Origin: Collimonas fungivorans
GTDB lineage: Bacteria; Pseudomonadota; Gammaproteobacteria; Burkholderiales; Burkholderiaceae_D
Assembly (NCBI RefSeq): GCF_001584145.1
Contig: NZ_CP013232.1
Coordinates: forward strand, 4,278,001 to 4,342,000
Length of the DNA stretch: 64,000 nucleotides
Direction of reading: 5' to 3'
This document shows, piece by piece, positions 1-64,000 of the stretch (the stretch's first letter is position 1; every line of letters begins with the position of its first letter). Below the pieces are notes generated by a model. It saw only the letters and a list, made by a program, of their open reading frames with translations, was not told the DNA's origin and did not search any database. Position numbers and translations under genes: made by a program.

Positions 1-1808
1 CGCTTCACTTCGTCCGGCTTCTGCTTGTACAGGTCGGGATCGGCCAGCTGGCTGGAAATGGCTTTCTGCTCCGCTTCCAGCTTGGCGATCAGCAGCGGCA
101 GTTCTTTCAGCTCCTGCTGTTCCTTGTAGCTGAGTTTTTTCTGCTTAGGGGCCGGCTCTGCCTTGGTTTCCACCTTGGCTTCGCTCTTGGCCTTGGCGAT
201 CACTGCAGACTGGCTCGGGCGCACACGCTCCCAGTCGGTGTAGCCGCCGACATACTCGCGCCACATGCCGTCGCCCTCGGCGGCAATCACCTGGGTCACC
301 ACATTGTCGAGGAAAGTACGGTCATGACTGACCAGGAACACCGTACCGCTATAGTCTTCCAGCAGCTCTTCCAGCAGCTCCAGGGTATCGATATCGAGGT
401 CGTTGGTCGGTTCATCCAGCACCAGCACGTTGGCCGGCTTGGCGAACAGGCGCGCCAGCAGCAAACGGTTGCGCTCGCCGCCGGACAGCGATTTGACCGG
501 CGAACGGGCGCGCTCCGGCGCAAACAGGAAATCGTTCAGGTAAGTCATCACGTGCTTGCGCTGGCCGTTGATCTCGACCCAGTCGCTGCCCGGCGCGATG
601 GTGTCGGCCAGGCTGGCGTCTTCATTGAGCTGCGCGCGCATCTGGTCGAAATACGCGATCTGCAATTTGGTGCCCTGCTTGACCGTGCCGCTGTCGGGCT
701 GGTCTTGGCCCAGGATCAGTTTCAGCAAGGTGGTCTTGCCGGCGCCGTTCTGGCCGATCAGGCCGACCTTGTCGCCGCGCATGATGGTGGCGGTGAAATT
801 ATTCACGATGACCTTGTCGCCAAACGCTTTGCTGACGTCAGTGAGTTCGGCTACGATCTTGCCGGAACGCTCGCCCGAAGACACATCCAGCTTGACCTGG
901 CCCTGCTGGTCGCGGCGCGCGCTGCGCGCCAGGCGCAAGGCTTCCAGGCGGCGCACGCGGCCTTCGTCGCGGGTGCGGCGTGCCTGCACGCCTTTGCGGA
1001 TCCAGATTTCTTCCTGCGCCAGGAATTTGTCGAACTTGGCGTTCTCGACTTCTTCGTTTTCCAGCTGCTCGGCCTTGCGCACCTGGTAAGCCGTGAAATT
1101 GCCGGGGAAGGACAAGATGCGGCCGCGGTCCAGTTCGATGATGCGGGTGGCGACGTTATCCAGGAAACTGCGGTCATGGGTAATGAACAGCACACTGCCC
1201 TTGTAGTCGCGCAGCAAACCCTCGAGCCACATGATAGAGCTGAAATCCAGGTGGTTGGTCGGCTCGTCGAGCAGCAAGACATCGGGCGCGCTGACCAAGG
1301 CGCACGCCAGCGCCACGCGCTTTTGCATGCCGCCCGAGAGCTGGCCCATCAGCATGTTTTTATCCAGGTTGAGGCGATCCAGCGTGGTCTCGACCTTGTT
1401 GGTCAGGCTCCAGGCATCGGCAGCGTCGAGCTTGCTCTGGATCTCGTGCATCCGCTCCATGATGGCGTCGTCGTTGTCGCCGCCGAACTGGCCGGTCAGC
1501 GCATCGTATTCATTCAGCAATGCCTGCATCTCGCCCATGCCGGCGGCGACGGCATCGAATACCGACATCTCGGATTCGAAATGCGGTTCCTGGTCGACAT
1601 AGGCGATCTTGATGCCTTGCTGCATCACCATCAGGCCATCGTCCAGCCTGGATACGCCGGCGATGGTTTTCAGCAGCGACGACTTGCCGGTGCCGTTGCG
1701 GCCGATCAGGCCGACCCGCTCTCCCGATTCCAGGGAAAATTCCGCGCGGTCCAGCAGCGCAACGTGACCGAATGCGAGTTGCGCATTGGTGATAGAGATG
1801 ACAGCCAT
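1..1808 (-). CDS. uup: ABC-F family ATPase Uup (3' end outside window)
   Basis: Soluble ABC-F ATPase with two ABC cassettes on one chain and no membrane domain. Family members act on ribosomes; Uup is also linked to suppression of transposon excision. Reading down the minus strand from ATG at 1808, the first Walker A is GRNGTGKSS, a linker follows, and the second cassette has GQNGAGKTT, the signature LSGGERNR and Walker B LVLDEPTNDLD. After cassette 2 comes a charged Lys/Glu-rich tail with KLSYKEQQEL, the start of the C-terminal coiled-coil domain typical of Uup. About 602 codons are visible against roughly 635 residues in E. coli Uup, so only the last few dozen residues are cut off at base 1. 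Assignment to Uup over other ABC-F members rests on this tail. Confidence 0.93.
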   Translation of the reverse strand, partial: MAVISITNAQLAFGHVALLDRAEFSLESGERVGLIGRNGTGKSSLLKTIAGVSRLDDGLMVMQQGIKIAYVDQEPHFESEMSVFDAVAAGMGEMQALLNEYDALTGQFGGDNDDAIMERMHEIQSKLDAADAWSLTNKVETTLDRLNLDKNMLMGQLSGGMQKRVALACALVSAPDVLLLDEPTNHLDFSSIMWLEGLLRDYKGSVLFITHDRSFLDNVATRIIELDRGRILSFPGNFTAYQVRKAEQLENEEVENAKFDKFLAQEEIWIRKGVQARRTRDEGRVRRLEALRLARSARRDQQGQVKLDVSSGERSGKIVAELTDVSKAFGDKVIVNNFTATIMRGDKVGLIGQNGAGKTTLLKLILGQDQPDSGTVKQGTKLQIAYFDQMRAQLNEDASLADTIAPGSDWVEINGQRKHVMTYLNDFLFAPERARSPVKSLSGGERNRLLLARLFAKPANVLVLDEPTNDLDIDTLELLEELLEDYSGTVFLVSHDRTFLDNVVTQVIAAEGDGMWREYVGGYTDWERVRPSQSAVIAKAKSEAKVETKAEPAPKQKKLSYKEQQELKELPLLIAKLEAEQKAISSQLADPDLYKQKPDEVK

Positions 1809-2219
1809 AATTTGGATAAAACCAGAAAAAGAAAGATCTGCAGCAGCGCTATAAGGGCTTTGTGCGGCTTTGCGCAGTCAATTGGATGAATGAACCGCAC
1901 ATTGTACCTATACTCGCGCCGCCTGGCCGTACATTTGTCGCGGCCTGCGCTGCGCCGGAGCTGCCGCATGCCCGCCAGCCAGCCTCCCGCCAACGGTTAT
2001 TTTGCCCAGTCAGCCGCCGCTACAAAATATTTCCGGAAATGTATTGCTGCATAGATATTTTAGCCCTATATTATTTCCACATGGCAATATTCACTCACGA
2101 GGTGGGAAGATGCCATGGCGCAACTTATCTGAGCTGATTTTCATAATAACATTGTTGCAAAAACAAGGGCAAAAGCGCCTCGCTTTTGCCTCACACATTC
2201 ATACGACAGGGAGAAAGCC
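1809..2219. other. intergenic region between uup and the MHYT gene
   Basis: About 410 bases with no convincing gene. It must hold the divergent promoters of uup and the MHYT gene; the part from 2030 to 2160 is clearly AT-richer than the surroundings. I see no tRNA, terminator or repeat. Confidence 0.5.
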
Positions 2220-2984
2220 ATGGATCCATTGCTAGGCCAATTATTGGCGCCGAAATACGACGCAGCGCTGGTTTTGCTGTCATACATGATCTCGTTCTGG
2301 GGCGCGCTGCTGGCTCTGCAATGCGCCAAATCCATGTTTCGCAAGGACGGCTCGCTGGATCTAGGCATGACCGTCTGCGCCGCCGCTTCGCTGGGCGGCA
2401 TCGGCATCTGGTCGATGCACTTCCTGGCCATGCAGGCGTACCGCCTGACCGTGCCGATTGCCTACGATGTCGTGCTGACCGCCGCCTCGCTGCTGGCCGC
2501 CATCGTGATTTCCGGCATCGCGCTTTACCTGGCAGGCAGCCACGGCAAATTCAAGGTATCCGGCTGGCTGGCCGGCAGCCTGCTGGCCGGCGTCGGCGTA
2601 TGCGTGATGCATTACATGGGGATGTACGCGATGAACCTGCGCGCCACCATGCTGCTCAACCCGACCATCGTCGTGATCTCGGTCGCCATCGCCATCGCCG
2701 CCGCCTCTGCCGCGCTGTGGCTGGCGTTCAACCTGACCCGGCTGCTGCACCGCGTGATCGCGGCGCTGGTGATGGCGCTGGCGGTATGCAGCATGCATTA
2801 CGTCGGCATGTATGCCGCCAACATGATCTGCACCAGCGACGCGCCGCTGATCCTGCTCAAGATCGGCGGCAACTATCTCGATGTCTCGGTCTACGCCGTC
2901 GCCGGCTTGCTGTCGCTGTGCATTTTCTGGGTAGTGCTGGGGCGCAGCATGGATGAAAACAAGCTGGTCGAGACGCTGCGCTGA
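2220..2984 (+). CDS. MHYT-domain integral membrane protein
   Basis: 254-residue membrane protein made almost entirely of an MHYT sensory domain. Three copies of the signature are visible (SMHFLAM near residue 61, VMHYMGMYAM near 129, SMHYVGMYAANM near 193), each at the end of a hydrophobic segment; six to seven transmembrane helices are apparent. Known MHYT domains were proposed to bind copper and sense oxygen, CO or NO, and are usually fused to GGDEF/EAL or kinase domains. Here no output domain follows: the protein ends a few residues after the last helix. Start ATG at 2220 is preceded by GGGAG with good spacing. The signalling partner is unknown. Confidence 0.9.
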   Translation: MDPLLGQLLAPKYDAALVLLSYMISFWGALLALQCAKSMFRKDGSLDLGMTVCAAASLGGIGIWSMHFLAMQAYRLTVPIAYDVVLTAASLLAAIVISGIALYLAGSHGKFKVSGWLAGSLLAGVGVCVMHYMGMYAMNLRATMLLNPTIVVISVAIAIAAASAALWLAFNLTRLLHRVIAALVMALAVCSMHYVGMYAANMICTSDAPLILLKIGGNYLDVSVYAVAGLLSLCIFWVVLGRSMDENKLVETLR

Positions 2985-2991
2985 ACAAGCC

Positions 2992-4053
2992 CTAGAGGTC
3001 GAAGCCCTTCATGATGCCGATCGTCATCAGGTCGGCATCATTCTTGTTCCTGAAAGTCACCACCCGGCCGAAACTGGCGAAGCCGCGCAACTGGTGGCCC
3101 AGGTCGCGCCCGACCTGCAGGCTGATCAGGCCGTTGACTTTCCAGTCGTTCGAATCGCGTTTATTGACCGCCAGATAGGGCCCGGCGCCGGCGCTGATAT
3201 CCCAGTGTTCGGCGACAGGCTGCACATACCAGCCCTGCGCGGCGATCCCGTGCCGGTTCACGCGCACGCCGTCGTCGCCTTCTTCAATCGCAGAAACCGA
3301 AGCCGCCCACGGGCCGTAATATTTCTTTGCTTCCAGCGCATAGCTCAGGCGCTTGCCCGGCCCCGACTGGTTGGTCTGGGCAAAACCGCCCAGCGCCGCC
3401 AGCCACAAGCCATGCTGGCCGTCCGCATCAGGCGGGCTCACATGGGCCGCGCCGAAATCCTTGCCGAGGCCGAGCAGGAAGGCATCCGAGGAAGGTGCGC
3501 CGGGTGTCAGCACATGGTTGTACGCCAGCCGCAGGCTGAGCCCCGGCGAATACTGGTCGAGGCGCGCCAGCAGCGCCACGGAAACCAGGCCGCCCAGGCG
3601 CGCATCGTCTTTTTCCGTGCCGTTGACGGTGGTCCGGTTCATGCTGAAATACGGACCGGCGCCTACTTCAAGGTCAAAGCTGGGGCGCAAATTCTGGCGG
3701 TAAACCATCTGCATGGCGTAACCGTCGCGGTGATTGTTGTCGGGATGGCCTTCGTTGTAATACACATAGTCAAGCCGAGTGCTGGCGCCTGCCGGCAGAT
3801 GGCCGCCGGCCGCCAGCCCGAACAGGTCGAGAGCCGGCCCGAAGCGGATTTCCGCCGCGCGCCAGCGCATCGGCTTCTGGCCGTCCAGGCTGGTGCCGTA
3901 CAGGATGCCGTTGCCGAGTGCGGCCGAGGCGTAGCTGCTGTCGTCCGCCGGCGCCAACGGCGGCATGGCGTCATCGGCCTGAATAAGGGGATGCCAGACA
4001 AGAAATATGGATGCCAGCGCAACATTCCGGATTACCCTGCTTTTCTTAAACAT
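2992..4053 (-). CDS. putative outer-membrane beta-barrel protein
   Basis: About 353 residues with an N-terminal signal peptide (MFKKSRVIRNVALASIFLV, cleavage probably after HPLIQA). The rest alternates short amphipathic beta-like strands rich in Gly, Tyr, Phe and Asn (for example ASTRLDYVYYNEG, DLEVGAGPYFSMN, LRLAYNHVLTPG), ending in ...MKGFDL. This suggests a beta-barrel of the outer membrane or a surface protein. I do not recognise a named family. ATG at 4053 was chosen over the upstream 4074 start because GGAGG lies 5-6 bases before it. It is transcribed away from the TetR gene and could share the control region around 4100-4170. Confidence 0.6.
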   Translation of the reverse strand: MFKKSRVIRNVALASIFLVWHPLIQADDAMPPLAPADDSSYASAALGNGILYGTSLDGQKPMRWRAAEIRFGPALDLFGLAAGGHLPAGASTRLDYVYYNEGHPDNNHRDGYAMQMVYRQNLRPSFDLEVGAGPYFSMNRTTVNGTEKDDARLGGLVSVALLARLDQYSPGLSLRLAYNHVLTPGAPSSDAFLLGLGKDFGAAHVSPPDADGQHGLWLAALGGFAQTNQSGPGKRLSYALEAKKYYGPWAASVSAIEEGDDGVRVNRHGIAAQGWYVQPVAEHWDISAGAGPYLAVNKRDSNDWKVNGLISLQVGRDLGHQLRGFASFGRVVTFRNKNDADLMTIGIMKGFDL

Positions 4054-4150
4054 GGCAGCCTCCGTTATCAGCAAGATATTGTTTTACGGCTTGTTCAAGC
4101 TTGTCTGTATGTGACCAATAAATAACGCTATTGTTTCAGCCCTTGACTTA

Positions 4151-4166
4151 GGAAACAAACGTTTCC
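4151..4166. promoter_or_regulatory. likely TetR operator upstream of the regulator
   Basis: The palindrome GGAAACAAACGTTTCC lies 11 bases before the TetR-family start codon. A related site (4833-4847) precedes the MFS pump gene. This is the classical layout for autoregulation and pump repression by a TetR protein. Confidence 0.6.
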
Positions 4167-4177
4167 ATAATCAGCAA

Positions 4178-4816
4178 ATGTCAAATTCCTTGCCAGATTC
4201 GGTCATTACGGACCATATCAATGCTTCCCGCGGCCGCGGCAGGCCGCGCGAGTTCGATATGGAGCAGGCGCTCGACAAGGCGGTGCGCGTATTCAGCGAG
4301 CGCGGCTATCACGCCACCACGGTGTGCGACCTGACGCAAGCCATGCAGCTCGCCTCGGGCAGCGTCTACAAGGCGTTTAAGGACAAAAAAAGTGTCTTCC
4401 TGGCAGCGCTCGACCGTTACAAGACCGTGCGCGATACGCAGCTGCGGGCGGTGATCGGCGCGGGTGCGACGGGCAAGGAGCAGGTGCGCCTGGCGCTCGC
4501 TTTTTATGCCGAAGCATCGCATGGCGCCGGCGGTCTCGAGGGTTGCATGGTGGTCGGCAGCGCGGCGGAACTGGCTACCTTTGACTCGGATGTCGCACAG
4601 TGGGTTACTGCCGCGCTGACCCGCAACGAAGTGCTGCTCGGTACGCTGATCCGGCAAGGCCGGCAAGACGGCTCGATTCCGCAGCATGTAGATGACGCAG
4701 CGACCGCCCGCCTGCTGCTGTGCCTGATCCAGGGTATGCGCGTAGTGGGCAAGACCGGCCGCACCCGGGATGAGATGACTGTGCTGGTAGATATTGCAAT
4801 GAAAGTGCTCGCCTGA
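4178..4816 (+). CDS. TetR/AcrR family transcriptional regulator
   Basis: 212 residues. The N-terminal DNA-binding domain is clear: RGRGRPREF followed by the helix-turn-helix YHATTVCDLTQAMQLASGSVYKAF. The C-terminal half is the variable ligand-binding dimerisation domain. The gene lies just upstream of an MFS exporter in the same direction, and both are preceded by a shared palindromic site (4151-4166 and 4833-4847). It therefore probably represses itself and the pump until an unknown ligand binds. The start at 4178 overlaps the end of the control region; no strong SD is visible. Confidence 0.92.
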   Translation: MSNSLPDSVITDHINASRGRGRPREFDMEQALDKAVRVFSERGYHATTVCDLTQAMQLASGSVYKAFKDKKSVFLAALDRYKTVRDTQLRAVIGAGATGKEQVRLALAFYAEASHGAGGLEGCMVVGSAAELATFDSDVAQWVTAALTRNEVLLGTLIRQGRQDGSIPQHVDDAATARLLLCLIQGMRVVGKTGRTRDEMTVLVDIAMKVLA

Positions 4817-4832
4817 TTTTTTTGCCAATTTA

Positions 4833-4847
4833 GGAAACGTTTATTCC
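4833..4847. promoter_or_regulatory. second copy of the TetR-type operator
   Basis: GGAAACGTTTATTCC lies between the regulator's stop and the pump gene. It shares TTAGGAAAC and CGTTT with the palindrome at 4151-4166 and sits 17 bases before the pump start codon, so a bound repressor would block the pump's own promoter or SD. Confidence 0.5.
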
Positions 4848-4864
4848 CTTTTTAAGGATCACCA

Positions 4865-6067
4865 ATGACTACATTTACAGCTAGCGCCGAGGGCAGATCT
4901 GAACCGTCAGCCTCGGCCTGGACGATGCTCCTGCTGGCGTTCGCCTGCGGGCTGATTGCCGCTAACCTTTATTACGCCCAGCCCCTGGCCGGACCAATAG
5001 GCGCAGCGCTAGGCCTGTCGCCCGGCGCCACCGGACTGATCGTCACCCTGACCCAGATCGGCTACGGCATCGGATTGCTGTTCATCGTTCCGCTTGGCGA
5101 CCTGCTCGAAACACGCCGCCTGGTGCTGACCCTGATCGGCCTTGCCACCTTGGCGCTGCTGGCCGCGGCATTGTCGACGCATCCTCTGCCCTTCTTCGCC
5201 GCCACGCTGTGCATCGGCCTCGCCTCGGTTGCAGTGCAGGTGCTGGTGCCGTATGCCGCGCACCTGGTGCCGGAAGCGGAACGCGGCCGCGCCGTCGGCA
5301 GTGTCGTCAGCGGCCTGATGCTCGGCATCATGCTGGCGCGTCCGGTCTCCAGTTTCATCGCCCAGTTTGCCTCATGGCACGCGGTGTTTTTCATCTCGGC
5401 CGCGGCGATGGCGCTGCTGGCTCTGGTGCTCAGGCTGGCGTTGCCGCGGCGCGAACCGGTATCGACAATTTCCTATGGCAAGCTGTTGGCCTCCATGGTT
5501 GATCTGATGCGCAACACGCCGGTGCTGCGCCGCCGCGCGTTCTATCAAGCCTGCATGTTTGCCGCCTTCAGCCTGTTCTGGACCACTACTCCACTACTGC
5601 TGGCGGGACCGGAGTTCCGGCTGTCGCAGGGAGGCATCGCTCTGTTCGCCCTGGCCGGCGTGGCTGGCGCCATCGCCTCGCCCATCGCCGGCCGCTTCGC
5701 CGACCGCGGCTGGAGCAAGGCGGCGACTGCATTCGCGATGCTCGCCGTCGCCGGCGCCTTCCTCATCACCCATATCGGCGCCTACGGTTCGCCGCTGGCG
5801 CTGGGCTTGCTGGTTGCCGCCGGCATACTGCTCGATTTTGGCGCTACCACCAACCTGGTGCTGGGACAGCGCGCCATCTTTGTATTGGGAGCCGAATATC
5901 GGAGCCGCCTCAATGGCCTCTACATGGCGACCTTCTTCGCCGGCGGCGCGCTCGGTTCCGCATTGGGCGGCCTGGCTTTCGCTCATGGCGGATGGGCCAT
6001 GGCGTCGTGGCTGGGTTTTGCCTTGCCGGTGATTGCATTGCTTTATTTCTGCAGCGAGCCGAAATAG
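4865..6067 (+). CDS. MFS transporter (DHA1-type efflux)
   Basis: 400-residue major facilitator with about 12 hydrophobic segments. Family marks include PLGDLLETRR in the loop between helices 2 and 3 (the conserved GxLaDrxGrr-type loop) and repeated Gly-rich helices in the second half (GRFADRGWSK as the matching loop 8-9). Length fits drug:H+ antiporter-1 proteins. It most probably exports a toxic small molecule across the inner membrane. It is preceded by a copy of the operator found before the neighbouring tetR-type gene, suggesting inducible expression. The substrate cannot be read from the sequence. Confidence 0.9.
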   Translation: MTTFTASAEGRSEPSASAWTMLLLAFACGLIAANLYYAQPLAGPIGAALGLSPGATGLIVTLTQIGYGIGLLFIVPLGDLLETRRLVLTLIGLATLALLAAALSTHPLPFFAATLCIGLASVAVQVLVPYAAHLVPEAERGRAVGSVVSGLMLGIMLARPVSSFIAQFASWHAVFFISAAAMALLALVLRLALPRREPVSTISYGKLLASMVDLMRNTPVLRRRAFYQACMFAAFSLFWTTTPLLLAGPEFRLSQGGIALFALAGVAGAIASPIAGRFADRGWSKAATAFAMLAVAGAFLITHIGAYGSPLALGLLVAAGILLDFGATTNLVLGQRAIFVLGAEYRSRLNGLYMATFFAGGALGSALGGLAFAHGGWAMASWLGFALPVIALLYFCSEPK

Positions 6068-6147
6068 ATTCTTCCAGAGGATTCCCCGCCGCCTGCTTCC
6101 AGACGGCGGGGACCGTCGCAACGACTCGCCATCTTCACAAGAACCGG

Positions 6148-6999
6148 TCAGGCAAGCGCAGCTTTGACCAGCGTAACGAGAGGCGTCGTCGGCCGGCCGA
6201 TCAGCCGGCTCAGCTGATGGCCGTCATCAAACAGCCCGCCTTTGGATACGCCGATATCGGAATCCGACAGCAAACCGGCTACATGCTCAGGCAAGCCTGC
6301 GCCAAGCAGCGCTTCCTTGAAATCGGCTTCCGGCAGGTTCTGGTAGGCCACCGTCGTTCCCGACTGGCGCGTGATTTCAGCCGCGAGTTCCGTCAGCGTG
6401 TAGGCTTCGTCGCCAGCCAATTCGTACACCTTGCCGGCCTGGCCGGCGCTGGTCAATACGGCTGCAGCCGCTGCGGCGTAGTCGGCACGTGCCGCCGATG
6501 CGATCCGGCCTGCGCCGGCACTGCCGATGTAGGCGCCATGCTGCAAGGCGGCGGGTATGCTGGCCAGGTAGTTTTCCGTGTACCAGCCGTTGCGCAGCAC
6601 TACATGCGGCAAGCCGGATGCCTTCAGCAGTGCTTCGGTTGCCTTGTGTTCGGCGGCCAGGCCCAACGGCGAAGTATCGGCCCGCAAGACGCTGGTGTAG
6701 GCCACCAGGCCGACGCCGGCGCGTTTGGCGGCGTCAATCGCATTGCGATGCTGCGGCAGGCGCTGCCCCACCTCGCTGGATGAAATCAGCAGCAGCTGGC
6801 CGGCGCCCTTGAATGCGGCGTCGAGCGTCGCTGGCTGCGCGTAGTCGGCCAGCCGCACTTGCACGCCCAGAGCCGCCAGGTCGGCAACTTTTTCGGGAGT
6901 GCGCACCGCGGCAACGATTTCGTTTGCCGGCAGCTTTTTAAGCAATTCTTGGATGACAAGGCGGCCCAGTTGGCCGGAGGCTCCAGTTACGACGATCAT
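6148..6999 (-). CDS. qorB: NAD(P)H:quinone oxidoreductase 2-type protein (NmrA/SDR a)
   Basis: 284 residues. The N-terminus carries the Rossmann dinucleotide motif VTGASGQLGRLV, followed by AAVRTPEK, and later the atypical-SDR region with AYTSVLRAD and HVVLRNGWYTEN. This matches QorB/YtfG, which reduces quinones with NADPH. A divergent HxlR-family gene starts about 90 bases away, exactly the ytfG-ytfH arrangement of E. coli, which strengthens the call. ATG at 6999 is preferred over the upstream TTG at 7005 because AAGGA is correctly spaced before it. Confidence 0.88.
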   Translation of the reverse strand: MIVVTGASGQLGRLVIQELLKKLPANEIVAAVRTPEKVADLAALGVQVRLADYAQPATLDAAFKGAGQLLLISSSEVGQRLPQHRNAIDAAKRAGVGLVAYTSVLRADTSPLGLAAEHKATEALLKASGLPHVVLRNGWYTENYLASIPAALQHGAYIGSAGAGRIASAARADYAAAAAAVLTSAGQAGKVYELAGDEAYTLTELAAEITRQSGTTVAYQNLPEADFKEALLGAGLPEHVAGLLSDSDIGVSKGGLFDDGHQLSRLIGRPTTPLVTLVKAALA

Positions 7000-7059
7000 G
7001 GTCAAATTCCTTTATATGCGAGAGAAGAACTGGCACAATATCATCCAAACTTATGTTTA

Positions 7060-7085
7060 GTAAGTACAAACACAAAGGTAAGTAC
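7060..7085. promoter_or_regulatory. direct repeat GTAAGTAC before the HxlR gene
   Basis: GTAAGTAC occurs at 7060-7067 and again at 7078-7085, start points 18 bases apart, in the intergenic region of the divergent qorB and HxlR-type pair. The second copy covers the SD region of the regulator. HxlR proteins bind direct repeats in their own control regions, so this is a plausible autoregulatory operator; function is inferred. Confidence 0.4.
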
Positions 7086-7088
7086 CCC

Positions 7089-7499
7089 ATGAATGAAGAC
7101 GCCAACAGTCCGCTAGCGGCAACCATGCCCCTCTCCGCCCAGATGAGGAGAGGCGACTTGTTTACCGGCAAGTGCCCGTCACGCGAGGTGCTGACGCACG
7201 TCACCAGCCGCTGGGGAGTGCTGATCCTGGTCGCCTTGCTGGGCGGGACCTACCGTTTCAGCGATTTGCGCAGGAAGGTGAATGGCGTCAGCGAAAGGAT
7301 GCTGGCGCAGACGCTGCAATGGCTGGAAGCCGACGGCTTCGTGTTGCGCAAATCCTATCCTGTGGTGCCGCCGCATGTCGAATACAGCCTGACGCCGCTC
7401 GGGCTGGAGGTCGGAAATAAAGTGGAGGCGCTGGCCGATTGGATTGAAGAGAGCTTGCCGCAGATTATGGAAGCCCGGCGTCTTGTTGCAGATGCATAA
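7089..7499 (+). CDS. HxlR family winged-helix regulator (YtfH-like)
   Basis: 136 residues. The HxlR fold is plain: a Cys near the N-terminus in GKCPSREVL, then THVTSRWGVLILVALLGGTYRFSDLRRKVNGVSERMLAQTL with the recognition helix, and the beta-wing YSLTPLG. HxlR regulators sense aldehydes, quinones or redox state, often through that Cys. Its position divergent to qorB suggests it controls quinone detoxification, as the YtfH/YtfG pairing implies. ATG at 7089 has AAAGG 8 bases upstream; an upstream in-frame ATG at 7053 is less likely. Confidence 0.9.
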   Translation: MNEDANSPLAATMPLSAQMRRGDLFTGKCPSREVLTHVTSRWGVLILVALLGGTYRFSDLRRKVNGVSERMLAQTLQWLEADGFVLRKSYPVVPPHVEYSLTPLGLEVGNKVEALADWIEESLPQIMEARRLVADA

Positions 7500-7546
7500 A
7501 GTAATTGCTTGGACGCATCTGTATGCATTGTCATAGTACGATGCAC

Positions 7547-7565
7547 TTGCCTGCACTGCAGGCAA
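7547..7565. promoter_or_regulatory. perfect 9+1+9 palindrome
   Basis: TTGCCTGCACTGCAGGCAA is a perfect palindrome with a single central base, located between the HxlR gene and the zinc-finger gene. No T-run follows, so it is more operator-like than a terminator. Its binding protein is unknown. Confidence 0.4.
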
Positions 7566-7689
7566 ACGACGGGAAATTGCAAAATACTGTTCAACCTTAT
7601 CCAAGGCGCCGCATGCGTAACGTCAAACCTCCCCCAGTGATCGGCTCGGCACAGGTCATTGCCTATGCCATCGTTGACAGAACGGTGCG

Positions 7690-8094
7690 ATGGACGGGCG
7701 CCAAGTGCTTTACGTGGACGGCAAACTCCTTGGGCCTGTGCCCCGGCTGGCCATTTGCAGAAACCTCTTTGGCGAGTTGCAGGACTTCCTGATCATGCAT
7801 TGCGACAATCGCTGGAACGTACTTGGAGTTGGCGGCGCAGCAACCTTGCGAGAGTCGATGCAGCGATCCGAGCATTGGTACGAAGGGATATCGCAGCGCT
7901 GGGTAAGAACCCACACTACCAAGAGAATCGCGGAACGCTGGCTGCGAACGCAATGCGCCGGCGAAGCCTGTTCAATGTGCAGAAAAATTCCCGCGGAAGT
8001 CGACGGGATGTTTTCGAAAGGTATCGTGAACATTTGCTTTTTGTGCATCCGGCAAATGCATCAATCGATCGTCGATTCCGAGATCAATCGTTAA
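7690..8094 (+). CDS. hypothetical protein with C-terminal ClpX-like C4 zinc finger
   Basis: 134 residues. The first 85 residues show no family I recognise. Residues 94-119 form CxxC-x18-CxxC (C94, C97, C116, C119), the same spacing as the zinc-binding domain of ClpX (C15, C18, C37, C40 in E. coli). Glu-Val sits at the matching place (IPAEVDGM here) and a similar NICFLCIRQM ending replaces YICDECVDLC. In ClpX this domain dimerises and recruits substrates and adaptors. No ATPase follows, so the protein might bind zinc, ClpX or adaptors. An in-frame TGA at 7675 forces the start to be 7690 or later; the SD is weak. Confidence 0.6.
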   Translation: MDGRQVLYVDGKLLGPVPRLAICRNLFGELQDFLIMHCDNRWNVLGVGGAATLRESMQRSEHWYEGISQRWVRTHTTKRIAERWLRTQCAGEACSMCRKIPAEVDGMFSKGIVNICFLCIRQMHQSIVDSEINR

Positions 8095-8203
8095 CCCTGG
8101 CTCAGCCGCGCCGTTCGCCTCCGTGACAAGGTAAAATCACCGCGAAGACGCTGTGCGACTCATCCCGACCCTTGCGACGAAGCCCAAATTCGAGAGGAAC
8201 GCC

Positions 8204-8638
8204 ATGCCAGTACATCACGCCCTGATTCCTTGCCTGCGCTATAGCGATGCGCCGGCCGCCATCGCTTTCCTCTGCACGGCCTTCGGCTTCGAACGCAAGG
8301 CCGTGTATGCCGACGAGGCCGATCCCTCGATCGTGCACCACGCCGAGCTGCTGCTGAATGGCCAGATGATCATGCTTGGTTCGGATAGGCCTGGCGAGGT
8401 CAAGGACAAGTATCGCTGGAAGACAGTCGCCCAGGCAGGCGGCATAACAGCGTGCATATACGCTGTGACAGATGATCCGGACGCACACTGCGCACGGGCC
8501 CGCGCCGCCGGCGCCGAAATACTCACGGCGCCGAAAGACAACGACGGTTATCCCGGCCGCGGCTACGATGTGCGCGACACCGAAGGCAACGTCTGGAATT
8601 TCGGCAGCTACGATCCGTTCGCCGCAGAGCCGCATTGA
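8204..8638 (+). CDS. VOC superfamily (glyoxalase/PhnB-like) protein
   Basis: 144 residues in the betaalphabetabetabeta fold of the vicinal-oxygen-chelate superfamily: HHALIPCLRYSDAPAAIAFL at the start, VHHAELLLNGQMIMLGS in the middle, and the C-terminal RGYDVRDTEGNVWNFGSY typical of PhnB/YraH-type members. Substrate unknown. ATG at 8204 is preceded by AGAGGA; the longer reading from 8153 lacks an SD. Confidence 0.85.
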   Translation: MPVHHALIPCLRYSDAPAAIAFLCTAFGFERKAVYADEADPSIVHHAELLLNGQMIMLGSDRPGEVKDKYRWKTVAQAGGITACIYAVTDDPDAHCARARAAGAEILTAPKDNDGYPGRGYDVRDTEGNVWNFGSYDPFAAEPH

Positions 8639-8663
8639 CAGGCGGCGCAGCGTCGTGCGTAGT

Positions 8664-10133
8664 TCAGCTTCGAGGCGGTGAAACAATTGCCTCCACCGAG
8701 CGCCCCACCGAGAGAATGTGGTGATCGGTATTTTGAATTCCTGCAATCATCAGTCCGACCGGTGCGTCACCCTGCTGGTGGCACGGCACTGAAAGCGCGC
8801 AGCCGTCGAACAAGTTGACCACCGACGGATTACGCAGCATGCGTCCGTTAATGCGATAGTAACTTTCGTCGTCCTTGATCACGTCGGCGATTGGCGGGGC
8901 AATGTCAGGCGTTGTCGGCATCAGCATCGCATCGTAGCCAGCCGCGGCCCGGTTGATCGAGAGGATGAATTCGCGCCGCAGCCTCAGAAGCTCAACATAG
9001 TCTGGCGCGCTGATGGCCTCGCCGGTCTTGATGCGAGCCAATACCCGCGGATCGTATTTGTCGGCGCCGTCCTTGATATATTTCCGATGCCAGGCATAGG
9101 CCTCGGAGGCGGTGATCATGCCCTTTGGATTGATGTTCGGCGCCTGCGCAAACTCGGCCATCGGCAATTCCACGATGATGGCTCCCGCCGCCGACAGCCG
9201 CGCCAGCGCGCTCGTGAACGCACGTGCGACAGGATCGGACAAATCATTTTGGAAGAATGTCTTTGGCACCGCGAATCGCAGCCCGCGCAGTGCGGGTGCG
9301 CGCGGCGCGCGTACCGCCTCGGCTGTAAGTACCGCATCGAGCAGCGCACAATCGGCAACACTCCAGGCGATCGGACCGACTGAATCCAGGGTAGTCGACA
9401 ACGGCATCACGCCTTCACGCGGCACGCGGCGTTGAGTCGGCTTGAATCCGACCAGGCCGTTGAGCGCCGCGGGAATGCGCAGCGAACCGCCGGTATCGGT
9501 GCCGATGGCGCCGGCAGCCATGCCGTCAGCTACCGATATGCCGCCGCCCGATGTCGAGCCGCCGGGGATGCGGCCGGTGGCGCGGTCATAAACGTTCTTC
9601 GGCGTGCCATAGTGCGGATTGACGCCAAGCCCGGTGTAGGCAAATTCCACCGTATTGGTGCGCCCGATGATGACTGCACCGGCCTTGCGTAATCTGGCCA
9701 CTACGGTCGAATCGACCAGCGCGGGAGGCTGGCCGACCAGGACCGTGGAACCTCCCAGGGTGGTTTGTCCGGCCTCGTCCAGCAGGTCCTTGATTGAAAC
9801 GGGTATGCCAGCAATCGGCGAGGCAACAATTCCACGGCGACGCTGCGCATCGATCTCGGTCGCAACGGCACGCGCCTGTTCGGCGTAGACGGTGAGGAAG
9901 GCACGCGAGCCTTCTCCATTCGGATCGCTGATGGCGGCGAGCGCTTCTTCCACCAGCTGGCGGCTGCTCAGCGAACCGGCAGCGAGCCGCTGCGACATTT
10001 CTGTCATTGACAGATGTCCCATTGCCGTACTGGCAACGGGCCTGGAAAATGCGCCTGGCGCTATCGTGCCGAGCCCTGCAAGAGCTGCGTATTGGCCAGT
10101 TTTCTGTAAGAAATTGCGGCGTTGCTTATCCAT
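8664..10133 (-). CDS. amidase signature family hydrolase with Tat-type signal
   Basis: 489 residues. The amidase signature catalytic triad can be seen: Lys in GIPVSIKDLLDEAG, cis-Ser in PGGSTSGGG and nucleophile Ser in GTDTGGSLRIPAALNGLVGFKPT. The N-terminus KQRRNFLQKTGQYAALAGLGTIAPGAFS has a twin-arginine-like RRNFL motif followed by a hydrophobic stretch, so the enzyme is probably exported folded. Such proteins hydrolyse amide bonds (family known for AtzF-, GatA- and aryl-amidase-like members); the substrate is not predictable. Start at 10133 has GGGGGAG upstream. The gene stands alone. Confidence 0.9.
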   Translation of the reverse strand: MDKQRRNFLQKTGQYAALAGLGTIAPGAFSRPVASTAMGHLSMTEMSQRLAAGSLSSRQLVEEALAAISDPNGEGSRAFLTVYAEQARAVATEIDAQRRRGIVASPIAGIPVSIKDLLDEAGQTTLGGSTVLVGQPPALVDSTVVARLRKAGAVIIGRTNTVEFAYTGLGVNPHYGTPKNVYDRATGRIPGGSTSGGGISVADGMAAGAIGTDTGGSLRIPAALNGLVGFKPTQRRVPREGVMPLSTTLDSVGPIAWSVADCALLDAVLTAEAVRAPRAPALRGLRFAVPKTFFQNDLSDPVARAFTSALARLSAAGAIIVELPMAEFAQAPNINPKGMITASEAYAWHRKYIKDGADKYDPRVLARIKTGEAISAPDYVELLRLRREFILSINRAAAGYDAMLMPTTPDIAPPIADVIKDDESYYRINGRMLRNPSVVNLFDGCALSVPCHQQGDAPVGLMIAGIQNTDHHILSVGRSVEAIVSPPRS

Positions 10134-10386
10134 CTGTCTCCCCCTCTTTTAATTTATTGAACGAGCTTTACGGCCGCTCGTCAATCTAGCAACAAGCACA
10201 TAGTGTGCCATTCGGGCATGAGCGATAGCCACATCAAGAATATGGGGGGATTTATGGCCACGCAAGCCGATGCCACAAATAAAACGGATGGAAATCCGCA
10301 CGAAAACGGACAAAAAGTCTGGATAACGTGACGAAACCAATAGCTGCCCTTGCGCGGAATCTTAAGCTTGGCCAGGCCGGCCAGAT

Positions 10387-10928
10387 CTATACGGGTGGAA
10401 CAGCCAAATTCTGCAGCAACCGATAGCCATCAGGCCAGTCATCAATGCCGCTAGCGGCATTGATGTGCCCACGTGCACCTATTTCGACAAACTCGCTGCC
10501 CACGCCTCTGCGCAAGAACGCGCATAGGCGATGCCGGCATAAGGATCGTTGCTGCTGGCAACGACCGTACTGGGAAACGGTAACCTGGCTAACGGCAATG
10601 GCGAAAACCCGACTGTGTCGGCGCTTGGAAACGCCGCCGTCGAAGGATCAGGAACAGCAACCAGCAAAGCCCCTCGGACCCGGGTTGAATGCCGGATAGC
10701 CCAGTGTGCAACTGCCAAGCATCCTAAACTGTGCGCCACCAGCAGCGTGTTCTCCCCAAGCCCGGCCACCTCCCTGTCGATTGCCGACACCCAGTCGTCG
10801 CAGATCGCATGATCCCAGTTGCCGACCTCGATGCGCGCCCATCCAGGCTGCCGTTGTTGCCACAAGCTCTGCCAGTGCAATGGCCCGGAGTTGCCATGAC
10901 CGGGGATGACGAGGACAGGATAATCCAT
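10387..10928 (-). pseudogene. RBBP9/YdeN-type alpha/beta hydrolase, frameshifted
   Basis: The intact frame begins MDYPVLVIPGHGNSGPLHWQ, carries the nucleophile in AHSLG and the Asp region SSNDPY, then runs out at 10479 after AEAWAASLSK. Shifting frame by one base near 10500 restores GSEFVEIGARGHINAASGIDDW and continues to a stop at 10387, giving about 180 residues, the normal RBBP9/YdeN length. The catalytic His (GHIN) lies in the second frame, so the gene as written lacks a complete triad. The lesion is one missing G in a G-run (minus strand GTGGG). It may be a true pseudogene or a consensus error. Confidence 0.85.
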
Positions 10929-11051
10929 CTGAAAAGCCTCCTTGGTTGAATTGGCTTCATTGTAAAACTCTCAAGAGTCGGGCAACATGGGAGAACAAAT
11001 GATTTTGCAGGCGCAGCCTGGCGGATTCAAGGAAATTCGGGAGATATGCTG

Positions 11052-11507
11052 ATGAAACCTAAGTCGATGGAATTGGACAAACTCGACTGGCGCATTCTGG
11101 AAATCCTCCAGGACAATGCGCGCATCACCAATACAGAGCTTGGGAAACAAGTCGGCCTGTCGCAACCGGCAATCACCGCTCGCATCAGACAGCTTGAAGA
11201 GCAAGGCGTCATCGAGAGTTATACCGCACGCATCAACCACCGTCTGGTCGGACGGGATATCTCGGCATTTATCCGCATACGCTCCAGCCACGCCCAGATC
11301 GCCCAGTGCCTGAGCGCCTTTGAAGCGATACCGGAAGTGGTCGAGGCGCACCGGATTACGGGCGAGGATTGTTTTGTGGTGCGCATAGTGGTTGCGCATA
11401 TGGCGCAACTGGAGGCGACTATCGATGCGCTCGCCAGATTCGGGCCGGTAACGACTTCCATTGTTCTGGCAAGTTATCCACCCAAAAAAATCCGCCATAT
11501 CCCATAG
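11052..11507 (+). CDS. Lrp/AsnC family transcriptional regulator
   Basis: 151 residues. N-terminal helix-turn-helix (LDKLDWRILEILQDNARITNTELGKQVGLSQPAITARIRQLEEQGVI) and a C-terminal RAM ligand-binding domain (AHRITGEDCFVVRIVVAHM). Such proteins sense amino acids and often control a neighbour. The aldehyde dehydrogenase and SDR genes downstream converge on it, so they may or may not be targets. GGGAG is 8 bases before ATG 11052, preferred over ATG 11046. Confidence 0.9.
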   Translation: MKPKSMELDKLDWRILEILQDNARITNTELGKQVGLSQPAITARIRQLEEQGVIESYTARINHRLVGRDISAFIRIRSSHAQIAQCLSAFEAIPEVVEAHRITGEDCFVVRIVVAHMAQLEATIDALARFGPVTTSIVLASYPPKKIRHIP

Positions 11508-11578
11508 GCGCAACCACGAGCAGGAAAAAAATCTGTCGTTTCGCCAATGGATCCGATCGACAGAGAATCAAAAGCCGT

Positions 11579-12955
11579 TCATGAAAAGACACTCAGGTTC
11601 TTGGCTATATCTTTGCCGGCATAGGGTGGGAATACATCCAGTTCGAGATCCGGATTGCCGAGCAATAAAGCCTTGGTATTGCTCAACGCGTCAAAGCCCG
11701 CCTTGCCATAGTACTTGCCCATGCCGCTGTAGCCGACGCCGCCGAACGGCAAGCTGTCGATCCAGCAGTGCAGATTTGTCTGATTCACGCAGCCGCCGCC
11801 AAATGACAAACTACCGAGCACGTAATCGATGTTCTGTTGATTGCGGCTGAAAATGTAGGCGGCGAGCGGTTTCGGTTTGCGCTTCATGATGTCCACGATT
11901 TGCTTCAGGTCCTGGTATGGCATGACCGGCAGCACGGGACCGAAAACCTCCTGCCGCAGCGCGGGATCGTCCCAGGTCGACGGATAGAGGATGGTCGGCT
12001 CGACGTACCGTGCCTGGATATCGGACCGCCCGCCGTGCACGACTTTTTCGGGAAGAATATACGATGCGACTCGTTGCGCATCGTGTTCGCTGATCATGCG
12101 TGCGAAATCGGGGCTCTGCATTGGGTCGGCGCCGTACATCTTCACGGTCGACGCCTTGAGCTTGGCGATAAATTCGCTGGCGACGCTCTCGTGCACATAG
12201 ACATACCCTGGCGCGATGCACCACTGGCCGGAGATAGCGTTGTGCCCCCATACAATGCGGTCGACGGCGATATCGAGGTTGGCGGTCTCGTCTACGATTG
12301 TCGGATTCTGCCCCCCAAGCTCCAGGATAACCGGTGTTAAATTCTCGGCGGCGGCACGCATCACGATCTTGCCGACGGCCGAACTGCCGGTGAAGAAAAT
12401 GAAATCGAAGGGCAGCGCCAGCAGTTCGGCAATCTCCTCGCGTCCGCCTGTCACGATGGTCACGTTCTCCGGTTCGAAATACTGAGGAACGTACTTCTGG
12501 AAGAGCGCCGCGGTCGCCGGTGTGGTGTTCGCGGGTTTCAGAATCACCGTATTGCCCGCCGCCAGCGCTGCAATGGCGGGGTCAAGCAACAGCAGTATCG
12601 GCGCATTGAAAGGGCCGATGACCAAGGTGACGCCATAGGGCTCCTTCAGGATGACTCCGCGGTTGCCGGTATCTTCCAATCCCTTTGGAATCGCCACAGA
12701 CTGCGGCGCCATGAGCTCCTTCAAATTCTCGCGGTAGTACTTGATGACTCCAGCCGGCACCGTGATTTCGAACAGCTGCTCGAACGGCGGCTTCCTGAAA
12801 TCCTGGTAGAGCGCCGCGCAAAACTCGTCCTGGTGTTCAAGCAGCATGCGTTCCATGCGGTCGAGCTGCTCGATGCGCCATGCATAAGGCTTGGTGGCAT
12901 CGCTATAAAAATGGGATTTCTGGGTATCAAAAATCGACTGGAATTTATTGGTCAT
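11579..12955 (-). CDS. aldehyde dehydrogenase (class 3 / coniferyl-aldehyde type)
   Basis: 458 residues, NAD(P)-dependent aldehyde oxidation to acids. Key motifs: cofactor-binding FFTGSSAVGK, general-base Glu in LELGGQNP, catalytic Cys in GQWCIAPGYV, and EVFGPVLPV near the C-terminus. The short length and the Phe/Tyr-rich carboxyl end fit the class 3 ALDH group (fatty and coniferyl aldehydes). The SD AGGAG precedes ATG 12955. A broken SDR gene lies directly upstream in the same direction and may once have formed a two-gene unit with it. Confidence 0.92.
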   Translation of the reverse strand: MTNKFQSIFDTQKSHFYSDATKPYAWRIEQLDRMERMLLEHQDEFCAALYQDFRKPPFEQLFEITVPAGVIKYYRENLKELMAPQSVAIPKGLEDTGNRGVILKEPYGVTLVIGPFNAPILLLLDPAIAALAAGNTVILKPANTTPATAALFQKYVPQYFEPENVTIVTGGREEIAELLALPFDFIFFTGSSAVGKIVMRAAAENLTPVILELGGQNPTIVDETANLDIAVDRIVWGHNAISGQWCIAPGYVYVHESVASEFIAKLKASTVKMYGADPMQSPDFARMISEHDAQRVASYILPEKVVHGGRSDIQARYVEPTILYPSTWDDPALRQEVFGPVLPVMPYQDLKQIVDIMKRKPKPLAAYIFSRNQQNIDYVLGSLSFGGGCVNQTNLHCWIDSLPFGGVGYSGMGKYYGKAGFDALSNTKALLLGNPDLELDVFPPYAGKDIAKNLSVFS

Positions 12956-13019
12956 GCCGCAAGCTCCTGCAAAGTATAAGAGCTGTAGGAAGAAGCTGCA
13001 GCTCTGTCCGTCCCGCTGC

Positions 13020-13792
13020 TTACTTGGTGGTGTAACCGCCGTTGATCAGAATGGTCTGGCCGGTGATCCACCAGCCATCGCTGACAAGATGACGAATAAA
13101 AGGCACCACGTCCTCGATGTCCGTCAGGCCGGTCTTGCTGAACGGCGAAAGCGCCGCTGCCGTCTTGTGGTAAGCCACCGCATCGGCGCCTTCGGCCGGA
13201 TAGAAGAACGGCGTATCCATCGGGCCTGGACCGACCGCGGTCACAGAGATGCCGCGTGCGCCGAACTCCTTGGATGCCGCGCGCGTGTAGTGCTCGACCG
13301 GGGCCTTGGTGCCTGCATAGGCGGCATAGAAAGGCGTGAATGCGCCCAGCAGCGAGGTGACCAGGGTACAGATCTTGCCATTGTCGTTGACGTGCTTGCC
13401 AGCCTCCTTGAGGAAAAAGAAGGCGGTCTTGGAATTGACTGCAGTCATTTCGTCATACTCGGCTTCGCTGATTTCCGTGAATGACTTCTTCAACACCTTG
13501 CCAACGGTGTTGATGGCGATGTCCGGTTTTCCCACTGCGGCAATAGCATCGGCAAACAGTTTTTCAACGGCGCCTGCCGTCGTCAGGTCGGCCTGGATCG
13601 CCACAGCCTGCGCTCCGGCAGCCTTGACTGCGGCAACGGTTGCATCGGCGTCGGCCTTGCTGCCGCGCTATTGTAGTGAACAGCGACTGCTTTGGCGCCG
13701 TGCCGCGCCAGGTCGCGGGCGATCAACCCGCCAAGGTTCTTGGCGCCGCCAGCGATAAGGATTACCTTGCCTGTAATTGAATGATCTGCCAT
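13020..13792 (-). pseudogene. short-chain dehydrogenase/reductase, frameshifted
   Basis: The N-terminal part starts at 13792 with the Rossmann motif LIAGGAKNLGGLIARDLARHGAKAV; the C-terminal part covers NTVGKV, the active-site Ser region TSLLGAF, YxxxK as YAGTK, and ends NGGYTTK. A missing base near 13660 separates them: adding one base restores AASKADADATVAAVKAAGAQAVAIQADL, a normal SDR linker. The joined length is about 256 residues, full size. Either a decayed gene or an indel error. It sits just upstream of the aldehyde dehydrogenase in the same direction. Confidence 0.88.
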
Positions 13793-14224
13793 GAAAATCT
13801 CCTAGGGTATGAACAACGGAAATTCGAGTGTAGATGAAAACACAATAGATATTGGCTATGCCGGACTGGATAAACTATCCATAAAATCCATCTAATGACT
13901 GATTTCTCGTCAGATAAATCAAACACCCGATCCGTACCCACGGCAGAAACTCAAAAGGTGCGCTGCGGCTTCATCGCCCTGGTTGCAGGTCAGTCGAATT
14001 TCACCAGGTTCAGCAGCGCCGGGGAACTGCACTGCCCGGCCTTCGTTTACACCGCCCAGAGCGATAGGCGCAAGTGAAAGAAAATGTTCCCCCATTGCCA
14101 GTCACCTGGAATTCACGTGGTTGTCATATTTCATGAATAAGATTATTCAAGATCGGGGCGCCATGCGCCTCGATAAATTGTTTGCCGCGCTATTTTTAGA
14201 TGGTTTTACACAAGGGGACAAACC
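13793..14224. other. intergenic region with possible gene remnants
   Basis: About 430 bases. A 60-codon open frame (13895-14077, + strand, MTDFSSDKSNTRSV...) contains TQKVRCGFIALV, faintly like the start of an NrtA/NMT1-type binding protein, but it soon loses any resemblance. I treat it as a possible remnant, not a gene. Confidence 0.3.
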
Positions 14225-14449
14225 GTGGATTCTGTAGATATCGATCTGGTCGACTGGTGCCGGCAACAATAAGTGGAAGCTCGCCGTCAGGCCGAAATGT
14301 TTCAACCCGGTGGCGTGAAGGCCATCCTTCAAATGCCGGATGGCACAACCCAGGACATCACTGCCGGTGTTATAAAGCATCAAATCGAGAATGCGGCGGT
14401 TTTTGAGCGCCTGATTTCTGCTCTTGAGGTGAAAAACGCCGAGGGCTAG
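14225..14449 (+). pseudogene. small hypothetical ORF with internal TAA
   Basis: A GTG at 14225 has an excellent SD (AAGGGGA, 6-base gap). The frame reads MDSVDIDLVDWCRQQ, meets TAA at 14270-14272, then continues in the same frame VEARRQAEMFQPGG ... LISALEVKNAEG to a stop at 14449. With CAA in place of TAA this is a 74-residue protein. The good SD and the smooth continuation across the stop suggest a nonsense-mutated small gene. The downstream part could also start from GTG 14273. Function unknown. Confidence 0.45.
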
Positions 14450-14746
14450 TTCACGGCGTCGAATGAGACTTTTTGTGTGCCTTTGGCAGCATGCGGCGAT
14501 GAACCGTCACACACGATTCTGCACTTGTAGCACGTCAAATTTCTGTGCTATATTCAAATCGCTGCCTCGCAGCCGTAAGCGTTTACGTCAACCAACGCCC
14601 ATAGGACCATTCCCATTCACTGATGGCGGATGCGTTCCGGGGCTTGCGTTCGTAGTTCGCTTGCAACGGTTTAGCCGCTAACGCGCTGCGGCACGCTTCT
14701 CTCCAACATCGTTCGGGTATGGCTCCTTATCTATCAGGAGTCAATC

Positions 14747-15151
14747 ATGTCTACCGTAAATCAGACGATGAAATTCAATCACATCAGTTTTCCTTCCTCA
14801 GACGTCGACGCAACTGCCGCGTTCTTCAAACAGTATCTCGGTTGCACCATTTCTTCCTTCGGCGCCTCCAGGATCGTCAAGCGGCACGATTTCGACATCG
14901 TCATTGACGGCAGCGGCGACCGCGCCGTCGAATGGCCCCATAATTTCCACATCGGGTTCGAAGTGCCAACAGCACAGGATGTCGCTGATCTTTACCAGCA
15001 GTTCAATGCTGGCGGTGCGCAGCTCACAACCGGAATACTGCAGCACGCCAGGGGTTCACGATTCTTCTGCGCGATCCCCGGCGACGTGCAGGTTGAAATC
15101 AATACGAGAGAAGATGCCGCCGAACAGTTTCGTGCCTCGTTCGGGCGCTAG
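14747..15151 (+). CDS. VOC superfamily protein
   Basis: 134 residues with the VOC fold: MKFNHISFPSSDVDATAAFFKQYLGC, metal-ligand-type His near the N-terminus, a central HNFHIGFEVPTAQDVADLY and the C-terminal GDVQVEIN containing the usual Glu. Likely a metal-dependent lyase, dioxygenase or resistance-type binding protein; no specific substrate can be assigned. SD AGGAG lies 7 bases before the ATG. Confidence 0.85.
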   Translation: MSTVNQTMKFNHISFPSSDVDATAAFFKQYLGCTISSFGASRIVKRHDFDIVIDGSGDRAVEWPHNFHIGFEVPTAQDVADLYQQFNAGGAQLTTGILQHARGSRFFCAIPGDVQVEINTREDAAEQFRASFGR

Positions 15152-15282
15152 CCCCTGGTGATCCGACGGCCAGGCAAAAGCATCTGAAGGAAGGTGTGTG
15201 GATATCCCCCAGACCGCCGCAGAGCGCACAGCATCAGGATGCGCAAATGCGGCCAGGTCTGGCGGCAGCCGGACTGAAAGAT

Positions 15283-16170
15283 TTATTGGCTGGATGATCG
15301 CTTCGCCGCTTTCTTCCTGGCCGGGACCGGCGTCCCGTTATCATCCGCACCCTGAACGGCAAGCTGGCCGCCGGTACCCAATCCGCCGGCCACGCTTTGC
15401 GCGCGATAATTCTTCACCGCACGCACGATGTTGTTATAAGAATCGGTAAAGGCCGCCACAATCACCTTGCCTTCTGCCGTGTTCGAATAACCGCCGGCGC
15501 TACCCGCTGCACTGTTGCCGAACAATTTTCCCAGGGCGCCAAAATCCACGCTCTTGGCGCTGCCTTCGGCAGCGGCTACCTGAACACCCGAACGATTGTC
15601 GATCAAATTCAGAAGAGTACTTGCTTCCTTGCTGTTGATATTCCCTGCGAGCCCTGCAACCACGCCGCCGAGGCCGCCAAACAAACCGGCCACGCTGGCG
15701 CCGGCGCCGCCGGCGTTATTGTTGCTGAAAGTGATCGAAGGATTGAGGCTGTAGTCGGCCGACACTATCTTGCCCTTGCCGAAATTGGAATTGCTGCGCA
15801 ACTCGCCGGATTGCTGCAGGGCGCGCTCGCCCAGAACGGCCGTCAAGCCGCGGCCGCGCTCGACCACTACGAAACAGTTGGACTGCTGCACCAGCAGCTT
15901 CAGCACCGGCACGGTAGAGCCGAGTTTGTACTGGCCGGTCAGCACGCCATACCATGGCGCACTGGTATCTTCGATGATCGCGATGGTGCCGAGCGAACGG
16001 TCGCAATGTTCGAGCGTGGCATTGGCGTTGACGGAATTGGATCCTCCTGCAGATCCGGTGACCTCGGTTTTTGCACCTGCGTTGCCCACGTCCATGCTGG
16101 AACATGCGTTCAACAGGACAGCGCCGGCCAGGCATGCCGGCAAGATGCGCAGTAAACGGTGATTGGACAT
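15283..16170 (-). CDS. CsgG-family lipoprotein
   Basis: 295 residues. Signal peptide with lipobox LLNAC (Cys near residue 23), then the CsgG/HfaB-type region: TIAIIEDTSAPWYGVLTGQY, VLKLLVQQSNCFVVVERGRGLTAVLGERALQQSGELR, and SADYSLNPSITFSNNNAGG. CsgG forms an outer-membrane secretion channel for curli; related lipoproteins anchor holdfast or serve unknown export roles. No curli subunit genes lie nearby, so its cargo is unknown. The C-terminus ends in a basic KKAAKRSSSQ tail. Confidence 0.8.
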   Translation of the reverse strand: MSNHRLLRILPACLAGAVLLNACSSMDVGNAGAKTEVTGSAGGSNSVNANATLEHCDRSLGTIAIIEDTSAPWYGVLTGQYKLGSTVPVLKLLVQQSNCFVVVERGRGLTAVLGERALQQSGELRSNSNFGKGKIVSADYSLNPSITFSNNNAGGAGASVAGLFGGLGGVVAGLAGNINSKEASTLLNLIDNRSGVQVAAAEGSAKSVDFGALGKLFGNSAAGSAGGYSNTAEGKVIVAAFTDSYNNIVRAVKNYRAQSVAGGLGTGGQLAVQGADDNGTPVPARKKAAKRSSSQ

Positions 16171-16325
16171 TTTTTGTTTCTCCCCTTAAAAATGCACTAT
16201 TCAGGCCTCTCCCCATTTTCTTGGTCCACAGGGAGCAGATCGCGTCCTCGCATTCATGAAGGAATAGCTCCCCCTTGGCCTGAAAATTCATGAGGCCTTA
16301 TATCTTTGCAAGTACCTGCTCCTGG

Positions 16326-16823
16326 CTACTTGATACGGCGCCAGACTGAAATCGGAATCAGGCCGTCCGGCCGCGCCGGCACCTGGTAGCTGAGTTCGTC
16401 GCCGTGCAGCTCATAGACGCGTTTCTGCTGCGTCCCCTCCCAGTTTTTATAGGCCGAACTCTCGATGTTGTAGATCAGCGTGTGCGTCATCGTGTCGATC
16501 ATAAGGGTCCCGAAATGGGCGCTGGTTCCCATGACGGCGGCCTCGAACTCGGCCGCAGTACCGGTCTTCTTATCGCCGGATGCGAACAGCGGGCGCTCGG
16601 ACTTGTAGATCTGCGCGCTGTAGCGGCCGTGGTTGTCGATCAGCAGCAATCCTTTCGGCGCCTCGCCATAATCGTGCGTCCGGCTACCGTCCGGATGCAG
16701 CAGATCGGCGGCCACCAGGGTCCAGCTGCCGGCCAGTGGAAACGGCATTTCGGCGGCCGCCTGGGCGGCAGGTACCCACAAGATTGCGCCCAGGCAGAAC
16801 AGTTTAGACAGCAGTTTCATCAT
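16326..16823 (-). CDS. exported lipocalin-like protein
   Basis: About 165 residues. Signal peptide MMKLLSKLFCLGAILWVPAAQA, then the lipocalin-like start PLAGSWTLVAADLLHPDGSRTHDYGEAPKGLLLIDNHGRYSAQIYK and a typical end IPISVWRRIK. These small periplasmic beta-barrels are thought to bind hydrophobic ligands. ATG 16823 is chosen because GGAG is 6 bases upstream; the longer reading to 17057 overlaps the LysR gene and has no SD. It is directly downstream of that LysR gene. Confidence 0.8.
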   Translation of the reverse strand: MMKLLSKLFCLGAILWVPAAQAAAEMPFPLAGSWTLVAADLLHPDGSRTHDYGEAPKGLLLIDNHGRYSAQIYKSERPLFASGDKKTGTAAEFEAAVMGTSAHFGTLMIDTMTHTLIYNIESSAYKNWEGTQQKRVYELHGDELSYQVPARPDGLIPISVWRRIK

Positions 16824-16977
16824 TCGAATCTCCAGTAGTCGCGTGGCTGATGAACACATTAACGCCAGACGAAACTGAAGGGAATTAGCGAAATACGCAC
16901 GTGATCCTTGCATATTTGCACAGTGGCGGAAGCTAACTTGCAAGCCCAGCTTGCCAGGCAGCCAGGTTAAAGAAGAT

Positions 16978-17841
16978 TCAAACGTCTGCCGGTAAAAACA
17001 GCGCAACGATTTCGTCGGCCACCGCACGCACTGGCGCAGAGCGCCGTACGTCTTCATGCATGATGAGCCATAACTTGCGTTTCACCGGGCACACTTCAGC
17101 ATCGACAGCGACCAGGTCGTTGCGTTGGAAGTCGAAAAATGAATGCGGCAAAACGGCAAGGCCGCAGCCGGCAACAGCGGCCTGGAACAGCGCGCCGAGA
17201 TCGTTCGAGCGCAAGCAATATCGGCGCTCACCTCTGATTTTGTCCAGCCATAACTGCTGCGGGGCATCGCGTAAAAGCTCGTCGTAGCCAAGAAACTCCC
17301 ATTGCTGCGAGCTATGCTCGGCCAGATATTGGGCGCTTGCATACAAGCCATATTCCACGCTGGTCAGTTGGCGCACAGCCAAACCCGGCGCGGTGGGGCG
17401 ATGAAAACGCAGGGCAATGTCAGATTCGCGCCGCATCAGGTCTGTGGTGCGCACTTCACCGCGCAAATCCACCTCGATCCCAGGAAGACGCCGCAGCATG
17501 TCTTTCAAGCGCGGCGCCAGTACATACGCCGCCAAGGCCGGCGGCGCCGAAATGCGCACCACGCCGCTGAGCGATGCGGAACCGCTGGCAACACGCATCA
17601 GTCCGTGCATGTCATCCGCCATCTTGCGAGCATGCGGCACTAAAGCGCTACCCATGGCGGTCAGTGACCAGCCCTTCGGGAAACGATCAAACAAGAGCAT
17701 TCCCAGTGCGGCTTCAAGGGCATCGATGCGCCTTGCCACTGTCGTGTGTTCGACGCCGGTCGCGCGCGCCGCGCCAGACAGGGTTCCGGCGTCAATCAAC
17801 GCCAGAAAATATCGCAGGTCGTCCCAGTCAGGTGTGAGCAT
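16978..17841 (-). CDS. LysR family transcriptional regulator
   Basis: 287 residues. N-terminal winged helix-turn-helix (DWDDLRYFLALIDAGTLSGAARATGVEHTTVARRIDALEAALGMLLFDR) and a periplasmic-binding-like effector domain (PPALAAYVLAPRLKDMLRRLPGIEVDLRGE...). ATG 17841 fits the usual LysR start; a GTG at 17856 is the alternative. The downstream lipocalin-like gene in the same direction may be a target. The sequence GTGCAATTATGCAC just before the start could be an operator half. Confidence 0.9.
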   Translation of the reverse strand: MLTPDWDDLRYFLALIDAGTLSGAARATGVEHTTVARRIDALEAALGMLLFDRFPKGWSLTAMGSALVPHARKMADDMHGLMRVASGSASLSGVVRISAPPALAAYVLAPRLKDMLRRLPGIEVDLRGEVRTTDLMRRESDIALRFHRPTAPGLAVRQLTSVEYGLYASAQYLAEHSSQQWEFLGYDELLRDAPQQLWLDKIRGERRYCLRSNDLGALFQAAVAGCGLAVLPHSFFDFQRNDLVAVDAEVCPVKRKLWLIMHEDVRRSAPVRAVADEIVALFLPADV

Positions 17842-17938
17842 TGTGCAATTATGCACCTGTTCTTCACAGTTTTTGCTAATTTCGTTCAGCGTTGCAAGCA
17901 GCTACCCTTAACTACGTGCACTTTAGTTGGGAGCGACA

Positions 17939-18229
17939 ATGAGCAAGTCACTTGAAAACAGGACCGCTGCAAGAATAACGAATAACGACGGTAACAGTTG
18001 CCCGGTTGCTGAAGCCGTTCGTGTTGTAACTGCATCTGTACTTACGAATGGTTATGCGGGCGATATATCCGCAGAACTCGATGGACTGGCCAGCGACGGG
18101 CCGGCCATGATGGCGACATTAGTGCATACCGGAAGCATAAGCCGTCTGGCGCCTGGTATCGCCGGGGCAGATTCATCGTCGTTCCCAATGACGGGAGCCG
18201 GGCTGGCGAACATACGAAATGAATTATGA
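17939..18229 (+). CDS. uncertain hypothetical ORF
   Basis: 96 codons beginning MSKSLENRTAARITNNDGNSC and ending GAGLANIRNEL. I recognise no family, the codon pattern is only weakly coding-like, and no strong SD precedes it. It lies divergent to the LysR gene and just before the left end of the island. It may be spurious. Confidence 0.25.
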   Translation: MSKSLENRTAARITNNDGNSCPVAEAVRVVTASVLTNGYAGDISAELDGLASDGPAMMATLVHTGSISRLAPGIAGADSSSFPMTGAGLANIRNEL

Positions 18230-18632
18230 AAACCTCGGCTTGCACATGGGTTTGGTGCCGCGGTTTCTTTGCTTGCGGAACAAAAATGTAAAAAAATACG
18301 GGTTTTCGTGAGAATCGTGAATGGAGGAAGATCGCCGAAAAGCCTTCAAATACGTGGCTTACGGCAGATTTCAGGGAATTGAAGAAAAGGGACTTGGTCC
18401 GCCAACAGGAATCAAATAGTAAATAAAATCAACGACATACATATAAATTTCGTAAAAAATGGGGAGAGACATAAAAAATACTACAAATTAGTCTCCAGCT
18501 GGACATGGTGGTCCGCTGGTCCCACATTGCCCCTATTAGGGAGCTGACTTCTTGCGATATTCGGCCCAAACTAATTGCCATAGAAAAATCTCAGCGTTAC
18601 GCTTCTCTATATCTCCTTACTGGTGAAGCACC
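18230..18632. other. AT-rich left boundary of the genomic island
   Basis: About 400 bases without an intact gene. They hold the left direct repeat (18297-18413) and then an AT-rich stretch that probably contains the promoter of the sterol-desaturase-family gene. Confidence 0.6.
18297..18413. repeat. left direct repeat of genomic island (att-like, integrase tail remnant)
   Basis: 117-base imperfect copy of 24433-24550. In one frame it reads KPSNTWLTADFRELKKRDLV, the right copy reads KPLNTWLTADYTELKKWDLV, so both look like the last codons of the same gene, probably an integrase whose end overlaps the tRNA. The last 20 bases match the 3' end of the tRNA-Arg gene at the right copy, with one base missing. 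This is what site-specific integration at a tRNA leaves behind. Confidence 0.75.
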
Positions 18633-19532
18633 ATGAGCGTCTTGTCCACAATCCTCAAATTTTCTGTCGTCATAGTCCTGCTGTCTTCAATCGTCGAAGC
18701 AATCGTACTATCGATTACGCTAGGGAGAGATGCTTATGACTGGAAGGCGGCTTGCGTATCAGTGGTCGATTTCCTAATCCGCGAATATCCATTGCACTGG
18801 TTACTCCCATTGCTGTTTTGGATTGATATGATGGACTGGTTCTGGCGACACCGGCTATGGACGTTGCCAATGTCCCATTGGAGCGACTGGCTTGCATGCT
18901 TTGTCGGGCAAGAGTTCTTCTATTATTGGTATCACCGCATGGCGCATCGAGTGCGATGGTTCTGGTGTACCCATGCTGTTCACCATTCGCCCAATCAGCT
19001 CAATTTGTCGGCAGCATACCGTTTTGGATGGACCGGGCGTCTTACGGGCTCGTTACTATTCTTCATGCTTGCCCCGTTGCTCGGCATGCCACCGCGTATT
19101 GTCTTGATGTTGTTGTCGCTCAATCTCTTATATCAGTTCTGGATTCACGCAACCTGGATTCCACGCCTTGGACCGTTGGAGTGGCTGCTTAACACCCCGT
19201 CGGCTCATCGCGTACACCATGCGTCGAATCTAGAATATCTAGACGGAAATTACGGCGGCGTGCTGATTATTTTTGATCGCCTCTTTGGTACGTACATCAG
19301 CGAAAGAGCCGATGTGCCATGTCACTTCGGATTAGTAACGCCTGTAAAAACTTACAATCTGCTCGCCATCGAATTCGATGAGTGGAGAAAGCTAGCTCAT
19401 GATCTGAAAATGGCGCGAACACCACGAGAATTTTTGACTTACTTACTGAAGCCACCGGGTTGGCGACATGATGGAAATGGGGAAACGACAGAAGACCTTA
19501 GGCGGAAGTCTGTATTGAGAAATACGCGATAG
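18633..19532 (+). CDS. sterol desaturase / fatty acid hydroxylase family protein
   Basis: 299-residue membrane di-iron enzyme family. The histidine clusters are in place: YHRMAHRVRWFWCTHAVHHSP, later WIHATW, and HRVHHASN; each lies between hydrophobic segments. Members hydroxylate or desaturate sterols, fatty acids or carotenoids using O2. The substrate is unknown. The gene is the first inside the island, and its codon use is AT-richer than the flanking chromosome, consistent with transfer. No other lipid-pathway gene is adjacent. Confidence 0.88.
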   Translation: MSVLSTILKFSVVIVLLSSIVEAIVLSITLGRDAYDWKAACVSVVDFLIREYPLHWLLPLLFWIDMMDWFWRHRLWTLPMSHWSDWLACFVGQEFFYYWYHRMAHRVRWFWCTHAVHHSPNQLNLSAAYRFGWTGRLTGSLLFFMLAPLLGMPPRIVLMLLSLNLLYQFWIHATWIPRLGPLEWLLNTPSAHRVHHASNLEYLDGNYGGVLIIFDRLFGTYISERADVPCHFGLVTPVKTYNLLAIEFDEWRKLAHDLKMARTPREFLTYLLKPPGWRHDGNGETTEDLRRKSVLRNTR

Positions 19533-19927
19533 TCTTTAAAAGACGGCCACTTTGACGGTGTTAGAGCGGCTGAAATAGTGACAGGGTGAGATTTGGCTGT
19601 AACCCGGATGGACATTTACGCACGGATGCCGGGCTATCGCTCTACAGGTCACTTTGCCTGCCGTCCCTTAGTTCACGGCATGGAATGAGGCTGAAAACCT
19701 TCGCCAGTCCTGCCTCTGACAAATTGCTGTAGCAAATTCGTAGCATTCAATTTCTGATCTAGTTGTCGTAGTAAAAAGTCCACACAATTTAGATGCTTAA
19801 GATCATTGCATCCGCAAACATGCAGCACTACAATTAGTTTGCACCATAAATATTTGACTAAATGTAGTGGTTCAGGACGTTGTTCTGTATGCCTCTGAGC
19901 TTAAACCTTATCCAGAAAGGATTTAAA
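19533..19927. other. intergenic region inside the island
   Basis: About 395 bases. Contains an imperfect inverted repeat around CCCGGATGGACATTTACGCA and CGGATGCCGGGC (about 19599-19633), but no T-run, tRNA or clear gene. Confidence 0.4.
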
Positions 19928-20140
19928 ATGAAAGAGCCAGGACTCGACGGCCGGCATCGCGACAAGGCAGATCCAAAGAGTGGTCAGATTCAACAAAAAC
20001 GTAGCGACACACTCAACAAGAATCTACCTCAACCTATTCCGCAATTCCCACTTAATACCAAACTCGGAACTATGCGAGAAGCAACAGGGAAAACGAGCGA
20101 GAAAGATGTGCGGCAAGCAGCTAAGAAATTACGCCCGTAA
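19928..20140 (+). CDS. small conserved-looking hypothetical protein
   Basis: 70 residues: MKEPGLDGRHRDKADPKSGQ then a Lys/Gln/Asn/Pro-rich chain ending VRQAAKKLRP. The LDGRHRDK start is familiar from small proteobacterial proteins of unknown role, often with related Lys-rich ends. A good SD (AAAGGA) precedes ATG 19928. It is hydrophilic with no membrane segment. Confidence 0.6.
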   Translation: MKEPGLDGRHRDKADPKSGQIQQKRSDTLNKNLPQPIPQFPLNTKLGTMREATGKTSEKDVRQAAKKLRP

Positions 20141-20220
20141 TTGTATTTCCACGCTCGGTCGGCCTGCCGACTGGGCATTCTGTGGCGATTCACAAGGACT
20201 GAGATTTCTTGAAACTCAGA

Positions 20221-20249
20221 CGCGGGTTCGATTCCCGCCGCCTCCACCA
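20221..20249 (+). other. stranded 3' end of a tmRNA (ssrA) gene, att-like
   Basis: The sequence forms a T-arm (GCGGG TTCGATT CCCGC) followed by the acceptor strand CGCCTCC and ACCA, as at the 3' end of proteobacterial ssrA. A stem CTGAG/CTCAG just upstream would be the end of helix 2. No 5' acceptor, alanine-tag frame or pseudoknots are present in the window, so only the end exists. Integrative elements often target ssrA and carry such a copy. Confidence 0.7.
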
Positions 20250-20457
20250 ATATATCGTTTTAAATCAAAGAGTTAAAAAATATAGTGCTGTCATTAATTA
20301 GGGTCTTTTGGGGCTGTTTTGGCTCCAGAATGACAACATAATGACAGCATTTTTATACTTAATCTGAAATGCCATCTAAAGCTTCCCAAGCTCATCTAGT
20401 TTTCCATATATTTCGAGGCTTTACAGCCGATTTCCGCTCCGCAAAATATCCTATTTT

Positions 20458-20577
20458 TTAACCTCGCCCCCCCAACAAATATGCGAGTCCGGATATCACT
20501 CGTGCCGCACCACACGCACTGAGTATCAGGCAGGCAGAGATCGTTATAAAAAATTGTTTTTTAAAAAGAAATGTCAT
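20458..20577 (-). CDS. tiny lipoprotein sharing its signal peptide with the lyase
   Basis: 39 residues: MTFLFKKQFFITISACLILSAC then GAARVISGLAYLLGGRG. The lipobox is LSAC. The first 21 codons nearly match those of the lyase at 21133 in inverted orientation, and the upstream control region is also shared. A run of seven C/G bases near the end (20466-20472) could have truncated a longer lipoprotein by slippage. It may be a real small lipoprotein or a decayed duplicate. Confidence 0.5.
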   Translation of the reverse strand: MTFLFKKQFFITISACLILSACGAARVISGLAYLLGGRG

Positions 20578-21132
20578 ATTTTTCGTATGCGATAGTTGTC
20601 ATATGGAACCGCCTTGACACTATCCGTGCCATATCGAACACGCAGTAGGAATTCAGGCGAAAAGGCCGGAGGTGATCCGCAGTTATGCCACCAGGATATG
20701 GACAGAAGATTGACCGAAAGACAAAAAAACTGACAAATTTTGTTAGCGCTAACACCGACTGGGCAGTCTCGTTTAACTTGAACAGGCCCAAATAACTGCA
20801 CTCAAAATTCGATACAACGAAAAACCAGTTTGTTCTTTTGCCTGCTGCATTGCCCCGTCAGTTTGACCCGCTTGCCATACCCAAAATTTGTCGGCTTTTT
20901 CGTCCTTCAATCAAGGTTACTTCGCGGTTTCGGCATGCTCTTCTGATTCATCCGGCTTCATGTTGGAAATTTCATATGGCACGGATTGTGCTGACGGTGT
21001 TCCTCCAAGATGGCTGCGCACGTGTCCACCCCGCACCTTATTACCATTCGAAATTCCTTCTGGAAAAATAACTTTTCCCCTTTGACAGGATGGAAAAATT
21101 ATTCTTACGAACATCTTTTTCTTTTGAATAAA
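20578..21132. other. shared divergent control region with inverted duplication
   Basis: About 555 bases between the divergent tiny lipoprotein and lyase genes. The two halves are homologous in inverted orientation: ATATGGCACGGAT and AAAATTTGTC blocks appear on each side in matching order relative to each gene. The LacI-type operator at 20741-20754 lies in the lipoprotein-proximal half. Confidence 0.6.
20741..20754. promoter_or_regulatory. LacI-family-type operator palindrome
   Basis: TGTTAGCGCTAACA is a perfect 14-base palindrome of the form bound by LacI/GalR-family carbohydrate repressors. It lies between divergent genes, one encoding a polysaccharide-lyase-like lipoprotein, so sugar-responsive control is a reasonable inference. 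No LacI-family gene is in the window. Confidence 0.6.
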
Positions 21133-23403
21133 ATGACTTTTTTTGTGAAAAAACAAATTTTTATAACAATCTCTGCCTGTCTGATACTTGGCGCTTGCGG
21201 TGGCGAACCGATGGGAAATTCCTTTGCGGAAGGCGCCCCAGCGGGAGGTGCTCCAGTGGGAAATACTCAGGTGGACGGGGCTCCAGTGGGAAGTACTCCG
21301 GCGGGAAATACCCCAGTGGGAAGTACTCCGGCGGGAAATACCCCAGTGGGAAATACTCCGGTGGGAGGTGCCCCAGTGGGAGGTACTCCGGTGGGAAGTA
21401 CTCCAGTGGGAAATACTCCAGCGGGAAGTACTCCAGTGGGAAGTACTCCAGCGGGAAGTACTCCTGTGGCCCGCGTTTTCAACCATCCAGGCGTCGGGCT
21501 CAGCCTCTCGGATCTCGCGACGCTCAAGGCAAACGTCGACCAGGGCAAGGAGCCGTGGAAGTCCGGCTACAACCAACTGGCGAACAGTCCCAACTCCAGG
21601 CTCAGCTACGCAGGGCGTGGTGGCCCTTTCGCGAAGGTGAGCCGCGCCCCCGACGAGAATCTCAATGCTTGGCGCTCCGACATGGTCGCGATCTCGAATC
21701 TCTCGCGGATGTGGTACTTCACCCGTGACGAGCGATATGCGAAGACTGCAAGGTGGCTGCTGCTTGGGTGGGCCACCACCCAGACGGAGTTCTCGGGTAA
21801 CGAATCGATGCTGGATCTGGGTGACTACGCCGCGCAGTTCGTTGGCGGTGCGGAAATCCTGCGCAGCACCTACCCGGGCTGGACGGAGGCCGACACGGCG
21901 ACCGTCAAGAAGTACTTCAAGAACGTCCTGATACCGGCAGCAAGTCCCTGGGGCGACAGCATGTACGGGGCCGCCAACAAGGGCGCACTGTCCCTCGTCG
22001 CTCAGGGACTGATGGCAATCTACAACGACGACGCCGAGTTGCTGGACAAGGTCGTCTACCAGGCCCGCACGCTCGCCCATATCGGGTTGCGAAACTCCAA
22101 CGACATCGGCATGCTCGGCGACTACCTTCGCGATCAGGGGCACGCCTATGGGCAGCTCGCGGCACTGACCATGCTGGCCGAGGCGCTCTGGAGCCAAGGC
22201 ATCGACATTTATTCCGACTTTGACAACCGCCTGCTGGCGGCGGGTGAGTATTGGGCGAGGGTGAACGAGCTCGTCCCCACGACAGCCCTTCCTTTCGGCA
22301 CCACCGATCGCTTCTACACCGCCGACATCACCAATCGCGGCTGGGACGGCGCCAATGGCGGGAGCTTGGCGCTCACTCAGCTTTACAACGCCTACGTTGT
22401 CCGCAAGGGTCTCCAGGCACCCTTCATCGCGCAGAGGCGCCTGCGGATGCCGGTGGGCGGCTCCATGTTCCTCAAGGAGTCCGACACCTCGAAGGCGACA
22501 CCGCCACCGGCGCTGCCCATTCCTTCGACCACCTCGATCACCTCGGGGTTCAGCAGTGCCGACATCGGGGGTGCCGCCCAGGCGGGCACGGCCACATACG
22601 CCAACGGCACATGGAACGTGGCTGGGGGAGGCTACGGCATCTGGGGCGCACTCGACAGTTCCCACTTCGCCTACAAGGCCCTCACCGGCAACGGCACCAT
22701 CATCGCGAAAGTCGAGTCGCTCCAGAACACCCACCCGTCCGCAATGGCGGGCGTGATGATGCGCACAAGCCTGGATCCAGGCGCTCCGCGCGCCTGGATG
22801 GCGATAAATTACAAAGGTGAAGCCTTACAGAACATGATGAAACTGGCGGTGTATGGCGGCTCGAACTACGCGAACAAGGCATTAACCAATGGGCGCACCG
22901 TGCTCATTAAGTGGGTGAAGCTCGAGCGCGTCGGGAACATCATCACTGGCTATATTTCTGCCGATGGCACCAATTGGGCCGCGACCGATGTCGGCCGCAT
23001 CGATGCTCCCGTTCCCGACACGATCTATGTCGGATTGGTGGTCTCGTCGGTCACAGGCAAGCCAAACAACAGCGTCTTCAGCAACGTCCAGATCACCGGT
23101 GGCGACGGTGGGGCGCCGAGCGTCATCCCCGCCGCGCCCGCCATGCTGTTGGCCTCGCCGGGCGATGGCGCGGTCCCGCTGCGCTGGCAGGCGTCCTTCG
23201 GCGCCACCAGCTACACGGTCAAGCGCGCCGCCTTCAGCGGCGGCCCAACCACAACCATCGCGTCGGGCGTCACCGGCAGCAGCTACACGGACAAGTCGGT
23301 GATCAACGGCACGACCTACTACTACACCGTCACAGCGACCAACCCTGCCGGCACGAGCGATAATTCTCCCGCGGACAGCGCTACGCCGATGCATCCGATG
23401 TGA
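21133..23403 (+). pseudogene. secreted alginate-lyase-like lipoprotein, C-terminal domain split off by frameshift
   Basis: 756 residues up to the stop. Order: lipoprotein signal with LGAC (Cys 22); a low-complexity linker of about 16 pentapeptides of the type PVGST/PAGNT (residues about 33-113); an alginate-lyase-like alpha-helical domain (FNHPGVGLSLSDLATLKANV at the start, DYLRDQGHAYGQLAALTMLAEALWSQG containing the conserved RDQGH region); a DUF1349/concanavalin-like domain (GIWGALDSSHFAYKALTGNG, AGVMMRTSLDPG); and a fibronectin III domain ending NSPADSATP. The next reading frame at once encodes an F5/8-type C (CBM32-like) domain (23400-23813). It probably degrades an acidic polysaccharide at the cell surface. 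Exact polymer unknown. Confidence 0.8.
21230..21466 (+). repeat. 15-bp coding minisatellite
   Basis: Roughly sixteen tandem 15-base units of the type GTGGGAAGTACTCCA, in frame, with two alternating variants (GCGGGA and GTGGGA; AGTACT and AATACT). They encode Pro-Val/Ala-Gly-Ser/Asn-Thr. Being a multiple of three, unit gain or loss changes linker length without breaking the frame. There are no spacers, so it is not CRISPR. Confidence 0.95.
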
Positions 23404-23813
23404 ACCTCGCCACCGGTGGCACCGCAAACGACAGTGCGGGCAACGCGGCCAATGCCAGAAGCGCCTTCGACCAAAACTCGGCGACGCAATGGCTCTACGG
23501 GGACGTGACAGGTTGGCTGCAGTACGACCTCGGCCACACGGAGCGCGTCCAGCGCTATACGGTCACCAGTTCCAACGACAGGGTCCCGCGCGATCCGAAG
23601 GACTGGCAGTTCCAGGGCTCCACCGACGGCTCTACCTGGACCACGCTCGACACCCAAAGCAACCAGGTGTTTGCCACACGCTTAAAGCTGAAGACCTACA
23701 CGATCGCGAATCCGGCCTCCTATCGCTACTACTGGCTCAACATCACAGCCAATAATGGCGATAGCACCTTTACGGATCTCGCCGAATTTGGGCTGTTCGC
23801 GTCCAAGCCGTAG
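23400..23813 (+). pseudogene. F5/8 type C (CBM32-like) domain, detached C-terminus of the lyase
   Basis: 137 codons: NLATGGTANDSAGNAANARS, FDQNSATQWLYGDVTGWLQYDLG, and a C-terminal YRYYWLNITANNGDSTFTDLAEFGLF, the usual discoidin-fold galactose- or polysaccharide-binding domain. It has no SD of its own and begins within a few bases of the lyase stop, in another frame. It is most simply the sugar-binding end of the 21133 protein, separated by an indel near 23387-23401. Confidence 0.8.
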
Positions 23814-23978
23814 TGAGGCCGTGGCGCCGATTCAAGTGCACCTGCCGCCATGCGACCGGCGAAATCGACTTGATCGGCGCCAACATCTTTCGTTGCCGCT
23901 AGCAATCATGCGTTAAAAAAGCTCTATCGCACTATTACAGTGGCGATTTTGACTGGGACCGACAACTCGTCGAGCGAA

Positions 23979-24359
23979 TCAATGAACCCTGTGGAATACA
24001 TCGTAGATCATCGAAAATGCACAGGCAATTGCACTTGATTTACCAAAATCCACCGGGTCGTCATTCACTGGGTAATTGAAAACGCCAGAGTGCTTTATCA
24101 AATTGATATATGCCGGCTGTAGGTCTTTCGAACTGTTCAGTTCAGTCAAAACTTCACCTTCAATTGAATGAATTAGTCGCCACGTGAGAGGCCGCCCATC
24201 CGTGCGATGGCGCGCGACCACTGTCTGAATAATTGGCTTGGCTCGGGCAATGACTGCATAAAATTCTTCCTCAGGCCTGGTCCAGTCGCAGGGGTTCAGT
24301 CCATGTGCCGGAGTCGCGCTGTCCTTGGACGTAGAGTTGAACACGCCAAACGTTCCCAT
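23979..24359 (-). CDS. hypothetical protein
   Basis: 126 residues (MGTFGVFNSTSKDSATPAHG...AFSMIYDVFHRVH). Mostly hydrophilic with no signal peptide or known motif; RPEEEFYAVIARAKPIIQTVVARHRTDGRPLTWRLIHSIEGEVLTEL looks like a real helical domain. It is the last gene before the right island repeat. Function unknown. Confidence 0.5.
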   Translation of the reverse strand: MGTFGVFNSTSKDSATPAHGLNPCDWTRPEEEFYAVIARAKPIIQTVVARHRTDGRPLTWRLIHSIEGEVLTELNSSKDLQPAYINLIKHSGVFNYPVNDDPVDFGKSSAIACAFSMIYDVFHRVH

Positions 24360-24432
24360 CTTTCTTGAATGAAGCCATTTCGTAATTTGTTCGTAATATT
24401 TTCGTAAATAGTAACAGTAAAACGCGGGAATT

Positions 24433-24550
24433 TACGGGTTTTTACGAACTGGACCGAAGGGGTGATATCACCGGAAAGCCTTTAAATACGTGGCTTACGG
24501 CCGATTACACGGAGTTGAAGAAATGGGACTTGGTCCCGCCAACAGGAATC
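24433..24550. repeat. right direct repeat of genomic island (att-like)
   Basis: 118 bases matching 18297-18413. Its right end (24531-24550) is the 3' part of the tRNA-Arg gene. The frame through it reads on into the tRNA as LKKWDLVPPTGIGPVSSA and stops there, typical of integrase-like frames overlapping an att site. Confidence 0.75.
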
Positions 24551-24605
24551 GGACCTGTATCTAGCGCTTAGGAGGCACTCGTTCTATCCATTGAACTATG
24601 GCGAG
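24531..24605 (-). tRNA. tRNA-Arg (CCT anticodon)
   Basis: A complete cloverleaf on the minus strand: acceptor CTCGCCA pairs with TGGCGGG (one T-G pair), D-stem GTTC/GAAC, anticodon stem AGTGC/GCGCT with loop CTCCTAA (anticodon CCT, reads AGG), variable loop AGATA, T-stem ACAGG/CCTGT, encoded CCA. The T-loop reads TCCGATT in place of the near-universal TTCGATT, so position 55 is C. It may still be functional, but this change is unusual. Confidence 0.85.
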
Positions 24606-24735
24606 ACTTGCATTGCAGGCAGGAGTATAGCAAAAACCTGCATGGCCAAGATGAGGAAATAGCCACACATCGCAGCCAAGACACAGATTGGCCCGGGGAA
24701 TGCTGCAATCAGGCCGATTTCTGTATGATTCCCTC

Positions 24736-26379
24736 ATGCCAATCTTCCAAAGCATCAAGTTCCGCCTGATTGGCCTCGGTATCCTGATTATCGTGGCCGG
24801 CATTGGTCTGCGCCTGTTTTTTGCGCTGCCTTTCGCTCAGGGGCTGTTGCGTGACGAGGTGGCGGCCCAACAATTATCGATTGCGTCGTATATCGCGCGC
24901 GATATCGACCATAGCGTCCAGGCGCGCCAGGCGCTGATCGCCGAACTGAGTTCGGCGCTGCCGCCGGCACTGCTGCAACAGCCCGAGAAGCTGGCGGTCT
25001 GGCTGGGGGAACGGCAGCGCGTCAATCCCTTGTTTAACAGCGGCCTGCTGGTGGTACGGCCGGATGGCGGCGGCCTGCTGGGGGAATATCCGACGGTGGC
25101 CGGGCGCAGCAAGCTGGTTTTTTCCGGAGTCGCTTGGTTCCAGGCTGCGCTGCTGGCCGATGCTCCCGTGATGGGCCGGCCGCAGCGCGGCCGCGCCAAC
25201 GGCGAGCCTATCCTGATCATGGCGGCGCCGGTGCGCGATGCGGCGCATCAGGTGGTGGCGGTGCTGGCGGGCGTGGTGGTGCTCAATACGCCCGGTTTTC
25301 TCGATCGCCTGCAGGAAACCCAGCTCGGCGTCAGCGGCGGATTCCTGCTGGTGTCGCCGGCCGACAAACTGTTTGTCGGCGCCAGCGACCCGTCCATGGT
25401 GCTGAAACCGACGCCGCCGGCCGGCGTCAACCTGCTGCACGACCGCGCCATGGCCGGTTACCGCGGCACCGGGATCACCATCAACGCCAAAGGCATCGAA
25501 GAACTGTCGGCGATGGCGGCGGTACCCAGCACCGGCTGGTTTGTGGTCGCCCGCATGCCGACCGCCGAGGTATTCCATCCGATTAACGCCATGCTTGGTT
25601 TCTATCTCAAGAACACGCTGCTGATCGTGGCCGGCATGATCGCCATCATGATGCTGCTGCTGCCGCGCACCTTGCGGCCGCTGACGGATGCCGCCCATGC
25701 GATGCGTGAAATGGCTGACGGCAAGCGCCAGCTGGCGCCGCTGCCGGTCAGGCGCCAGGACGAGGTCGGCAGCTTGGTGCTGGGCTTCAATTACCTGGTG
25801 GAACGGCTGCGCGACAAGGAAATGGCGCTCAAGGAAAGCGAGGCGCGCATGGCGTTCATGGCGCACCACGATGCGCTTACCGGCTTGTGCAACCGGGCCA
25901 TGCTGGAAGACCGTTTGCAGCAGGCGATGGCGCGCGCGCAGCGCGACGGCAGTCATTTTGCGCTGCTGTTTTGCGACCTCGACGATTTCAAGCCGATCAA
26001 CGACGAGTACGGACATGAGGCCGGCGACGCCATCCTGCGCCAGGTTGCGGCGCGCCTGCTGGACGGCCGCCGCAGCACCGATACCGTGGCGCGCCTGGGC
26101 GGCGACGAGTTCGTGATCCTGCTGACAGACCTGAACGATACCCGCAATGCGGCGATCGGCGTCGCCCAGCAATTGCTGGCGGCGATCGGCATACCGTTCA
26201 ATATCGCCGGCACCATATTCGAGCTCAGCACCTCGATCGGCATCGCCCTGTACAGCGGGGCCGCCATCTCTACTTCGCAATTGATGTCGCAGGCCGATAT
26301 CGCCATGTATCAAGCCAAGCGGGCCGGCAAGAACGAGTTTTTTGTGTTCGACGAAACGCTGGAGCCTTTCAGCATCTAG
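24736..26379 (+). CDS. membrane-bound diguanylate cyclase (sensor-HAMP-GGDEF)
   Basis: 547 residues. An N-terminal helix (GILIIVAGIGLRLFFALPF), a periplasmic sensor domain of about 250 residues resembling dCache (GLLVVRPDGGGLLGEYP, VLAGVVVLNTPGFLDR), a second helix (TLLIVAGMIAIMMLLL), a HAMP linker (ADGKRQLAPLPVRRQDEVGSL), and a GGDEF domain. The active motif RLGGDEF is intact, and RSTD five residues before it is the inhibitory I-site. It should make cyclic di-GMP in response to an external signal, with product inhibition. No EAL domain follows. ATG 24736 sits just after the tRNA promoter region. Confidence 0.93.
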   Translation: MPIFQSIKFRLIGLGILIIVAGIGLRLFFALPFAQGLLRDEVAAQQLSIASYIARDIDHSVQARQALIAELSSALPPALLQQPEKLAVWLGERQRVNPLFNSGLLVVRPDGGGLLGEYPTVAGRSKLVFSGVAWFQAALLADAPVMGRPQRGRANGEPILIMAAPVRDAAHQVVAVLAGVVVLNTPGFLDRLQETQLGVSGGFLLVSPADKLFVGASDPSMVLKPTPPAGVNLLHDRAMAGYRGTGITINAKGIEELSAMAAVPSTGWFVVARMPTAEVFHPINAMLGFYLKNTLLIVAGMIAIMMLLLPRTLRPLTDAAHAMREMADGKRQLAPLPVRRQDEVGSLVLGFNYLVERLRDKEMALKESEARMAFMAHHDALTGLCNRAMLEDRLQQAMARAQRDGSHFALLFCDLDDFKPINDEYGHEAGDAILRQVAARLLDGRRSTDTVARLGGDEFVILLTDLNDTRNAAIGVAQQLLAAIGIPFNIAGTIFELSTSIGIALYSGAAISTSQLMSQADIAMYQAKRAGKNEFFVFDETLEPFSI

Positions 26380-26455
26380 CGCGGAAAAGAAAACGCAGGA
26401 CTCGGTGCGATGATTGCGCGAGTGCCTGCGGCTGTTTGCTCAAACAGAAAGTGGC

Positions 26456-26935
26456 TTACTTGCTTTTTTGAACCGGTGCCGAGGCCGGAGCCGGAGTTGC
26501 CGCAGCAGCCGGCTTGCCGTCGAGAGGGAATGCGCAAACGTAATTCATCATGATCTCGGCGATCGTGTCCTTGGCCGGTGCGGCATACGTCGAATTCTTC
26601 AAGGCGTCGCTGTGATCGACCCTGGCGCCGGCGCCGTCAGCATCGGCGAACAGGATTTCTCTCTTCAGGCTCAAGGTCTTGGATTTGCAGTCGTACAAGG
26701 TGAAATCCTGGTACGACTTAAAAGTCGGCAATACCTTGGCGTCGCCGTCATTCTTGCGCGCCTCCTTGAAGTTCCACATGGACCATGCTTCGCGGATGCC
26801 CTTGTTGTCCTTGATCGAATTCTGGTCCAGCTTGAGCTCGGCAACATCACTGGAACCGACTGGTTGCCAGTCGGGAGCAGCCTGGGCGGCGACGCAAGCC
26901 AGGCCGAGGGTCAGGGTGAGCGCTAGTTTTTTCAT
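26456..26935 (-). CDS. exported surface-adhesin E-like protein
   Basis: 159 residues: signal peptide MKKLALTLTLGLACVAAQA, then APDWQPVGSSDVAELKLDQNSIKDNKGIREAWSMWNFKEA and TLYDCKSKTLSLKREILFAD, the pattern of the adhesin-E/CNP1-like periplasmic families (short beta domain with paired Cys), and a Pro/Ala-rich tail ending PVQKSK. Probably periplasmic or surface-exposed; the role is unknown. It lies downstream of the psiF-like gene, behind a terminator. Confidence 0.75.
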   Translation of the reverse strand: MKKLALTLTLGLACVAAQAAPDWQPVGSSDVAELKLDQNSIKDNKGIREAWSMWNFKEARKNDGDAKVLPTFKSYQDFTLYDCKSKTLSLKREILFADADGAGARVDHSDALKNSTYAAPAKDTIAEIMMNYVCAFPLDGKPAAAATPAPASAPVQKSK

Positions 26936-27025
26936 GTGTGGATCCTTAATAAGTGCAAGCTTGGTTTCGACTTTGCATAGTAAACATTAATTCCCATGAT
27001 AAGGAAGCAATTTGGTAACAAAATG

Positions 27026-27055
27026 AAAAAGCCCCGTCTGCGACAGGGCTTTTTT
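27026..27055 (-). terminator. rho-independent terminator of the psiF-like gene
   Basis: AAAAAGCCC and GGGCTTTTTT flank an 11-12 base loop, with T-runs on both strands, so it can work in both directions. It lies just after the psiF-like stop codon. Confidence 0.8.
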
Positions 27056-27083
27056 GCTACGGCGGAATACCGGATGGAACGTC

Positions 27084-27374
27084 TTATGCCTTAGGCTTGG
27101 ACAGGCATTGTTTCATGAACGCCTTGCGGTCGTCGCCCTTCTTGCCGGTAGCGTCGACATTGCACGACTTCATTTTTTCCTGCTGTGTCGCAGGAGCTGC
27201 GGCTTCCGGCTTTTTGCTCAGGCAATCTTTCATGAAAGCTTTGCGGTCGTCGCCAGCCTTGCCGGTCGCATCCTTGTTGCATGTTGCCATCTTGCTTTGC
27301 TGTGAATTTGCGGCAAAAGCCGGGTTAAAAATAAAGCAGCAAGCGAGCAGTGCCAGACCTGTCAGTTTTTTCAT
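27084..27374 (-). CDS. PsiF-family periplasmic protein with two repeats
   Basis: 96 residues. Signal peptide MKKLTGLALLACCFIFNPAFA followed by two PsiF repeats (QQSKMATCNKDATGKAGDDRKAFMKDCLSKK and QQEKMKSCNVDATGKKGDDRKAFMKQCLSK), each with two Cys that probably form disulfides. PsiF is phosphate-starvation induced in E. coli; the molecular role is unknown. ATG 27374 is the natural start; a longer frame to 27536 adds a non-signal extension. Confidence 0.88.
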   Translation of the reverse strand: MKKLTGLALLACCFIFNPAFAANSQQSKMATCNKDATGKAGDDRKAFMKDCLSKKPEAAAPATQQEKMKSCNVDATGKKGDDRKAFMKQCLSKPKA

Positions 27375-27633
27375 GATTTTCTCCGTTTCCACAGTGAGGG
27401 TTACCGCATTATTCTGCGTCGATGCGGCTTGCTGCATTACAGCACGAAATTTGTCGGCTGCCAATATGTTAGCTATATGCTTATGCGGCCTTGGCATATG
27501 CGGGCGTTGTTTCAAGTAAAACCGTCTGATATTCACAAACCGTATGATTCGTATGTGAAAGCGAAATTGGATTAGTCATTCCAGATTGCATATACTGCAC
27601 TGCAACATAGACGATTAACTGAAAGGGAATATC

Positions 27634-27804
27634 ATGGCCAGCATCTCTCCTCCACTGCCGCTGTCAACACGCGCGATGCAAGTTCAAGCTCGCCCTGATA
27701 TGCATAAGACTCCTGCTAAACAACAGCCAAGCCTGCTCGACAAGGTGCTGACGGTCTGGAGCGCGCCTTACAAGAAACTCAGCGGTTCTTTCCTGCGCTT
27801 CTAA
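27634..27804 (+). CDS. small hypothetical protein
   Basis: 56 residues: MASISPPLPLSTRAMQVQAR, ... PSLLDKVLTVWSAPYKKLSGSFLRF. A strong SD (GAAAGGGA) precedes the ATG and a clear terminator follows 31 bases after the stop, so this is a complete transcription unit. The C-terminal LLDKVLTVWSAPYKKL could form an amphipathic helix. Function unknown. Confidence 0.6.
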   Translation: MASISPPLPLSTRAMQVQARPDMHKTPAKQQPSLLDKVLTVWSAPYKKLSGSFLRF

Positions 27805-27834
27805 AACAAGGCGCTGTCGGACCTGCTGTAACCA

Positions 27835-27860
27835 GCCCCGCTGCCCGCGGGGCTTTTTTT
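27835..27860 (+). terminator. rho-independent terminator after the small gene
   Basis: GCCCCGC, loop TGCCC, GCGGGGC and a run of seven T bases, right after the 56-residue ORF. Confidence 0.88.
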
Positions 27861-27894
27861 GCCCGCAGCCCCTGTCGGCTCGGCGCGCACCCGA

Positions 27895-27933
27895 GTTACC
27901 CACAGAAAATGTGCGCAAGCCTGTTGATAACTC
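27895..27933. repeat. intergenic repeat, copy A (DnaA-box-like)
   Basis: GTTACCCACAGAAA, then TGTG and CTGTTGATAACTC, a shorter match to copies at 48222-48304 and 52944-53026. It contains near-DnaA boxes TTACCCACA and, inverted, TGTTGATAA. Confidence 0.6.
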
Positions 27934-28043
27934 CGTCGCAGAAAATCCAAGTCTTTGATTCGAATCGTTTTTTCCGCAATGCTCGCAGCGGGGTCAAATT
28001 TCCCCTGCAAGTGGCTGCCTATGCCTTTACGATTTGTACAGGC

Positions 28044-28077
28044 AAAAAAAAGCCCGCTCACCTTGCGGTTGCGGGCT
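28044..28077 (-). terminator. rho-independent terminator, minus strand
   Basis: Read on the minus strand: AGCCCGC, loop, GCGGGCT and eight T bases. It follows the small exported protein gene ending at 28212 after about 135 bases. Confidence 0.8.
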
Positions 28078-28211
28078 GAATCCAAACCTTAGGAGGTGTT
28101 GGAGGAGACAGGTGTAACTATATGGCGACGCAGCAATCGTGTCTGCTTTATTTGCCTGATAACAGATATTCTCTATCTATATATCTCCGTGACATTTGTC
28201 GCCAGCGACTT

Positions 28212-28469
28212 TCATTTCGGCTTGCGCTCATGGTTGCGGCAAGCATCGGCGCGCGCCTTGCGCATCGTCCCATCCTTGCAACGCATGACGCTGTGCGTCC
28301 CCATGCGGCGGCTGCCGTCGTAGAACGACTCGGGCCGCCTGTCGTTGCGGGCATCCGGATGCCCTTCCAGCCCCATGCCCGGTTCGGACCGCGGCATCGG
28401 TTCATTCTGCGCATGGACCCAAGGGCTAAAAGCCAGCAATAGCGTCAGCGCGCCTAAAAGCTTCTTCAT
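28212..28469 (-). CDS. small exported hypothetical protein
   Basis: 85 residues: signal peptide MKKLLGALTLLLAFSPWVHA, an acidic/Arg/Pro-rich stretch, then MRCKDGTMRKARADACRNHERKPK. The CKDGT...AC..H end resembles the short Cys-containing domain of DUF3761-type periplasmic proteins. Function unknown. Confidence 0.6.
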   Translation of the reverse strand: MKKLLGALTLLLAFSPWVHAQNEPMPRSEPGMGLEGHPDARNDRRPESFYDGSRRMGTHSVMRCKDGTMRKARADACRNHERKPK

Positions 28470-28591
28470 ATCGGACCTTTCTTTGCAAGTGGATTAAGCA
28501 GGGCGATCTCTGTTGCAACGGCCCTGATTCGAGTCAGGGCGGGCGCTTTGCGTTCCATCATTTACAGAAAACTTTGCCGGTGCAGCTGTGC

Positions 28592-29608
28592 TCAGGCGTG
28601 CAAAGCGCGATACAGCGCCGCGCCAGACAAGGGCTGCACACCGCCCTGTTCGGCGGCGTGGACCAGCGCCGCGATGCGCCGGTTGGCTGGCGCATCGCGC
28701 GCCAGCGATTCCGCCAGGCGCACTATCGCGCCATTCAGGTAATCCACTTCCGTCGGACGCCCTGCTTGCAAGTCTTGCCACATCGAGGAGCGCGCCTCGG
28801 GGTCGATTTTCAGCATGGCCGCGGCAACCCGCCTGAAGATGGCGTCGGGCAAGCGCAACAAGATGGGCAGCAGCCGCGGCCTGACGCGGGCGATCCTGGC
28901 CGGGCGGATTCCGGCAGCGCGCAGCACACTTAGCGCTTCGTCAATCAGCAACGCCAGGCAACGGCGATAGGCGCGCTGCGACAACTCGCTTTTGAGCGCC
29001 AGGCCGGACAGGGCATTCACTGCATTGTTCAAATTCAGCAACAGCTTGCCCCACTGGACCGCGGCAAAATCCTCGCACTGCTGCAACGGCAGGTGGGCCT
29101 GGCGGAACGGCGCCAGCCAAGGCTCCAGCCTGGCGTCCGCCTCAATCATCAGCTCGCCGCCAGTAGCCCGGTGAAAACGATTGCCGTCCATCTGCGCCAC
29201 ATTGAACGGCACCATGGCCGCCAGCACTTGCCAGCCGCTCATCACCCCGCGCAGTATATCGACGTTGCCGACGCCGTTTTGCAGGCTGACGATCAGCGCC
29301 GACGGCTTGGCGTAGCCGGCGATCGCATGCGCTGCCGCGGCGCTGTCGGCGCTCTTGACGGTAACCAGGATCAGGTCGGCGCCGGCCAGCGCCGATGCGC
29401 TTTCCTGATACGGCACCTGCTCGCCTTCAAGCCGTTGCAAGCGGCCTTCCAGGTCGCTCAGAAGCAAACCCTGGCTGGCGATCTGCGCACGCATGCGGGC
29501 CCGGCCTATCAGCACCACGTCGACGCCCGCGGCCAGCAGCGAAGCGCCGACATAGATGCCTATGGCTCCGGCGCCGAAGACGGCGACTTTCAGGGACGCA
29601 GCAGGCAT
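28592..29608 (-). CDS. 2-dehydropantoate 2-reductase family protein (PanE/ApbA-like)
   Basis: 338 residues. N-terminal NADP-binding motif VAVFGAGAIGIYVGASLLAAG, then SLQNGVGN and the central PanE-type KLLLNLNNAVNALSG (the Lys and Asn are catalytic in the family), and the C-terminal helical region with SSMWQDLQAGRPTEVDYLNG including the conserved Ser and Glu. PanE reduces ketopantoate for CoA synthesis; many paralogues act on other 2-keto acids. The start overlaps the stop of the upstream gene (TGATG), so the pair is translationally coupled. Confidence 0.88.
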   Translation of the reverse strand: MPAASLKVAVFGAGAIGIYVGASLLAAGVDVVLIGRARMRAQIASQGLLLSDLEGRLQRLEGEQVPYQESASALAGADLILVTVKSADSAAAAHAIAGYAKPSALIVSLQNGVGNVDILRGVMSGWQVLAAMVPFNVAQMDGNRFHRATGGELMIEADARLEPWLAPFRQAHLPLQQCEDFAAVQWGKLLLNLNNAVNALSGLALKSELSQRAYRRCLALLIDEALSVLRAAGIRPARIARVRPRLLPILLRLPDAIFRRVAAAMLKIDPEARSSMWQDLQAGRPTEVDYLNGAIVRLAESLARDAPANRRIAALVHAAEQGGVQPLSGAALYRALHA

Positions 29609-30063
29609 CAATATGCGATATGCAGGCGGCGATACAGGAAACCGAGGACAAACAGGGGGCCGATCAGGAGGAAACGCAAATCTTCGAAAAACGATGGCTT
29701 CTTGCCCTCGATCTTGTGACCGACAAACTGCCCGATCCAGGCGATCACGAACACGCTGACCGAAAGCGGCAGCACCAGTGCCTGCGGCAATACATAGAGC
29801 AAGGCCAGCATGGCGCCCGACATCAGCAGCATGCCGATCGCGAACGGCACCGACAAGGAGAAATAGTAGAGCATGGAAGCCAGCGCCGCCGCCAGCGCCA
29901 CCCCGGGGTGGATAGCCCACAGCAAACCCAGCAAAGTGAACACGATGACAGGCACGCAAATGAAATGGATGACTTCATTTACCGGATTCAGGTGGCTTTC
30001 GGAGTATTTGGCCAGCAAGGCGTCTATGGAACGGCCTGCTGCCTGTTGCGACTGCTGGTTCAT
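29608..30063 (-). CDS. Mpo1/DUF962 family membrane protein
   Basis: 151 residues, four hydrophobic segments. The start NQQSQQAAGRSIDALLAKYSESHLNPVNEVIHFICVPVIVF matches the Mpo1/YGL010w (DUF962) family, with the conserved His pair region (HLNPVNEVIHF) and GHKIEGKKP. Yeast Mpo1 is an Fe-dependent dioxygenase that shortens 2-hydroxy fatty acids. ATG 30063 has GGAG upstream. It overlaps the reductase gene by one base; a shared role in 2-oxo or 2-hydroxy acid handling is possible but unproven. Confidence 0.85.
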   Translation of the reverse strand: MNQQSQQAAGRSIDALLAKYSESHLNPVNEVIHFICVPVIVFTLLGLLWAIHPGVALAAALASMLYYFSLSVPFAIGMLLMSGAMLALLYVLPQALVLPLSVSVFVIAWIGQFVGHKIEGKKPSFFEDLRFLLIGPLFVLGFLYRRLHIAY

Positions 30064-30103
30064 GACGGTCTCCATCTTTTTTGTGTACAACCATCTTAGA
30101 CCA

Positions 30104-30871
30104 TCATTTTTCCTCGCGCTTGAACGCAATCGCCATCTTTTGCAGCTCTGACGGCACCACGCCGAAGGTATGGCGGAAGGTCCGGCTCATGTGCGCCAGG
30201 TCAGCGAAACCGGCGGCGTGCGCGGCGTGCGTCATGTTATCGCCGCGCCCCACTGCCTCAACCGCGGCCAGCAAGCGCGACCACAGCAGGTAGCGCGACA
30301 GCGACAAACCGGTCTGCTGCCGGAACAGATGGGTGAAACGGCTGGCCGACAAATGCACCGCGGCCGCCAGTGTCGCGCCATTCGGCGCCTGCCCCGGCTG
30401 TGCCGCGATCAGCGCCAGCGCCTGGCTGATCCGCTGGTCGAAACCCGGCTGCGCCGGCTCAACCAGAGTGGTGCAGTCCAGCCATTGCTGGCCCAGCTGT
30501 TCGACCTGCGGCAGTCCAAGCTGGCCCAGCCTGGCTTGCGCCAGCCCCGCTTGCACTTGCGCGAACCCGGGAGCGCTATCGTAGGCGGCAAGCAGCACAC
30601 TTGACGCGCCTTGCGCGCGCTGCGGCAATTCGACAAACAGGTGCGCCAACTGGGTGGCGTCGCAGTGGATCTGGTGCGGCTGGCTGGAAGCAAAGATGGC
30701 GGCGCGGGTGGTGGTCCATGGCTGGTCCGGCGCCAGCCGCGCCTGGAACGGCGCATCCAGGCCCCAGGTCAGCTGGGTGCCGAAATGGGCGTGGAAGCGG
30801 GAGTCGATGCCGGGGCCGAGGACCAGGGCCCGGCCGCGCCAGAGAAACAGATGAGAGTGTTGCCGGTTCAT
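30104..30871 (-). CDS. AraC family transcriptional regulator
   Basis: 255 residues: an N-terminal cupin-like ligand domain and a C-terminal double helix-turn-helix (AAAVHLSASRFTHLFRQQTGLSLSRYLLWSRLLAAVEAV, then THAAHAAGFADLAHMSRTFRHTFGVVPSEL). Co-directional with the Mpo1-like and reductase genes just downstream, which it may control. Confidence 0.9.
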   Translation of the reverse strand: MNRQHSHLFLWRGRALVLGPGIDSRFHAHFGTQLTWGLDAPFQARLAPDQPWTTTRAAIFASSQPHQIHCDATQLAHLFVELPQRAQGASSVLLAAYDSAPGFAQVQAGLAQARLGQLGLPQVEQLGQQWLDCTTLVEPAQPGFDQRISQALALIAAQPGQAPNGATLAAAVHLSASRFTHLFRQQTGLSLSRYLLWSRLLAAVEAVGRGDNMTHAAHAAGFADLAHMSRTFRHTFGVVPSELQKMAIAFKREEK

Positions 30872-30891
30872 TGCGCCCTGACCAAGCCAGG

Positions 30892-31839
30892 CTAGAATTT
30901 ATGGCAAGTGCAATTGCCCCAGCGGTACAGGTGCATCTTGTGGAACACGTTTTTGATCTCGTTCGGCACGCCGCCAAACAGCACCTCGGGCGCGGTCAGG
31001 CCGAACACGCCGAGGCTGATCGACGGCTCCAGCGCCACCACCGCATGCCAGGTGCGCTTGGGAATGAACAGCGCATCGCCCGCCTCGACCCGGGCGTACA
31101 GGCCCTGCGTTTTTTCAAACTCCTTGAGTTTGTCCGGCTGCCGGTCCAGCTGCGAGATATTGATGTCGCTCAGGATCGCACCCCAGTCGTATTTCGCTGA
31201 AATGCACATGTGCTGCGTCTGCTCAGGCGGGAACAGGATGAACTCCTTGCTGCCGCGCACCTGGCAAAACCAGTTGTGCGGGAAGTCGTAGTGCAGGCCG
31301 GTGACGGTATTGGCCGGCCCCATGAATACATATTCCCAGGTCCAGCGCCAGCCCGGCCACAGGTCCTTGATCGAGAAATCATGGCGCAGCGCCGGGAACT
31401 CATCCAGGATATTCCACTGCGCCAGGTACATGCGGTCGGGCTGGAACGACTGCATGTGCGGCCAGTCGAGAAAAAACCGTTCGCCCGCCGCCAGCTGGCG
31501 CCGCCGCCGGTCCGGCAACAGGCCGACATCGTCCGGCAGCGCCTGCTTGGCCAGCGCCGCCAGTTCCTGTAGATAAGGGCCGACCGGCATCACCGGCCGG
31601 TGCCGGGTCTGACCCTGCTCCACCAGGCCGTTCTGGAATTTCACCTGCGGTTCGGAACCGTCCTTGTAGCGCAGCGCCGCCATCTGTTCGAACGACCAGC
31701 TTTGCTGCGCCTGCCAGTTGCGCAACGCGCCCTTGACCAGCAAAGGCCGGGTGCGCGCGCCGAAACCGCCGTCGCGCTGCAGCTGCTCGGCATCGATCTG
31801 GTCGACTAGCTGGAAGGAAGGACCGCGGATCGAAGTCAT
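30892..31839 (-). CDS. cupin-like/JmjC Fe(II), 2-oxoglutarate oxygenase
   Basis: 315 residues. The JmjC-type core shows the iron triad HxD (GLHYDF) and distal His (PKRTWHAVVALEP), with WEYVFMGPANTVTG before the first ligand. Related cupin_8 proteins hydroxylate proteins or small molecules. Start ATG 31839 (MTSIRGPSFQLVDQID) fits the family; the longer frame to 31950 is not supported by an SD. The protein ends with Cys-containing WGNCTCHKF, which is unusual. Substrate unknown. Confidence 0.85.
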   Translation of the reverse strand: MTSIRGPSFQLVDQIDAEQLQRDGGFGARTRPLLVKGALRNWQAQQSWSFEQMAALRYKDGSEPQVKFQNGLVEQGQTRHRPVMPVGPYLQELAALAKQALPDDVGLLPDRRRRQLAAGERFFLDWPHMQSFQPDRMYLAQWNILDEFPALRHDFSIKDLWPGWRWTWEYVFMGPANTVTGLHYDFPHNWFCQVRGSKEFILFPPEQTQHMCISAKYDWGAILSDINISQLDRQPDKLKEFEKTQGLYARVEAGDALFIPKRTWHAVVALEPSISLGVFGLTAPEVLFGGVPNEIKNVFHKMHLYRWGNCTCHKF

Positions 31840-31953
31840 AGGCGCGAAGTGATAGACAATTAAGAAGCTGAAATAAAAATGGGGGCGAAACCCCGCGGCA
31901 AGGGTTCCACAGTTTAGCAGGATGAGCCGGGAATCTTCCGGCAAGACCATTCT

Positions 31954-33216
31954 TTAGAAGTTGCGTATGTCGTCCTGGATCATCCTGATCCGGTTGTCGC
32001 TGTTGAGGCGATTGATCAGCTGCGCCTGGGCCGCCCGCCACAGCTGGTCGCGGTCCATCAGGTAACCTTCGGTACGGTAGCCGTAGCGGCCGTTGCCCGG
32101 CACATCGCCGTAATAGCTGATCGTCGCCCGCCGGCTTTCGGCGACTTCGTTATAACGCAGGTCGAGCGGCGGCACCCTGGTCACGGACAGGTCGAGGATG
32201 ATCTGCATGGCGTTGGCTTCTTCGACCACCCTGCGGTTGAAGCGATAGGTGCGCACTGCGGTGGTGCCGTCGGCTTTTTTATATTCGACGTTCTCGCTCA
32301 TTGCCTCTACGTACTGCCGGTACTTGGGCGGCTGGTACACGTAAGAGGTATTCAGGTACATGCCGAGGTCGGCGGCACCGCCGCCCTGGTATTGAAAGCG
32401 GGTAAAGCCGAGATCGAACAATGCCAGCACGCTCCTGGTGATCTCGCTGTTCGGTTCATTGCTGCTGATTTGCAGCACCACGGCGCCCATGTTGCGGTAT
32501 TTGTCGGAGAGCGGCTGCGCATCCTTGTAAGGACCGTGCTGGCGGTAGATGTCGTAGGCGTTGAAAAAAGCCAGACTGGCGTCGCGGTACAGCGCCTTGC
32601 GGCGCTGCGGATTATTCGCCGCCAGCTCGGTCCCCTGCTGGTAATAGCTGGCGGCGTCCTTGCTGTCCGCCGCATACTTGTACTTGTCGGCCAGTTTCCT
32701 GGCGTCCTTGAACTCGCCGTATTTCTGGTAGGCGTCATAAGACGCTGCATAGCTGACGGCTGCCATCCGGTCATCCTTGGCGGCGGCCGCCGCCCGTGCT
32801 TTCAGGTAGTACTGGCCGGCCAGGTTTTCCCGCAAGCCGACCTCAAGATAGCGATTCGGCAAATCCGTATATTTTGCGTAATAGGGCCTGCTGGCGAGCA
32901 TGGTCCGGATTGCCAGCAGATCGGAATAAGCGGCTATCTTCCTGTCGTATTCCTGGTCGCTGACGGTCTGCACCGTGGTAGCGTAACTGTCTTCGATAAT
33001 CCGCAGGCGCTCGCGGATGCCGTTTCTTTCATCGCTGTCGTCGTAATCCGCTTTCTTGTATTTGTCGTCGAGGTAGACCAGGGTCGATTGCACGCTGGCG
33101 ACATAGTTGCCGTCCTTGAACTGTGAAATCGAGGTGGACAGGGAGGCGCAAGCCGCAAGCAGCAAGGCGCAGCCGAAGAATAAAAGCGCAGATATGGCTG
33201 GTTTGATTTTTTGCAT
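31954..33216 (-). CDS. lipoprotein with helical repeats
   Basis: 420 residues. Signal with lipobox LAAC (MQKIKPAISALLFFGCALLLAAC), then Tyr/Ala/Lys-rich helices reminiscent of TPR repeats (AAVSYAASYDAYQKYGEFKDARKLADKYKYAADSKDAASYYQQG; DASLAFFNAYDIYRQHGPYKDAQPLSDKY), and a C-terminal beta-rich part. Probably an outer-membrane lipoprotein of unknown role. ATG 33216 has AGGGAAAACAGG upstream. Confidence 0.75.
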   Translation of the reverse strand: MQKIKPAISALLFFGCALLLAACASLSTSISQFKDGNYVASVQSTLVYLDDKYKKADYDDSDERNGIRERLRIIEDSYATTVQTVSDQEYDRKIAAYSDLLAIRTMLASRPYYAKYTDLPNRYLEVGLRENLAGQYYLKARAAAAAKDDRMAAVSYAASYDAYQKYGEFKDARKLADKYKYAADSKDAASYYQQGTELAANNPQRRKALYRDASLAFFNAYDIYRQHGPYKDAQPLSDKYRNMGAVVLQISSNEPNSEITRSVLALFDLGFTRFQYQGGGAADLGMYLNTSYVYQPPKYRQYVEAMSENVEYKKADGTTAVRTYRFNRRVVEEANAMQIILDLSVTRVPPLDLRYNEVAESRRATISYYGDVPGNGRYGYRTEGYLMDRDQLWRAAQAQLINRLNSDNRIRMIQDDIRNF

Positions 33217-33381
33217 CCTGTTTTCCCTATGGCGAAACTGATCCGGCGTCGAGCAATGGCAGATCTTAAGCGGAAGTACAGGGAGCAGGCAATCTCCGTC
33301 GCGGCCACGGAAAACCGCGCTCATGGCGCGGTTGCGGCCAAGCGATCCTGGAGCGCGATGCCGCGGCGCCTGGAGGAAATC

Positions 33382-33415
33382 AAAAAAAAAGCCCACCGCC
33401 TTGCGGCAGCGGGCT
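33382..33415 (-). terminator. rho-independent terminator, minus strand
   Basis: On the minus strand AGCCCGCTGCCGC, a short loop, GCGGTGGGCT and nine T bases. It lies about 170 bases after the stop of the LysR gene. It is similar in sequence to the terminator at 28044-28077. Confidence 0.75.
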
Positions 33416-33482
33416 AAATATCAACATAGGAGAGGATAGGCTCCGATAGACGGTTTTATTCTAGTGAGAATTGGAAACTGCC

Positions 33483-33504
33483 ACACCTGTCACTTTTAAC
33501 AGGT
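33483..33504. repeat. inverted-pair repeat, left copy
   Basis: ACCTGTCACTTTTAACAGGT (33485-33504), extended by two bases, is the exact reverse complement of 36627-36648. The arms ACCTGT/ACAGGT are themselves palindromic, so it could be an operator or a small mobile repeat. Confidence 0.7.
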
Positions 33505-33586
33505 TTACAAATCCGTGCGCCTGACAGTCATGTCAACTATGACAACGCCGTTACCCCAGCTTGCTAGTCGACCCTTGTCAGCACGA

Positions 33587-34531
33587 CTAGCCGGCGCTGA
33601 TGGCAGCCAGCGCTTCACGCAGCCATAGCAGCGCAGGATCAGCCTGGTTGCGAGGATGCCAGGCGGCGAACAGGGAAAAATTCTCGGCCTGGAAAGGCAG
33701 TTCAAAAGCATCCAGCCTGTCGCGATAGCGCGCAAACAAACGGCTTGGCAAGGTTGCAACATAGTCGCTATTGCACAACAGATCCGGCACCAGCGTGAAA
33801 TTCTGCACCGATAAACAGACTTCGCGCCGACGGCCCAGCCGCTCCAGGTGTTCATCCATGAAACCGGAAAAGCTGCCGCCGCTGGTCGACACCAGCACGT
33901 GCTTCAGGCTGCAGTACTGGTCCATGTCCAGCGGGCCGGCGCCGCGCGGATGCCCTTTCCTTTGCACCATCACAAACCGTTCGTCGTACAGTTTCCTGGC
34001 TTTCATCGACGGCGGCACCATGCGCTCGGAACCGAGCAGCAGGTCGATCTCGGCACGCTCCAGCTGCAGCGCCACCTGGCGCTGGTCGGCATTCACAAAA
34101 GCGATCTTGATGCCGACGCCGGCCAGCTGCGGCAATTGCTCCATCAGGCGCAGGCCAAGCACCGCCGCCGCATTATCGTTGGCTGCAATCACAAAACGCC
34201 GGCTGTCCCGGTAAGGGTCGAACACCGGCCGTTGCCTGACCACCGCCTGCAAATCGTTGAGCGCGGCATGCAGCGGCACGATCAGTCCCAGCGCCCGCGC
34301 GCTCGGCGTCATGCCGCGGCCGCTGTCGGCCGGGATCAGCAAGGGATCGTCGAAAATCTTGCGCAGCCACGACAGCTGCGTGGACACCGCCGGCTGGGTC
34401 AGGTGCAGCCGCGCCGCGGCCTTGGTCACATTGCACTCTTCCAGCAAGGCGTCGAGCGACACCAGCAGGTTGAGGTCGACACCGCGCAAATCAATCACGT
34501 TGATAGGTCCTATGCCATTAATTGATTTCAA
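33587..34531 (-). CDS. LysR family regulator (NodD/LinR-like)
   Basis: 314 residues. HTH: VDLNLLVSLDALLEECNVTKAAARLHLTQPAVSTQLSWLRKIFDDPLL; effector domain RRFVIAANDNAAAVLGLRLMEQLP. The layout of the first 60 residues resembles the NodD/LinR/NahR subgroup. It is divergent to the oxidoreductase gene at 34594 with about 60 bases between, the classical LysR-target pattern; the inducer is unknown. Confidence 0.9.
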   Translation of the reverse strand: MKSINGIGPINVIDLRGVDLNLLVSLDALLEECNVTKAAARLHLTQPAVSTQLSWLRKIFDDPLLIPADSGRGMTPSARALGLIVPLHAALNDLQAVVRQRPVFDPYRDSRRFVIAANDNAAAVLGLRLMEQLPQLAGVGIKIAFVNADQRQVALQLERAEIDLLLGSERMVPPSMKARKLYDERFVMVQRKGHPRGAGPLDMDQYCSLKHVLVSTSGGSFSGFMDEHLERLGRRREVCLSVQNFTLVPDLLCNSDYVATLPSRLFARYRDRLDAFELPFQAENFSLFAAWHPRNQADPALLWLREALAAISAG

Positions 34532-34593
34532 ATATACGTCCTGACGCTCTAGAGTTCAATCATCGTTCAACCGGAAACCCACAGGAGCTCAAT

Positions 34594-35667
34594 ATGAAAG
34601 CATGGATGTTCAATCGCGCGGAACTGACGCTGGCGTTGCAAGAAATACCACAACCGGAGCTGCGCGCCGGCGCCGCGCTGCTGCGCATGGAAGCAGTGCC
34701 GCTGCTGAGTTATACCCGCGATTACCTGAAGGGCGATTTACCCTACGCCTATCCGCCCGGCACATTCACGCCCGGCACCAATGGCATCGGCCGCATCCTC
34801 GCCGTCGGCGCCGGCGTGCAGCAGTTCCGGCCGGGACAACGGGTCGCCATCAATCCCTACTGGATCGCCAACGAGGCAGTGGCCGAACCGCCGCAGGTCC
34901 TGATCGGCCTGACCGGCATCAGCCTGGACAGCGCGCAGATGCTCCAGGAATTCCCGCACGGCAGCTTGCGGGAAGTGGCCGACGTCCCCGCATCCACCTT
35001 GCTGCCGCTGGATGGGCTCGATCACTTGAGCAGCGAACGGCTGGCTGTATTGGCGAAATTCGTGGTGCCGTTCGGCGGCTTGCGCCGCGGCCGCCTGGCG
35101 GCCGGTGAAACGGTGGCCATCAACGGCGCCGGCGGCTATTTTGGGTCGGCGGCGGTGCTGGCCGCATTGGCGCTGGGCGCGGCTAAAGTCATCGCGCTGG
35201 GACGCCGCCCCGAAGCGCTCCGGAAACTGGTGGAATTAGGCCGAGGAAGAGTGGTGCCGGTGCTGCTCTCGGGCGACAGCAGCGCCGATACGGCAGGAAT
35301 CCGGGCCGCAGCCGGCGGCGGCATCGAGATGGCTTTCGACATGGTCGGCAAGGCTGGCGACGCCAACAGTACGCTGGCGCTGTTGCGCAGCTTGCGGCGC
35401 GGCGGTCGGCTGGTGCTGATGGGCAGCATGCAAGGTCCCCTGCCGATACCTTATGGCGACATGCTGCTTAACAGCTGGGAACTGATCGGCCATTTCATGT
35501 ATACGCCGAGCGATTACCTGGCGCTGCTGTCGCTGATCAGGTCCGGACTGTTGTCGTTGGACGACATCGAGGTGAAAAGCTTTACCTTCCCGGACCTGGA
35601 GGAAGCCATAGACCATGCTGCCAAAATGCAGGGGTTGCAGGCAACAGTCGCGCTTTTTGCGCAGTGA
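34594..35667 (+). CDS. zinc-independent MDR-type alcohol dehydrogenase/quinone reductase
   Basis: 357 residues: GroES-like N-terminal half (GTFTPGTNGIGRILAVGAGVQQFRPGQRVAINPYW) and a Rossmann domain with NGAGGYFGSAAVLAALALGAAKVIALGRR. The Cys/His/Glu zinc ligands of classical ADHs are absent, so it is probably an NADP-dependent reductase. SD GGAG lies before ATG 34594. It is probably controlled by the divergent LysR protein. Confidence 0.85.
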   Translation: MKAWMFNRAELTLALQEIPQPELRAGAALLRMEAVPLLSYTRDYLKGDLPYAYPPGTFTPGTNGIGRILAVGAGVQQFRPGQRVAINPYWIANEAVAEPPQVLIGLTGISLDSAQMLQEFPHGSLREVADVPASTLLPLDGLDHLSSERLAVLAKFVVPFGGLRRGRLAAGETVAINGAGGYFGSAAVLAALALGAAKVIALGRRPEALRKLVELGRGRVVPVLLSGDSSADTAGIRAAAGGGIEMAFDMVGKAGDANSTLALLRSLRRGGRLVLMGSMQGPLPIPYGDMLLNSWELIGHFMYTPSDYLALLSLIRSGLLSLDDIEVKSFTFPDLEEAIDHAAKMQGLQATVALFAQ

Positions 35668-35694
35668 GATCAATGATCCGGCGCCGGCGATGGT

Positions 35695-36087
35695 TCAGTT
35701 CGCAAGGAATTCACGCCATGGCTCGAAATATTTTTCGCGCCAGCCGAGCTTGACCTCTTCGTAATCCTGGTCCGGCACGTCCAGGTGCACCAGTTCAATC
35801 CGTCCATGCTCGCCTTGCGGGTGGAACGACAGGATCAGGATCGAATCCGGATCGTCTTCGGCAAACGCCGGCGAGCGCCAGGTCTGGACAATCAGCCGCG
35901 GTTTGACCACCTGCAGCATGACGCCGGTCAGGGTGCCGTCGAAAGCCACGAACTCGGCGCCGGCTTCGGCGCCTATGGTGACCGGCAAGCCGGTGATCGC
36001 CTGGTGCAGCACCGGATCGACATACATGTCGAACAAAGCGTCGGGAGTCGCTTTCAAGACCACCGTTTTATAAATCACATTGCGCAT
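35695..36087 (-). CDS. SRPBCC (AHSA1-like) domain protein
   Basis: 130 residues: MRNVIYKTVVLKATPDALFDMYVDPVLHQAITG, VKPRLIVQTWRSPAFAEDDPDSILILSFHPQG, and a C-terminal long helix EEVKLGWREKYFEPWREFL. A START-like hydrophobic-pocket fold found in AHSA1-type proteins. GGAAG precedes ATG 36087. Role unknown. Confidence 0.85.
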   Translation of the reverse strand: MRNVIYKTVVLKATPDALFDMYVDPVLHQAITGLPVTIGAEAGAEFVAFDGTLTGVMLQVVKPRLIVQTWRSPAFAEDDPDSILILSFHPQGEHGRIELVHLDVPDQDYEEVKLGWREKYFEPWREFLAN

Positions 36088-36230
36088 GCTGGTTCTTCCT
36101 TCGATGCTGTGAATCAACAGGCGCCATGGCAAGCCGGGAAGTCCTGGCGCGGTAAAGAGTTTTCCGAGGCGGCTGCAAGCTGCCCGCAGTCACAAAACCC
36201 ACCACAAAACTTTACCTCATTTTGCAAAAC

Positions 36231-36455
36231 TCATTTCATTGCACGCCGCATGCCGACATACAGGGCTTCCACCTTTTCGCGCGCCCACGCCGTCTTGCGC
36301 AAGAATGTCAGGCTGGACTTGATGCTGGGATCGGCCTTGAAGCAGCGGATGTCTATCCTCTGCGCCAGGCCTTCCCAACCGTAGTGCGCGACCAGTTCGG
36401 TCAGCATGGCCTCCAGCGTGACGCCGTGCAGGTGGTTCTGTGTGTGTTGTGTCAT
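36231..36455 (-). CDS. VF530 / DUF2132 family protein
   Basis: 74 residues matching the whole VF530 domain: [60 protein letters not shown]530-type proteins are small DNA-binding-like proteins of unknown function. Divergent from nothing obvious; it lies before the AT-rich lead-in to the 37-47 kb cluster. Confidence 0.9.
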
Positions 36456-36626
36456 GAGCTTCTCGGTCTAATTCAAGCTGCTATTTTACGGGCTCGCCAG
36501 GCGATCAGGAGAAACGGCTGTGTGCTGCGTCCGCCTCGTCATTCTGCTCCACAAATCCTAAAACGGTTTTTTGACGGGAAACCTGTCGAAAACTTTCAGT
36601 TCCTGTCAGGCATGGCGCAACTTTCC

Positions 36627-36648
36627 ACCTGTTAAAAGTGACAGGTGT
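36627..36648. repeat. inverted-pair repeat, right copy
   Basis: ACCTGTTAAAAGTGACAGGT plus two bases, the reverse complement of 33483-33504. Together the pair frames the LysR, oxidoreductase, SRPBCC and VF530 genes. Confidence 0.7.
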
Positions 36649-36826
36649 TTGTTGGAATATGTTTTCAGAAAAAAATAATTTTCCGGAATACCCGATGCGT
36701 GGCGAGGTGCGACCTAGCTATGAGATTTTTTTAAATCGTTTTTTTTCATACGAGCCATGCCAAATTATTGTTCAGAATATCCTGGTGTCGCGCAATCAAA
36801 TCCAGCACGATGCGAAGTCAAAAAAC

Positions 36827-36854
36827 TTGACTTACGGAAAGCAGAAGCTATGTT
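36827..36854 (+). promoter_or_regulatory. possible sigma-70 promoter of the 37-47 kb operon
   Basis: TTGACT, 16 bases, TATGTT in an AT-rich stretch upstream of the first cluster gene. Pattern match only. Confidence 0.35.
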
Positions 36855-37058
36855 AAATACACGTAGATTCGACGGACCGAAAACGACAAACTAGAAATTC
36901 CCGGCCCGTGCACGATGCGTTGCAAACGCACGTATCCGTGCACCTGAATCTTGCGGACCACGCCGAATATGCGCGGGTAGACAATTCCAGTTGATCGAGG
37001 CAATGCGCGTAGCAATGCGGGAGACGCTTGTGGGCAAACTATTACCTCAGGATTTATC

Positions 37059-37610
37059 GTGAGCGCGCTTCCCGTGTTCATCGCGTACGTCTATCCCGGC
37101 TGGCACGCGTCGCCATTCCGCCCTGGTTTCGAGGAGTGGAAACTGCTCGATCGCTTCCGGCCTTACTACGAAGGACACGTGGCGCCGCCAAGGCCGAAGG
37201 CCGGATACTACGACGACTCCCGCCCCGAAACAGCTGAGGCAAGCATGCGCCAGGCCAGCGCTTATGGCATTGCCGGATTCTCTTATTTTGCTTACTACCG
37301 GCGCGGCGGCTTCGTCCTCGACGCGCCTGTCGATGCAGCATTCGCGCGCGCCGGAACGGTATCTGCGTTTCAATTATCGCTGACGCTTTGCCTGCGTTTG
37401 CCGCATCGCACACTGCCGCTGCCGCTCGATTACCGCCACTGGCGCGATTCCCCTCCGGCCGCGGCCGAACCCTGTCCGCAACCGGATAATTCCAGGCAGA
37501 CAGAAGTTCGACGGCAGCACACTTTTAGCGAAGTCTCCGAACTCATCGGAGATTCCGAACTGGAAGGCTTCTCGGTTGCTTCATTCCTGCGAATGAAAAA
37601 CTGCAGATAG
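37059..37610 (+). CDS. WbsX/GH99-like enzyme, N-terminal half (pair 1)
   Basis: 183 residues. FIAYVYPGWHASPFRPGFEEWKLLDRFRPYYEGHVAPPRPKAGYYDD and YGIAGFSYFAYY match the first third of WbsX-type proteins (YFPQFHP...FTEW...GFYD...GIDGFCYYHYWF). It then reaches LCLRLPHRTLPLPL where WbsX proteins have NENWTRRW, and ends in an unrelated tail with HTFSEVSELIGDSELEGFS. The C-terminal half, with the NEW-E motif, is a separate gene at 38238. GTG start at 37059 with AGGA upstream. First gene of the operon. Enzymes of this family act on glycans, as glycosyltransferases or glycosidases; activity here is unproven. Confidence 0.75.
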   Translation: MSALPVFIAYVYPGWHASPFRPGFEEWKLLDRFRPYYEGHVAPPRPKAGYYDDSRPETAEASMRQASAYGIAGFSYFAYYRRGGFVLDAPVDAAFARAGTVSAFQLSLTLCLRLPHRTLPLPLDYRHWRDSPPAAAEPCPQPDNSRQTEVRRQHTFSEVSELIGDSELEGFSVASFLRMKNCR

Positions 37611-37661
37611 CCGCTTATCCACCACATGCGCCGATGACCGGCGAAAAAAGGGAGAAACATC

Positions 37662-38219
37662 ATGTCCGACGACGGCGACTATGGCTCTTGGTTCCACCAC
37701 GACTGGGTTGAAGATTTGATTGATGTCATCAGGTCCTACGTAGTGGACCCAGTCGACATTACATTCGGCCAGCTGCGCGAACTGGTCGGCGCGGTCACCG
37801 AGCTCGACGTAGCCGGCGGCAACGCCGGCAAAGTGACGCTGCGCGCGCTGGAAGCCACCATTCGCAGCCACAACGCAACGTTCCTGCCGGTGTCATCGGT
37901 ATTCGGCATCGTCGAGCTGTGCAGCAAGCATGCGAAAGCCACCCATGGCCGCAGTTCGGTACTGGACAGCCTGACGATGAACCAGCTGGGCGCCATCATG
38001 CGGCCCCAGTTTGCGCGGCTGAAACTGGAAGACCTGGTTGGCGTCGCCAGGCTGGCTTCGCGCCAGGCCCGCCATGTCGACGTCTTCGACCAGGTCACCG
38101 TGGAACTGCTGACGCATTCGCTCTCGCACTCGGCCTTGCGCGCATTTACGCTTGCCGAATTGCGAACCACCTTGGAAGGATTGGCGACATCGGGAGTATT
38201 CGCGAAGAGCGAGAAGTAA
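37662..38219 (+). CDS. hypothetical helical-repeat protein between the WbsX halves
   Basis: 185 residues, no family recognised. It is built of loosely repeated units starting with a hydrophobic residue and Thr followed by a helix: ITFGQLRELVG, VTLRALEATIR, LTMNQLGAIMR, VTVELLTHSL, FTLAELRTTLEG. The same kind of unit ends the N-half proteins at 37059 (TFSEVSELIG) and 39017 (FTIGELGRVLG). This may be a docking or scaffold domain. It begins 52 bases after the N-half stop and ends 18 bases before the C-half start. The N-terminus is acidic (MSDDGDYGSWFHHDWVEDL). Confidence 0.7.
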   Translation: MSDDGDYGSWFHHDWVEDLIDVIRSYVVDPVDITFGQLRELVGAVTELDVAGGNAGKVTLRALEATIRSHNATFLPVSSVFGIVELCSKHAKATHGRSSVLDSLTMNQLGAIMRPQFARLKLEDLVGVARLASRQARHVDVFDQVTVELLTHSLSHSALRAFTLAELRTTLEGLATSGVFAKSEK

Positions 38220-38237
38220 TCCCGCCAAGGCGCCGCC

Positions 38238-39020
38238 ATGGACCGGGACAATCCGCACGAGCGGCTCGAGCTGCTCGACTGGCAGAGCATGATTGCGCTA
38301 TTCGAAGGATGGGCCGAGCGCTACTGCGCGCATCCTTCGTATTTCCGCATCGGCGGCCGGCCGGTGTGCTCGTTCCTGAACCTGGGCGATTTCGTGAATA
38401 CCTATGGCCTGGACGGATTCCAGCTCATCATCCAGACAGCACGCCAGATCATGCAAAGGCGCCTTGGACAGGACCCTTTTGTCATCGGCGTGTTTGGCGA
38501 GGCTACCTTGAAGCACTGCGCGCTGGCGAACCAGACTTCGATCGACGGCGCTACAGGCTACGGACTGCTGCCGGAATGGACCGGCCCGCCGGTGCAGCAC
38601 TATGGCGAACTGATTCCGCGCAGGGCCGCCGAATGGGCCATGGTGCAGCGTAATCTGCGGGTGCCGTTCTTTCCCGTCGTGTGCGCTGGATGGGATGCCA
38701 CTGTGCGCGGCGAATGGGCGGCGGACTTGCGCAACTGCCGCGGGTTTCCCTGGCGCCCGGTGGTCGACGGCGTCAACGCCGAATTGTTCGGCCACTTCAT
38801 CGATGCCGCGGTCGCTTTCAACCTTGCCCACCACCCTGACCTCAACGTGGTCTATGTGCACGCATGGAACGAATGGACGGAATCTTCCGCGATCGAACCG
38901 AGCGACCGTTTCGGCGACCAGTTCCTGCGGCAGCTGCAACAGCGGACACGCCTGACGCCGCTCGGACCGGCGTCGAACCTGGCCTTGAATGGCGCCAACC
39001 ACAGGAACATATCGACATGA
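38238..39020 (+). CDS. WbsX/GH99-like enzyme, C-terminal half (pair 1)
   Basis: 260 residues. Begins LLDWQSMIALFEGWAERYCAHPSYFRIGGRPVCSFLN, equivalent to the middle of WbsX proteins (ILLPYFKDPRYIRIDGKPLLLVYR), then PFFPVVCAGWDATVRG, FPWRPV, and VVYVHAWNEWTESSAIEPS. NEW-E is the conserved acidic motif of the WbsX/GH99-like superfamily. About 55% similar by eye to the second C-half at 40280. Its stop overlaps the next start (ATGA at 39017). Confidence 0.78.
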   Translation: MDRDNPHERLELLDWQSMIALFEGWAERYCAHPSYFRIGGRPVCSFLNLGDFVNTYGLDGFQLIIQTARQIMQRRLGQDPFVIGVFGEATLKHCALANQTSIDGATGYGLLPEWTGPPVQHYGELIPRRAAEWAMVQRNLRVPFFPVVCAGWDATVRGEWAADLRNCRGFPWRPVVDGVNAELFGHFIDAAVAFNLAHHPDLNVVYVHAWNEWTESSAIEPSDRFGDQFLRQLQQRTRLTPLGPASNLALNGANHRNIST

Positions 39021-39574
39021 AACAACCTACACAATTCATCGCCTATGTCTATCCTGGCTGGCACGCTAATGAATTCCGCGGCGATTTTGACGAATGGAGC
39101 CTGTTTGACAGGTTCTCTCCTTATTTTGACGGGCACCAGATGCCGTCGCGCCCTGCTGCCGGATTCTATGACGATAGCCAGCAATCGTGTTCAAGGCGGC
39201 AGGTACAGGAAGCCGCCGACGCCGGCATCAATGGCTTCACCTATTTTTTTTATTACGGCAACGACGGCCCGATCATGGCCGGGCCGCTTGACGCTGCCCT
39301 CGATGCAGCGGCCGCAGCCGACACTGCAGCCGATACCGCATTCGAAGTCGGAACCACCTGGTGCCTGCGCCTGCCCCACACGAATTTCCCGATTCCGCTG
39401 GTTGCCGATGGCATGGGAATCAGCGTCGACCGGATTACAGGAAAGGCCGTGCCGGACAGCGAGTTCACCATCGGCGAACTGGGCCGGGTGCTGGGGCCGA
39501 ATTGCCTCGACCAGCTTTCGCTCAGCGCCGCCATGCGGCTGACGCAAATCGGACCAAGGCAGAAAAAGAAATAA
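39017..39574 (+). CDS. WbsX/GH99-like enzyme, N-terminal half (pair 2)
   Basis: 185 residues. FIAYVYPGWHANEFRGDFDEWSLFDRFSPYFDGHQMPSRPAAGFYDD and INGFTYFFYY closely match the first N-half at 37059; it likewise reaches TWCLRLPHTNFPIPL and then changes to SEFTIGELGRVLGPNCLDQLSLSAA and a Lys-rich end. Starts inside the previous stop (ATGA), so it is translationally coupled. Its C-half (40280) is separated by a dioxygenase gene. Confidence 0.75.
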   Translation: MKQPTQFIAYVYPGWHANEFRGDFDEWSLFDRFSPYFDGHQMPSRPAAGFYDDSQQSCSRRQVQEAADAGINGFTYFFYYGNDGPIMAGPLDAALDAAAAADTAADTAFEVGTTWCLRLPHTNFPIPLVADGMGISVDRITGKAVPDSEFTIGELGRVLGPNCLDQLSLSAAMRLTQIGPRQKKK

Positions 39575-39618
39575 CCGGCCAGGCCAGGCGTTGCGATATC
39601 GAAGAAAACGAGGTTTCC

Positions 39619-40302
39619 ATGCTAAATCACCTGATCGTGAAGTACGACACAGAGCGCTATCCTTTTGCGCGCATCGTCGCCAGCCACTTGAGGTGCTCGA
39701 ACCTCGCCGCCATCCATCATGTCCACCAATATCCGAGATTCGACTGCGCCATTGAACAATCCACCGAGCTGCACCATCGGCTGTATGCGATCGGCAAGGA
39801 ATTCTTCGATGTCTACGGCCGTTTCATAAGGGACCAGATCGCACCGATGATCGGCGACGAAATCGTGTACCAGGCGCGACCGAACTTCCGCTTTCAGCTG
39901 CCCGGAAACGTCGCCGTATCCGGTTTCCATCGCGACCGCGACAACCATCATCACACTGCCGAAATCAATTTCTGGGTGCCGCTCACGCCGGTCTCGGAAC
40001 ACACAGCGGTATGGATCGAATCGAGCGAGGGGAAACAGGATTTCCATCCCTATGTCGCCCAGTACGGCGAGATCCTGGTGTTCGACGGCGCCAACCTCAT
40101 GCATGGCAATGTCGTCAACGAAAGCCAGGTCACCCGCTTCAGTTTCGACTTCCGCGCAGTGCCGGCGCGCCTGTTCGAGAACACCGGCATGCGCAGCGTG
40201 AACACCGAAGTCCCGATGTCTGTCGGCGGCTATTTTGCGCCGCTCGATCTTGCGCCGGCCCATGTTATAGCCGCATCGGATGCGGCCTGCCATGTCGACT
40301 AA
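39619..40302 (+). CDS. StrG-like Fe(II)/2-oxoglutarate-type dioxygenase
   Basis: 227 residues. HxD at H104/D106 (SGFHRDRDNHHHTAEINFWVPLTP), distal His 162 (NLMHGNVVNES) and Arg 173 (VTRFSFDFR) form the double-stranded beta-helix iron site. The shape matches the streptomycin-biosynthesis StrG family. It lies between the halves of the second WbsX-like enzyme, suggesting it oxidises a sugar or related small molecule in the same pathway. Confidence 0.82.
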   Translation: MLNHLIVKYDTERYPFARIVASHLRCSNLAAIHHVHQYPRFDCAIEQSTELHHRLYAIGKEFFDVYGRFIRDQIAPMIGDEIVYQARPNFRFQLPGNVAVSGFHRDRDNHHHTAEINFWVPLTPVSEHTAVWIESSEGKQDFHPYVAQYGEILVFDGANLMHGNVVNESQVTRFSFDFRAVPARLFENTGMRSVNTEVPMSVGGYFAPLDLAPAHVIAASDAACHVD

Positions 40303-41056
40303 CCCGGCGCCCGTGAACCCGCAGCCGCTGCGCCCCGTCATCCAGCGTTCGGGGCGGCTGAGCATCGGCGCAGTCGATGGTTTCCTCGACGACTGGATCG
40401 CGCAGTTTGCTTCGCGCCGGGCGTTTCTCCGGATTGACGGCCGTCCGGTCCTGTCGCTGCTCAACGTTACCGACTTCGACAAGCTCTACGGCACAGACGG
40501 ATTCCTGTTCCTGCTGCAGTACATCCGCCGCAAGCTGGTTTCCCATTTCGGCGTGAATCCGTTCCTGATCGGCGTCTTTCCGCTCATCGACGAGTACCAC
40601 ACCAGGATTCTCCAGCGCCTGCCGGTAGACGCCGTCACCGGATACGGCATGCTGCCCGATTGGGAAGGGCCGCCGGTGCAATGGTACGGCGAACTCATAC
40701 CGAAGCGGGTGGCCGAATGGCACCGCCTTCAGCAACGGCTTCGCATCCCGTTCCTGCCTGTGGTCTGCGCCGGCTGGGATGCCACGCTGCGCGGCGCGCC
40801 GGTCGCCGACATCCGCCAGGTGCGAGGTTTCCCCTGGCGGCCGATCGTGGCCGGCGTCACGCCGCAGCTGTTCGGCCGTTTCCTGGATGAGGCGATTGCC
40901 TTTAACGAGCGCTGGCACCCGGCTCACCGTGTGGTCTTCCTGCATGCCTACAACGAATGGACCGAGGCATCGGCGATCGAACCAAGCGAACGGTTTGGCT
41001 CAGGCTTCCTGGAGCAGATTCACGCCAGGTCCAGGCAGCTGGAAGGTGTGCTATGA
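40280..41056 (+). CDS. WbsX/GH99-like enzyme, C-terminal half (pair 2)
   Basis: 258 residues. GAVDGFLDDWIAQFASRRAFLRIDGRPVLSLLNVTDF, PFLPVVCAGWDATLRG, RGFPWRPIVAGV and VVFLHAYNEWTEASAIEPS run parallel to the C-half at 38238. Start 40280 (or 40292) overlaps the dioxygenase stop. Its own stop overlaps the next gene's start. With the N-half at 39017 it would make one complete WbsX-sized enzyme. Confidence 0.78.
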   Translation: MRPAMSTNPAPVNPQPLRPVIQRSGRLSIGAVDGFLDDWIAQFASRRAFLRIDGRPVLSLLNVTDFDKLYGTDGFLFLLQYIRRKLVSHFGVNPFLIGVFPLIDEYHTRILQRLPVDAVTGYGMLPDWEGPPVQWYGELIPKRVAEWHRLQQRLRIPFLPVVCAGWDATLRGAPVADIRQVRGFPWRPIVAGVTPQLFGRFLDEAIAFNERWHPAHRVVFLHAYNEWTEASAIEPSERFGSGFLEQIHARSRQLEGVL

Positions 41057-41901
41057 AACTGCTAATCGCCGGCAAGAGCTTCATCGGCTGCAATAGCTTG
41101 CGCCATGCCCGCGACATGCAGGCGATCGGCGCAACCGGCTATACGCTGCTGGCGCTGCCCAATGCCGGCGACGCTGCCGCCTTGAGCTGGGAACCGTCGT
41201 TGCGCCGGACTGCGCGCCAGCTTGACGTCAATATCGTCGCCGACATCGCTGCGGCCAGTCTCACTGCCGGCGACATATTCCTGTCGGTCGAATACGATCG
41301 CAAGGTCCGCATCGAAGAATTGGGCGGCGCCCGCGCCTACAATCTCCACCTGGCGGCGCTGCCTGGCTATCGCGGCTGCCTCAACAGCAGCTGGCCCTTG
41401 CGCAACGGTGAATCGGCCGCAACCGCCACGCTTCACCAGCTGACCGAAAAAATGGATGCGGGACCGGTGATCGCCGCACGTCAGTTCCAGGTTTCACCGT
41501 TTCATACCGCCTTCGATTTGTATCTCCTTCTGCAACGCCACGGGTTCGAACTGCTGAAGGAACAATTCGCCGGCATGCTGACCGCCGATCACGTCCTGCA
41601 GCCGCAAGCTGCCGGCCAGGCGGTTTTTTATGCGCGCGACTCGATCGATTTCCAGGCCCTGGATGTCGGCGATTTCGAGCGGCCGGCGCGTGTTGTCGAT
41701 GGCTGGGTCCGCTCCCTGATTTTTCCGCCGCGCCAGTTTCCCCGATTCGGCGGACGCGCCATCCGCGGCTGCGAATGCATTGCCCTGCCGCGCAGAGAGC
41801 GGCACCGGCCGGGACAGGTGGCGACCGGCAGCGGCAGCCACGCGGTGATCGCTTGCGCAGATGGTTATGTACGCTTCGAATTCGAGGGAGGCTGGCAATG
41901 A
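41053..41901 (+). CDS. formyltransferase family protein (Fmt/ArnA-like)
   Basis: 282 residues. The 10-formyl-tetrahydrofolate formyltransferase active site is clear: N97 and H99 in NLHLAALPGYRGCLNSSWPL, and D135 in EKMDAGPVIAAR. The C-terminal domain is shorter than in Met-tRNA formyltransferase, as in sugar N-formyltransferases. Likely N-formylates an amino group in the cluster's product, perhaps the amine added by the next gene. ATGA overlap on both sides. Confidence 0.85.
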   Translation: MKLLIAGKSFIGCNSLRHARDMQAIGATGYTLLALPNAGDAAALSWEPSLRRTARQLDVNIVADIAAASLTAGDIFLSVEYDRKVRIEELGGARAYNLHLAALPGYRGCLNSSWPLRNGESAATATLHQLTEKMDAGPVIAARQFQVSPFHTAFDLYLLLQRHGFELLKEQFAGMLTADHVLQPQAAGQAVFYARDSIDFQALDVGDFERPARVVDGWVRSLIFPPRQFPRFGGRAIRGCECIALPRRERHRPGQVATGSGSHAVIACADGYVRFEFEGGWQ

Positions 41902-43058
41902 ACATCGCTTCGGCAAAGATCGTCATGCCGGCAGAGGATATCGACGAAATCACCAGAAACATCCGCCTGATTCTCGAAAGCGGGCGGCTCATCCTCGGGC
42001 CTTACACCGAGGCTTTCGAACAGGCTCTGTCCAGCATGCATGGCGGCGCGCACGCAATCGCCGTCAGCAACGGCACCGGCGCACTGGAAATCGTCTTGCG
42101 CGCGCTGGACGTGCAGGGAAGACAGGTGGTGGTTCCTGCCAATACTTTTTTTGCAACAGCCGCCGCCGCGCTGCATGCCGGCGCCAGCCTGCGGTTTGCC
42201 GACGTCGGCGCACAGACCATGATGCTCACCCTGGCCAGCGTCGAACGCGCCGTGACGACCGATACCGCGGCGGTGGTCATGGTGCATATCGGCGGCGCCA
42301 TTTCGCCGGAACTGGGTGCGATCAAAGCATTTTGCGAGGCGCGCAGCATACACTTGGTTGAGGATGCAGCGCACGCCCTGGGATCGACTTATCAGGGACG
42401 GGCGGCAGGAACGCTCGGCGCAGCAGGTTCATTCTCGTTCTATCCGACCAAGATCGTCACTTGCTGCGAAGGCGGCGCCATCGTCACACGCGATGCAGCG
42501 ATCGCGCGCGAAGCCGTCATCCTTCGCGACCAGGGCAAACAGGCTTTTGCCGAGAACTGCCACATCCGGCTTGGCTATAACTGGCGCCTGAGCGAAATGC
42601 ATGCGGCGGTCGGCCTGGTCCAGCTGCGGCGGCTGCAGCAATTCATCGCGGCAAAACGCGCTGTCGCCGCAAGATACGACCAGCGCATCGCTGTCCTCGA
42701 CGGCGTCACGCCGGTCCTGGAAGCAGCCAGCGTACGTTCCAACTACCATAAATATGTCGTGCTGCTCGATGCCGGCTGCGACAGGACGATGCTGCGCTCC
42801 ATGATGCAGGAGACGGCGGGCATCCAGCTTGGAACCGGCGTCTACGATGTACCGCTCCACCTGCAGCCGGTTTTTTCCGGCATGGACAACACCAGCCTGC
42901 AGGTGGCGGAAGATGTTTGCGCCCGCCACGTCTGCCTGCCGATTCATTCCGACATGACACTGGCAGACGCAGACTGTGTCATAACTGCGCTGGCCGCCTG
43001 CCTGGCCCGCTTGCGCAAAACCGCGGCGCCATTTGTCCGCGAAGGCGAGCTGCAATGA
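41898..43058 (+). CDS. DegT/DnrJ/EryC1/StrS family PLP aminotransferase
   Basis: 386 residues. PLP Lys185 in SFSFYPTKIVTCCEGG, D156 in HLVEDAAHALG and the substrate-pocket GYNWRLSEMHAAVGLVQL. Such enzymes transaminate keto-sugars, or cyclitol ketones in aminoglycoside pathways. With the formyltransferase directly upstream it suggests formation of an N-formylated amino sugar or cyclitol. It is coupled to its neighbour by ATGA. Confidence 0.9.
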   Translation: MNIASAKIVMPAEDIDEITRNIRLILESGRLILGPYTEAFEQALSSMHGGAHAIAVSNGTGALEIVLRALDVQGRQVVVPANTFFATAAAALHAGASLRFADVGAQTMMLTLASVERAVTTDTAAVVMVHIGGAISPELGAIKAFCEARSIHLVEDAAHALGSTYQGRAAGTLGAAGSFSFYPTKIVTCCEGGAIVTRDAAIAREAVILRDQGKQAFAENCHIRLGYNWRLSEMHAAVGLVQLRRLQQFIAAKRAVAARYDQRIAVLDGVTPVLEAASVRSNYHKYVVLLDAGCDRTMLRSMMQETAGIQLGTGVYDVPLHLQPVFSGMDNTSLQVAEDVCARHVCLPIHSDMTLADADCVITALAACLARLRKTAAPFVREGELQ

Positions 43059-43073
43059 AAATGCGGACGCGCC

Positions 43074-44324
43074 ATGGATAGGCACGCTGCGCTGCCTCGC
43101 ATGCGCCCACCTTCGCCACCCGCATGGAGCGACTCCCTGCTGACGGTAGGTGTCACCGGGACTAACGGCAAGACGTCGACTACCGGCATGGTGGCGAACG
43201 CGCTTGGCTGCCTGCAACAGCCGGTGGCTCGCATCACCAGCATCGGCGCCTACCTCGGCAGCGAGCGCATGGATGTGCCGCGCAGCTACGCCGGCCTGAT
43301 AGAGACGATGCGCGCGGTCTTGCAGCGCGGCGGCCGTTATGCCGCGCTTGAGCTGGCCAGCTGGTCATTGGCCCAGGGGTTCGTGCAAGCCTGGCCGTGC
43401 CAGGTTGGCGTCTTTACCAACCTGACTCCCGAACATATGGATATACACGGCTCGATGGAAAACTACCTGGCCGCCAAGACGCAGCTATTCATCAATCTGC
43501 CGGAGACGGGAATCGCCGTGCTCAACGGCTGCGATCCGGCATCGGAAGCCATCGCAGCTGTCACGCCGGCCGGAACGCGGATCATTTATTACGGCGCTGC
43601 ATCGCGCGGCCAGCCATGGCACGCGCTGGACATTATCGCGGACGAGGTAGCCGTGAGCTGGACCGGCACCCGCCTGCGCTTGTCGGCAGCCGCCGGCCTC
43701 GGTCCGGTGCCGCTGGAACTGACGCTGCGGGCGATTGGTGAAATTTATGCGGAAAATGCGCTAGCCGCACTGGCCGCGGCGATCGGCGCTGGCGTTCCGG
43801 CGCAGCTGGCAGCCGATGCCATTGCGGCCACTGCGCCGCCTCCGGGCCGTTTCGAAATACTCGGGCAAGCGCCATGGATCGTGCTGGATTATGCTCACAC
43901 GCCTGACGCCATCTGCCGCACGCTTGCCACGGCGCGCCGATTGAGCCACGGCTGCATATCGATCGTCTTCGGCGCCGGCGGCGACCGCGACCGGCCCAAG
44001 CGGAAACTGATGGGCCAGGCGGCCATGGCGGCCGACCGCGTGTTCCTTACCAGCGACAATCCGCGCAACGAAGATCCGCTGGCCATCATCGAAGATATCC
44101 GGCTTGGGCTGCAAGGGCATCGGGAGGTCAGCGTCAATCCCGATCGCCGGCAGGCCATCATCGCGGCACTTGAAGCGGCCTCGGGCGACGATGTCGTCGT
44201 GCTCGCCGGCCGCGGCCCGGAGACGCACCAATGCGTGCGGGACGCCTGGCATCCCATGTGCGACGCCGATATCGTCCGGGAAATCATCGGCGGCGCAGCG
44301 ATGGTTCACGAAGGATGGACATGA
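43074..44324 (+). CDS. MurE-like Mur ligase family protein without the UDP-binding domain
   Basis: 416 residues. ATP-binding GVTGTNGKTSTT at residues 26-37, central FTNLTPEHMDIHGSMENY (metal and lysine carbamate region), PGRFEIL, DYAHTPDA, GAGGDRDRPKR, and the amino-acid site DNPRNEDP, the MurE motif that holds diaminopimelate. About 80-90 N-terminal residues (the UDP-MurNAc-binding domain of MurE) are missing, the ATPase begins almost at once. It probably adds an amino acid to a carboxylate of a substrate other than UDP-MurNAc. Confidence 0.88.
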   Translation: MDRHAALPRMRPPSPPAWSDSLLTVGVTGTNGKTSTTGMVANALGCLQQPVARITSIGAYLGSERMDVPRSYAGLIETMRAVLQRGGRYAALELASWSLAQGFVQAWPCQVGVFTNLTPEHMDIHGSMENYLAAKTQLFINLPETGIAVLNGCDPASEAIAAVTPAGTRIIYYGAASRGQPWHALDIIADEVAVSWTGTRLRLSAAAGLGPVPLELTLRAIGEIYAENALAALAAAIGAGVPAQLAADAIAATAPPPGRFEILGQAPWIVLDYAHTPDAICRTLATARRLSHGCISIVFGAGGDRDRPKRKLMGQAAMAADRVFLTSDNPRNEDPLAIIEDIRLGLQGHREVSVNPDRRQAIIAALEAASGDDVVVLAGRGPETHQCVRDAWHPMCDADIVREIIGGAAMVHEGWT

Positions 44325-45043
44325 TGGCTCCAAAAAAAATATTGCTGGTCAACGGCTGCAGCCACACCGCGGGGTCGGAAATCGATACGCTTGGCGTGGC
44401 GCCGCACGGCTATTCGCCGGAAAAAGCATTCGGCGCCCGCCTTGCCGATGCAATGGGTTGCGACGATTACGTCAACATTGCGATGCCCGGGGGTTCCAAC
44501 GAACGGATCACGCGCACCACGATCGACTGGATAGGTAAATATCATAAGCCGGCGGACCAGCTGTTCGTGGTGATCATGTGGACCGGCCGCGACCGCTTCG
44601 AACTCTACGACGACCGCAACCGGATCTGGCTCAGCCTGTGTCCGGGCGTGGAACGCTCCAGGTGGTTCGCCGACTTCACTTATGCGGTCCAGCAATACTT
44701 CAAGTTCCACATGCTGGTGCGCACCAGCGACGTTCAGACTTACTCGCGGCTCTGGGCCGAAGTCATCATGATGCAAAGCTACCTGAAGATCAACCACATC
44801 AATTACATGTTCTGCAACGCCTACCAGGGCCTTCCTGAAACCCAGGAATATGCCGGCTTCCGCAGCCAGGTCGATCTTGCAGCCTACTACCAGCCATTCG
44901 AAGACAGCACCGGTTTTGTGCAGATCCTGACGCAGCAAGGATTCAAGACGCGCGCCGGCGACAATGTGCATTTTGGCGAAGACGGGCACCGTTACTGGGC
45001 CGGCGTCTTGCACGCCTTTATTCAAGACAGGAGACTGGCATGA
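44321..45043 (+). CDS. SGNH-like/DUF6071-type protein
   Basis: 240 residues. KKILLVNGCSHTAGSE near the N-terminus resembles the first block of SGNH hydrolases (nucleophile Ser after GCS), NIAMPGGSNERITRTTIDWI the Gly/Asn blocks, and NVHFGEDGHRYWAGVL the terminal D/H block. Such proteins occur near carbamoyltransferases and in phage genomes (recollection). It could be an acyl esterase or transferase. Coupled by ATGA to both neighbours. Confidence 0.7.
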   Translation: MMAPKKILLVNGCSHTAGSEIDTLGVAPHGYSPEKAFGARLADAMGCDDYVNIAMPGGSNERITRTTIDWIGKYHKPADQLFVVIMWTGRDRFELYDDRNRIWLSLCPGVERSRWFADFTYAVQQYFKFHMLVRTSDVQTYSRLWAEVIMMQSYLKINHINYMFCNAYQGLPETQEYAGFRSQVDLAAYYQPFEDSTGFVQILTQQGFKTRAGDNVHFGEDGHRYWAGVLHAFIQDRRLA

Positions 45044-45144
45044 TGAAATATCTCAAGCACCTGCTGCAACGCTGGAGCACCGCGCGGGCGTACAAGAAAA
45101 AAATGCGCGCCATCAGGAAGCGCGATCCCTACATTTACAAATAA
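45040..45144 (+). CDS. 34-residue basic peptide ending RDPYIYK
   Basis: MMKYLKHLLQRWSTARAYKK, then KMRAIRKRDPYIYK and stop. Eleven Lys/Arg residues, an amphipathic-helix-like N-terminal half and an aromatic C-terminus. The SD AGGAG, 6 bases before the ATG, is the best in the operon, so the peptide is probably well made. It starts inside the SGNH-like gene's stop (ATGATG), and the carbamoyltransferase follows after 11 bases. It could be a modified precursor, a carrier, or a partner subunit of one of the flanking enzymes. Confidence 0.65.
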   Translation: MMKYLKHLLQRWSTARAYKKKMRAIRKRDPYIYK

Positions 45145-45155
45145 CTGCAGCCGCC

Positions 45156-46706
45156 ATGATTTCCTGGGGCATCTCTGCCCGCAGCCATGACGCGGCATTG
45201 GCGGTATTTGCCGACGGCGCGCTGGTATTTGCAGCGCACGCGGAACGTTATTCCAAAATCAAGAATGACTGCGAGCTTGCTCCCGGCCTGATTGCGGATG
45301 CGCTTGCCTATGGCGAACCCGGGCAGATCGTCTGGTACGAACGGCCCTGGCTGAAGAAAACCAGGCAGGTGCTGGCGGGGCAATGGCAGGAAATCCGAGA
45401 GACGGAAAATATCGCTCGCTACCTGTCCAGGTACTTGCAGGTCTCCCGTCCTGTTTCATTCGTCAGTCATCACCTGAGCCACGCGGCAGCCGGATATTAC
45501 ACATCGCCGTTCCGCGATGCGACGATCATCGTGCTTGACGCCATCGGCGAATGGCAAACCTTTACCATCTGGGAAGCGGCTGGAACCCAGCTCAAGCTCC
45601 GCTTCAGCCAGCGCTACCCGCATTCGGTCGGCCTCTGGTATTCCGCCATGACTCAGCGCTGCGGCTTCAAGCCGAACGAAGAAGAGTACATCCTGATGGG
45701 CCTGTCGGCCTTCGGCGACCCGCTGAAATATTACGACAGGATCAAGGCCGATTTTTTTGTGTGGCGGCAGGACCATCCGTCGGTCCGGCTGCGCCACAAC
45801 CTGCATCGCGGCTGCAGATGGTGGGCGCCGGATATCACGGACGTCGAAAACATCGCCGCTGCGACCCAAAGAATCTATGATGACATCCTGCTGCACGCAT
45901 CGCGCTTTGCGGGCCAGGCCCTGCCGAGCAGGAACCTGGTGCTGATGGGCGGCTGCGCCCTCAACTGCGTAGCCAACCGGCGCCTGGCGGATAGCGGCGA
46001 CTGGGACGACATATGGGTGATGCCCTGCCCTGGCGATGCCGGCAGTAGCATAGGCTGCGTGCTGGCTACCATGAAGGAATTCGTGCACTGGCCTGGACCG
46101 TTTCTCGGACACTGTATCGACGGTTCCTACCCCGTCGCACAGGCCCTGCGGCGCCTGACTGCCGGCGAAGTCGTCGGCATCGCCAACGGCCGGGCCGAAT
46201 TCGGCCCGCGTGCGCTGGGTAATCGCAGCCTGCTGGCCGATCCACGGATAGCCGACAGCCAGTCGAAGGTCAACGCCATCAAGCAACGGGAAAAGTTCAG
46301 ACCGTTCGCGCCGGCCATCATGGCTGAAATGGCGGCAGATTATTTCGACATGGGCCTGCCTTCCAGCCCCTACATGCAGTTTACCGCCAGGTGCAAACAG
46401 CCTGAACAGTTTCCAGGCATTGTCCACGTCGACGGCACCTCGCGCGTGCAGACCGTGACGGCAGCGGACAATCCTGGATTCTACGCATTGCTGCGTGAAT
46501 TCCACGACGCCACAGGCTGCCCCATGCTGCTCAATACAAGCCTGAATGTAAAAGGTGAACCGCTCGTCAACGACAGGCAGGATGCCGCCCGCTTTGCCAT
46601 CACCTATGGAGTGCCGGTGTTCTGCGATGGAACAGAAGAAAAGCCAGGCCCGCCGGTGACAGCGAGCCGGTCAGACCCGGCTCTTCTCTTTTCATTCAAC
46701 CGCTAA
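45156..46706 (+). CDS. carbamoyltransferase (NodU/CmcH family)
   Basis: 516 residues. N-terminal Kae1-like half: HHLSHAAAGYYTSPF (metal His pair), LDAIGEW, EEEYILMGLSAFGDP, LMGGCALNCVANRRL; C-terminal YrdC-like half: GRAEFGPRALGNRSLLADPR, REKFRPFAPAI, NTSLNVKGEP. O-carbamoylates a hydroxyl from carbamoyl phosphate, as in Nod factor, cephamycin and novobiocin pathways. The last gene of the operon. Confidence 0.9.
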   Translation: MISWGISARSHDAALAVFADGALVFAAHAERYSKIKNDCELAPGLIADALAYGEPGQIVWYERPWLKKTRQVLAGQWQEIRETENIARYLSRYLQVSRPVSFVSHHLSHAAAGYYTSPFRDATIIVLDAIGEWQTFTIWEAAGTQLKLRFSQRYPHSVGLWYSAMTQRCGFKPNEEEYILMGLSAFGDPLKYYDRIKADFFVWRQDHPSVRLRHNLHRGCRWWAPDITDVENIAAATQRIYDDILLHASRFAGQALPSRNLVLMGGCALNCVANRRLADSGDWDDIWVMPCPGDAGSSIGCVLATMKEFVHWPGPFLGHCIDGSYPVAQALRRLTAGEVVGIANGRAEFGPRALGNRSLLADPRIADSQSKVNAIKQREKFRPFAPAIMAEMAADYFDMGLPSSPYMQFTARCKQPEQFPGIVHVDGTSRVQTVTAADNPGFYALLREFHDATGCPMLLNTSLNVKGEPLVNDRQDAARFAITYGVPVFCDGTEEKPGPPVTASRSDPALLFSFNR

Positions 46707-46728
46707 AACCGCACCAGGACCGCCGGCG

Positions 46729-48051
46729 TTACTGGCCTGCCTTGTAAAAAGCCGTCACCGCATCGGCCAGCAGCTTGTGCGTATGCGTGGTCGGATGCAG
46801 GGTATCCCAGAACACAAAGCTGTCCGGATTGCTGCACTGGGAACGCGCGGTCTGCGTGCTCAGGTAGTTGGTGCTGGAATCGGTGTTGATGTTCAGGCAG
46901 GACTGGCTGGTATTGCTGACCTGGTATTTGGCCGGGTTGGCCAGCAGGTCGTTGAACAGCGCATAACTGTCGAACAGGCGGATATGCAGGCTGGCGCCGT
47001 ATTGCGCCTGCAAGGAAGCGACCAGCGCCGCCAGCCGTGTGTTCAGGTCGATCACCTGCGCCGCTACCGCCGGACCGTTGGTCTTGATGGTAAACACAGG
47101 CGCCTTGGAGACATCGGGCAGCTTGAGCAGCAGGATATTCCTGGCGCCGGCCTGGATCAGGCTTTGCAAGGCCTGGCTCTGGCCGCTGATCACCTGGTCG
47201 ACCGTGCTGTTGTAATTGACCAGGTCGTTGCCGCCGATGAGCATGGTAAACAAGGTGTTTTGCGGCTGGTAATTCTGCGCCTTCTGCATGTACTCGGTGT
47301 ACGACTGCACTTGCTGGATCACGCCCGGAATCACCAGGTTCTGGGTACTCACGCCGGCGCCGCCGATAGCCCAGTTATACAAGGGAAGCTGCAGGTTGTC
47401 GGCCAGGTATTCGACCCAGTTCTTGCCATTGCTGAAACGGCCCAGGAACCAGCTGCCGGAATTCGGCAGTTTCCATTGCGAGGCGTTGTAGACGTTCTGG
47501 GTATCGGACAAGCTGTCGCCGAACGCGACGATCTTGTTGATGCCGCCCTGGACCACGCTGTCGTTGGTCCACACGGTGTAGTTGAACGACAGCGCATTGT
47601 CGGCGGCCGCCACCATCGCCACCGGCTGGCTGATGCCCTTGGCGCTCAGCGTGCTTTGGCATACCGATTGCAGCGTATCCTGCGCGACATCGCTGTAAAA
47701 CATGTTTTCCCAGTTGAGCAGGCCGCCGGCCCACCAGTAGCCGTTGATACGGTAATAATCGCCGCTGGACGGATCCAGCCCCCAGACATAGGTAGTGGTT
47801 GGCTTGGCCGGATTGCTGCCGGTGCGGTACCAGCAGCGCAAATAAGTGTAAGTACTGGTGCTGGCCGCCGCGGTCGCAGCCATGCTGCGCGCGGCAGGCT
47901 TTTGCGCCTGCTGTTTCAGGAGCTGCTCTTTGGAGAGCGGCCCGGACGACGATAACCGGTGGGTATAAGCAGGATCGGGTTTTGCATCGGATTGGACTTC
48001 TGCCACGGCTAGATTCGAACACAAAGCACAAAGTAAAAACAGAGTTTTCAT
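46729..48051 (-). CDS. GDSL lipase/lecithinase (thermolabile-haemolysin-like)
   Basis: 440 residues. Signal MKTLFLLCALCSNLAVA; N-terminal region YTYLRCWYRTGSNPAKPTTTYVWGLDPSSGDYYRINGYWW as in Vibrio thermolabile haemolysin; GDSL block IVAFGDSLSD (nucleophile Ser); MLIGGNDLVN block III; and WDTLHPTTHTHKL with the catalytic Asp-His. Probably a secreted phospholipase/acyltransferase. It points towards the end of the 37-47 kb operon (convergent, 22 bases between). Confidence 0.88.
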   Translation of the reverse strand: MKTLFLLCALCSNLAVAEVQSDAKPDPAYTHRLSSSGPLSKEQLLKQQAQKPAARSMAATAAASTSTYTYLRCWYRTGSNPAKPTTTYVWGLDPSSGDYYRINGYWWAGGLLNWENMFYSDVAQDTLQSVCQSTLSAKGISQPVAMVAAADNALSFNYTVWTNDSVVQGGINKIVAFGDSLSDTQNVYNASQWKLPNSGSWFLGRFSNGKNWVEYLADNLQLPLYNWAIGGAGVSTQNLVIPGVIQQVQSYTEYMQKAQNYQPQNTLFTMLIGGNDLVNYNSTVDQVISGQSQALQSLIQAGARNILLLKLPDVSKAPVFTIKTNGPAVAAQVIDLNTRLAALVASLQAQYGASLHIRLFDSYALFNDLLANPAKYQVSNTSQSCLNINTDSSTNYLSTQTARSQCSNPDSFVFWDTLHPTTHTHKLLADAVTAFYKAGQ

Positions 48052-48399
48052 TATTGGTTTCCTTGTTGTCTCGTTAGTCTCTGGATCACGGGAACAGCGC
48101 TTGCCATCGATAGCAAAATGCCATCATTGATATGGCCGCGACAATATTGACACAAGGAAATAATATGCAGGTGACATTAAGATGACGGCCGGCGCTTTCC
48201 GATGTTTACCTCTAATTCCGGGTTACCCACAGAAAGTGTGGACAGTCCTGTTGATAACTCCCGTGTGTTTTAGCTATGTGACTGATATGTATAGGTTTTT
48301 CATCGCTGCACAGAGTTGTCGCGCAGTGCTTTAAGAATCGTTTAATTCAATCCGGCTAAACTGTCGTCATTTCCGCTATGTTGCGAAGGAGCCGGGCCC
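48052..48399. other. intergenic region with repeat copy B
   Basis: About 350 bases between the divergent lipase and response-regulator genes. It holds the DnaA-box-like repeat (48222-48304) and probably both promoters. No gene seen. Confidence 0.5.
48222..48304. repeat. intergenic repeat, copy B (DnaA-box-like)
   Basis: 83 bases, same length and about 80% identical to 52944-53026. Contains TTACCCACA, TGTGGACAG and TGTTGATAA (one to two changes from DnaA boxes on alternating strands) followed by AGCTATGTG and TTTTTCATC. Confidence 0.75.
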
Positions 48400-49056
48400 A
48401 TGCGTTTGCTGTTGGTGGAAGACGATCTGATGGTGGGCGAAGCCGTGCGCAAGGGATTGCGCCAGGACGGTTTCGCCGTCGACTGGGTGCAGGACGGCGC
48501 CGCGGCGCTCAGCGCGCTGGCGCAGGAAGATTACCAGTTGCTGCTGCTCGATCTCGGCCTGCCGAAAAAGAACGGCCTGGAAGTGCTGAAATCGCTGCGC
48601 GCCGGCGGCAACCGCATCCCGGTACTGATCCTGACCGCCCGCGACTCCATCTCGGACCGGGTCGCCGGCCTCGACGGCGGCGCCGACGACTACCTGGTCA
48701 AGCCGTTCGACCTGGAAGAACTGGCGGCCCGCATCCGCGCCCTGCTGCGGCGCCAGTCGGGACGCGCCGAACCGCTGATCGAACTGGGCCAACTGACGCT
48801 CAACCCGGCCACCCATGAAGTTTTGCTGGAAGGCCGCCAGGTGAACCTGTCGGCGCGCGAATTCGCCTTGCTGCGCGCCTTCCTCGATCGCCCCGGCGTA
48901 GTGCTGTCGCGCGCGCAGCTGGAAGAAAAAATGTACGGCTGGGACGACAGCATCGAAAGCAATGCGGTCGAGGTCTACATCCACGCCTTGCGCAAAAAAC
49001 TCGGCAGCAACTTCATCAAGAATGTGCGCGGCATCGGTTACATGGTGGCCAAATGA
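48400..49056 (+). CDS. OmpR-family response regulator (QseB/PmrA-type)
   Basis: 218 residues. Receiver domain with acidic pair (LLVEDD), phospho-acceptor Asp in LLLLDLGLP, Thr in ILTARD and Lys in DYLVKPFD; winged-helix output with EFALLRAFLDRPGVVLSR and VEVYIHALRKKLG. The stop overlaps the kinase start (ATGA), so they form one operon. Confidence 0.93.
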   Translation: MRLLLVEDDLMVGEAVRKGLRQDGFAVDWVQDGAAALSALAQEDYQLLLLDLGLPKKNGLEVLKSLRAGGNRIPVLILTARDSISDRVAGLDGGADDYLVKPFDLEELAARIRALLRRQSGRAEPLIELGQLTLNPATHEVLLEGRQVNLSAREFALLRAFLDRPGVVLSRAQLEEKMYGWDDSIESNAVEVYIHALRKKLGSNFIKNVRGIGYMVAK

Positions 49057-50374
49057 AATCGGCGCCGTCGATACGCAGGAGCTTGCTGCTGTGGCTGGCG
49101 CTCGGCCTGAGCGGCGCCATCCTGGTGGCCGGCATCGCCCTGTATTTCCAGGCGCGCGGCGAAGCCAACGAACTGTTCGATTACCAGATGCGGCAGATCG
49201 TCGCGTCCCTGCCGCGCCAGGCGTTTTCGCCGATGATAGAGAATGGCGACGGCGGCCCCGAGCTGGACGACCAGATCATGATCCAGATCTGGGACAACAC
49301 CGGCGTCGTCATCTACCACTCGCATGGACAGGCCCGCCTGCCGCTGCAAGCCGAACTGGGATTCACCAACGTCCGCCAGACCAATGGCCTGTGGCGCGTC
49401 TACAGCGCGCAGATCGGCAATACCGTGGTGCAGATCGCGCAGCCGCAAAGCGCCCGCAACCAGATCGCCGCGCAGATGGCAGTCAAGACCGTCACCCCCC
49501 TGCTGCTGCTGTTTCCGCTGCTGGGCGTGCTGATCTGGGTCGCCGTCAGCCGCGGGCTGGCGCCGATCAGGCGCGTGGCGATGGAAGTCCAGGCACGCAG
49601 CATGCACGATATGCATGCCCTGTCGCCGATCCCCGACGCCACCCTGCCAGGAGAAATTCAACCCCTGACCCGGGCTCTCAACGATTTGCTGGCGCGCCTG
49701 GGACAATCGATCAAGGCGCAACGCGCCTTCGTCGCCGACGCCGCGCACGAACTGCGCACGCCGCTGACTGCCCTGCGCCTGCAAGTCCAGCTGGCGGAAC
49801 GCGCCGCCGACGAGAACGAGCGGCAAGCGGCTTTCGGCGACCTGAAACAAGGTCTGGAACGCGCCACCCACTTGCTGCAGCAACTGCTGACGCTGGCGCG
49901 CCAGGAACCCGGCGCCTTCGATCAAGCCCATGCCGAACTCGACTTGCGCGCACTGCTGCACAGCGTGATCGGTGACTTCGCACTGGCGGCTCACGAACGC
50001 CAGGTCGACCTCGGCATCAGCACCGAGACGCCGGCCAGCGTAACCGGCAATGCCGACGCCTTGCGCATCCTGTTCAACAACCTGATCGACAACGCCTTGC
50101 AGTACAGCCCTGCCGGCAGCACCATCGACGTCTCGCTGGCCGCCGGCGCCGCCGGTGTCACCGTAGCCGTGCAAGACGGCGGCCCGGCATTCCCGAGGCC
50201 GACCTGGAACGCGTGTTCGATCGTTTCTACCGCGCCGCCGACAGCCAGTCGCAAACGCGCGGCAGCGGCCTCGGCCTGGCGATCGTCAAGCAGATCGCCG
50301 ACGCCCACCAGGCCAGCGTCAGCCTGCAAAATACCGGGCATGGGCTGCGCGCCAGCGTGCGTTTCGGCGTCTGA
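49053..50374 (+). pseudogene. QseC-type sensor histidine kinase, frameshifted in the ATPase domain
   Basis: Two transmembrane segments (SLLLWLALGLSGAILVAGIAL; VTPLLLLFPLLGVLIWVAV), periplasmic part, HAMP, phospho-acceptor His in FVADAAHELRTPLTAL and N-box NNLIDNALQY. After VAVQDGG one G is missing near 50186, so the written frame runs into nonsense to 50444. Restoring one G gives PGIPEADLERVFDRFYRA, SQTRGSGLGLAIVKQIAD and a stop at 50374, a normal kinase of about 440 residues. Without the fix the G-boxes are lost and the kinase would not bind ATP. Probably an indel error or recent loss. Confidence 0.88.
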
Positions 50375-50421
50375 CGAGCTCTTTAAGCTATTGCTCAAAC
50401 ACCCTCATCAGCAGTATTTTT

Positions 50422-50468
50422 TTGACAATTTAAAACTACAATAATGTAACTACATATTTGGAGTTACA
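50422..50468 (+). promoter_or_regulatory. brnTA promoter and operator
   Basis: TTGACA at 50422-50427, 17 bases, then TGTAAC as a weak -10 element. Overlapping it, TGTAACT (50445-50451) and AGTTACA (50462-50468) form an inverted repeat that also covers the SD of brnT. BrnA antitoxins autorepress, so this is the likely operator. Confidence 0.55.
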
Positions 50469-50469
50469 A

Positions 50470-50754
50470 TTGTTTTCATGGGATGATGAAAAAAACGAGA
50501 GTAACCAGCGCAAACATGGCCTCAATTTTGAGGCCGCGACACATGTCTTTGACGACCCTTTGCATATCACCAGGCAAGATCGCGTCGAAAACAACGAACA
50601 GCGATGGCAGACCATCGGCATGGTCAGCGGCGTCATCTTGTTGTTGGTTGCCCATACCTGGCATGAAGCAGAAAGCGGCTCAGAACATATTCGCATCATC
50701 TCGGCGCGGCGCGCGACAAAACTGGAAAGGAAAATCTATGAGCAAGGTACCTGA
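50470..50754 (+). CDS. brnT: BrnT family ribonuclease toxin
   Basis: 94 residues from a TTG start: FSWDDEKNESNQRKHGLNFEAATHVFDD, RWQTIGMVSGVILLLVAHTW and IRIISARRATKLERKIYE, the whole BrnT/DUF497 pattern with the RelE-like fold. BrnT is an RNase toxin inhibiting translation. TTG 50470 has GGAG six bases upstream; no ATG is available. Confidence 0.9.
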   Translation: MFSWDDEKNESNQRKHGLNFEAATHVFDDPLHITRQDRVENNEQRWQTIGMVSGVILLLVAHTWHEAESGSEHIRIISARRATKLERKIYEQGT

Positions 50755-51010
50755 ATCTATCCGCAAGGAACTGGCAGCATTGGCCGCCAAACCAGAGAGC
50801 GATATCGATTTCTCCGACCTCCCCGCCACCACCAAACAGGATTGGCAAGGCGCAGTCCGCGGGAAATTCTATCGCCCTGTCAAACAGCAGTTGACGGTAC
50901 GCATTGATGCCGATGTCGTGGGGTGGCTCAAGGAAGAAGGAAAAGGTTACCAAAGCCGCATGAACGATATCTTGCGGGCAGCCATGCTGGACAAGGTTCG
51001 CCACCGGTGA
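50738..51010 (+). CDS. brnA: BrnA family antitoxin
   Basis: 90 residues: PESDIDFSDLPATT..., VKQQLTVRIDADVVGWLKEEGKGYQSRMNDILRAAM. The C-terminal ribbon-helix-helix binds DNA; the N-terminal part wraps the toxin. It overlaps brnT by 17 bases, as is usual for this pair. Confidence 0.9.
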   Translation: MSKVPESIRKELAALAAKPESDIDFSDLPATTKQDWQGAVRGKFYRPVKQQLTVRIDADVVGWLKEEGKGYQSRMNDILRAAMLDKVRHR

Positions 51011-51115
51011 TTGATCCGTGATCTGAAACAAGCGCCTGGTTTACTGTTTAAGTTTGCTTTAATTTTTCGTATTTATGCTGTGTGCTAGTTCTAGTCCATC
51101 TGCAAGGAGCACAGC

Positions 51116-52597
51116 ATGAATCGTCAGACCTTTACCCGCAGCACCATTGCCATCGCCGTCCTGGTGGTGGCCGGCGGCGCCTACCTGCATTCGAAGAACG
51201 GCGATATCGGCATCGACAACGCCAATGCAGCGATCGTCGCTCCTGTCCCTGCAGCCCCGGCGGCGAGCAATACCGCGCCGGCAGTTGCGGTGGCCACCGA
51301 TTTTTCCGGCATCGTCGAACGCGCCGGGCCGGCCGTGGTGAATATCAGCGTCACCGGCAAGGCAAAACAGAGTGCGGTGTCCGACCAGGACGATGAACTC
51401 GATCCGAACGATCCTTTCTCCCAATTCTTCAAGCGCTTCGGCCCGCAGCTGCAAATCCCGCGCCATCCGCAGATCATGCGCGGCGAAGGCTCCGGCTTCA
51501 TCATCAGCGCCGACGGCCTGATCCTGACCAACGCCCACGTGGTCGAGGGCGCCTCGGAAGTGACGGTCAAGCTGACCGATCGCCGCGAATTCAGGGCCAA
51601 GGTATTGGGCTCCGACAAACAGAGCGACATCGCCGTGATACGGATAGACGCCAAGAACCTGCCGATCGTGCAGATCGGCAATCCGGCGCTGACCAGGGTC
51701 GGCGAACCGGTGCTGGCGATAGGCTCGCCTTACGGCTTCGAAAATACCGCCACCGCCGGCATCGTCAGCGCCAAGTCGCGCTCCTTGCCGGACGATACCT
51801 ACGTGCCGTTCATCCAGACCGACGTCGCCGTCAATCCCGGCAACTCGGGCGGTCCGCTGTTCAATATCAAAGGCGAAGTAATCGGCATCAATTCGCAGAT
51901 CTACAGCCAGACCGGCGGTTACCAGGGCCTGTCGTTTGCGATTCCTATCGATGTCGCGACCAAGGTCGAGCAGCAGCTGGTCAAGCACGGCAAGGTCACA
52001 CGCAGCCATCTCGGCGTCAGCGTGCAAGAGGTGAACCAGGCGCTGGCCGAATCGTTCGGCTTGAAGAGCGCCGCCGGCGCGCTGGTCAGTTCGGTCGACA
52101 AGGGCAGTCCGGCTGACAAGGGCGGCCTGCAGACCGGCGACGTGATCCTGCGCTTCAACGGCCAGCCGATCAGCCATTCGTCCGACCTGCCGAGCCTGGT
52201 GGCCGACACCGCGCCGGGCACCGCCAGCACGATTGAAGTGGTGCGCAACGGCCAGCCCAAGACGCTGACCGTCAAGCCGACCGAGGCGGAAGCGGTGAAA
52301 ACCGCCAGCAACGACGAAGGCGCCGGTTCGCAGGCGCGGCTGGGACTGGCGCTGCGCCAGCTCAGCCCGGACGAACAGCAGCAGGTCGGAATCCACGGCG
52401 GGCTGGTGGTGGAAGATGCTTCCGGACCGTCGGCGCTGGCTGGCATCCAGCGCGGCGACGTGATCCTGTCGCTCAACGGCAAGCCGGTCAACAGCGTCGA
52501 GCAGTTGCGCCAGCTGGTGAGCAAGGCCGGCAAGAACGTGGCGCTGCTGGTGCAGCGTGACAAGGACAAGATCTTCGTCCCGCTCAACCTGGGCTAA
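51116..52597 (+). CDS. periplasmic serine endoprotease DegP/MucD-like
   Basis: 493 residues. N-terminal anchor/signal (STIAIAVLVVAGGAYL), trypsin-like domain with triad H141 (LTNAHVVEGA), D171 (SDIAVIRID) and S244 (GNSGGPLF), then two PDZ domains (LGVSVQEVNQ...; RLGLALRQLS...). Acts on misfolded envelope proteins. The Pro/Ala-rich stretch between helix and protease (residues 40-60) suggests membrane tethering or a long signal region. Confidence 0.92.
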   Translation: MNRQTFTRSTIAIAVLVVAGGAYLHSKNGDIGIDNANAAIVAPVPAAPAASNTAPAVAVATDFSGIVERAGPAVVNISVTGKAKQSAVSDQDDELDPNDPFSQFFKRFGPQLQIPRHPQIMRGEGSGFIISADGLILTNAHVVEGASEVTVKLTDRREFRAKVLGSDKQSDIAVIRIDAKNLPIVQIGNPALTRVGEPVLAIGSPYGFENTATAGIVSAKSRSLPDDTYVPFIQTDVAVNPGNSGGPLFNIKGEVIGINSQIYSQTGGYQGLSFAIPIDVATKVEQQLVKHGKVTRSHLGVSVQEVNQALAESFGLKSAAGALVSSVDKGSPADKGGLQTGDVILRFNGQPISHSSDLPSLVADTAPGTASTIEVVRNGQPKTLTVKPTEAEAVKTASNDEGAGSQARLGLALRQLSPDEQQQVGIHGGLVVEDASGPSALAGIQRGDVILSLNGKPVNSVEQLRQLVSKAGKNVALLVQRDKDKIFVPLNLG

Positions 52598-52622
52598 GGC
52601 CGCAACCTCAGGATGTAAAACG

Positions 52623-52925
52623 ATGATCAAGCTGGCCAACAACAATCTGTCGCAACACATCCTGCCCTCTTCCGCCACGATGATCGGCGTCTGCATCACC
52701 GCGCTGTCGATCATCAAGCTGGCGCGCTTCAGCGGGCTGGCGCTTTGGCTAAGCCACCTGCTGGCGCTCAACAGCCTGGTGTTCCTGACCAGCGGCGTGC
52801 TGTCGTATGCCTCCATGCGTTCCAGCCGCAACACGCGCCTGGAGCAATACGCCGATATCGCCTTCATCTTTGGCCTGACCCTGCTCAGCCTGTCTACCGT
52901 CTTCATGGCGGTGGTGATTGACTGA
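52623..52925 (+). CDS. small membrane protein
   Basis: 100 residues with three hydrophobic segments (MIGVCITALSIIKLARFSG; LLALNSLVFLTSGVLSY; YADIAFIFGLTLLSLSTVFMAVVI). No named family. It follows the DegP gene after 25 bases in the same direction, with AGGA 9 bases before its ATG, and could be part of that operon. Confidence 0.7.
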   Translation: MIKLANNNLSQHILPSSATMIGVCITALSIIKLARFSGLALWLSHLLALNSLVFLTSGVLSYASMRSSRNTRLEQYADIAFIFGLTLLSLSTVFMAVVID

Positions 52926-53369
52926 ATTTTCATTCCCGTCAAAGTTACCCACAGAAACTGTGGACAGTCCTGTTGATAACTCTTGTGCGTTTCAGCTATG
53001 TGCTTGATCTATATGCATTTTTCATCTGTGCTCATTGTCGTGCGAGCAGTGCCGCTGAAATAGCGCCTGATGCTGCCTGGCTGCGGCAACATCGTGGCGC
53101 CGCAAAATTCCATTTCTGAATGAATGCTCGGTTCGCAGCTTGCACTGAACCTGCATTGGCTGTTTGCGCTCAAACAAGCCCGGCCGCATGCCTGCCGAAT
53201 AAAGGAATTGCGATTTCCACAAGTAAAACCGCCTCTTCAAATATAATTCAAAAAAAATCCGCAAACTGTCGATCTCGCCGTTTCCCGCTCGACTAGTTAG
53301 CAGATCCGGGAATTAATCGGCGGCAGCCGCCGGCCCGGCCCCAACCTTAAACCGAACGGAGATATCAAA
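52926..53369. other. intergenic region with repeat copy C
   Basis: About 440 bases. The repeat copy C (52944-53026) is at the left; the rest is featureless except a short AT-rich run (53228-53260) that may hold the promoter of the YciI-like gene. Confidence 0.5.
52944..53026. repeat. intergenic repeat, copy C (DnaA-box-like)
   Basis: 83 bases closely matching 48222-48304, with TTACCCACA, TGTGGACAG and TGTTGATAA in the same order and spacing, then AGCTATGTG and TTTTTCATC. Confidence 0.75.
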
Positions 53370-53795
53370 ATGCGATTCATGATCATACGCAAGGCGGACA
53401 AGAATACAGAAGCCGGCACCATGCCCAGCACCGAACTGCTGGCCGCCATGATGAAATACAACGAAGAAATGGTGAATGCCGGCGTAATGCAGGCCGGCGA
53501 AGGCTTGCAGCCTAGCGGCAAGGGCGCTCGCATCAGTTTTGCGGGAGGCAAACCGACCGTGTTCGACGGCCCCTTCGCCGAAACCAAGGAACTGATCGCC
53601 GGCTTTACCATGATTCAGGTGAAGTCGAAACAGGAAGCCATCGAATGGGTCAAGCGCTGGCCGGCCCTGGATGGCGACGGCGCCGTCGAGCTCGAACTGC
53701 GCCAGGTATTCGAGGCAGAGGATTTCGGCGCCGAATTCACGCCGGAACTCCGGGAAACCGAAGAACGCCTGCGCCGCCAAAGTGCCGGCGCCTGA
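53370..53795 (+). CDS. YciI family (DGPF-type) protein
   Basis: 141 residues: MRFMIIRKADKNTEAG, KPTVFDGPFAETKELIAGFTMIQVKSKQEAIEWVKRWP, and an acidic C-terminal helix. The DGPFAETKE motif is the hallmark of the YciI-like DGPF family, often found next to ECF sigma factors; none is present here. GGAG precedes the ATG. Followed by SRPBCC and VOC genes in the same direction. Confidence 0.9.
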   Translation: MRFMIIRKADKNTEAGTMPSTELLAAMMKYNEEMVNAGVMQAGEGLQPSGKGARISFAGGKPTVFDGPFAETKELIAGFTMIQVKSKQEAIEWVKRWPALDGDGAVELELRQVFEAEDFGAEFTPELRETEERLRRQSAGA

Positions 53796-53831
53796 GTTGC
53801 CGCGCCATCCCGACACCATCAGGAGATCTGC

Positions 53832-54356
53832 ATGATCAAGAAAATTGCTATCGTTATCGTCGTCGCACTGGCCGCCGTCCTTGGTTATGCAGCGACCAAG
53901 CCCGATACATTCCGCGTCCAGCGCACGATCTCGATCAAGGCGCCGCCGGAAAAAATCCTGGCGCAGGTCAACAACTTCCACGACTGGAGCAACTGGTCGC
54001 CTTACGAAAAAATGGATCCGGCGATGAAGCGGACTTTCAGCGGCGCCGCTAGCGGCCCGGGTGCGGTGTATGCCTGGGACGGCAATGGCGACGCCGGCGC
54101 CGGACGCATGGAGATCAAGGAAGCGTCGCCGTCGAAAACCGTCATCAAGCTCGATTTCAGCAAACCGTTTGAAGCCAGCAATGTCGCCGAGTTCAGCGTC
54201 GACACCCAGGGCGACAGCAGCAACGTCACCTGGGCCATGTATGGACCCGCGCCTTATGTCAGCAAGGTGATGGGCTTGTTTTTCAATATGGACAGCATGA
54301 TCGGCAAGGATTTCGAAGCCGGCCTTGCCAACCTGAAGGCCGTCGCCGAGAAATAA
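53832..54356 (+). CDS. SRPBCC family protein with N-terminal membrane anchor
   Basis: 174 residues. A hydrophobic N-terminus (IAIVIVVALAAVLGYAAT) then a START-like domain: FRVQRTISIKAPPEKILAQVNNFHDWSNWSPYEKMDPAM and SNVTWAMYGPAPYVSKVMGLFFNMDSMIGKDFEAGL. Typical of the polyketide-cyclase-like SRPBCC group. Part of a YciI-SRPBCC-VOC string. Confidence 0.85.
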   Translation: MIKKIAIVIVVALAAVLGYAATKPDTFRVQRTISIKAPPEKILAQVNNFHDWSNWSPYEKMDPAMKRTFSGAASGPGAVYAWDGNGDAGAGRMEIKEASPSKTVIKLDFSKPFEASNVAEFSVDTQGDSSNVTWAMYGPAPYVSKVMGLFFNMDSMIGKDFEAGLANLKAVAEK

Positions 54357-54437
54357 ACGACGGTCACCCTGGCGCCATGCACGCAAGCAGGCGTGGCGCT
54401 GTTTTCATTATCCATCGCAGGAACAGAGGAGAACAAC

Positions 54438-54848
54438 ATGCTATTGAATCCCTATCTGAATTTCGACGGCCAGTGCGACGCCGCCTTCAAGTTCTACCAG
54501 CAGATCCTGGGCGGAAAAATCGCCTTGAGAGTGACCAATGCCGATACGCCGATGGCGGAAAAGACGCCGCCGGACCAGCAAGGCCGGATCGCGCACATAC
54601 GCCTGGAAGTCGATGGCGGGGTCTTGATGGGCTCGGACTGTCCCACCGAGTATTTTGAGAAAGCGCAAGGCATAGTCCTGTCGCTGGTGTTCGACAAGAT
54701 TGCGGATGGCGAACGGGTCTTCAATGCCCTGGCAAAAAACGGCACGATCAAGATGCCGTTCGAGAAAACCTTCTGGGCTGAGCGTTTCGGCATGCTGGAA
54801 GACCAGTTCGGCACGCCATGGATGGTCAATTGCGAGAAAGCTGCCTGA
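54438..54848 (+). CDS. PhnB-like VOC family protein
   Basis: 136 residues: LNPYLNFDGQCDAAFKFYQQILGGKI, AHIRLEVDGGVLMGSDCP, WAERFGMLEDQFGTPWMVN. This is the PhnB/DUF1428-type VOC family of unknown reaction. SD GAGGAG precedes ATG 54438. Confidence 0.88.
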   Translation: MLLNPYLNFDGQCDAAFKFYQQILGGKIALRVTNADTPMAEKTPPDQQGRIAHIRLEVDGGVLMGSDCPTEYFEKAQGIVLSLVFDKIADGERVFNALAKNGTIKMPFEKTFWAERFGMLEDQFGTPWMVNCEKAA

Positions 54849-54905
54849 CCGATAGTTGCAAGGTAGCGCTGGCGCGCCGCCAAAGCAGTGCGCCAGCCGA
54901 TGTCT

Positions 54906-55133
54906 TTAGAGCAGCGCCAGCTTGACCACCGTCACGCGATCTATGAAAAACTCGCCGTCGACGCACTTGCGGTGCGGCACGCCGGCCACCTTGAATCCAG
55001 GCCCGCCTTCGGCAGCCCAGATTTTGGCGACCGTGTCGAAATCTTCCAGCTCCAATCCGAGCAGCGGCGCCGACAGCACGAATTGTGCCCCTTCCTTTTG
55101 CCTTGCCAACACTTCTTCAATCGTCTTTGCCAT
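54906..55133 (-). CDS. small hypothetical protein
   Basis: 75 residues: MAKTIEEVLARQKEGAQFVLSAPLLGLELEDFDTVAKIW ... VDGEFFIDRVTVVKLALL. Compact alpha/beta composition, no motif known to me. SD AGG upstream. Convergent with the VOC gene. Confidence 0.55.
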   Translation of the reverse strand: MAKTIEEVLARQKEGAQFVLSAPLLGLELEDFDTVAKIWAAEGGPGFKVAGVPHRKCVDGEFFIDRVTVVKLALL

Positions 55134-55193
55134 GGTTTCAACCTGATATATCGGGGTTATTCATTATCTGCGCAGTGCCAGGGATCCGGCGCC

Positions 55194-55670
55194 TCAGCCA
55201 TCGCCCAGCAATTCGCGCGGCAGTTCGTAGGTTTCCTTGATCGCCTGCAGTACGATATTGGAGCGGATATCTTGCACGCCCGGTATTTTATATAACTTCT
55301 CCAGTACAAAAGCGGAATAGTGCTTCAGGTTGCGCGCCTTCACTCGCAGCAGGTAGTTGGCATCGCCGGTGATGATGTAGGAACCGACCACTTCCGGATA
55401 ATCCTGCAACGCCTGCATGAAGTTCTCATGCCAGCTCTCGACATCGCGCCGCATCGTCACCTGCACGAACACATCCAGCTCCAGCCCCAGTTTTTCCGGA
55501 CTCAGCACGGCGCTGTAGCGGCTGATGATGCCTGTCTCTTCCAGGATGCGGACGCGGCGCAGGCAGGATGAGGGTGACAGGAATACCTGCTCCGCCAGGT
55601 CCTGGTTGCTGATCCGGCCATTCTGCTGCAGGAGGGTCAGAATGTTTAAATCGATGGTATCGAGCTGCAT
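55194..55670 (-). CDS. kynR: Lrp/AsnC family regulator of kynurenine genes
   Basis: 158 residues: HTH LDTIDLNILTLLQQNGRISNQDLAEQVFLSPSSCLRRVRILEETGII and RAM domain VVGSYIITGDANYLLRVKARNL. It is divergent from kynB-kynU-kynA, the same arrangement as Pseudomonas aeruginosa KynR, which activates kyn genes in response to kynurenine. The gene name rests on this context. Confidence 0.85.
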   Translation of the reverse strand: MQLDTIDLNILTLLQQNGRISNQDLAEQVFLSPSSCLRRVRILEETGIISRYSAVLSPEKLGLELDVFVQVTMRRDVESWHENFMQALQDYPEVVGSYIITGDANYLLRVKARNLKHYSAFVLEKLYKIPGVQDIRSNIVLQAIKETYELPRELLGDG

Positions 55671-55805
55671 TGAAATTATCTTTCAATAATAATTATATAT
55701 CCTTCATTTTATTCTAATTAATACATAAATTTTCCACTAATTTCGTATAAAAATTCTGGCAAGCTCGCCTAAAATAGTTGCTCGGATTCAGCACCGGGGA
55801 ACGCC
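55671..55805. promoter_or_regulatory. kynR-kynB control region
   Basis: An AT-rich 135-base divergent region (AATAATTATATATCC, TTCTAATTAATACATAAAT) strongly different from its GC-rich flanks. Expected to hold the KynR binding sites and both promoters. Confidence 0.5.
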
Positions 55806-56459
55806 ATCGCCACTTCAAAACCTATCTGGGACATCAGCCCAGCCCTGTCCGCACGGATCCCCGTGTGGCCGGGCGACACCGCCTATAGCGCGCAAGCCAC
55901 CTGGGAAATCGGCGACAACTGCCCGGTGCATGTCAGCCAGATCACGCTTTCCACCCATACCGGCGCCCACTGCGACGCGCCCAGTCATTACGATGCACAG
56001 GGCCTGTCTATCGACCAGGTCGCCCTGGATGCTTATATCGGCCCCTGCCGCGTCATTCATTGCATAGGCGCTGCGCTGGTCACGCCGCAGCACATTGCCC
56101 ACGCCCTGGCCAACCTTCCGCCGCGCGTACTGTTGCGCACTTACGCCAGCGCGCCGCAAGAACAATGGGATCCGGCGTTTGCAGCGGTAGCGCCGGAGAC
56201 CATCGCGCTGCTGGCGCAACACGGGGTGCGCCTGGTCGGCATCGATACGCCGTCGCTCGATCCGCAGAAATCCAAGACCATGCTGGCGCACCACGCCATC
56301 AGGCAACACGGCATGGCAATACTGGAGGGCATCGTGCTCGATGCAATTGACGACGGCGACTACGAGCTGATTGCCCTGCCCCTGCGCCTGGCCGGCATGG
56401 ACGCCAGTCCGGTGCGGGCGGTTTTGCGCCCTCTTTCACCTTCAGGAACTCCCCCATGA
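55806..56459 (+). CDS. kynB: kynurenine formamidase with non-standard ATC start
   Basis: 217 residues if read from ATC. The frame upstream has no ATG, GTG or TTG back to the stop at 55770, yet the conserved N-terminus [23 protein letters not shown] is coded. GGGGA sits 5-6 bases before ATC 55806, so ATC or a miscalled ATG is the natural start; GTG 55863 would delete WDISP. Metal site [12 protein letters not shown] is intact. Hydrolyses N-formylkynurenine. Its stop overlaps kynU (ATGA). Confidence 0.85.
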
Positions 56460-57712
56460 CAAACAGTAGCCGTGCAGCTTGCCAAGCCCTGGATGCAGAC
56501 GATCCGCTGGCGCCGCTGCGAACCTTGTTCGACCTGCCGCCAGGCGTGATTTACCTGGACGGCAATTCGCTGGGCGCGCGCCCGCACGCAGCGCTGCAGC
56601 GTGCGCAGCAAGTGATCCAGCAGGAATGGGGACACGACCTGATCCGCAGCTGGAACAAGGCTGGCTGGTTCGACCTGCCGAGCCGGCTGGGCAACAAGCT
56701 GGCGCCGCTGATCGGCGCCGGCGAAAATGAAGTGGTGATCACGGATTCCACTTCCATCAACCTGTTCAAGCTGCTGGCCGGCGCCTTGCAGATCCAGGCC
56801 GGCAAAACCGATGGCGCCAGCCGCAAGGTGATCGTCACCGAACGCGACAATTTCCCGACCGACATCTACATGGCGCAAGGCCTGACCGAATGGCTGGACC
56901 GCGGCTACCGCATTCACCTGGTCGACACGCCGCAAGAGCTTGCCACGGCAGTAAACGCGGAAACCGCGGTCCTCATGCTGACCCACGTCAACTACCGCAG
57001 CGGCCACCTGCACGACATGCAAGCCATCTCCAAAAGCGCTCAGGAACAAGGCGCGCTGGTGCTGTGGGACCTGGCGCATTCGGCCGGCGCCGTGCCGATC
57101 GACCTGCACGCGGCAAATGCCGACTTTGCCGTCGGCTGCACCTACAAATACATCAACGGCGGCCCCGGCGCGCCGGCCTTCGCCTGGATCGCGCCGCGCC
57201 ACCACGCGCAGTTCCGGCAGCCGCTGAGCGGCTGGTGGAGCCACCAGGCGCCGTTCACCATGCAGCCCGCATTTGCTCCCGGCGAAGGCATACGCCGCGC
57301 ACTGTGCGGCACCCAGCCGGTGGTGTCGCTGGCGCTGGTGGAATGCGGCCTCGACATTTTCGCTCAAACCGACATGCACGCCCTGCGCCGCAAATCGCTG
57401 GCGCTGACCGACCTGTTCATCGCCCTGGTCGAAAGCCGCTGCGCCGGCCTCGGCCTGACGCTGGTGACCCCGCGCCCGCACGAGCAGCGCGGCAGCCACG
57501 TCAGCTTCACCCACGTGCACGGCTACGCCGTCATGCGCGAGCTGATCGCGCACGGCGTCATCGGCGATTACCGCGAACCGCAGGTGATGCGCTTCGGCTT
57601 CACGCCGCTGTATACCCAATTCACCGATGTCTGGGATGCCGTCAGCATCCTGCGCCGGATCCTGGCCGACCAGGATTATGAAATCGATGCGCAGCGGGAA
57701 GCTGTCACCTAA
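56456..57712 (+). CDS. kynU: kynureninase
   Basis: 418 residues. N-terminal [14 protein letters not shown]-binding region with Lys in [27 protein letters not shown] for the Asp pairing the cofactor, and GWWSHQAPF. Cleaves kynurenine to anthranilate and alanine. Coupled to kynB by ATGA; kynA follows after 18 bases. Confidence 0.96.
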
Positions 57713-57730
57713 CTACGCAGGAGCCACGCA

Positions 57731-58573
57731 ATGGAATGCCCTTACAAGCCCAACGAATCATGGCATGGCGCAAAAATGGAATTCGGCGAGAACATGAGTT
57801 ACGGCGATTACCTGGCGCTGGACCAGGTATTGTCGGCGCAACGGCCGCTCTCGCCCAACCACAATGAAATGCTGTTCATCATCCAGCACCAGACCAGCGA
57901 GCTATGGATGAAGCTGATGCTGCATGAACTGCACGCGGTGCGCGCGCAGATGCGCAGCAACGACTTGTCGCCCGCATTCAAGATGATGGCCAGGGTAGCG
58001 CGCATCATGGACCAGCTGGTGCACGCCTGGGATGTGCTGGCGACCATGACACCGCCGGAATACACCGCGATCCGCCCCTATCTCGGCCAGTCGTCCGGTT
58101 TCCAGTCGTTCCAGTACCGGGAGATCGAATTCCTGCTGGGGAACAAGAACGCCGCCTTATTGCAGGTTCACCAGCATTCGCCGGAATCGTATGCGCGGCT
58201 GCAGGATGCCTTGCAGCAGCCGTCGATCTATGACGAAGCAGTGATGCTGCTGGCACGCGCCGGCCTGGCGGTCGATCCGGCCCGCCTGCGCCGTGACTGG
58301 AGCCAGGCCACCGCCGCCGACCACTCGGTGGAAACGGCCTGGCTGGCGGTATACCAGGCGCCCGATACGCATTGGGAGTTATACGAGCTGGCCGAAAAAC
58401 TGGTCGATCTCGAAACCGCGTTCCGCTACTGGCGCTTCCGCCACCTGACCACGGTGGAGCGCATCATCGGCTTCAAGAAAGGCACCGGCGGCACCGAAGG
58501 CGCCAGCTACCTGAAAATGATGCTGGACGTGGTGCTGTTCCCGGAATTGTTTTCGCTGCGGACTTCGCTCTGA
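57731..58573 (+). CDS. kynA: tryptophan 2,3-dioxygenase
   Basis: 280 residues, all-helical haem enzyme. [35 protein letters not shown] with the substrate-contact His, [16 protein letters not shown] (substrate Arg), and [28 protein letters not shown] with the haem-ligand His and GTGGT loop. Opens the indole ring of tryptophan. Third gene of kynBUA. Confidence 0.96.
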
Positions 58574-58584
58574 ACTAGCGCAGG

Positions 58585-59147
58585 CTACGTCCCCGCGTTG
58601 CGCTTTGCCACACGCGCCCGCACGTCTTGCACATCGGCCGGATCGCAGCGCAGTTCCAGCAGCTGGTTGACCGCAATCTCGTCGGCCAGCGAAGTCGCCG
58701 TCACTTTGGCGCCGAAAAAATCGGCGTCCAGTCCGAGCGCATTGCAGATGCGTTTGCGGCCTGCTTCATCCTGCGGCAACTGCAGGACCACTGTCAGGAA
58801 GTTTGCCGCTGCGCTGTCCTGCGCTTCGTCCGGCAAAAGCTGACGGACCGCAGCCGGCTCCGGCGCAGCTTGCGCTGGAAACCGTATTTGCTGTTCCTCG
58901 GCGATTTCATCCACCGTCACCAGCACGCTGCTATGCGGCCCGGCCATTTCTTGACGCCGCCGATTACAGCCGGCGCGCCGCCGTTGACTTCGTATTCGGT
59001 CTCGGAAATCTTCTCATAGTGAAACGGCTCCCAGGCCGGATCGCCATGCTTGCGCATCGCCACTGCCTCCAGCACCTGGCTGGCCGGCGCTCCGTTGCCC
59101 AGCATGCCGACCGCGCTCAGTCCGGTATCGGCTGTTGTATCTTCCAT
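58585..59147 (-). pseudogene. hypothetical protein, frameshifted
   Basis: The N-terminal frame (MEDTTADTGLSAVGMLGNGA... GGAPAVIGGVKKWPG) and the C-terminal frame (GPHSSVLVTVDEIAEEQ... VRARVAKRNAGT) meet at 58938-58945, where one base is missing in GGCCGGGCC; joining them gives about 187 residues. The family is unknown to me. It is the third gene after the nuclease and an 81-residue gene on the minus strand. May be a consensus error. Confidence 0.75.
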
Positions 59148-59165
59148 CTCGATTGCCTCGCTTGT

Positions 59166-59411
59166 TCAAAAAGGATTACTGACCTTCACCACCGGAGCGG
59201 TGGCCAAGGTCTCTGGCAAGCTCCGCGACTCCAGTTCCTCCACCACCCGGTTGAGCAGCGACTGCAACGTCTTGGCTTGCTCCAGTCCACGCTGGTCCAA
59301 GGTCAGGTCGAGATCGCCGAACAGGCTGACCCGGTCCAGGCGATTCTCGACATTCAGCTTGCCGATGGTAAGAGTCGAGCTCTCGTCCGAGAACGGGATA
59401 AATTTAGACAT
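59166..59411 (-). CDS. small hypothetical protein coupled to the nuclease
   Basis: 81 residues: MSKFIPFSDESSTLTIGKLNVENRLDRVSLFGDLDLTLDQRGLEQA KTLQSLLNRVVEELESRSLPETL. Acidic, mixed beta and helix, no signal peptide. It starts 8 bases inside the nuclease stop region, with AAGGA upstream, so the two are co-translated. A role as inhibitor or partner of the nuclease is possible but unproven. Confidence 0.65.
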   Translation of the reverse strand: MSKFIPFSDESSTLTIGKLNVENRLDRVSLFGDLDLTLDQRGLEQAKTLQSLLNRVVEELESRSLPETLATAPVVKVSNPF

Positions 59412-60309
59412 GCGACCATCCTTTATGGATCAGGTTTGTGATGAAATTCAGGAACATTTTCAAGCCGTCGTTGAATAGCCTGGACAGTAAATCCGCTTCG
59501 ATCTTCTTGACCTGGGCCGCCGGCTCTTCTCTTTTTTCGGGAGCATTCCTGCCGCCGTGCTGGCCTGCAACCGGCAATGCCATCGCCACGTCCTTGATGC
59601 GCTTCGGCACGCCAGGCAACAGATCGATGCGCAAAGTGCTTTCCAGCTGCGTCACCGACAAGGCCTGGTAACGGGAAGTGTCTTCGTTCTTGATGAAGTA
59701 GGCGGCGGCCTGCTGTCTTCTCGGACTATAGACCACTTTATAGATATAAGTCGGCACCAGCACATTGCCGATCTTTTGCAGGTCCTGGCCGAGGAACGCC
59801 GGCCCGGTAATCACGTACAGCTCGCCGTCTTTCTCAGCCAGGCGCCGCACCGCGCTTTCGATATCGGCCCAGACATGGTGGTTGTTCTGCGGATTCTGCG
59901 GAATCATGTTGGCCAGGCTGAAACTTTCATATTGCGAAGTGCGGTTCGCCATGTCGCCGTTGGGGCTCATGTGGCCGCGGTCGAAACCGGAGCGTGCATA
60001 GTCTTTCAGCTCGGCGCGGCCGCTGATCAGCAGGCCGGGTTCGGGATGAAATGAATTTTCGCGCGACAATGTGCGGGCGGCATCGATATTGCTGCGCGTC
60101 AGATGCTCGGCCGACCATAAAGGCGTGCGCGTAACGCCTGAATGCATGACGGCAAAAGCCTGGTAACACAACTCCTGGGTCTGGCGCGCCAGCTTGTCGT
60201 TAAGGATTTCAGGGGCGCGGCCGGCAGCGTAATGCGAGGGACAATCTGTGGCAAAAACCGTAGAACTGAAAAAGAAAAGCAGGAAGAAGATACGTAGCTT
60301 GTGCGGCAT
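59404..60309 (-). CDS. secreted DNA/RNA non-specific endonuclease (NUC1-type)
   Basis: 301 residues. Signal peptide MPHKLRIFFLLFFFSSTVFA; catalytic FDRGHMSPNGDM (DRGH 110-113, general-base His 113) and the metal-site Asn in NMIPQNPQNN. A C-terminal extension of about 80 residues (VKKIEADLLSRLFNDGLKMFLNFITNLIHKGW) looks like an amphipathic or membrane-seeking helix. Degrades nucleic acids outside the cytoplasm. First gene of a three-gene unit. Confidence 0.9.
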   Translation of the reverse strand: MPHKLRIFFLLFFFSSTVFATDCPSHYAAGRAPEILNDKLARQTQELCYQAFAVMHSGVTRTPLWSAEHLTRSNIDAARTLSRENSFHPEPGLLISGRAELKDYARSGFDRGHMSPNGDMANRTSQYESFSLANMIPQNPQNNHHVWADIESAVRRLAEKDGELYVITGPAFLGQDLQKIGNVLVPTYIYKVVYSPRRQQAAAYFIKNEDTSRYQALSVTQLESTLRIDLLPGVPKRIKDVAMALPVAGQHGGRNAPEKREEPAAQVKKIEADLLSRLFNDGLKMFLNFITNLIHKGWSHV

Positions 60310-60393
60310 TACTCACCAAAAACTGTATAAATACCCAGTATAAGGTTTAACTTAAATCGCTCCAAGCACTATCCCCGATTTCTCCCTGCAATT

Positions 60394-60921
60394 TTAGTGT
60401 GGCGTACGAAATTCGTTGGCTGCCCAGGCGCTGGCGCTGCTCTGGCTGAGCTTGAAAGTTGCGGCCACCCGCACTTGCGCCAGCTGTTCACCATCGGCGT
60501 TGTGGGCGGTCAGCAAGGCATAAGGGAAATCGTCGTCGGGAACGATGTCGAGCGTAATATTGAGCGTTGTTTCGGCATGGTCCACCACGATGCTCTTGTG
60601 CAGCATGGCATGCAATTGCTGCTCGTGCCGGCGCACGAATTCCGAGGCGGTCTTGACCAGCGTAATGAAGGCCGAGGGGTCCAGCGGCTTGGGATTCTTC
60701 TTGTCGCGGCCCATGGTCCAGGGGCCGATCAGGGCCGGTTCGGGTTCGCCATCCTTGATCATCGCTACCGCCCAGCCGTCGTCGTCATCGTTCTTGATGA
60801 TGCGCGCGGTCCAGCCGTCGTCCTGCCACAGGCGCGGTTCCTGGATTTTCTGGTCGCCGGCGGCGGCGCTTTCATCGTGGGCATCGTGTGCTTCGGGGCT
60901 TGCTGTGGAATGGTCTGTCAT
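60394..60921 (-). CDS. conserved-looking hypothetical protein
   Basis: About 175 residues. Acidic N-terminus (TDHSTASPEAHDAHDE), then WQDDGWTARIIKNDDDDGWAVAMIKDGEPEPALIGPWTMGRDKKNPKPL and a C-terminal beta-rich domain with TTLNITLDIVPDDDFPYALLTAHNADGEQLAQVRV. Looks like a soluble cytoplasmic protein. A GTG start at 60936 is also possible. Function unknown. Confidence 0.65.
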   Translation of the reverse strand: MTDHSTASPEAHDAHDESAAAGDQKIQEPRLWQDDGWTARIIKNDDDDGWAVAMIKDGEPEPALIGPWTMGRDKKNPKPLDPSAFITLVKTASEFVRRHEQQLHAMLHKSIVVDHAETTLNITLDIVPDDDFPYALLTAHNADGEQLAQVRVAATFKLSQSSASAWAANEFRTPH

Positions 60922-60997
60922 TGCGGATTGCTTCACTGCTGATGGAGGATAAGGAGGCTGGAACTAGCCCGAATTGTATAGTACAAAGCGCGGCAGC

Positions 60998-61990
60998 TCA
61001 CAGGCGCCGGAATTGTTTGCGGTAAGCAGCAGGCGAAACCGAGAAGGCGGAAGTGAAATGCTGGCGCAGCGACACGGTGGAACCGAAGCCGACCATTTCG
61101 GCCACGCGGTCGATCGCCTTGTCGCTGGTTTCCAGCAGCCGCTGTGCCGCAGCCAGCCTGTGGTTGAGCAGCCATTGCGATACCGTGGCGCCAGTCTTCA
61201 TCTTGAAGCGGCGCGTGAAGTTGCGCCGGCTCATGGCCGCCCGCGCCGCCAGCACATCCAGGCACAGCGGCTGTTCAAGATGTTGCATGGCCCAGTCCAG
61301 GGTGGCCGTGAGCTGGTCGCTGCCGCCGGTTGCCGGCAAGGGCTGTTCGATATATTGGGCCTGGCCGCCATCGCGGTGCGGCGCCACCACCATGCGTCGG
61401 GCGATGCGGTTCGCCACCTCGGCGCCGTGGTCACGGCGCAGCAGATGCAGGCAGCAGTCGATCGCGGCGGCGGTGCCGGCTGAAGTCAGGATGTCGCCGT
61501 CGTCCACGTACAGTACTTTCTGGTCCAGCTTGACGCGCGGGTATTTCCGCGCAAAGTCGTCGGCCCACACCCAGTGGGTGGAGGCTGCGCGGCCATCCAG
61601 CAAGCCGGCTTCCGCCAGTACAAAAGCTCCCAGGCATAAACCGACAATCCTGGCGCCACGCGCGTGCGCCTTGCGCAAAGCCTGCAGCAGGGCTTCCGGC
61701 GGGCGCTCGTCGGGATCGCGCCAAGCCGGCACGATCACCGTATCGGCCTGAGCCAGCGCGGACAAATCATGCTGCACATCGATATTGAAGCCCGACATGG
61801 TCGGGATCAACCCGGCCTGTTCGCCGCATATCAGCAAACGGTAACGCGGTGCACCCAGCCGGGCAAGGTCATCGCCGAACACCATGCAGGGCACGGACAG
61901 GTGGAAAGGACTGATACCTTCGAACGCGATTACCGCTACGGTATGCACTGCCTCTGGCGCAATCTCGTGAATCTGGGCTGATTTCAACAT
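60998..61990 (-). CDS. GlxA family (DJ-1/PfpI plus AraC) regulator
   Basis: 330 residues. N-terminal DJ-1/PfpI-like domain with the CLGAFVLAEAGLLDGR nucleophile-elbow region, and a C-terminal AraC double HTH (LDVLAARAAMSRRNFTRRFKMKTGATVSQWLLNHRLAAAQRLLETSD, VAEMVGFGSTVSLRQHF). GlxA proteins control catabolism of glycine betaine, amino acids and the like. Divergent to the isochorismatase-like gene, its likely target. Confidence 0.92.
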   Translation of the reverse strand: MLKSAQIHEIAPEAVHTVAVIAFEGISPFHLSVPCMVFGDDLARLGAPRYRLLICGEQAGLIPTMSGFNIDVQHDLSALAQADTVIVPAWRDPDERPPEALLQALRKAHARGARIVGLCLGAFVLAEAGLLDGRAASTHWVWADDFARKYPRVKLDQKVLYVDDGDILTSAGTAAAIDCCLHLLRRDHGAEVANRIARRMVVAPHRDGGQAQYIEQPLPATGGSDQLTATLDWAMQHLEQPLCLDVLAARAAMSRRNFTRRFKMKTGATVSQWLLNHRLAAAQRLLETSDKAIDRVAEMVGFGSTVSLRQHFTSAFSVSPAAYRKQFRRL

Positions 61991-62147
61991 GGCCCGATCC
62001 TATCATATTATGTCTATCGGGACACTTTCGTCGCCAACCCTGAAACCCGATACTTCGTCCTGTCCCGACGCTCAATGCAGCGAGCCGAGGGAAAAGCAGA
62101 GATGAGCGACTGGCGTTCGTCATGCCCAATCAGACAGGAGTCTCAAG

Positions 62148-62759
62148 ATGAACCACCCGACCATCCGCGCCATCGCCGGCGCTGCCGCACCGGCCAGGAT
62201 AGAGGCCGCCAGCACCGCCCTGCTGGTCATCGATTTTCAAAACGAATATTTCAGCGGCAAGATGCCGATTCCCGACGGCAAACGCGCACTTGGCAACGCC
62301 CGGCGCCTGGTCGAATTTGCCGACCAGGCCGGCATTCCCGTGTTCCACGTCCAGCATGTCACCCCGGCCGGTACGCCGATTTTTGCCGAGGGCGGCGCCA
62401 CGGTGCAATTCCATGAAGAACTGCAGCCGGCGGCACACCACAGCGTGCTGCAGAAATCTTCCGTCAGCGTATTCCCAACCACTGACATCGACAGCCGCCT
62501 CAAGGCGGCAGGCATCAAGACCCTGATCGTCAGCGGCTTGATGACCCATGCCTGCGTGGCCGGCGCCGCACGCGACGCGGTGCCTCTCGGCTACGAAGTG
62601 CTGGTAGCCGAAGACGCCTGCGCCACGCGCGACCTCGACAGCGCCGACGGCGCCATCCTGCCGCACGCCGCACTCCACCGCGCATCGCTGGCGACCATCG
62701 CCGATACCTTCGGCGAAGTCATGACAACCGCGCAGATCCTGCAGCTGCCCCTAGCCTAA
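62148..62759 (+). CDS. isochorismatase-like cysteine hydrolase
   Basis: 203 residues. Catalytic triad Asp (TALLVIDFQNEYF), Lys (LQKSSVSVF) and Cys (MTHACVAGAARDA). Such enzymes hydrolyse amides, ureido compounds or enol ethers. SD GGAG before ATG 62148. Divergent from the GlxA-type regulator by about 160 bases. Confidence 0.9.
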   Translation: MNHPTIRAIAGAAAPARIEAASTALLVIDFQNEYFSGKMPIPDGKRALGNARRLVEFADQAGIPVFHVQHVTPAGTPIFAEGGATVQFHEELQPAAHHSVLQKSSVSVFPTTDIDSRLKAAGIKTLIVSGLMTHACVAGAARDAVPLGYEVLVAEDACATRDLDSADGAILPHAALHRASLATIADTFGEVMTTAQILQLPLA

Positions 62760-62779
62760 GCCATCGCACTGATTAATTA

Positions 62780-63890
62780 GGGTCAGATACCGTCTTGAAT
62801 AGCAAGGCCGTTCGCTAAATAATTGGGATCGAAGGGCTTGCCAGTACGGACCACTCCGTAAATCAGATGTGTCATTTTGTGCATCACGGCCCCGATTACA
62901 GCTTTTTTTGCCATACCGGTGGCCAATAGTCGCTCAGCAAAGCGACGTAGTAGCGGGTTGTGTCGACATGCTACTAAGCTAGGCATATAAAGCGCCGCCC
63001 GCATAGACATGCTTCCAACTCGGCTAATCATGGTTCGACCTTTGATGGAGGTGCCGGAGCTGCGTTGTTTCGGAGTTACGCCGAGAAATGCGGCAAATGC
63101 CTTGGCGCTGTCAAATCTCCGGATGTCACCCAACTGGCCTAAGATCCTCGCCACCGTAGTGCCGCCGATACCTGGGATGCTCGTGATGAGCTCGGCATCA
63201 TGCTTGAGGCCGGGATGTCGATCGATGTGATCATCGATGTCACCCTCCAATTTTTTGATCTCAGCGCTTAGCCAGGCGATGTGTTGCTTCACATGGTCGG
63301 CGACGTCGCTCATACCGGTGAAGGTGTTCGCTTCAAGCCGGTTTTCTTCCTGTTGGCGAATATCCTTTAATGCTTGTACTCGCATCGACCAAGCCCGCAA
63401 CTGGCGCTGTTCCAGCGGTGGCGGCACCCAAGGCGCGGGCTTCATGGCAGCGCAATAGCGCGCAATGAGTCCGGCATCGGCAGTATCGTTCTTGTTGCGG
63501 ATATTCTCACTATGGCCGAAGCCTTTGATGCAGGCCGGATTGACCACGCTAACGCTCATTGCTGCGTCATGCAGCGCCAATGCCACCGGTTCATAGTAAA
63601 TCCCAGTGGCCTCCATGCAGACATGCAGCGTTTCTTTAGCGACTTTCGCCTTGCTTAACCACTCCAGGAGTAATTTGTATCCCTCGGCCGAATTATCCAC
63701 CACCTTGGCCTTGGTCTTGCCGTTGACCAGCAAGGCAATATCGAGCTTCTTCTTGCTCACATCGATACCAACAACTGCGCACACCGTTTCCATTTTGACC
63801 TTTCTCGTATGCGGGCTTACGCGCCAGGCGATGGCCCAAGATACCGTTCGGACTTATAAAATGAAACGGGCAGAGGCACCTATCTGACCC
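62780..63890. mobile_element. IS110-family insertion sequence (IS1111-like, 10-bp IR)
   Basis: GGGTCAGATA at 62780-62789 and its reverse complement TATCTGACCC at 63881-63890 flank the transposase. Short inverted repeats are typical for the IS1111 branch. True ends may lie slightly outside; I see no target duplication, as usual for this family. Confidence 0.75.
62783..63793 (-). CDS. IS110-family transposase (DEDD)
   Basis: 336 residues. The RuvC-like DEDD domain: D in GIDVSKKKLDIAL, E in VCMEATGIYYEP, D,D in NKNDTADAGLIARY; the transposase_20 domain with the serine: ITSIPGIGGTTVARILGQLGDIRRF and FLGVTPKQRSSG. ATG 63793 has AAAGG upstream. Intact, so possibly active. IS110-type elements use a bridge RNA; the candidate region is the 63794 side. 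Confidence 0.93.
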   Translation of the reverse strand: METVCAVVGIDVSKKKLDIALLVNGKTKAKVVDNSAEGYKLLLEWLSKAKVAKETLHVCMEATGIYYEPVALALHDAAMSVSVVNPACIKGFGHSENIRNKNDTADAGLIARYCAAMKPAPWVPPPLEQRQLRAWSMRVQALKDIRQQEENRLEANTFTGMSDVADHVKQHIAWLSAEIKKLEGDIDDHIDRHPGLKHDAELITSIPGIGGTTVARILGQLGDIRRFDSAKAFAAFLGVTPKQRSSGTSIKGRTMISRVGSMSMRAALYMPSLVACRHNPLLRRFAERLLATGMAKKAVIGAVMHKMTHLIYGVVRTGKPFDPNYLANGLAIQDGI

Positions 63891-64000
63891 ACGTGCTCAA
63901 CCGCACTCAGTCTAATCGGCATCACTCTGCCCGACCGCTTCGACATCATGATTATCCAATGGCGATGCGGTAGGTTCAATATACGAGAGTCGAATATTCT

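Follow-up and report, generated by a model that had tools for sequence, protein, structure and literature searches.

Many antibiotics and surface sugars have their activity tuned by carbamoylation, and to our knowledge such carbamoyltransferases have been regarded as lone enzymes. A stretch of 64,000 nucleotides from Collimonas fungivorans (contig NZ_CP013232.1, positions 4,278,001 to 4,342,000; the whole stretch is called the window here) contains a twelve-gene operon ending in a carbamoyltransferase gene, for which a carbamoylated and formylated product had been predicted from the letters and open reading frames alone. What could this operon make, and what is the role of the 34-residue peptide encoded directly upstream of the carbamoyltransferase?

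Layout and distribution of the operon

Gene families were assigned by Pfam and NCBIfam profile matches (Table 1). The predicted operon is real, with 12 intact ORFs on one strand filling 37059-46706 and no internal stop in any of them, and each of the ATGA stop/start overlaps reported (39017, 41053, 41898, 44321 and 45040; 5 of 5) was confirmed. The enzymes named in the original prediction were upheld by the profile matches, the StrG-like oxygenase by a weak, below-cut-off TIGR04324 match only. In a scan of the sequence, 4 promoter-like sites were counted against a shuffle mean of 2.9, and 16 terminator-like sites against 9.2 (sd 3.0), one of which lies at 46664-46683, just within the end of the carbamoyltransferase gene.

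Table 1. Genes of the operon in window coordinates, with corrected starts for OX, C2 and CT.
Gene	Position	Strand	Evidence
N1, N-terminal half of split GH99/WbsX-type barrel 1	37059..37610	+	183 aa, GTG start; PF14307 positions 21-97 of 350, 53.1 bits; 48% identity to N2 over 122 aa
X, between the halves of pair 1	37662..38219	+	185 aa; no Pfam or NCBIfam family assigned; 99% identity in G003
C1, C-terminal half of split GH99/WbsX barrel 1	38238..39020	+	PF14307 positions 266-349; 52% identity to C2 over 219 aa
N2, N-terminal half of split GH99/WbsX barrel 2	39017..39574	+	PF14307 positions 16-97, 50.6 bits; ATGA overlap with C1
OX, putative 2OG-Fe(II) oxygenase, between the halves of pair 2	39619..40302	+	227 aa; TIGR04324 60.8 bits, below cut-off 150
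C2, C-terminal half of split GH99/WbsX barrel 2	40280..41056	+	PF14307 positions 270-350, 46.1 bits; ATG at 40280 or 40292
FT, formyltransferase, sugar N-formyltransferase type	41053..41901	+	PF00551 33.4 bits (cut-off 26.1); ATGA overlap
DegT/DnrJ/StrS aminotransferase	41898..43058	+	PF01041 340.6 bits; ATGA overlap
MurE-type amide ligase without N-terminal domain	43074..44324	+	PF08245 and PF02875; TIGR01085 293.2 bits, model positions 83-471 of 472
DUF6071 SGNH-fold protein (originally 'SGNH')	44321..45043	+	PF19547 80.8 bits (cut-off 27); ATGA overlap
Microprotein, basic, C-terminal RKRDPYIYK	45040..45144	+	34 aa; ATGA overlap; no Pfam or PHROGs family
CT, NodU/NovN/TobZ-type carbamoyltransferase	45156..46706	+	516 aa; PF02543 and PF16861; inside the microprotein-associated clade

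The original prediction had tied its case to conservation of the gene order in other genomes. The order is indeed retained in the Collimonas genome G003 and, from N1 to the start of the DegT gene, where the contig ends, in a C. fungivorans MAG (G004), that is, within one genus. When nine operon genes were used as tblastn queries against G003, identities of 84-99% were obtained; N2 and the peptide were also matched and C2 was read there, and the shared gene order indicates more than chance. The cassette is absent from six congeners, in which the flanking genes are directly adjacent, and in some Collimonas it sits with an SRPBCC-type gene on one side and a lipase gene on the other. We propose that the operon constitutes a self-contained, mobile biosynthetic cassette. 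A profile of the split C-half at E 1e-20 matched 2 of 398 genomes, both Collimonas, and a search of genome contigs with profile A1 hit, besides the C. fungivorans MAG, a distant protein from Lentisphaeria. C-half genes also occur in Plantactinospora and Asanoa, and DUF6071 genes in Plantactinospora and Dactylosporangium. The idea that the module is common in the phylum was rejected, with DUF6071 found in 4 of the 398 genomes (two of them Collimonas); it was found in 2 of 8 genomes of the G077 family, both previously found.

Split GH99 barrels and tailoring enzymes

Of the 'WbsX-like glycan enzymes' originally described, the WbsX family assignment (PF14307) stands, but the genes encode two GH99-fold barrels, each split into an N and a C gene with another gene between the halves. 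As in the GH99 endo-alpha-mannosidase/mannanase fold, a (beta/alpha)8 barrel of GH99 type is recognizable, the same fold being found in a fused relative, and two glutamates lie three residues apart, the same spacing as E333 and E336 mutated in GH99 entries. The N-E-W-x-E motif of C1 is retained in 27 of 27 aligned sequences, with x variable. Unlike the single polypeptide of that fold, the operon version consists of two proteins, twice over, whose halves are on separate ORFs in G000, G003 and G004, and half-length proteins are the usual entry for this group (71 of 76). A search of plasmids with C1 returned nothing informative. Besides the microprotein described below, these barrels are a second testable oddity of the locus.

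X has no Pfam family over the cut-off and no NCBIfam family, and its relatives among 5.8 billion proteins at E 0.001 form one protein cluster (97% identity). That X is a tandem of the linker repeat from fused GH99 relatives was rejected, a profile of five linkers scoring -3.0, a value that all 655 scored shuffles reached. For OX, no Pfam family and no PDB relative at E 1 was found, and a search of P0003 against the PDB gave nothing informative. FT is nearest to PDB entries 5uij and 4xcz, the latter a TDP-3-aminoquinovose N-formyltransferase, and the DegT protein to perosamine synthetase (3bn1). In the MurE-type ligase, the central and C-terminal domains of the three-domain architecture are present and the N-terminal domain is missing.

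These assignments bear on whether the operon is a cell-surface glycan locus, in which GH99-like enzymes would act on a polysaccharide that is then formylated and carbamoylated. Pfam labels WbsX a glycosyltransferase, GH99 enzymes act on mannans, and DegT and FT are of sugar type, all of which would fit. However, apart from the WbsX halves, Pfam/NCBIfam matches for the 12 ORFs include no Wzx/Wzy flippase or polymerase, no ordinary glycosyltransferase and no family for nucleotide-sugar synthesis, and the closest structures to CT are antibiotic-tailoring enzymes. We regard such a locus as very unlikely, and the original prediction, which a known surface polysaccharide locus would have contradicted, holds on this point.

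A microprotein family accompanying one carbamoyltransferase clade

CT has the N- and C-terminal domains and the conserved blocks of NodU/TobZ-type carbamoyltransferases, and its nearest PDB entries (profile A7), NovN (9s2t), GdmN and TobZ, are O-carbamoyltransferases of antibiotics. Its score of 148.6 bits against the NodU model NF041651 is far under the equivalog cut-off of 1000, placing it in this kind of enzyme and not as an equivalog.

The 'RDPYIYK peptide', marginal in the original prediction, is the most telling part of the operon. Judged by sequence, it is one of a family of conserved microproteins linked chiefly with a single clade of NodU/NovN-type carbamoyltransferases and with SGNH-fold DUF6071 proteins, and found in Collimonas, Streptomyces, Mesorhizobium, a further genus of proteobacteria and phages. 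Its motif comprises a basic stretch followed by C-terminal DP[FY]IY and one further residue, and it occurs either as a stand-alone peptide or as the end of a DUF6071 protein (fused tail). A PHROGs search returned only carbamoyltransferase families ('Nol-like carbamoyltransferase') and one chance-level row, tblastn of the peptide against phages and plasmids gave nothing informative, and a literature search for DUF6071 or the motif strings found no paper.

The peptide was found in 77 of 80 viral CT loci, a count that describes the clade and not all carbamoyltransferases, since these loci were chosen as the best matches to a peptide-bearing CT, one of them (L162) being that CT's own contig; with near-copies included, the set holds 67 unique peptides. 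The motif was absent from the available stretch at the viral clade CTs L181, L225 and L238 and in phage C48C1 (L154). No peptide was found near 39 other CTs, mostly within about 1.5 kb on each side, a range that a distant peptide could escape. At L086 and L117 the peptide adjoins a CT of a different lineage. Carrying the peptide does not go along with a more acidic CT, the mean pI being 7.8 for peptide-bearing CTs and 6.7 for the others.

Selection preserves the microprotein as a protein. An earlier conservation count, in which the search pattern itself required P and Y, was repeated with the tail left free, and the motif Tyr then came after the basic residues in 76 of 76 viral hits; it is also present in the bacterial tails inspected. 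The final residue varies among K, P, E, H and W and may also be the motif Tyr. The constant Tyr would suit a microprotein that is itself the substrate, namely a RiPP-like precursor that is carbamoylated on Tyr or Lys, trimmed afterwards, and decorated by the remaining enzymes. PMC13174530 describes a precedent, in which the NodU-like enzyme StdF places a carbamoyl group on a Lys of a RiPP precursor whose C-terminal motif is conserved. Against this, there is no universal Lys (that of Mesorhizobium lacks one throughout the final 18 residues of the tail), the last residue is variable, fused tails retain the motif at the end of the DUF6071 protein, and neither peptidase nor RiPP-enzyme families, including YcaO and MNIO, were found among the 12 ORFs. 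We consider a substrate role unlikely.

The terminal module of DUF6071, basic microprotein and CT recurs from bacteria to phages. DUF6071 itself is not tied to the microprotein: the standard peptide is present in 6 of 85 DUF6071-bearing viral loci, two of them copies, and a fused tail in 0 of 79 DUF6071 proteins, a set in which a separate peptide is not visible. An AF2 model of a DUF6071 relative in L024 resembles TesA-kind SGNH hydrolases; the DUF6071 profile searched against PDB sequences gave chance-level rows only. Docking of the tail on its own DUF6071 was not seen in the L024 model, whose low tail confidence says little because the tail is in 2 of 54 underlying rows, and no natural fusion of tail and CT was seen.

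A microprotein that accompanies one carbamoyltransferase clade from soil bacteria to phages would alter pathway annotation and engineering, and suggests that a helper of these enzymes has gone unnoticed.

Proposed pathway and comparison with known systems

We propose, as an evenly balanced judgement, that the operon encodes a mobile pathway whose product is an aminosugar compound bearing formyl and carbamoyl groups, and that a carrier or adaptor with a docking tail serves its CT. DegT and FT would equip a sugar-like intermediate with an N-formylamino group, a glycosyl unit may be transferred or trimmed by the split GH99 enzymes, the Mur ligase may attach an amino acid through an amide, and CT would add an O-carbamate. 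The microprotein, as a putative carrier or adaptor, would dock on CT through its helix and flexible C-terminal tail and present a substrate-bearing partner, and DUF6071 may be an acyl transferase or hydrolase that loads or releases cargo. The N-formyl amine and carbamate originally predicted for the product are reasonable on sequence grounds, because the structures nearest to FT and DegT are sugar enzymes and those nearest to CT are antibiotic O-carbamoyltransferases.

More tentatively, the microprotein may found a carrier or adaptor family for one CT clade, common to large phages, Streptomyces, rhizobia and Collimonas, in which a transplantable DP[FY]IY tail, stand-alone or grafted on SGNH or other proteins, would recruit substrate-bearing partners. 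Such a family would give gvgB (PFWH6_5250) of the pathway to the herbicide 4-formylaminooxyvinylglycine (FVG) a function, and turns the role of this essential gene in FVG synthesis into a binding or activity test.

The system comparisons drew on PMC8064604, PMC8067088, PMC4010436 and PMC13174530. The closest known system is the gvg cluster for FVG, whose genes are compared by description only. Table 1 of PMC8067088 lists, for P. fluorescens WH6, gvgA (lipase/esterase), gvgB (Lys-rich small ORF), gvgF (NodU carbamoyltransferase), an aminotransferase and a formyltransferase, and PMC8064604 reports a core of gvgA, gvgB, gvgC and gvgF in gvg-like clusters of many genera. The Collimonas operon likewise combines an SGNH-type gene, of the same fold class as gvgA by description, a basic small ORF and a NodU-type carbamoyltransferase with an aminotransferase and a formyltransferase. 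Apart from this core, the claim that no published pathway has this gene set holds within the literature searched. A variant of the gvg pathway, yielding a small non-proteinogenic amino acid, could account for the shared core, but we judge it quite improbable: no heme-oxygenase-like family (gvgC) was found among the scanned ORFs, DegT replaces a class III aminotransferase, and the split GH99 pairs, DegT and the Mur-type ligase suggest sugar or peptide chemistry. The operon further differs from the gvg cluster in its 2OG-oxygenase-like gene.

The aminosugar pathway with a tail-docking partner that we favour also resembles other systems in part. The std RiPP cluster, as described in PMC13174530, likewise pairs a NodU-like carbamoyltransferase with a ribosomal peptide bearing a conserved C-terminal motif, but that motif is SNKEWQE and StdF is fused to a peptidase. 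NovN, GdmN and TobZ share with CT both domains and many invariant positions; the clade enzymes differ in being compact (about 490-516 aa) and in having the microprotein, no such partner appearing among the molecule names of the nearest PDB entries. Among the scaffold and carrier peptides of amino-acid metabolites, those of the PEARL/TglA type and LysW-type carriers are likewise tiny genetically encoded partners, with a conserved C-terminus, in small-molecule pathways; no PEARL (LanB-like peptide-aminoacyl-tRNA ligase) or ATP-grasp family was found among the scanned ORFs. Unlike both, the microprotein is basic, its last residue is unconserved, and its tail can belong to another protein.

An operon between two conserved genes in Collimonas

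The genome carrying the window is a single contig of 5.6 Mb. Its operon runs in the order N1, X, C1, N2, OX, C2, formyltransferase, DegT aminotransferase, Mur-type ligase, DUF6071, 34-aa peptide and carbamoyltransferase (CT), where N1/C1 and N2/C2 are the N- and C-halves of split GH99/WbsX barrels and OX is a putative 2OG-Fe(II) oxygenase. All five ATGA overlaps claimed in the original prediction were present (39017, 41053, 41898, 44321 and 45040). The gene order is also kept in another genome, the congener G003, in which all nine operon genes queried were found in order with the same flanking genes, together with N2, C2 and the peptide.

When 14 congeners were searched with C1, it was recovered at 94-95% identity in two, G003 and the C. 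fungivorans MAG G004, whose contig stops within the DegT gene; in G010 the sole match was weak and to a different WbsX protein. The lipase gene was present in 8 of the 11 other congeners searched for it. In G005, G006, G008, G009, G010 and G012, about 0.6-0.9 kb separates the SRPBCC-type gene from the lipase gene, and the nine operon queries found no match. G013 has a longer gap and two lipase copies and is without the operon genes, and in G007 the lipase alone was found within the fetched stretch. Because the flanks enclosing the operon in G003 adjoin without it in six congeners, the operon is a discrete unit, acquired or lost at a site flanked by two conserved genes.

The nearest relatives of the formyltransferase are sugar N-formyltransferases (5uij; 4xcz), and that of the aminotransferase is perosamine synthetase, with ArnB lower in the list. 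The Mur-type ligase lacks the N-terminal part, since its MurE match begins only at model position 83. OX is similar to the 'sporadic carbohydrate cluster' oxygenase, at a score under the family cut-off. The relatives of the orphan X form one protein cluster, 97% identical, and none was found beyond it.

Coordinates of the operon and of related features in the window, its genome (G000) and fetched loci (L)
Feature	Location	Observation
Twelve-gene operon	window 37059-46706	all genes on one strand; five joints are ATGA overlaps
X, 185 aa	window 37662-38219	highest conservation among nine compared proteins, 98.9% in G003
Second CT-family match, same genome	G000:C1:593658-594152	45% over residues 327-492
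M. huakuii DUF6071	L055:14082-14696	annotation shorter than that in M. loti; tail codons readable upstream of CT
1985-aa protein	L023:3648-9605	multidomain, polyketide-synthase-like by eye; upstream of DUF6071-tail and CT
1994-aa protein	L024:10028-16012	as for L023
Pantoea sp. At-9b plasmid genes	L063:7172-10991	phytanoyl-CoA dioxygenase, CT and SGNH hydrolase consecutive; ATP-grasp genes adjoin; microprotein motif not found
Microprotein ending DPFIYKH	L086:9572-9688	directly after different-lineage CT; DUF6071 upstream
Microprotein ending DPFIYKH	L117:9615-9731	as for L086
145-aa protein	L217:2131-2568	weak SnoaL_2 match; tail FRKRDPFIYP
Variant stand-alone peptide	L217 near 1450	end PYIYK

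The DUF6071, peptide and carbamoyltransferase module

The gene originally read as SGNH keeps that assignment at the level of fold, its family being DUF6071 (PF19547). An AF2 model of the DUF6071 relative in L024 (pLDDT 86.1) matched TesA-type hydrolases (Foldseek E 3.7e-05), which places DUF6071 in the SGNH fold.

Two Mesorhizobium and four Streptomyces records hold the plasmid CTs nearest to that of the window (52-53% identity), and all of these records have a DUF6071 gene at the CT. In G077 and G089, two genomes from a different family of the same phylum, the CT directly follows DUF6071. In all junctions read (Collimonas, two Mesorhizobium and two Streptomyces records, G077 and G089), a basic stretch leads into P[FY][IM]Y, one further residue and a stop. 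The Streptomyces tail is a stand-alone ORF ahead of the CT, 30 aa counted from the nearest ATG and missing from the PLSDB gene table, which is incomplete; in M. loti, G077 and G089 it is the end of DUF6071 itself. A motif search in six frames, requiring at least 5 K/R within the 25 preceding residues and covering 543,702 bases with overlapping loci counted, had hits at those junctions only. A nine-peptide profile recovered only the Collimonas copies from 300 genomes of the order (E 0.05). The microprotein matched no Pfam or PHROGs family, and our literature search found no paper naming DUF6071 or containing the motif strings searched.

The microprotein in viral contigs

Among 85 viral DUF6071 loci (the best 80 of 144, plus 5), the standard peptide was present in 6 (L087 and L088 are copies) and a CT in 5. 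A viral scan with the module-CT alignment gave at least 600 pattern matches, with 586 CT relatives among the matches listed. The best 80 were fetched, the query's own contig included, and 77 carried the microprotein, typically as ...YRKKLKELRKRDPFIYK; as these loci were picked by similarity to a peptide-bearing CT, 77/80 is the share for that clade. Counting ORFs of at least 80 aa, nothing lay between microprotein and CT in 49 loci, DUF6071-type genes only in 23 (a representative scored 28.9 bits against PF19547, cut-off 27) and other genes in 5; for 20 of the 80, peptide stop and CT start overlap, at an offset of +3.

The first motif pattern fixed P and Y, and a recount was anchored on the basic stretch alone. 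PFIY followed the anchor in all 76 hits, one per locus in 76 loci, with K-stop next in 72 and a stop in 4; the minus strand gave zero hits. Over the 16 codons before the motif, the 76 DNA variants had pS 0.81 and pN 0.22, so what selection retains is the protein itself. With the motif included, pN fell to 0.11, in part because the pattern fixes the motif.

Many of the contigs L162-L241, some over 300 kb, hold a cluster in which a 360-aa unknown protein and the microprotein are joined by as many as three radical SAM proteins, between one and three DUF6071-type SGNH genes and a CT, and some add DegT and epimerase genes. This set would be a phage-borne biosynthetic cluster. Upstream of the L191 CT, two tails stand in tandem, the standard one adjoining the CT and a variant, NKKPFIYW, about 0.6 kb farther upstream.

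A quick tree was built from 73 CTs; its long branches are unsure per the tool's warning. In it, 28 of the 30 microprotein-bearing rows (24 viral ones chosen by hand) fall in one clade (SH-aLRT 100), which also takes in four other CTs (L154, L181, L225 and L238). The microprotein-bearing CTs of L086 and L117 make up a pair of their own, and for the remaining 39 rows the motif was not seen within the stretch around each.

Role of the microprotein and relation to gvg clusters

A predicted helix has the tail at its end, the last residue is variable, no lysine is universal, and both DUF6071 in three genomes and the L217 145-aa protein terminate in this tail. A docking tail or a carrier matches these features better than a modified precursor does, and the microprotein may be a carrier or adaptor serving the CT. 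A simple acidic docking face on the CT finds no support, because peptide-bearing CTs have the higher mean pI (7.8 versus 6.7 for the others). Less probably, the microprotein is instead a substrate modified by the CT, since carbamoylation of a ribosomal peptide by a NodU-like CT is known (PMC13174530). The whole account, with a carrier or adaptor for the CT, has in our judgement roughly an even chance of being right.

The gvg cluster for 4-formylaminooxyvinylglycine comprises gvgA (lipase/esterase), gvgB (a small, Lys-rich ORF that is listed as required), gvgC (heme-oxygenase-like) and gvgF (NodU CT), with an aminotransferase and a formyltransferase (PMC8067088). Clusters with the gvgA, B, C and F core are reported across many genera and are mostly uncharacterised (PMC8064604). 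Since gvgC is absent from the Collimonas operon, we do not file the operon as a gvg member; the other three of the four core kinds are, by description, common to both.
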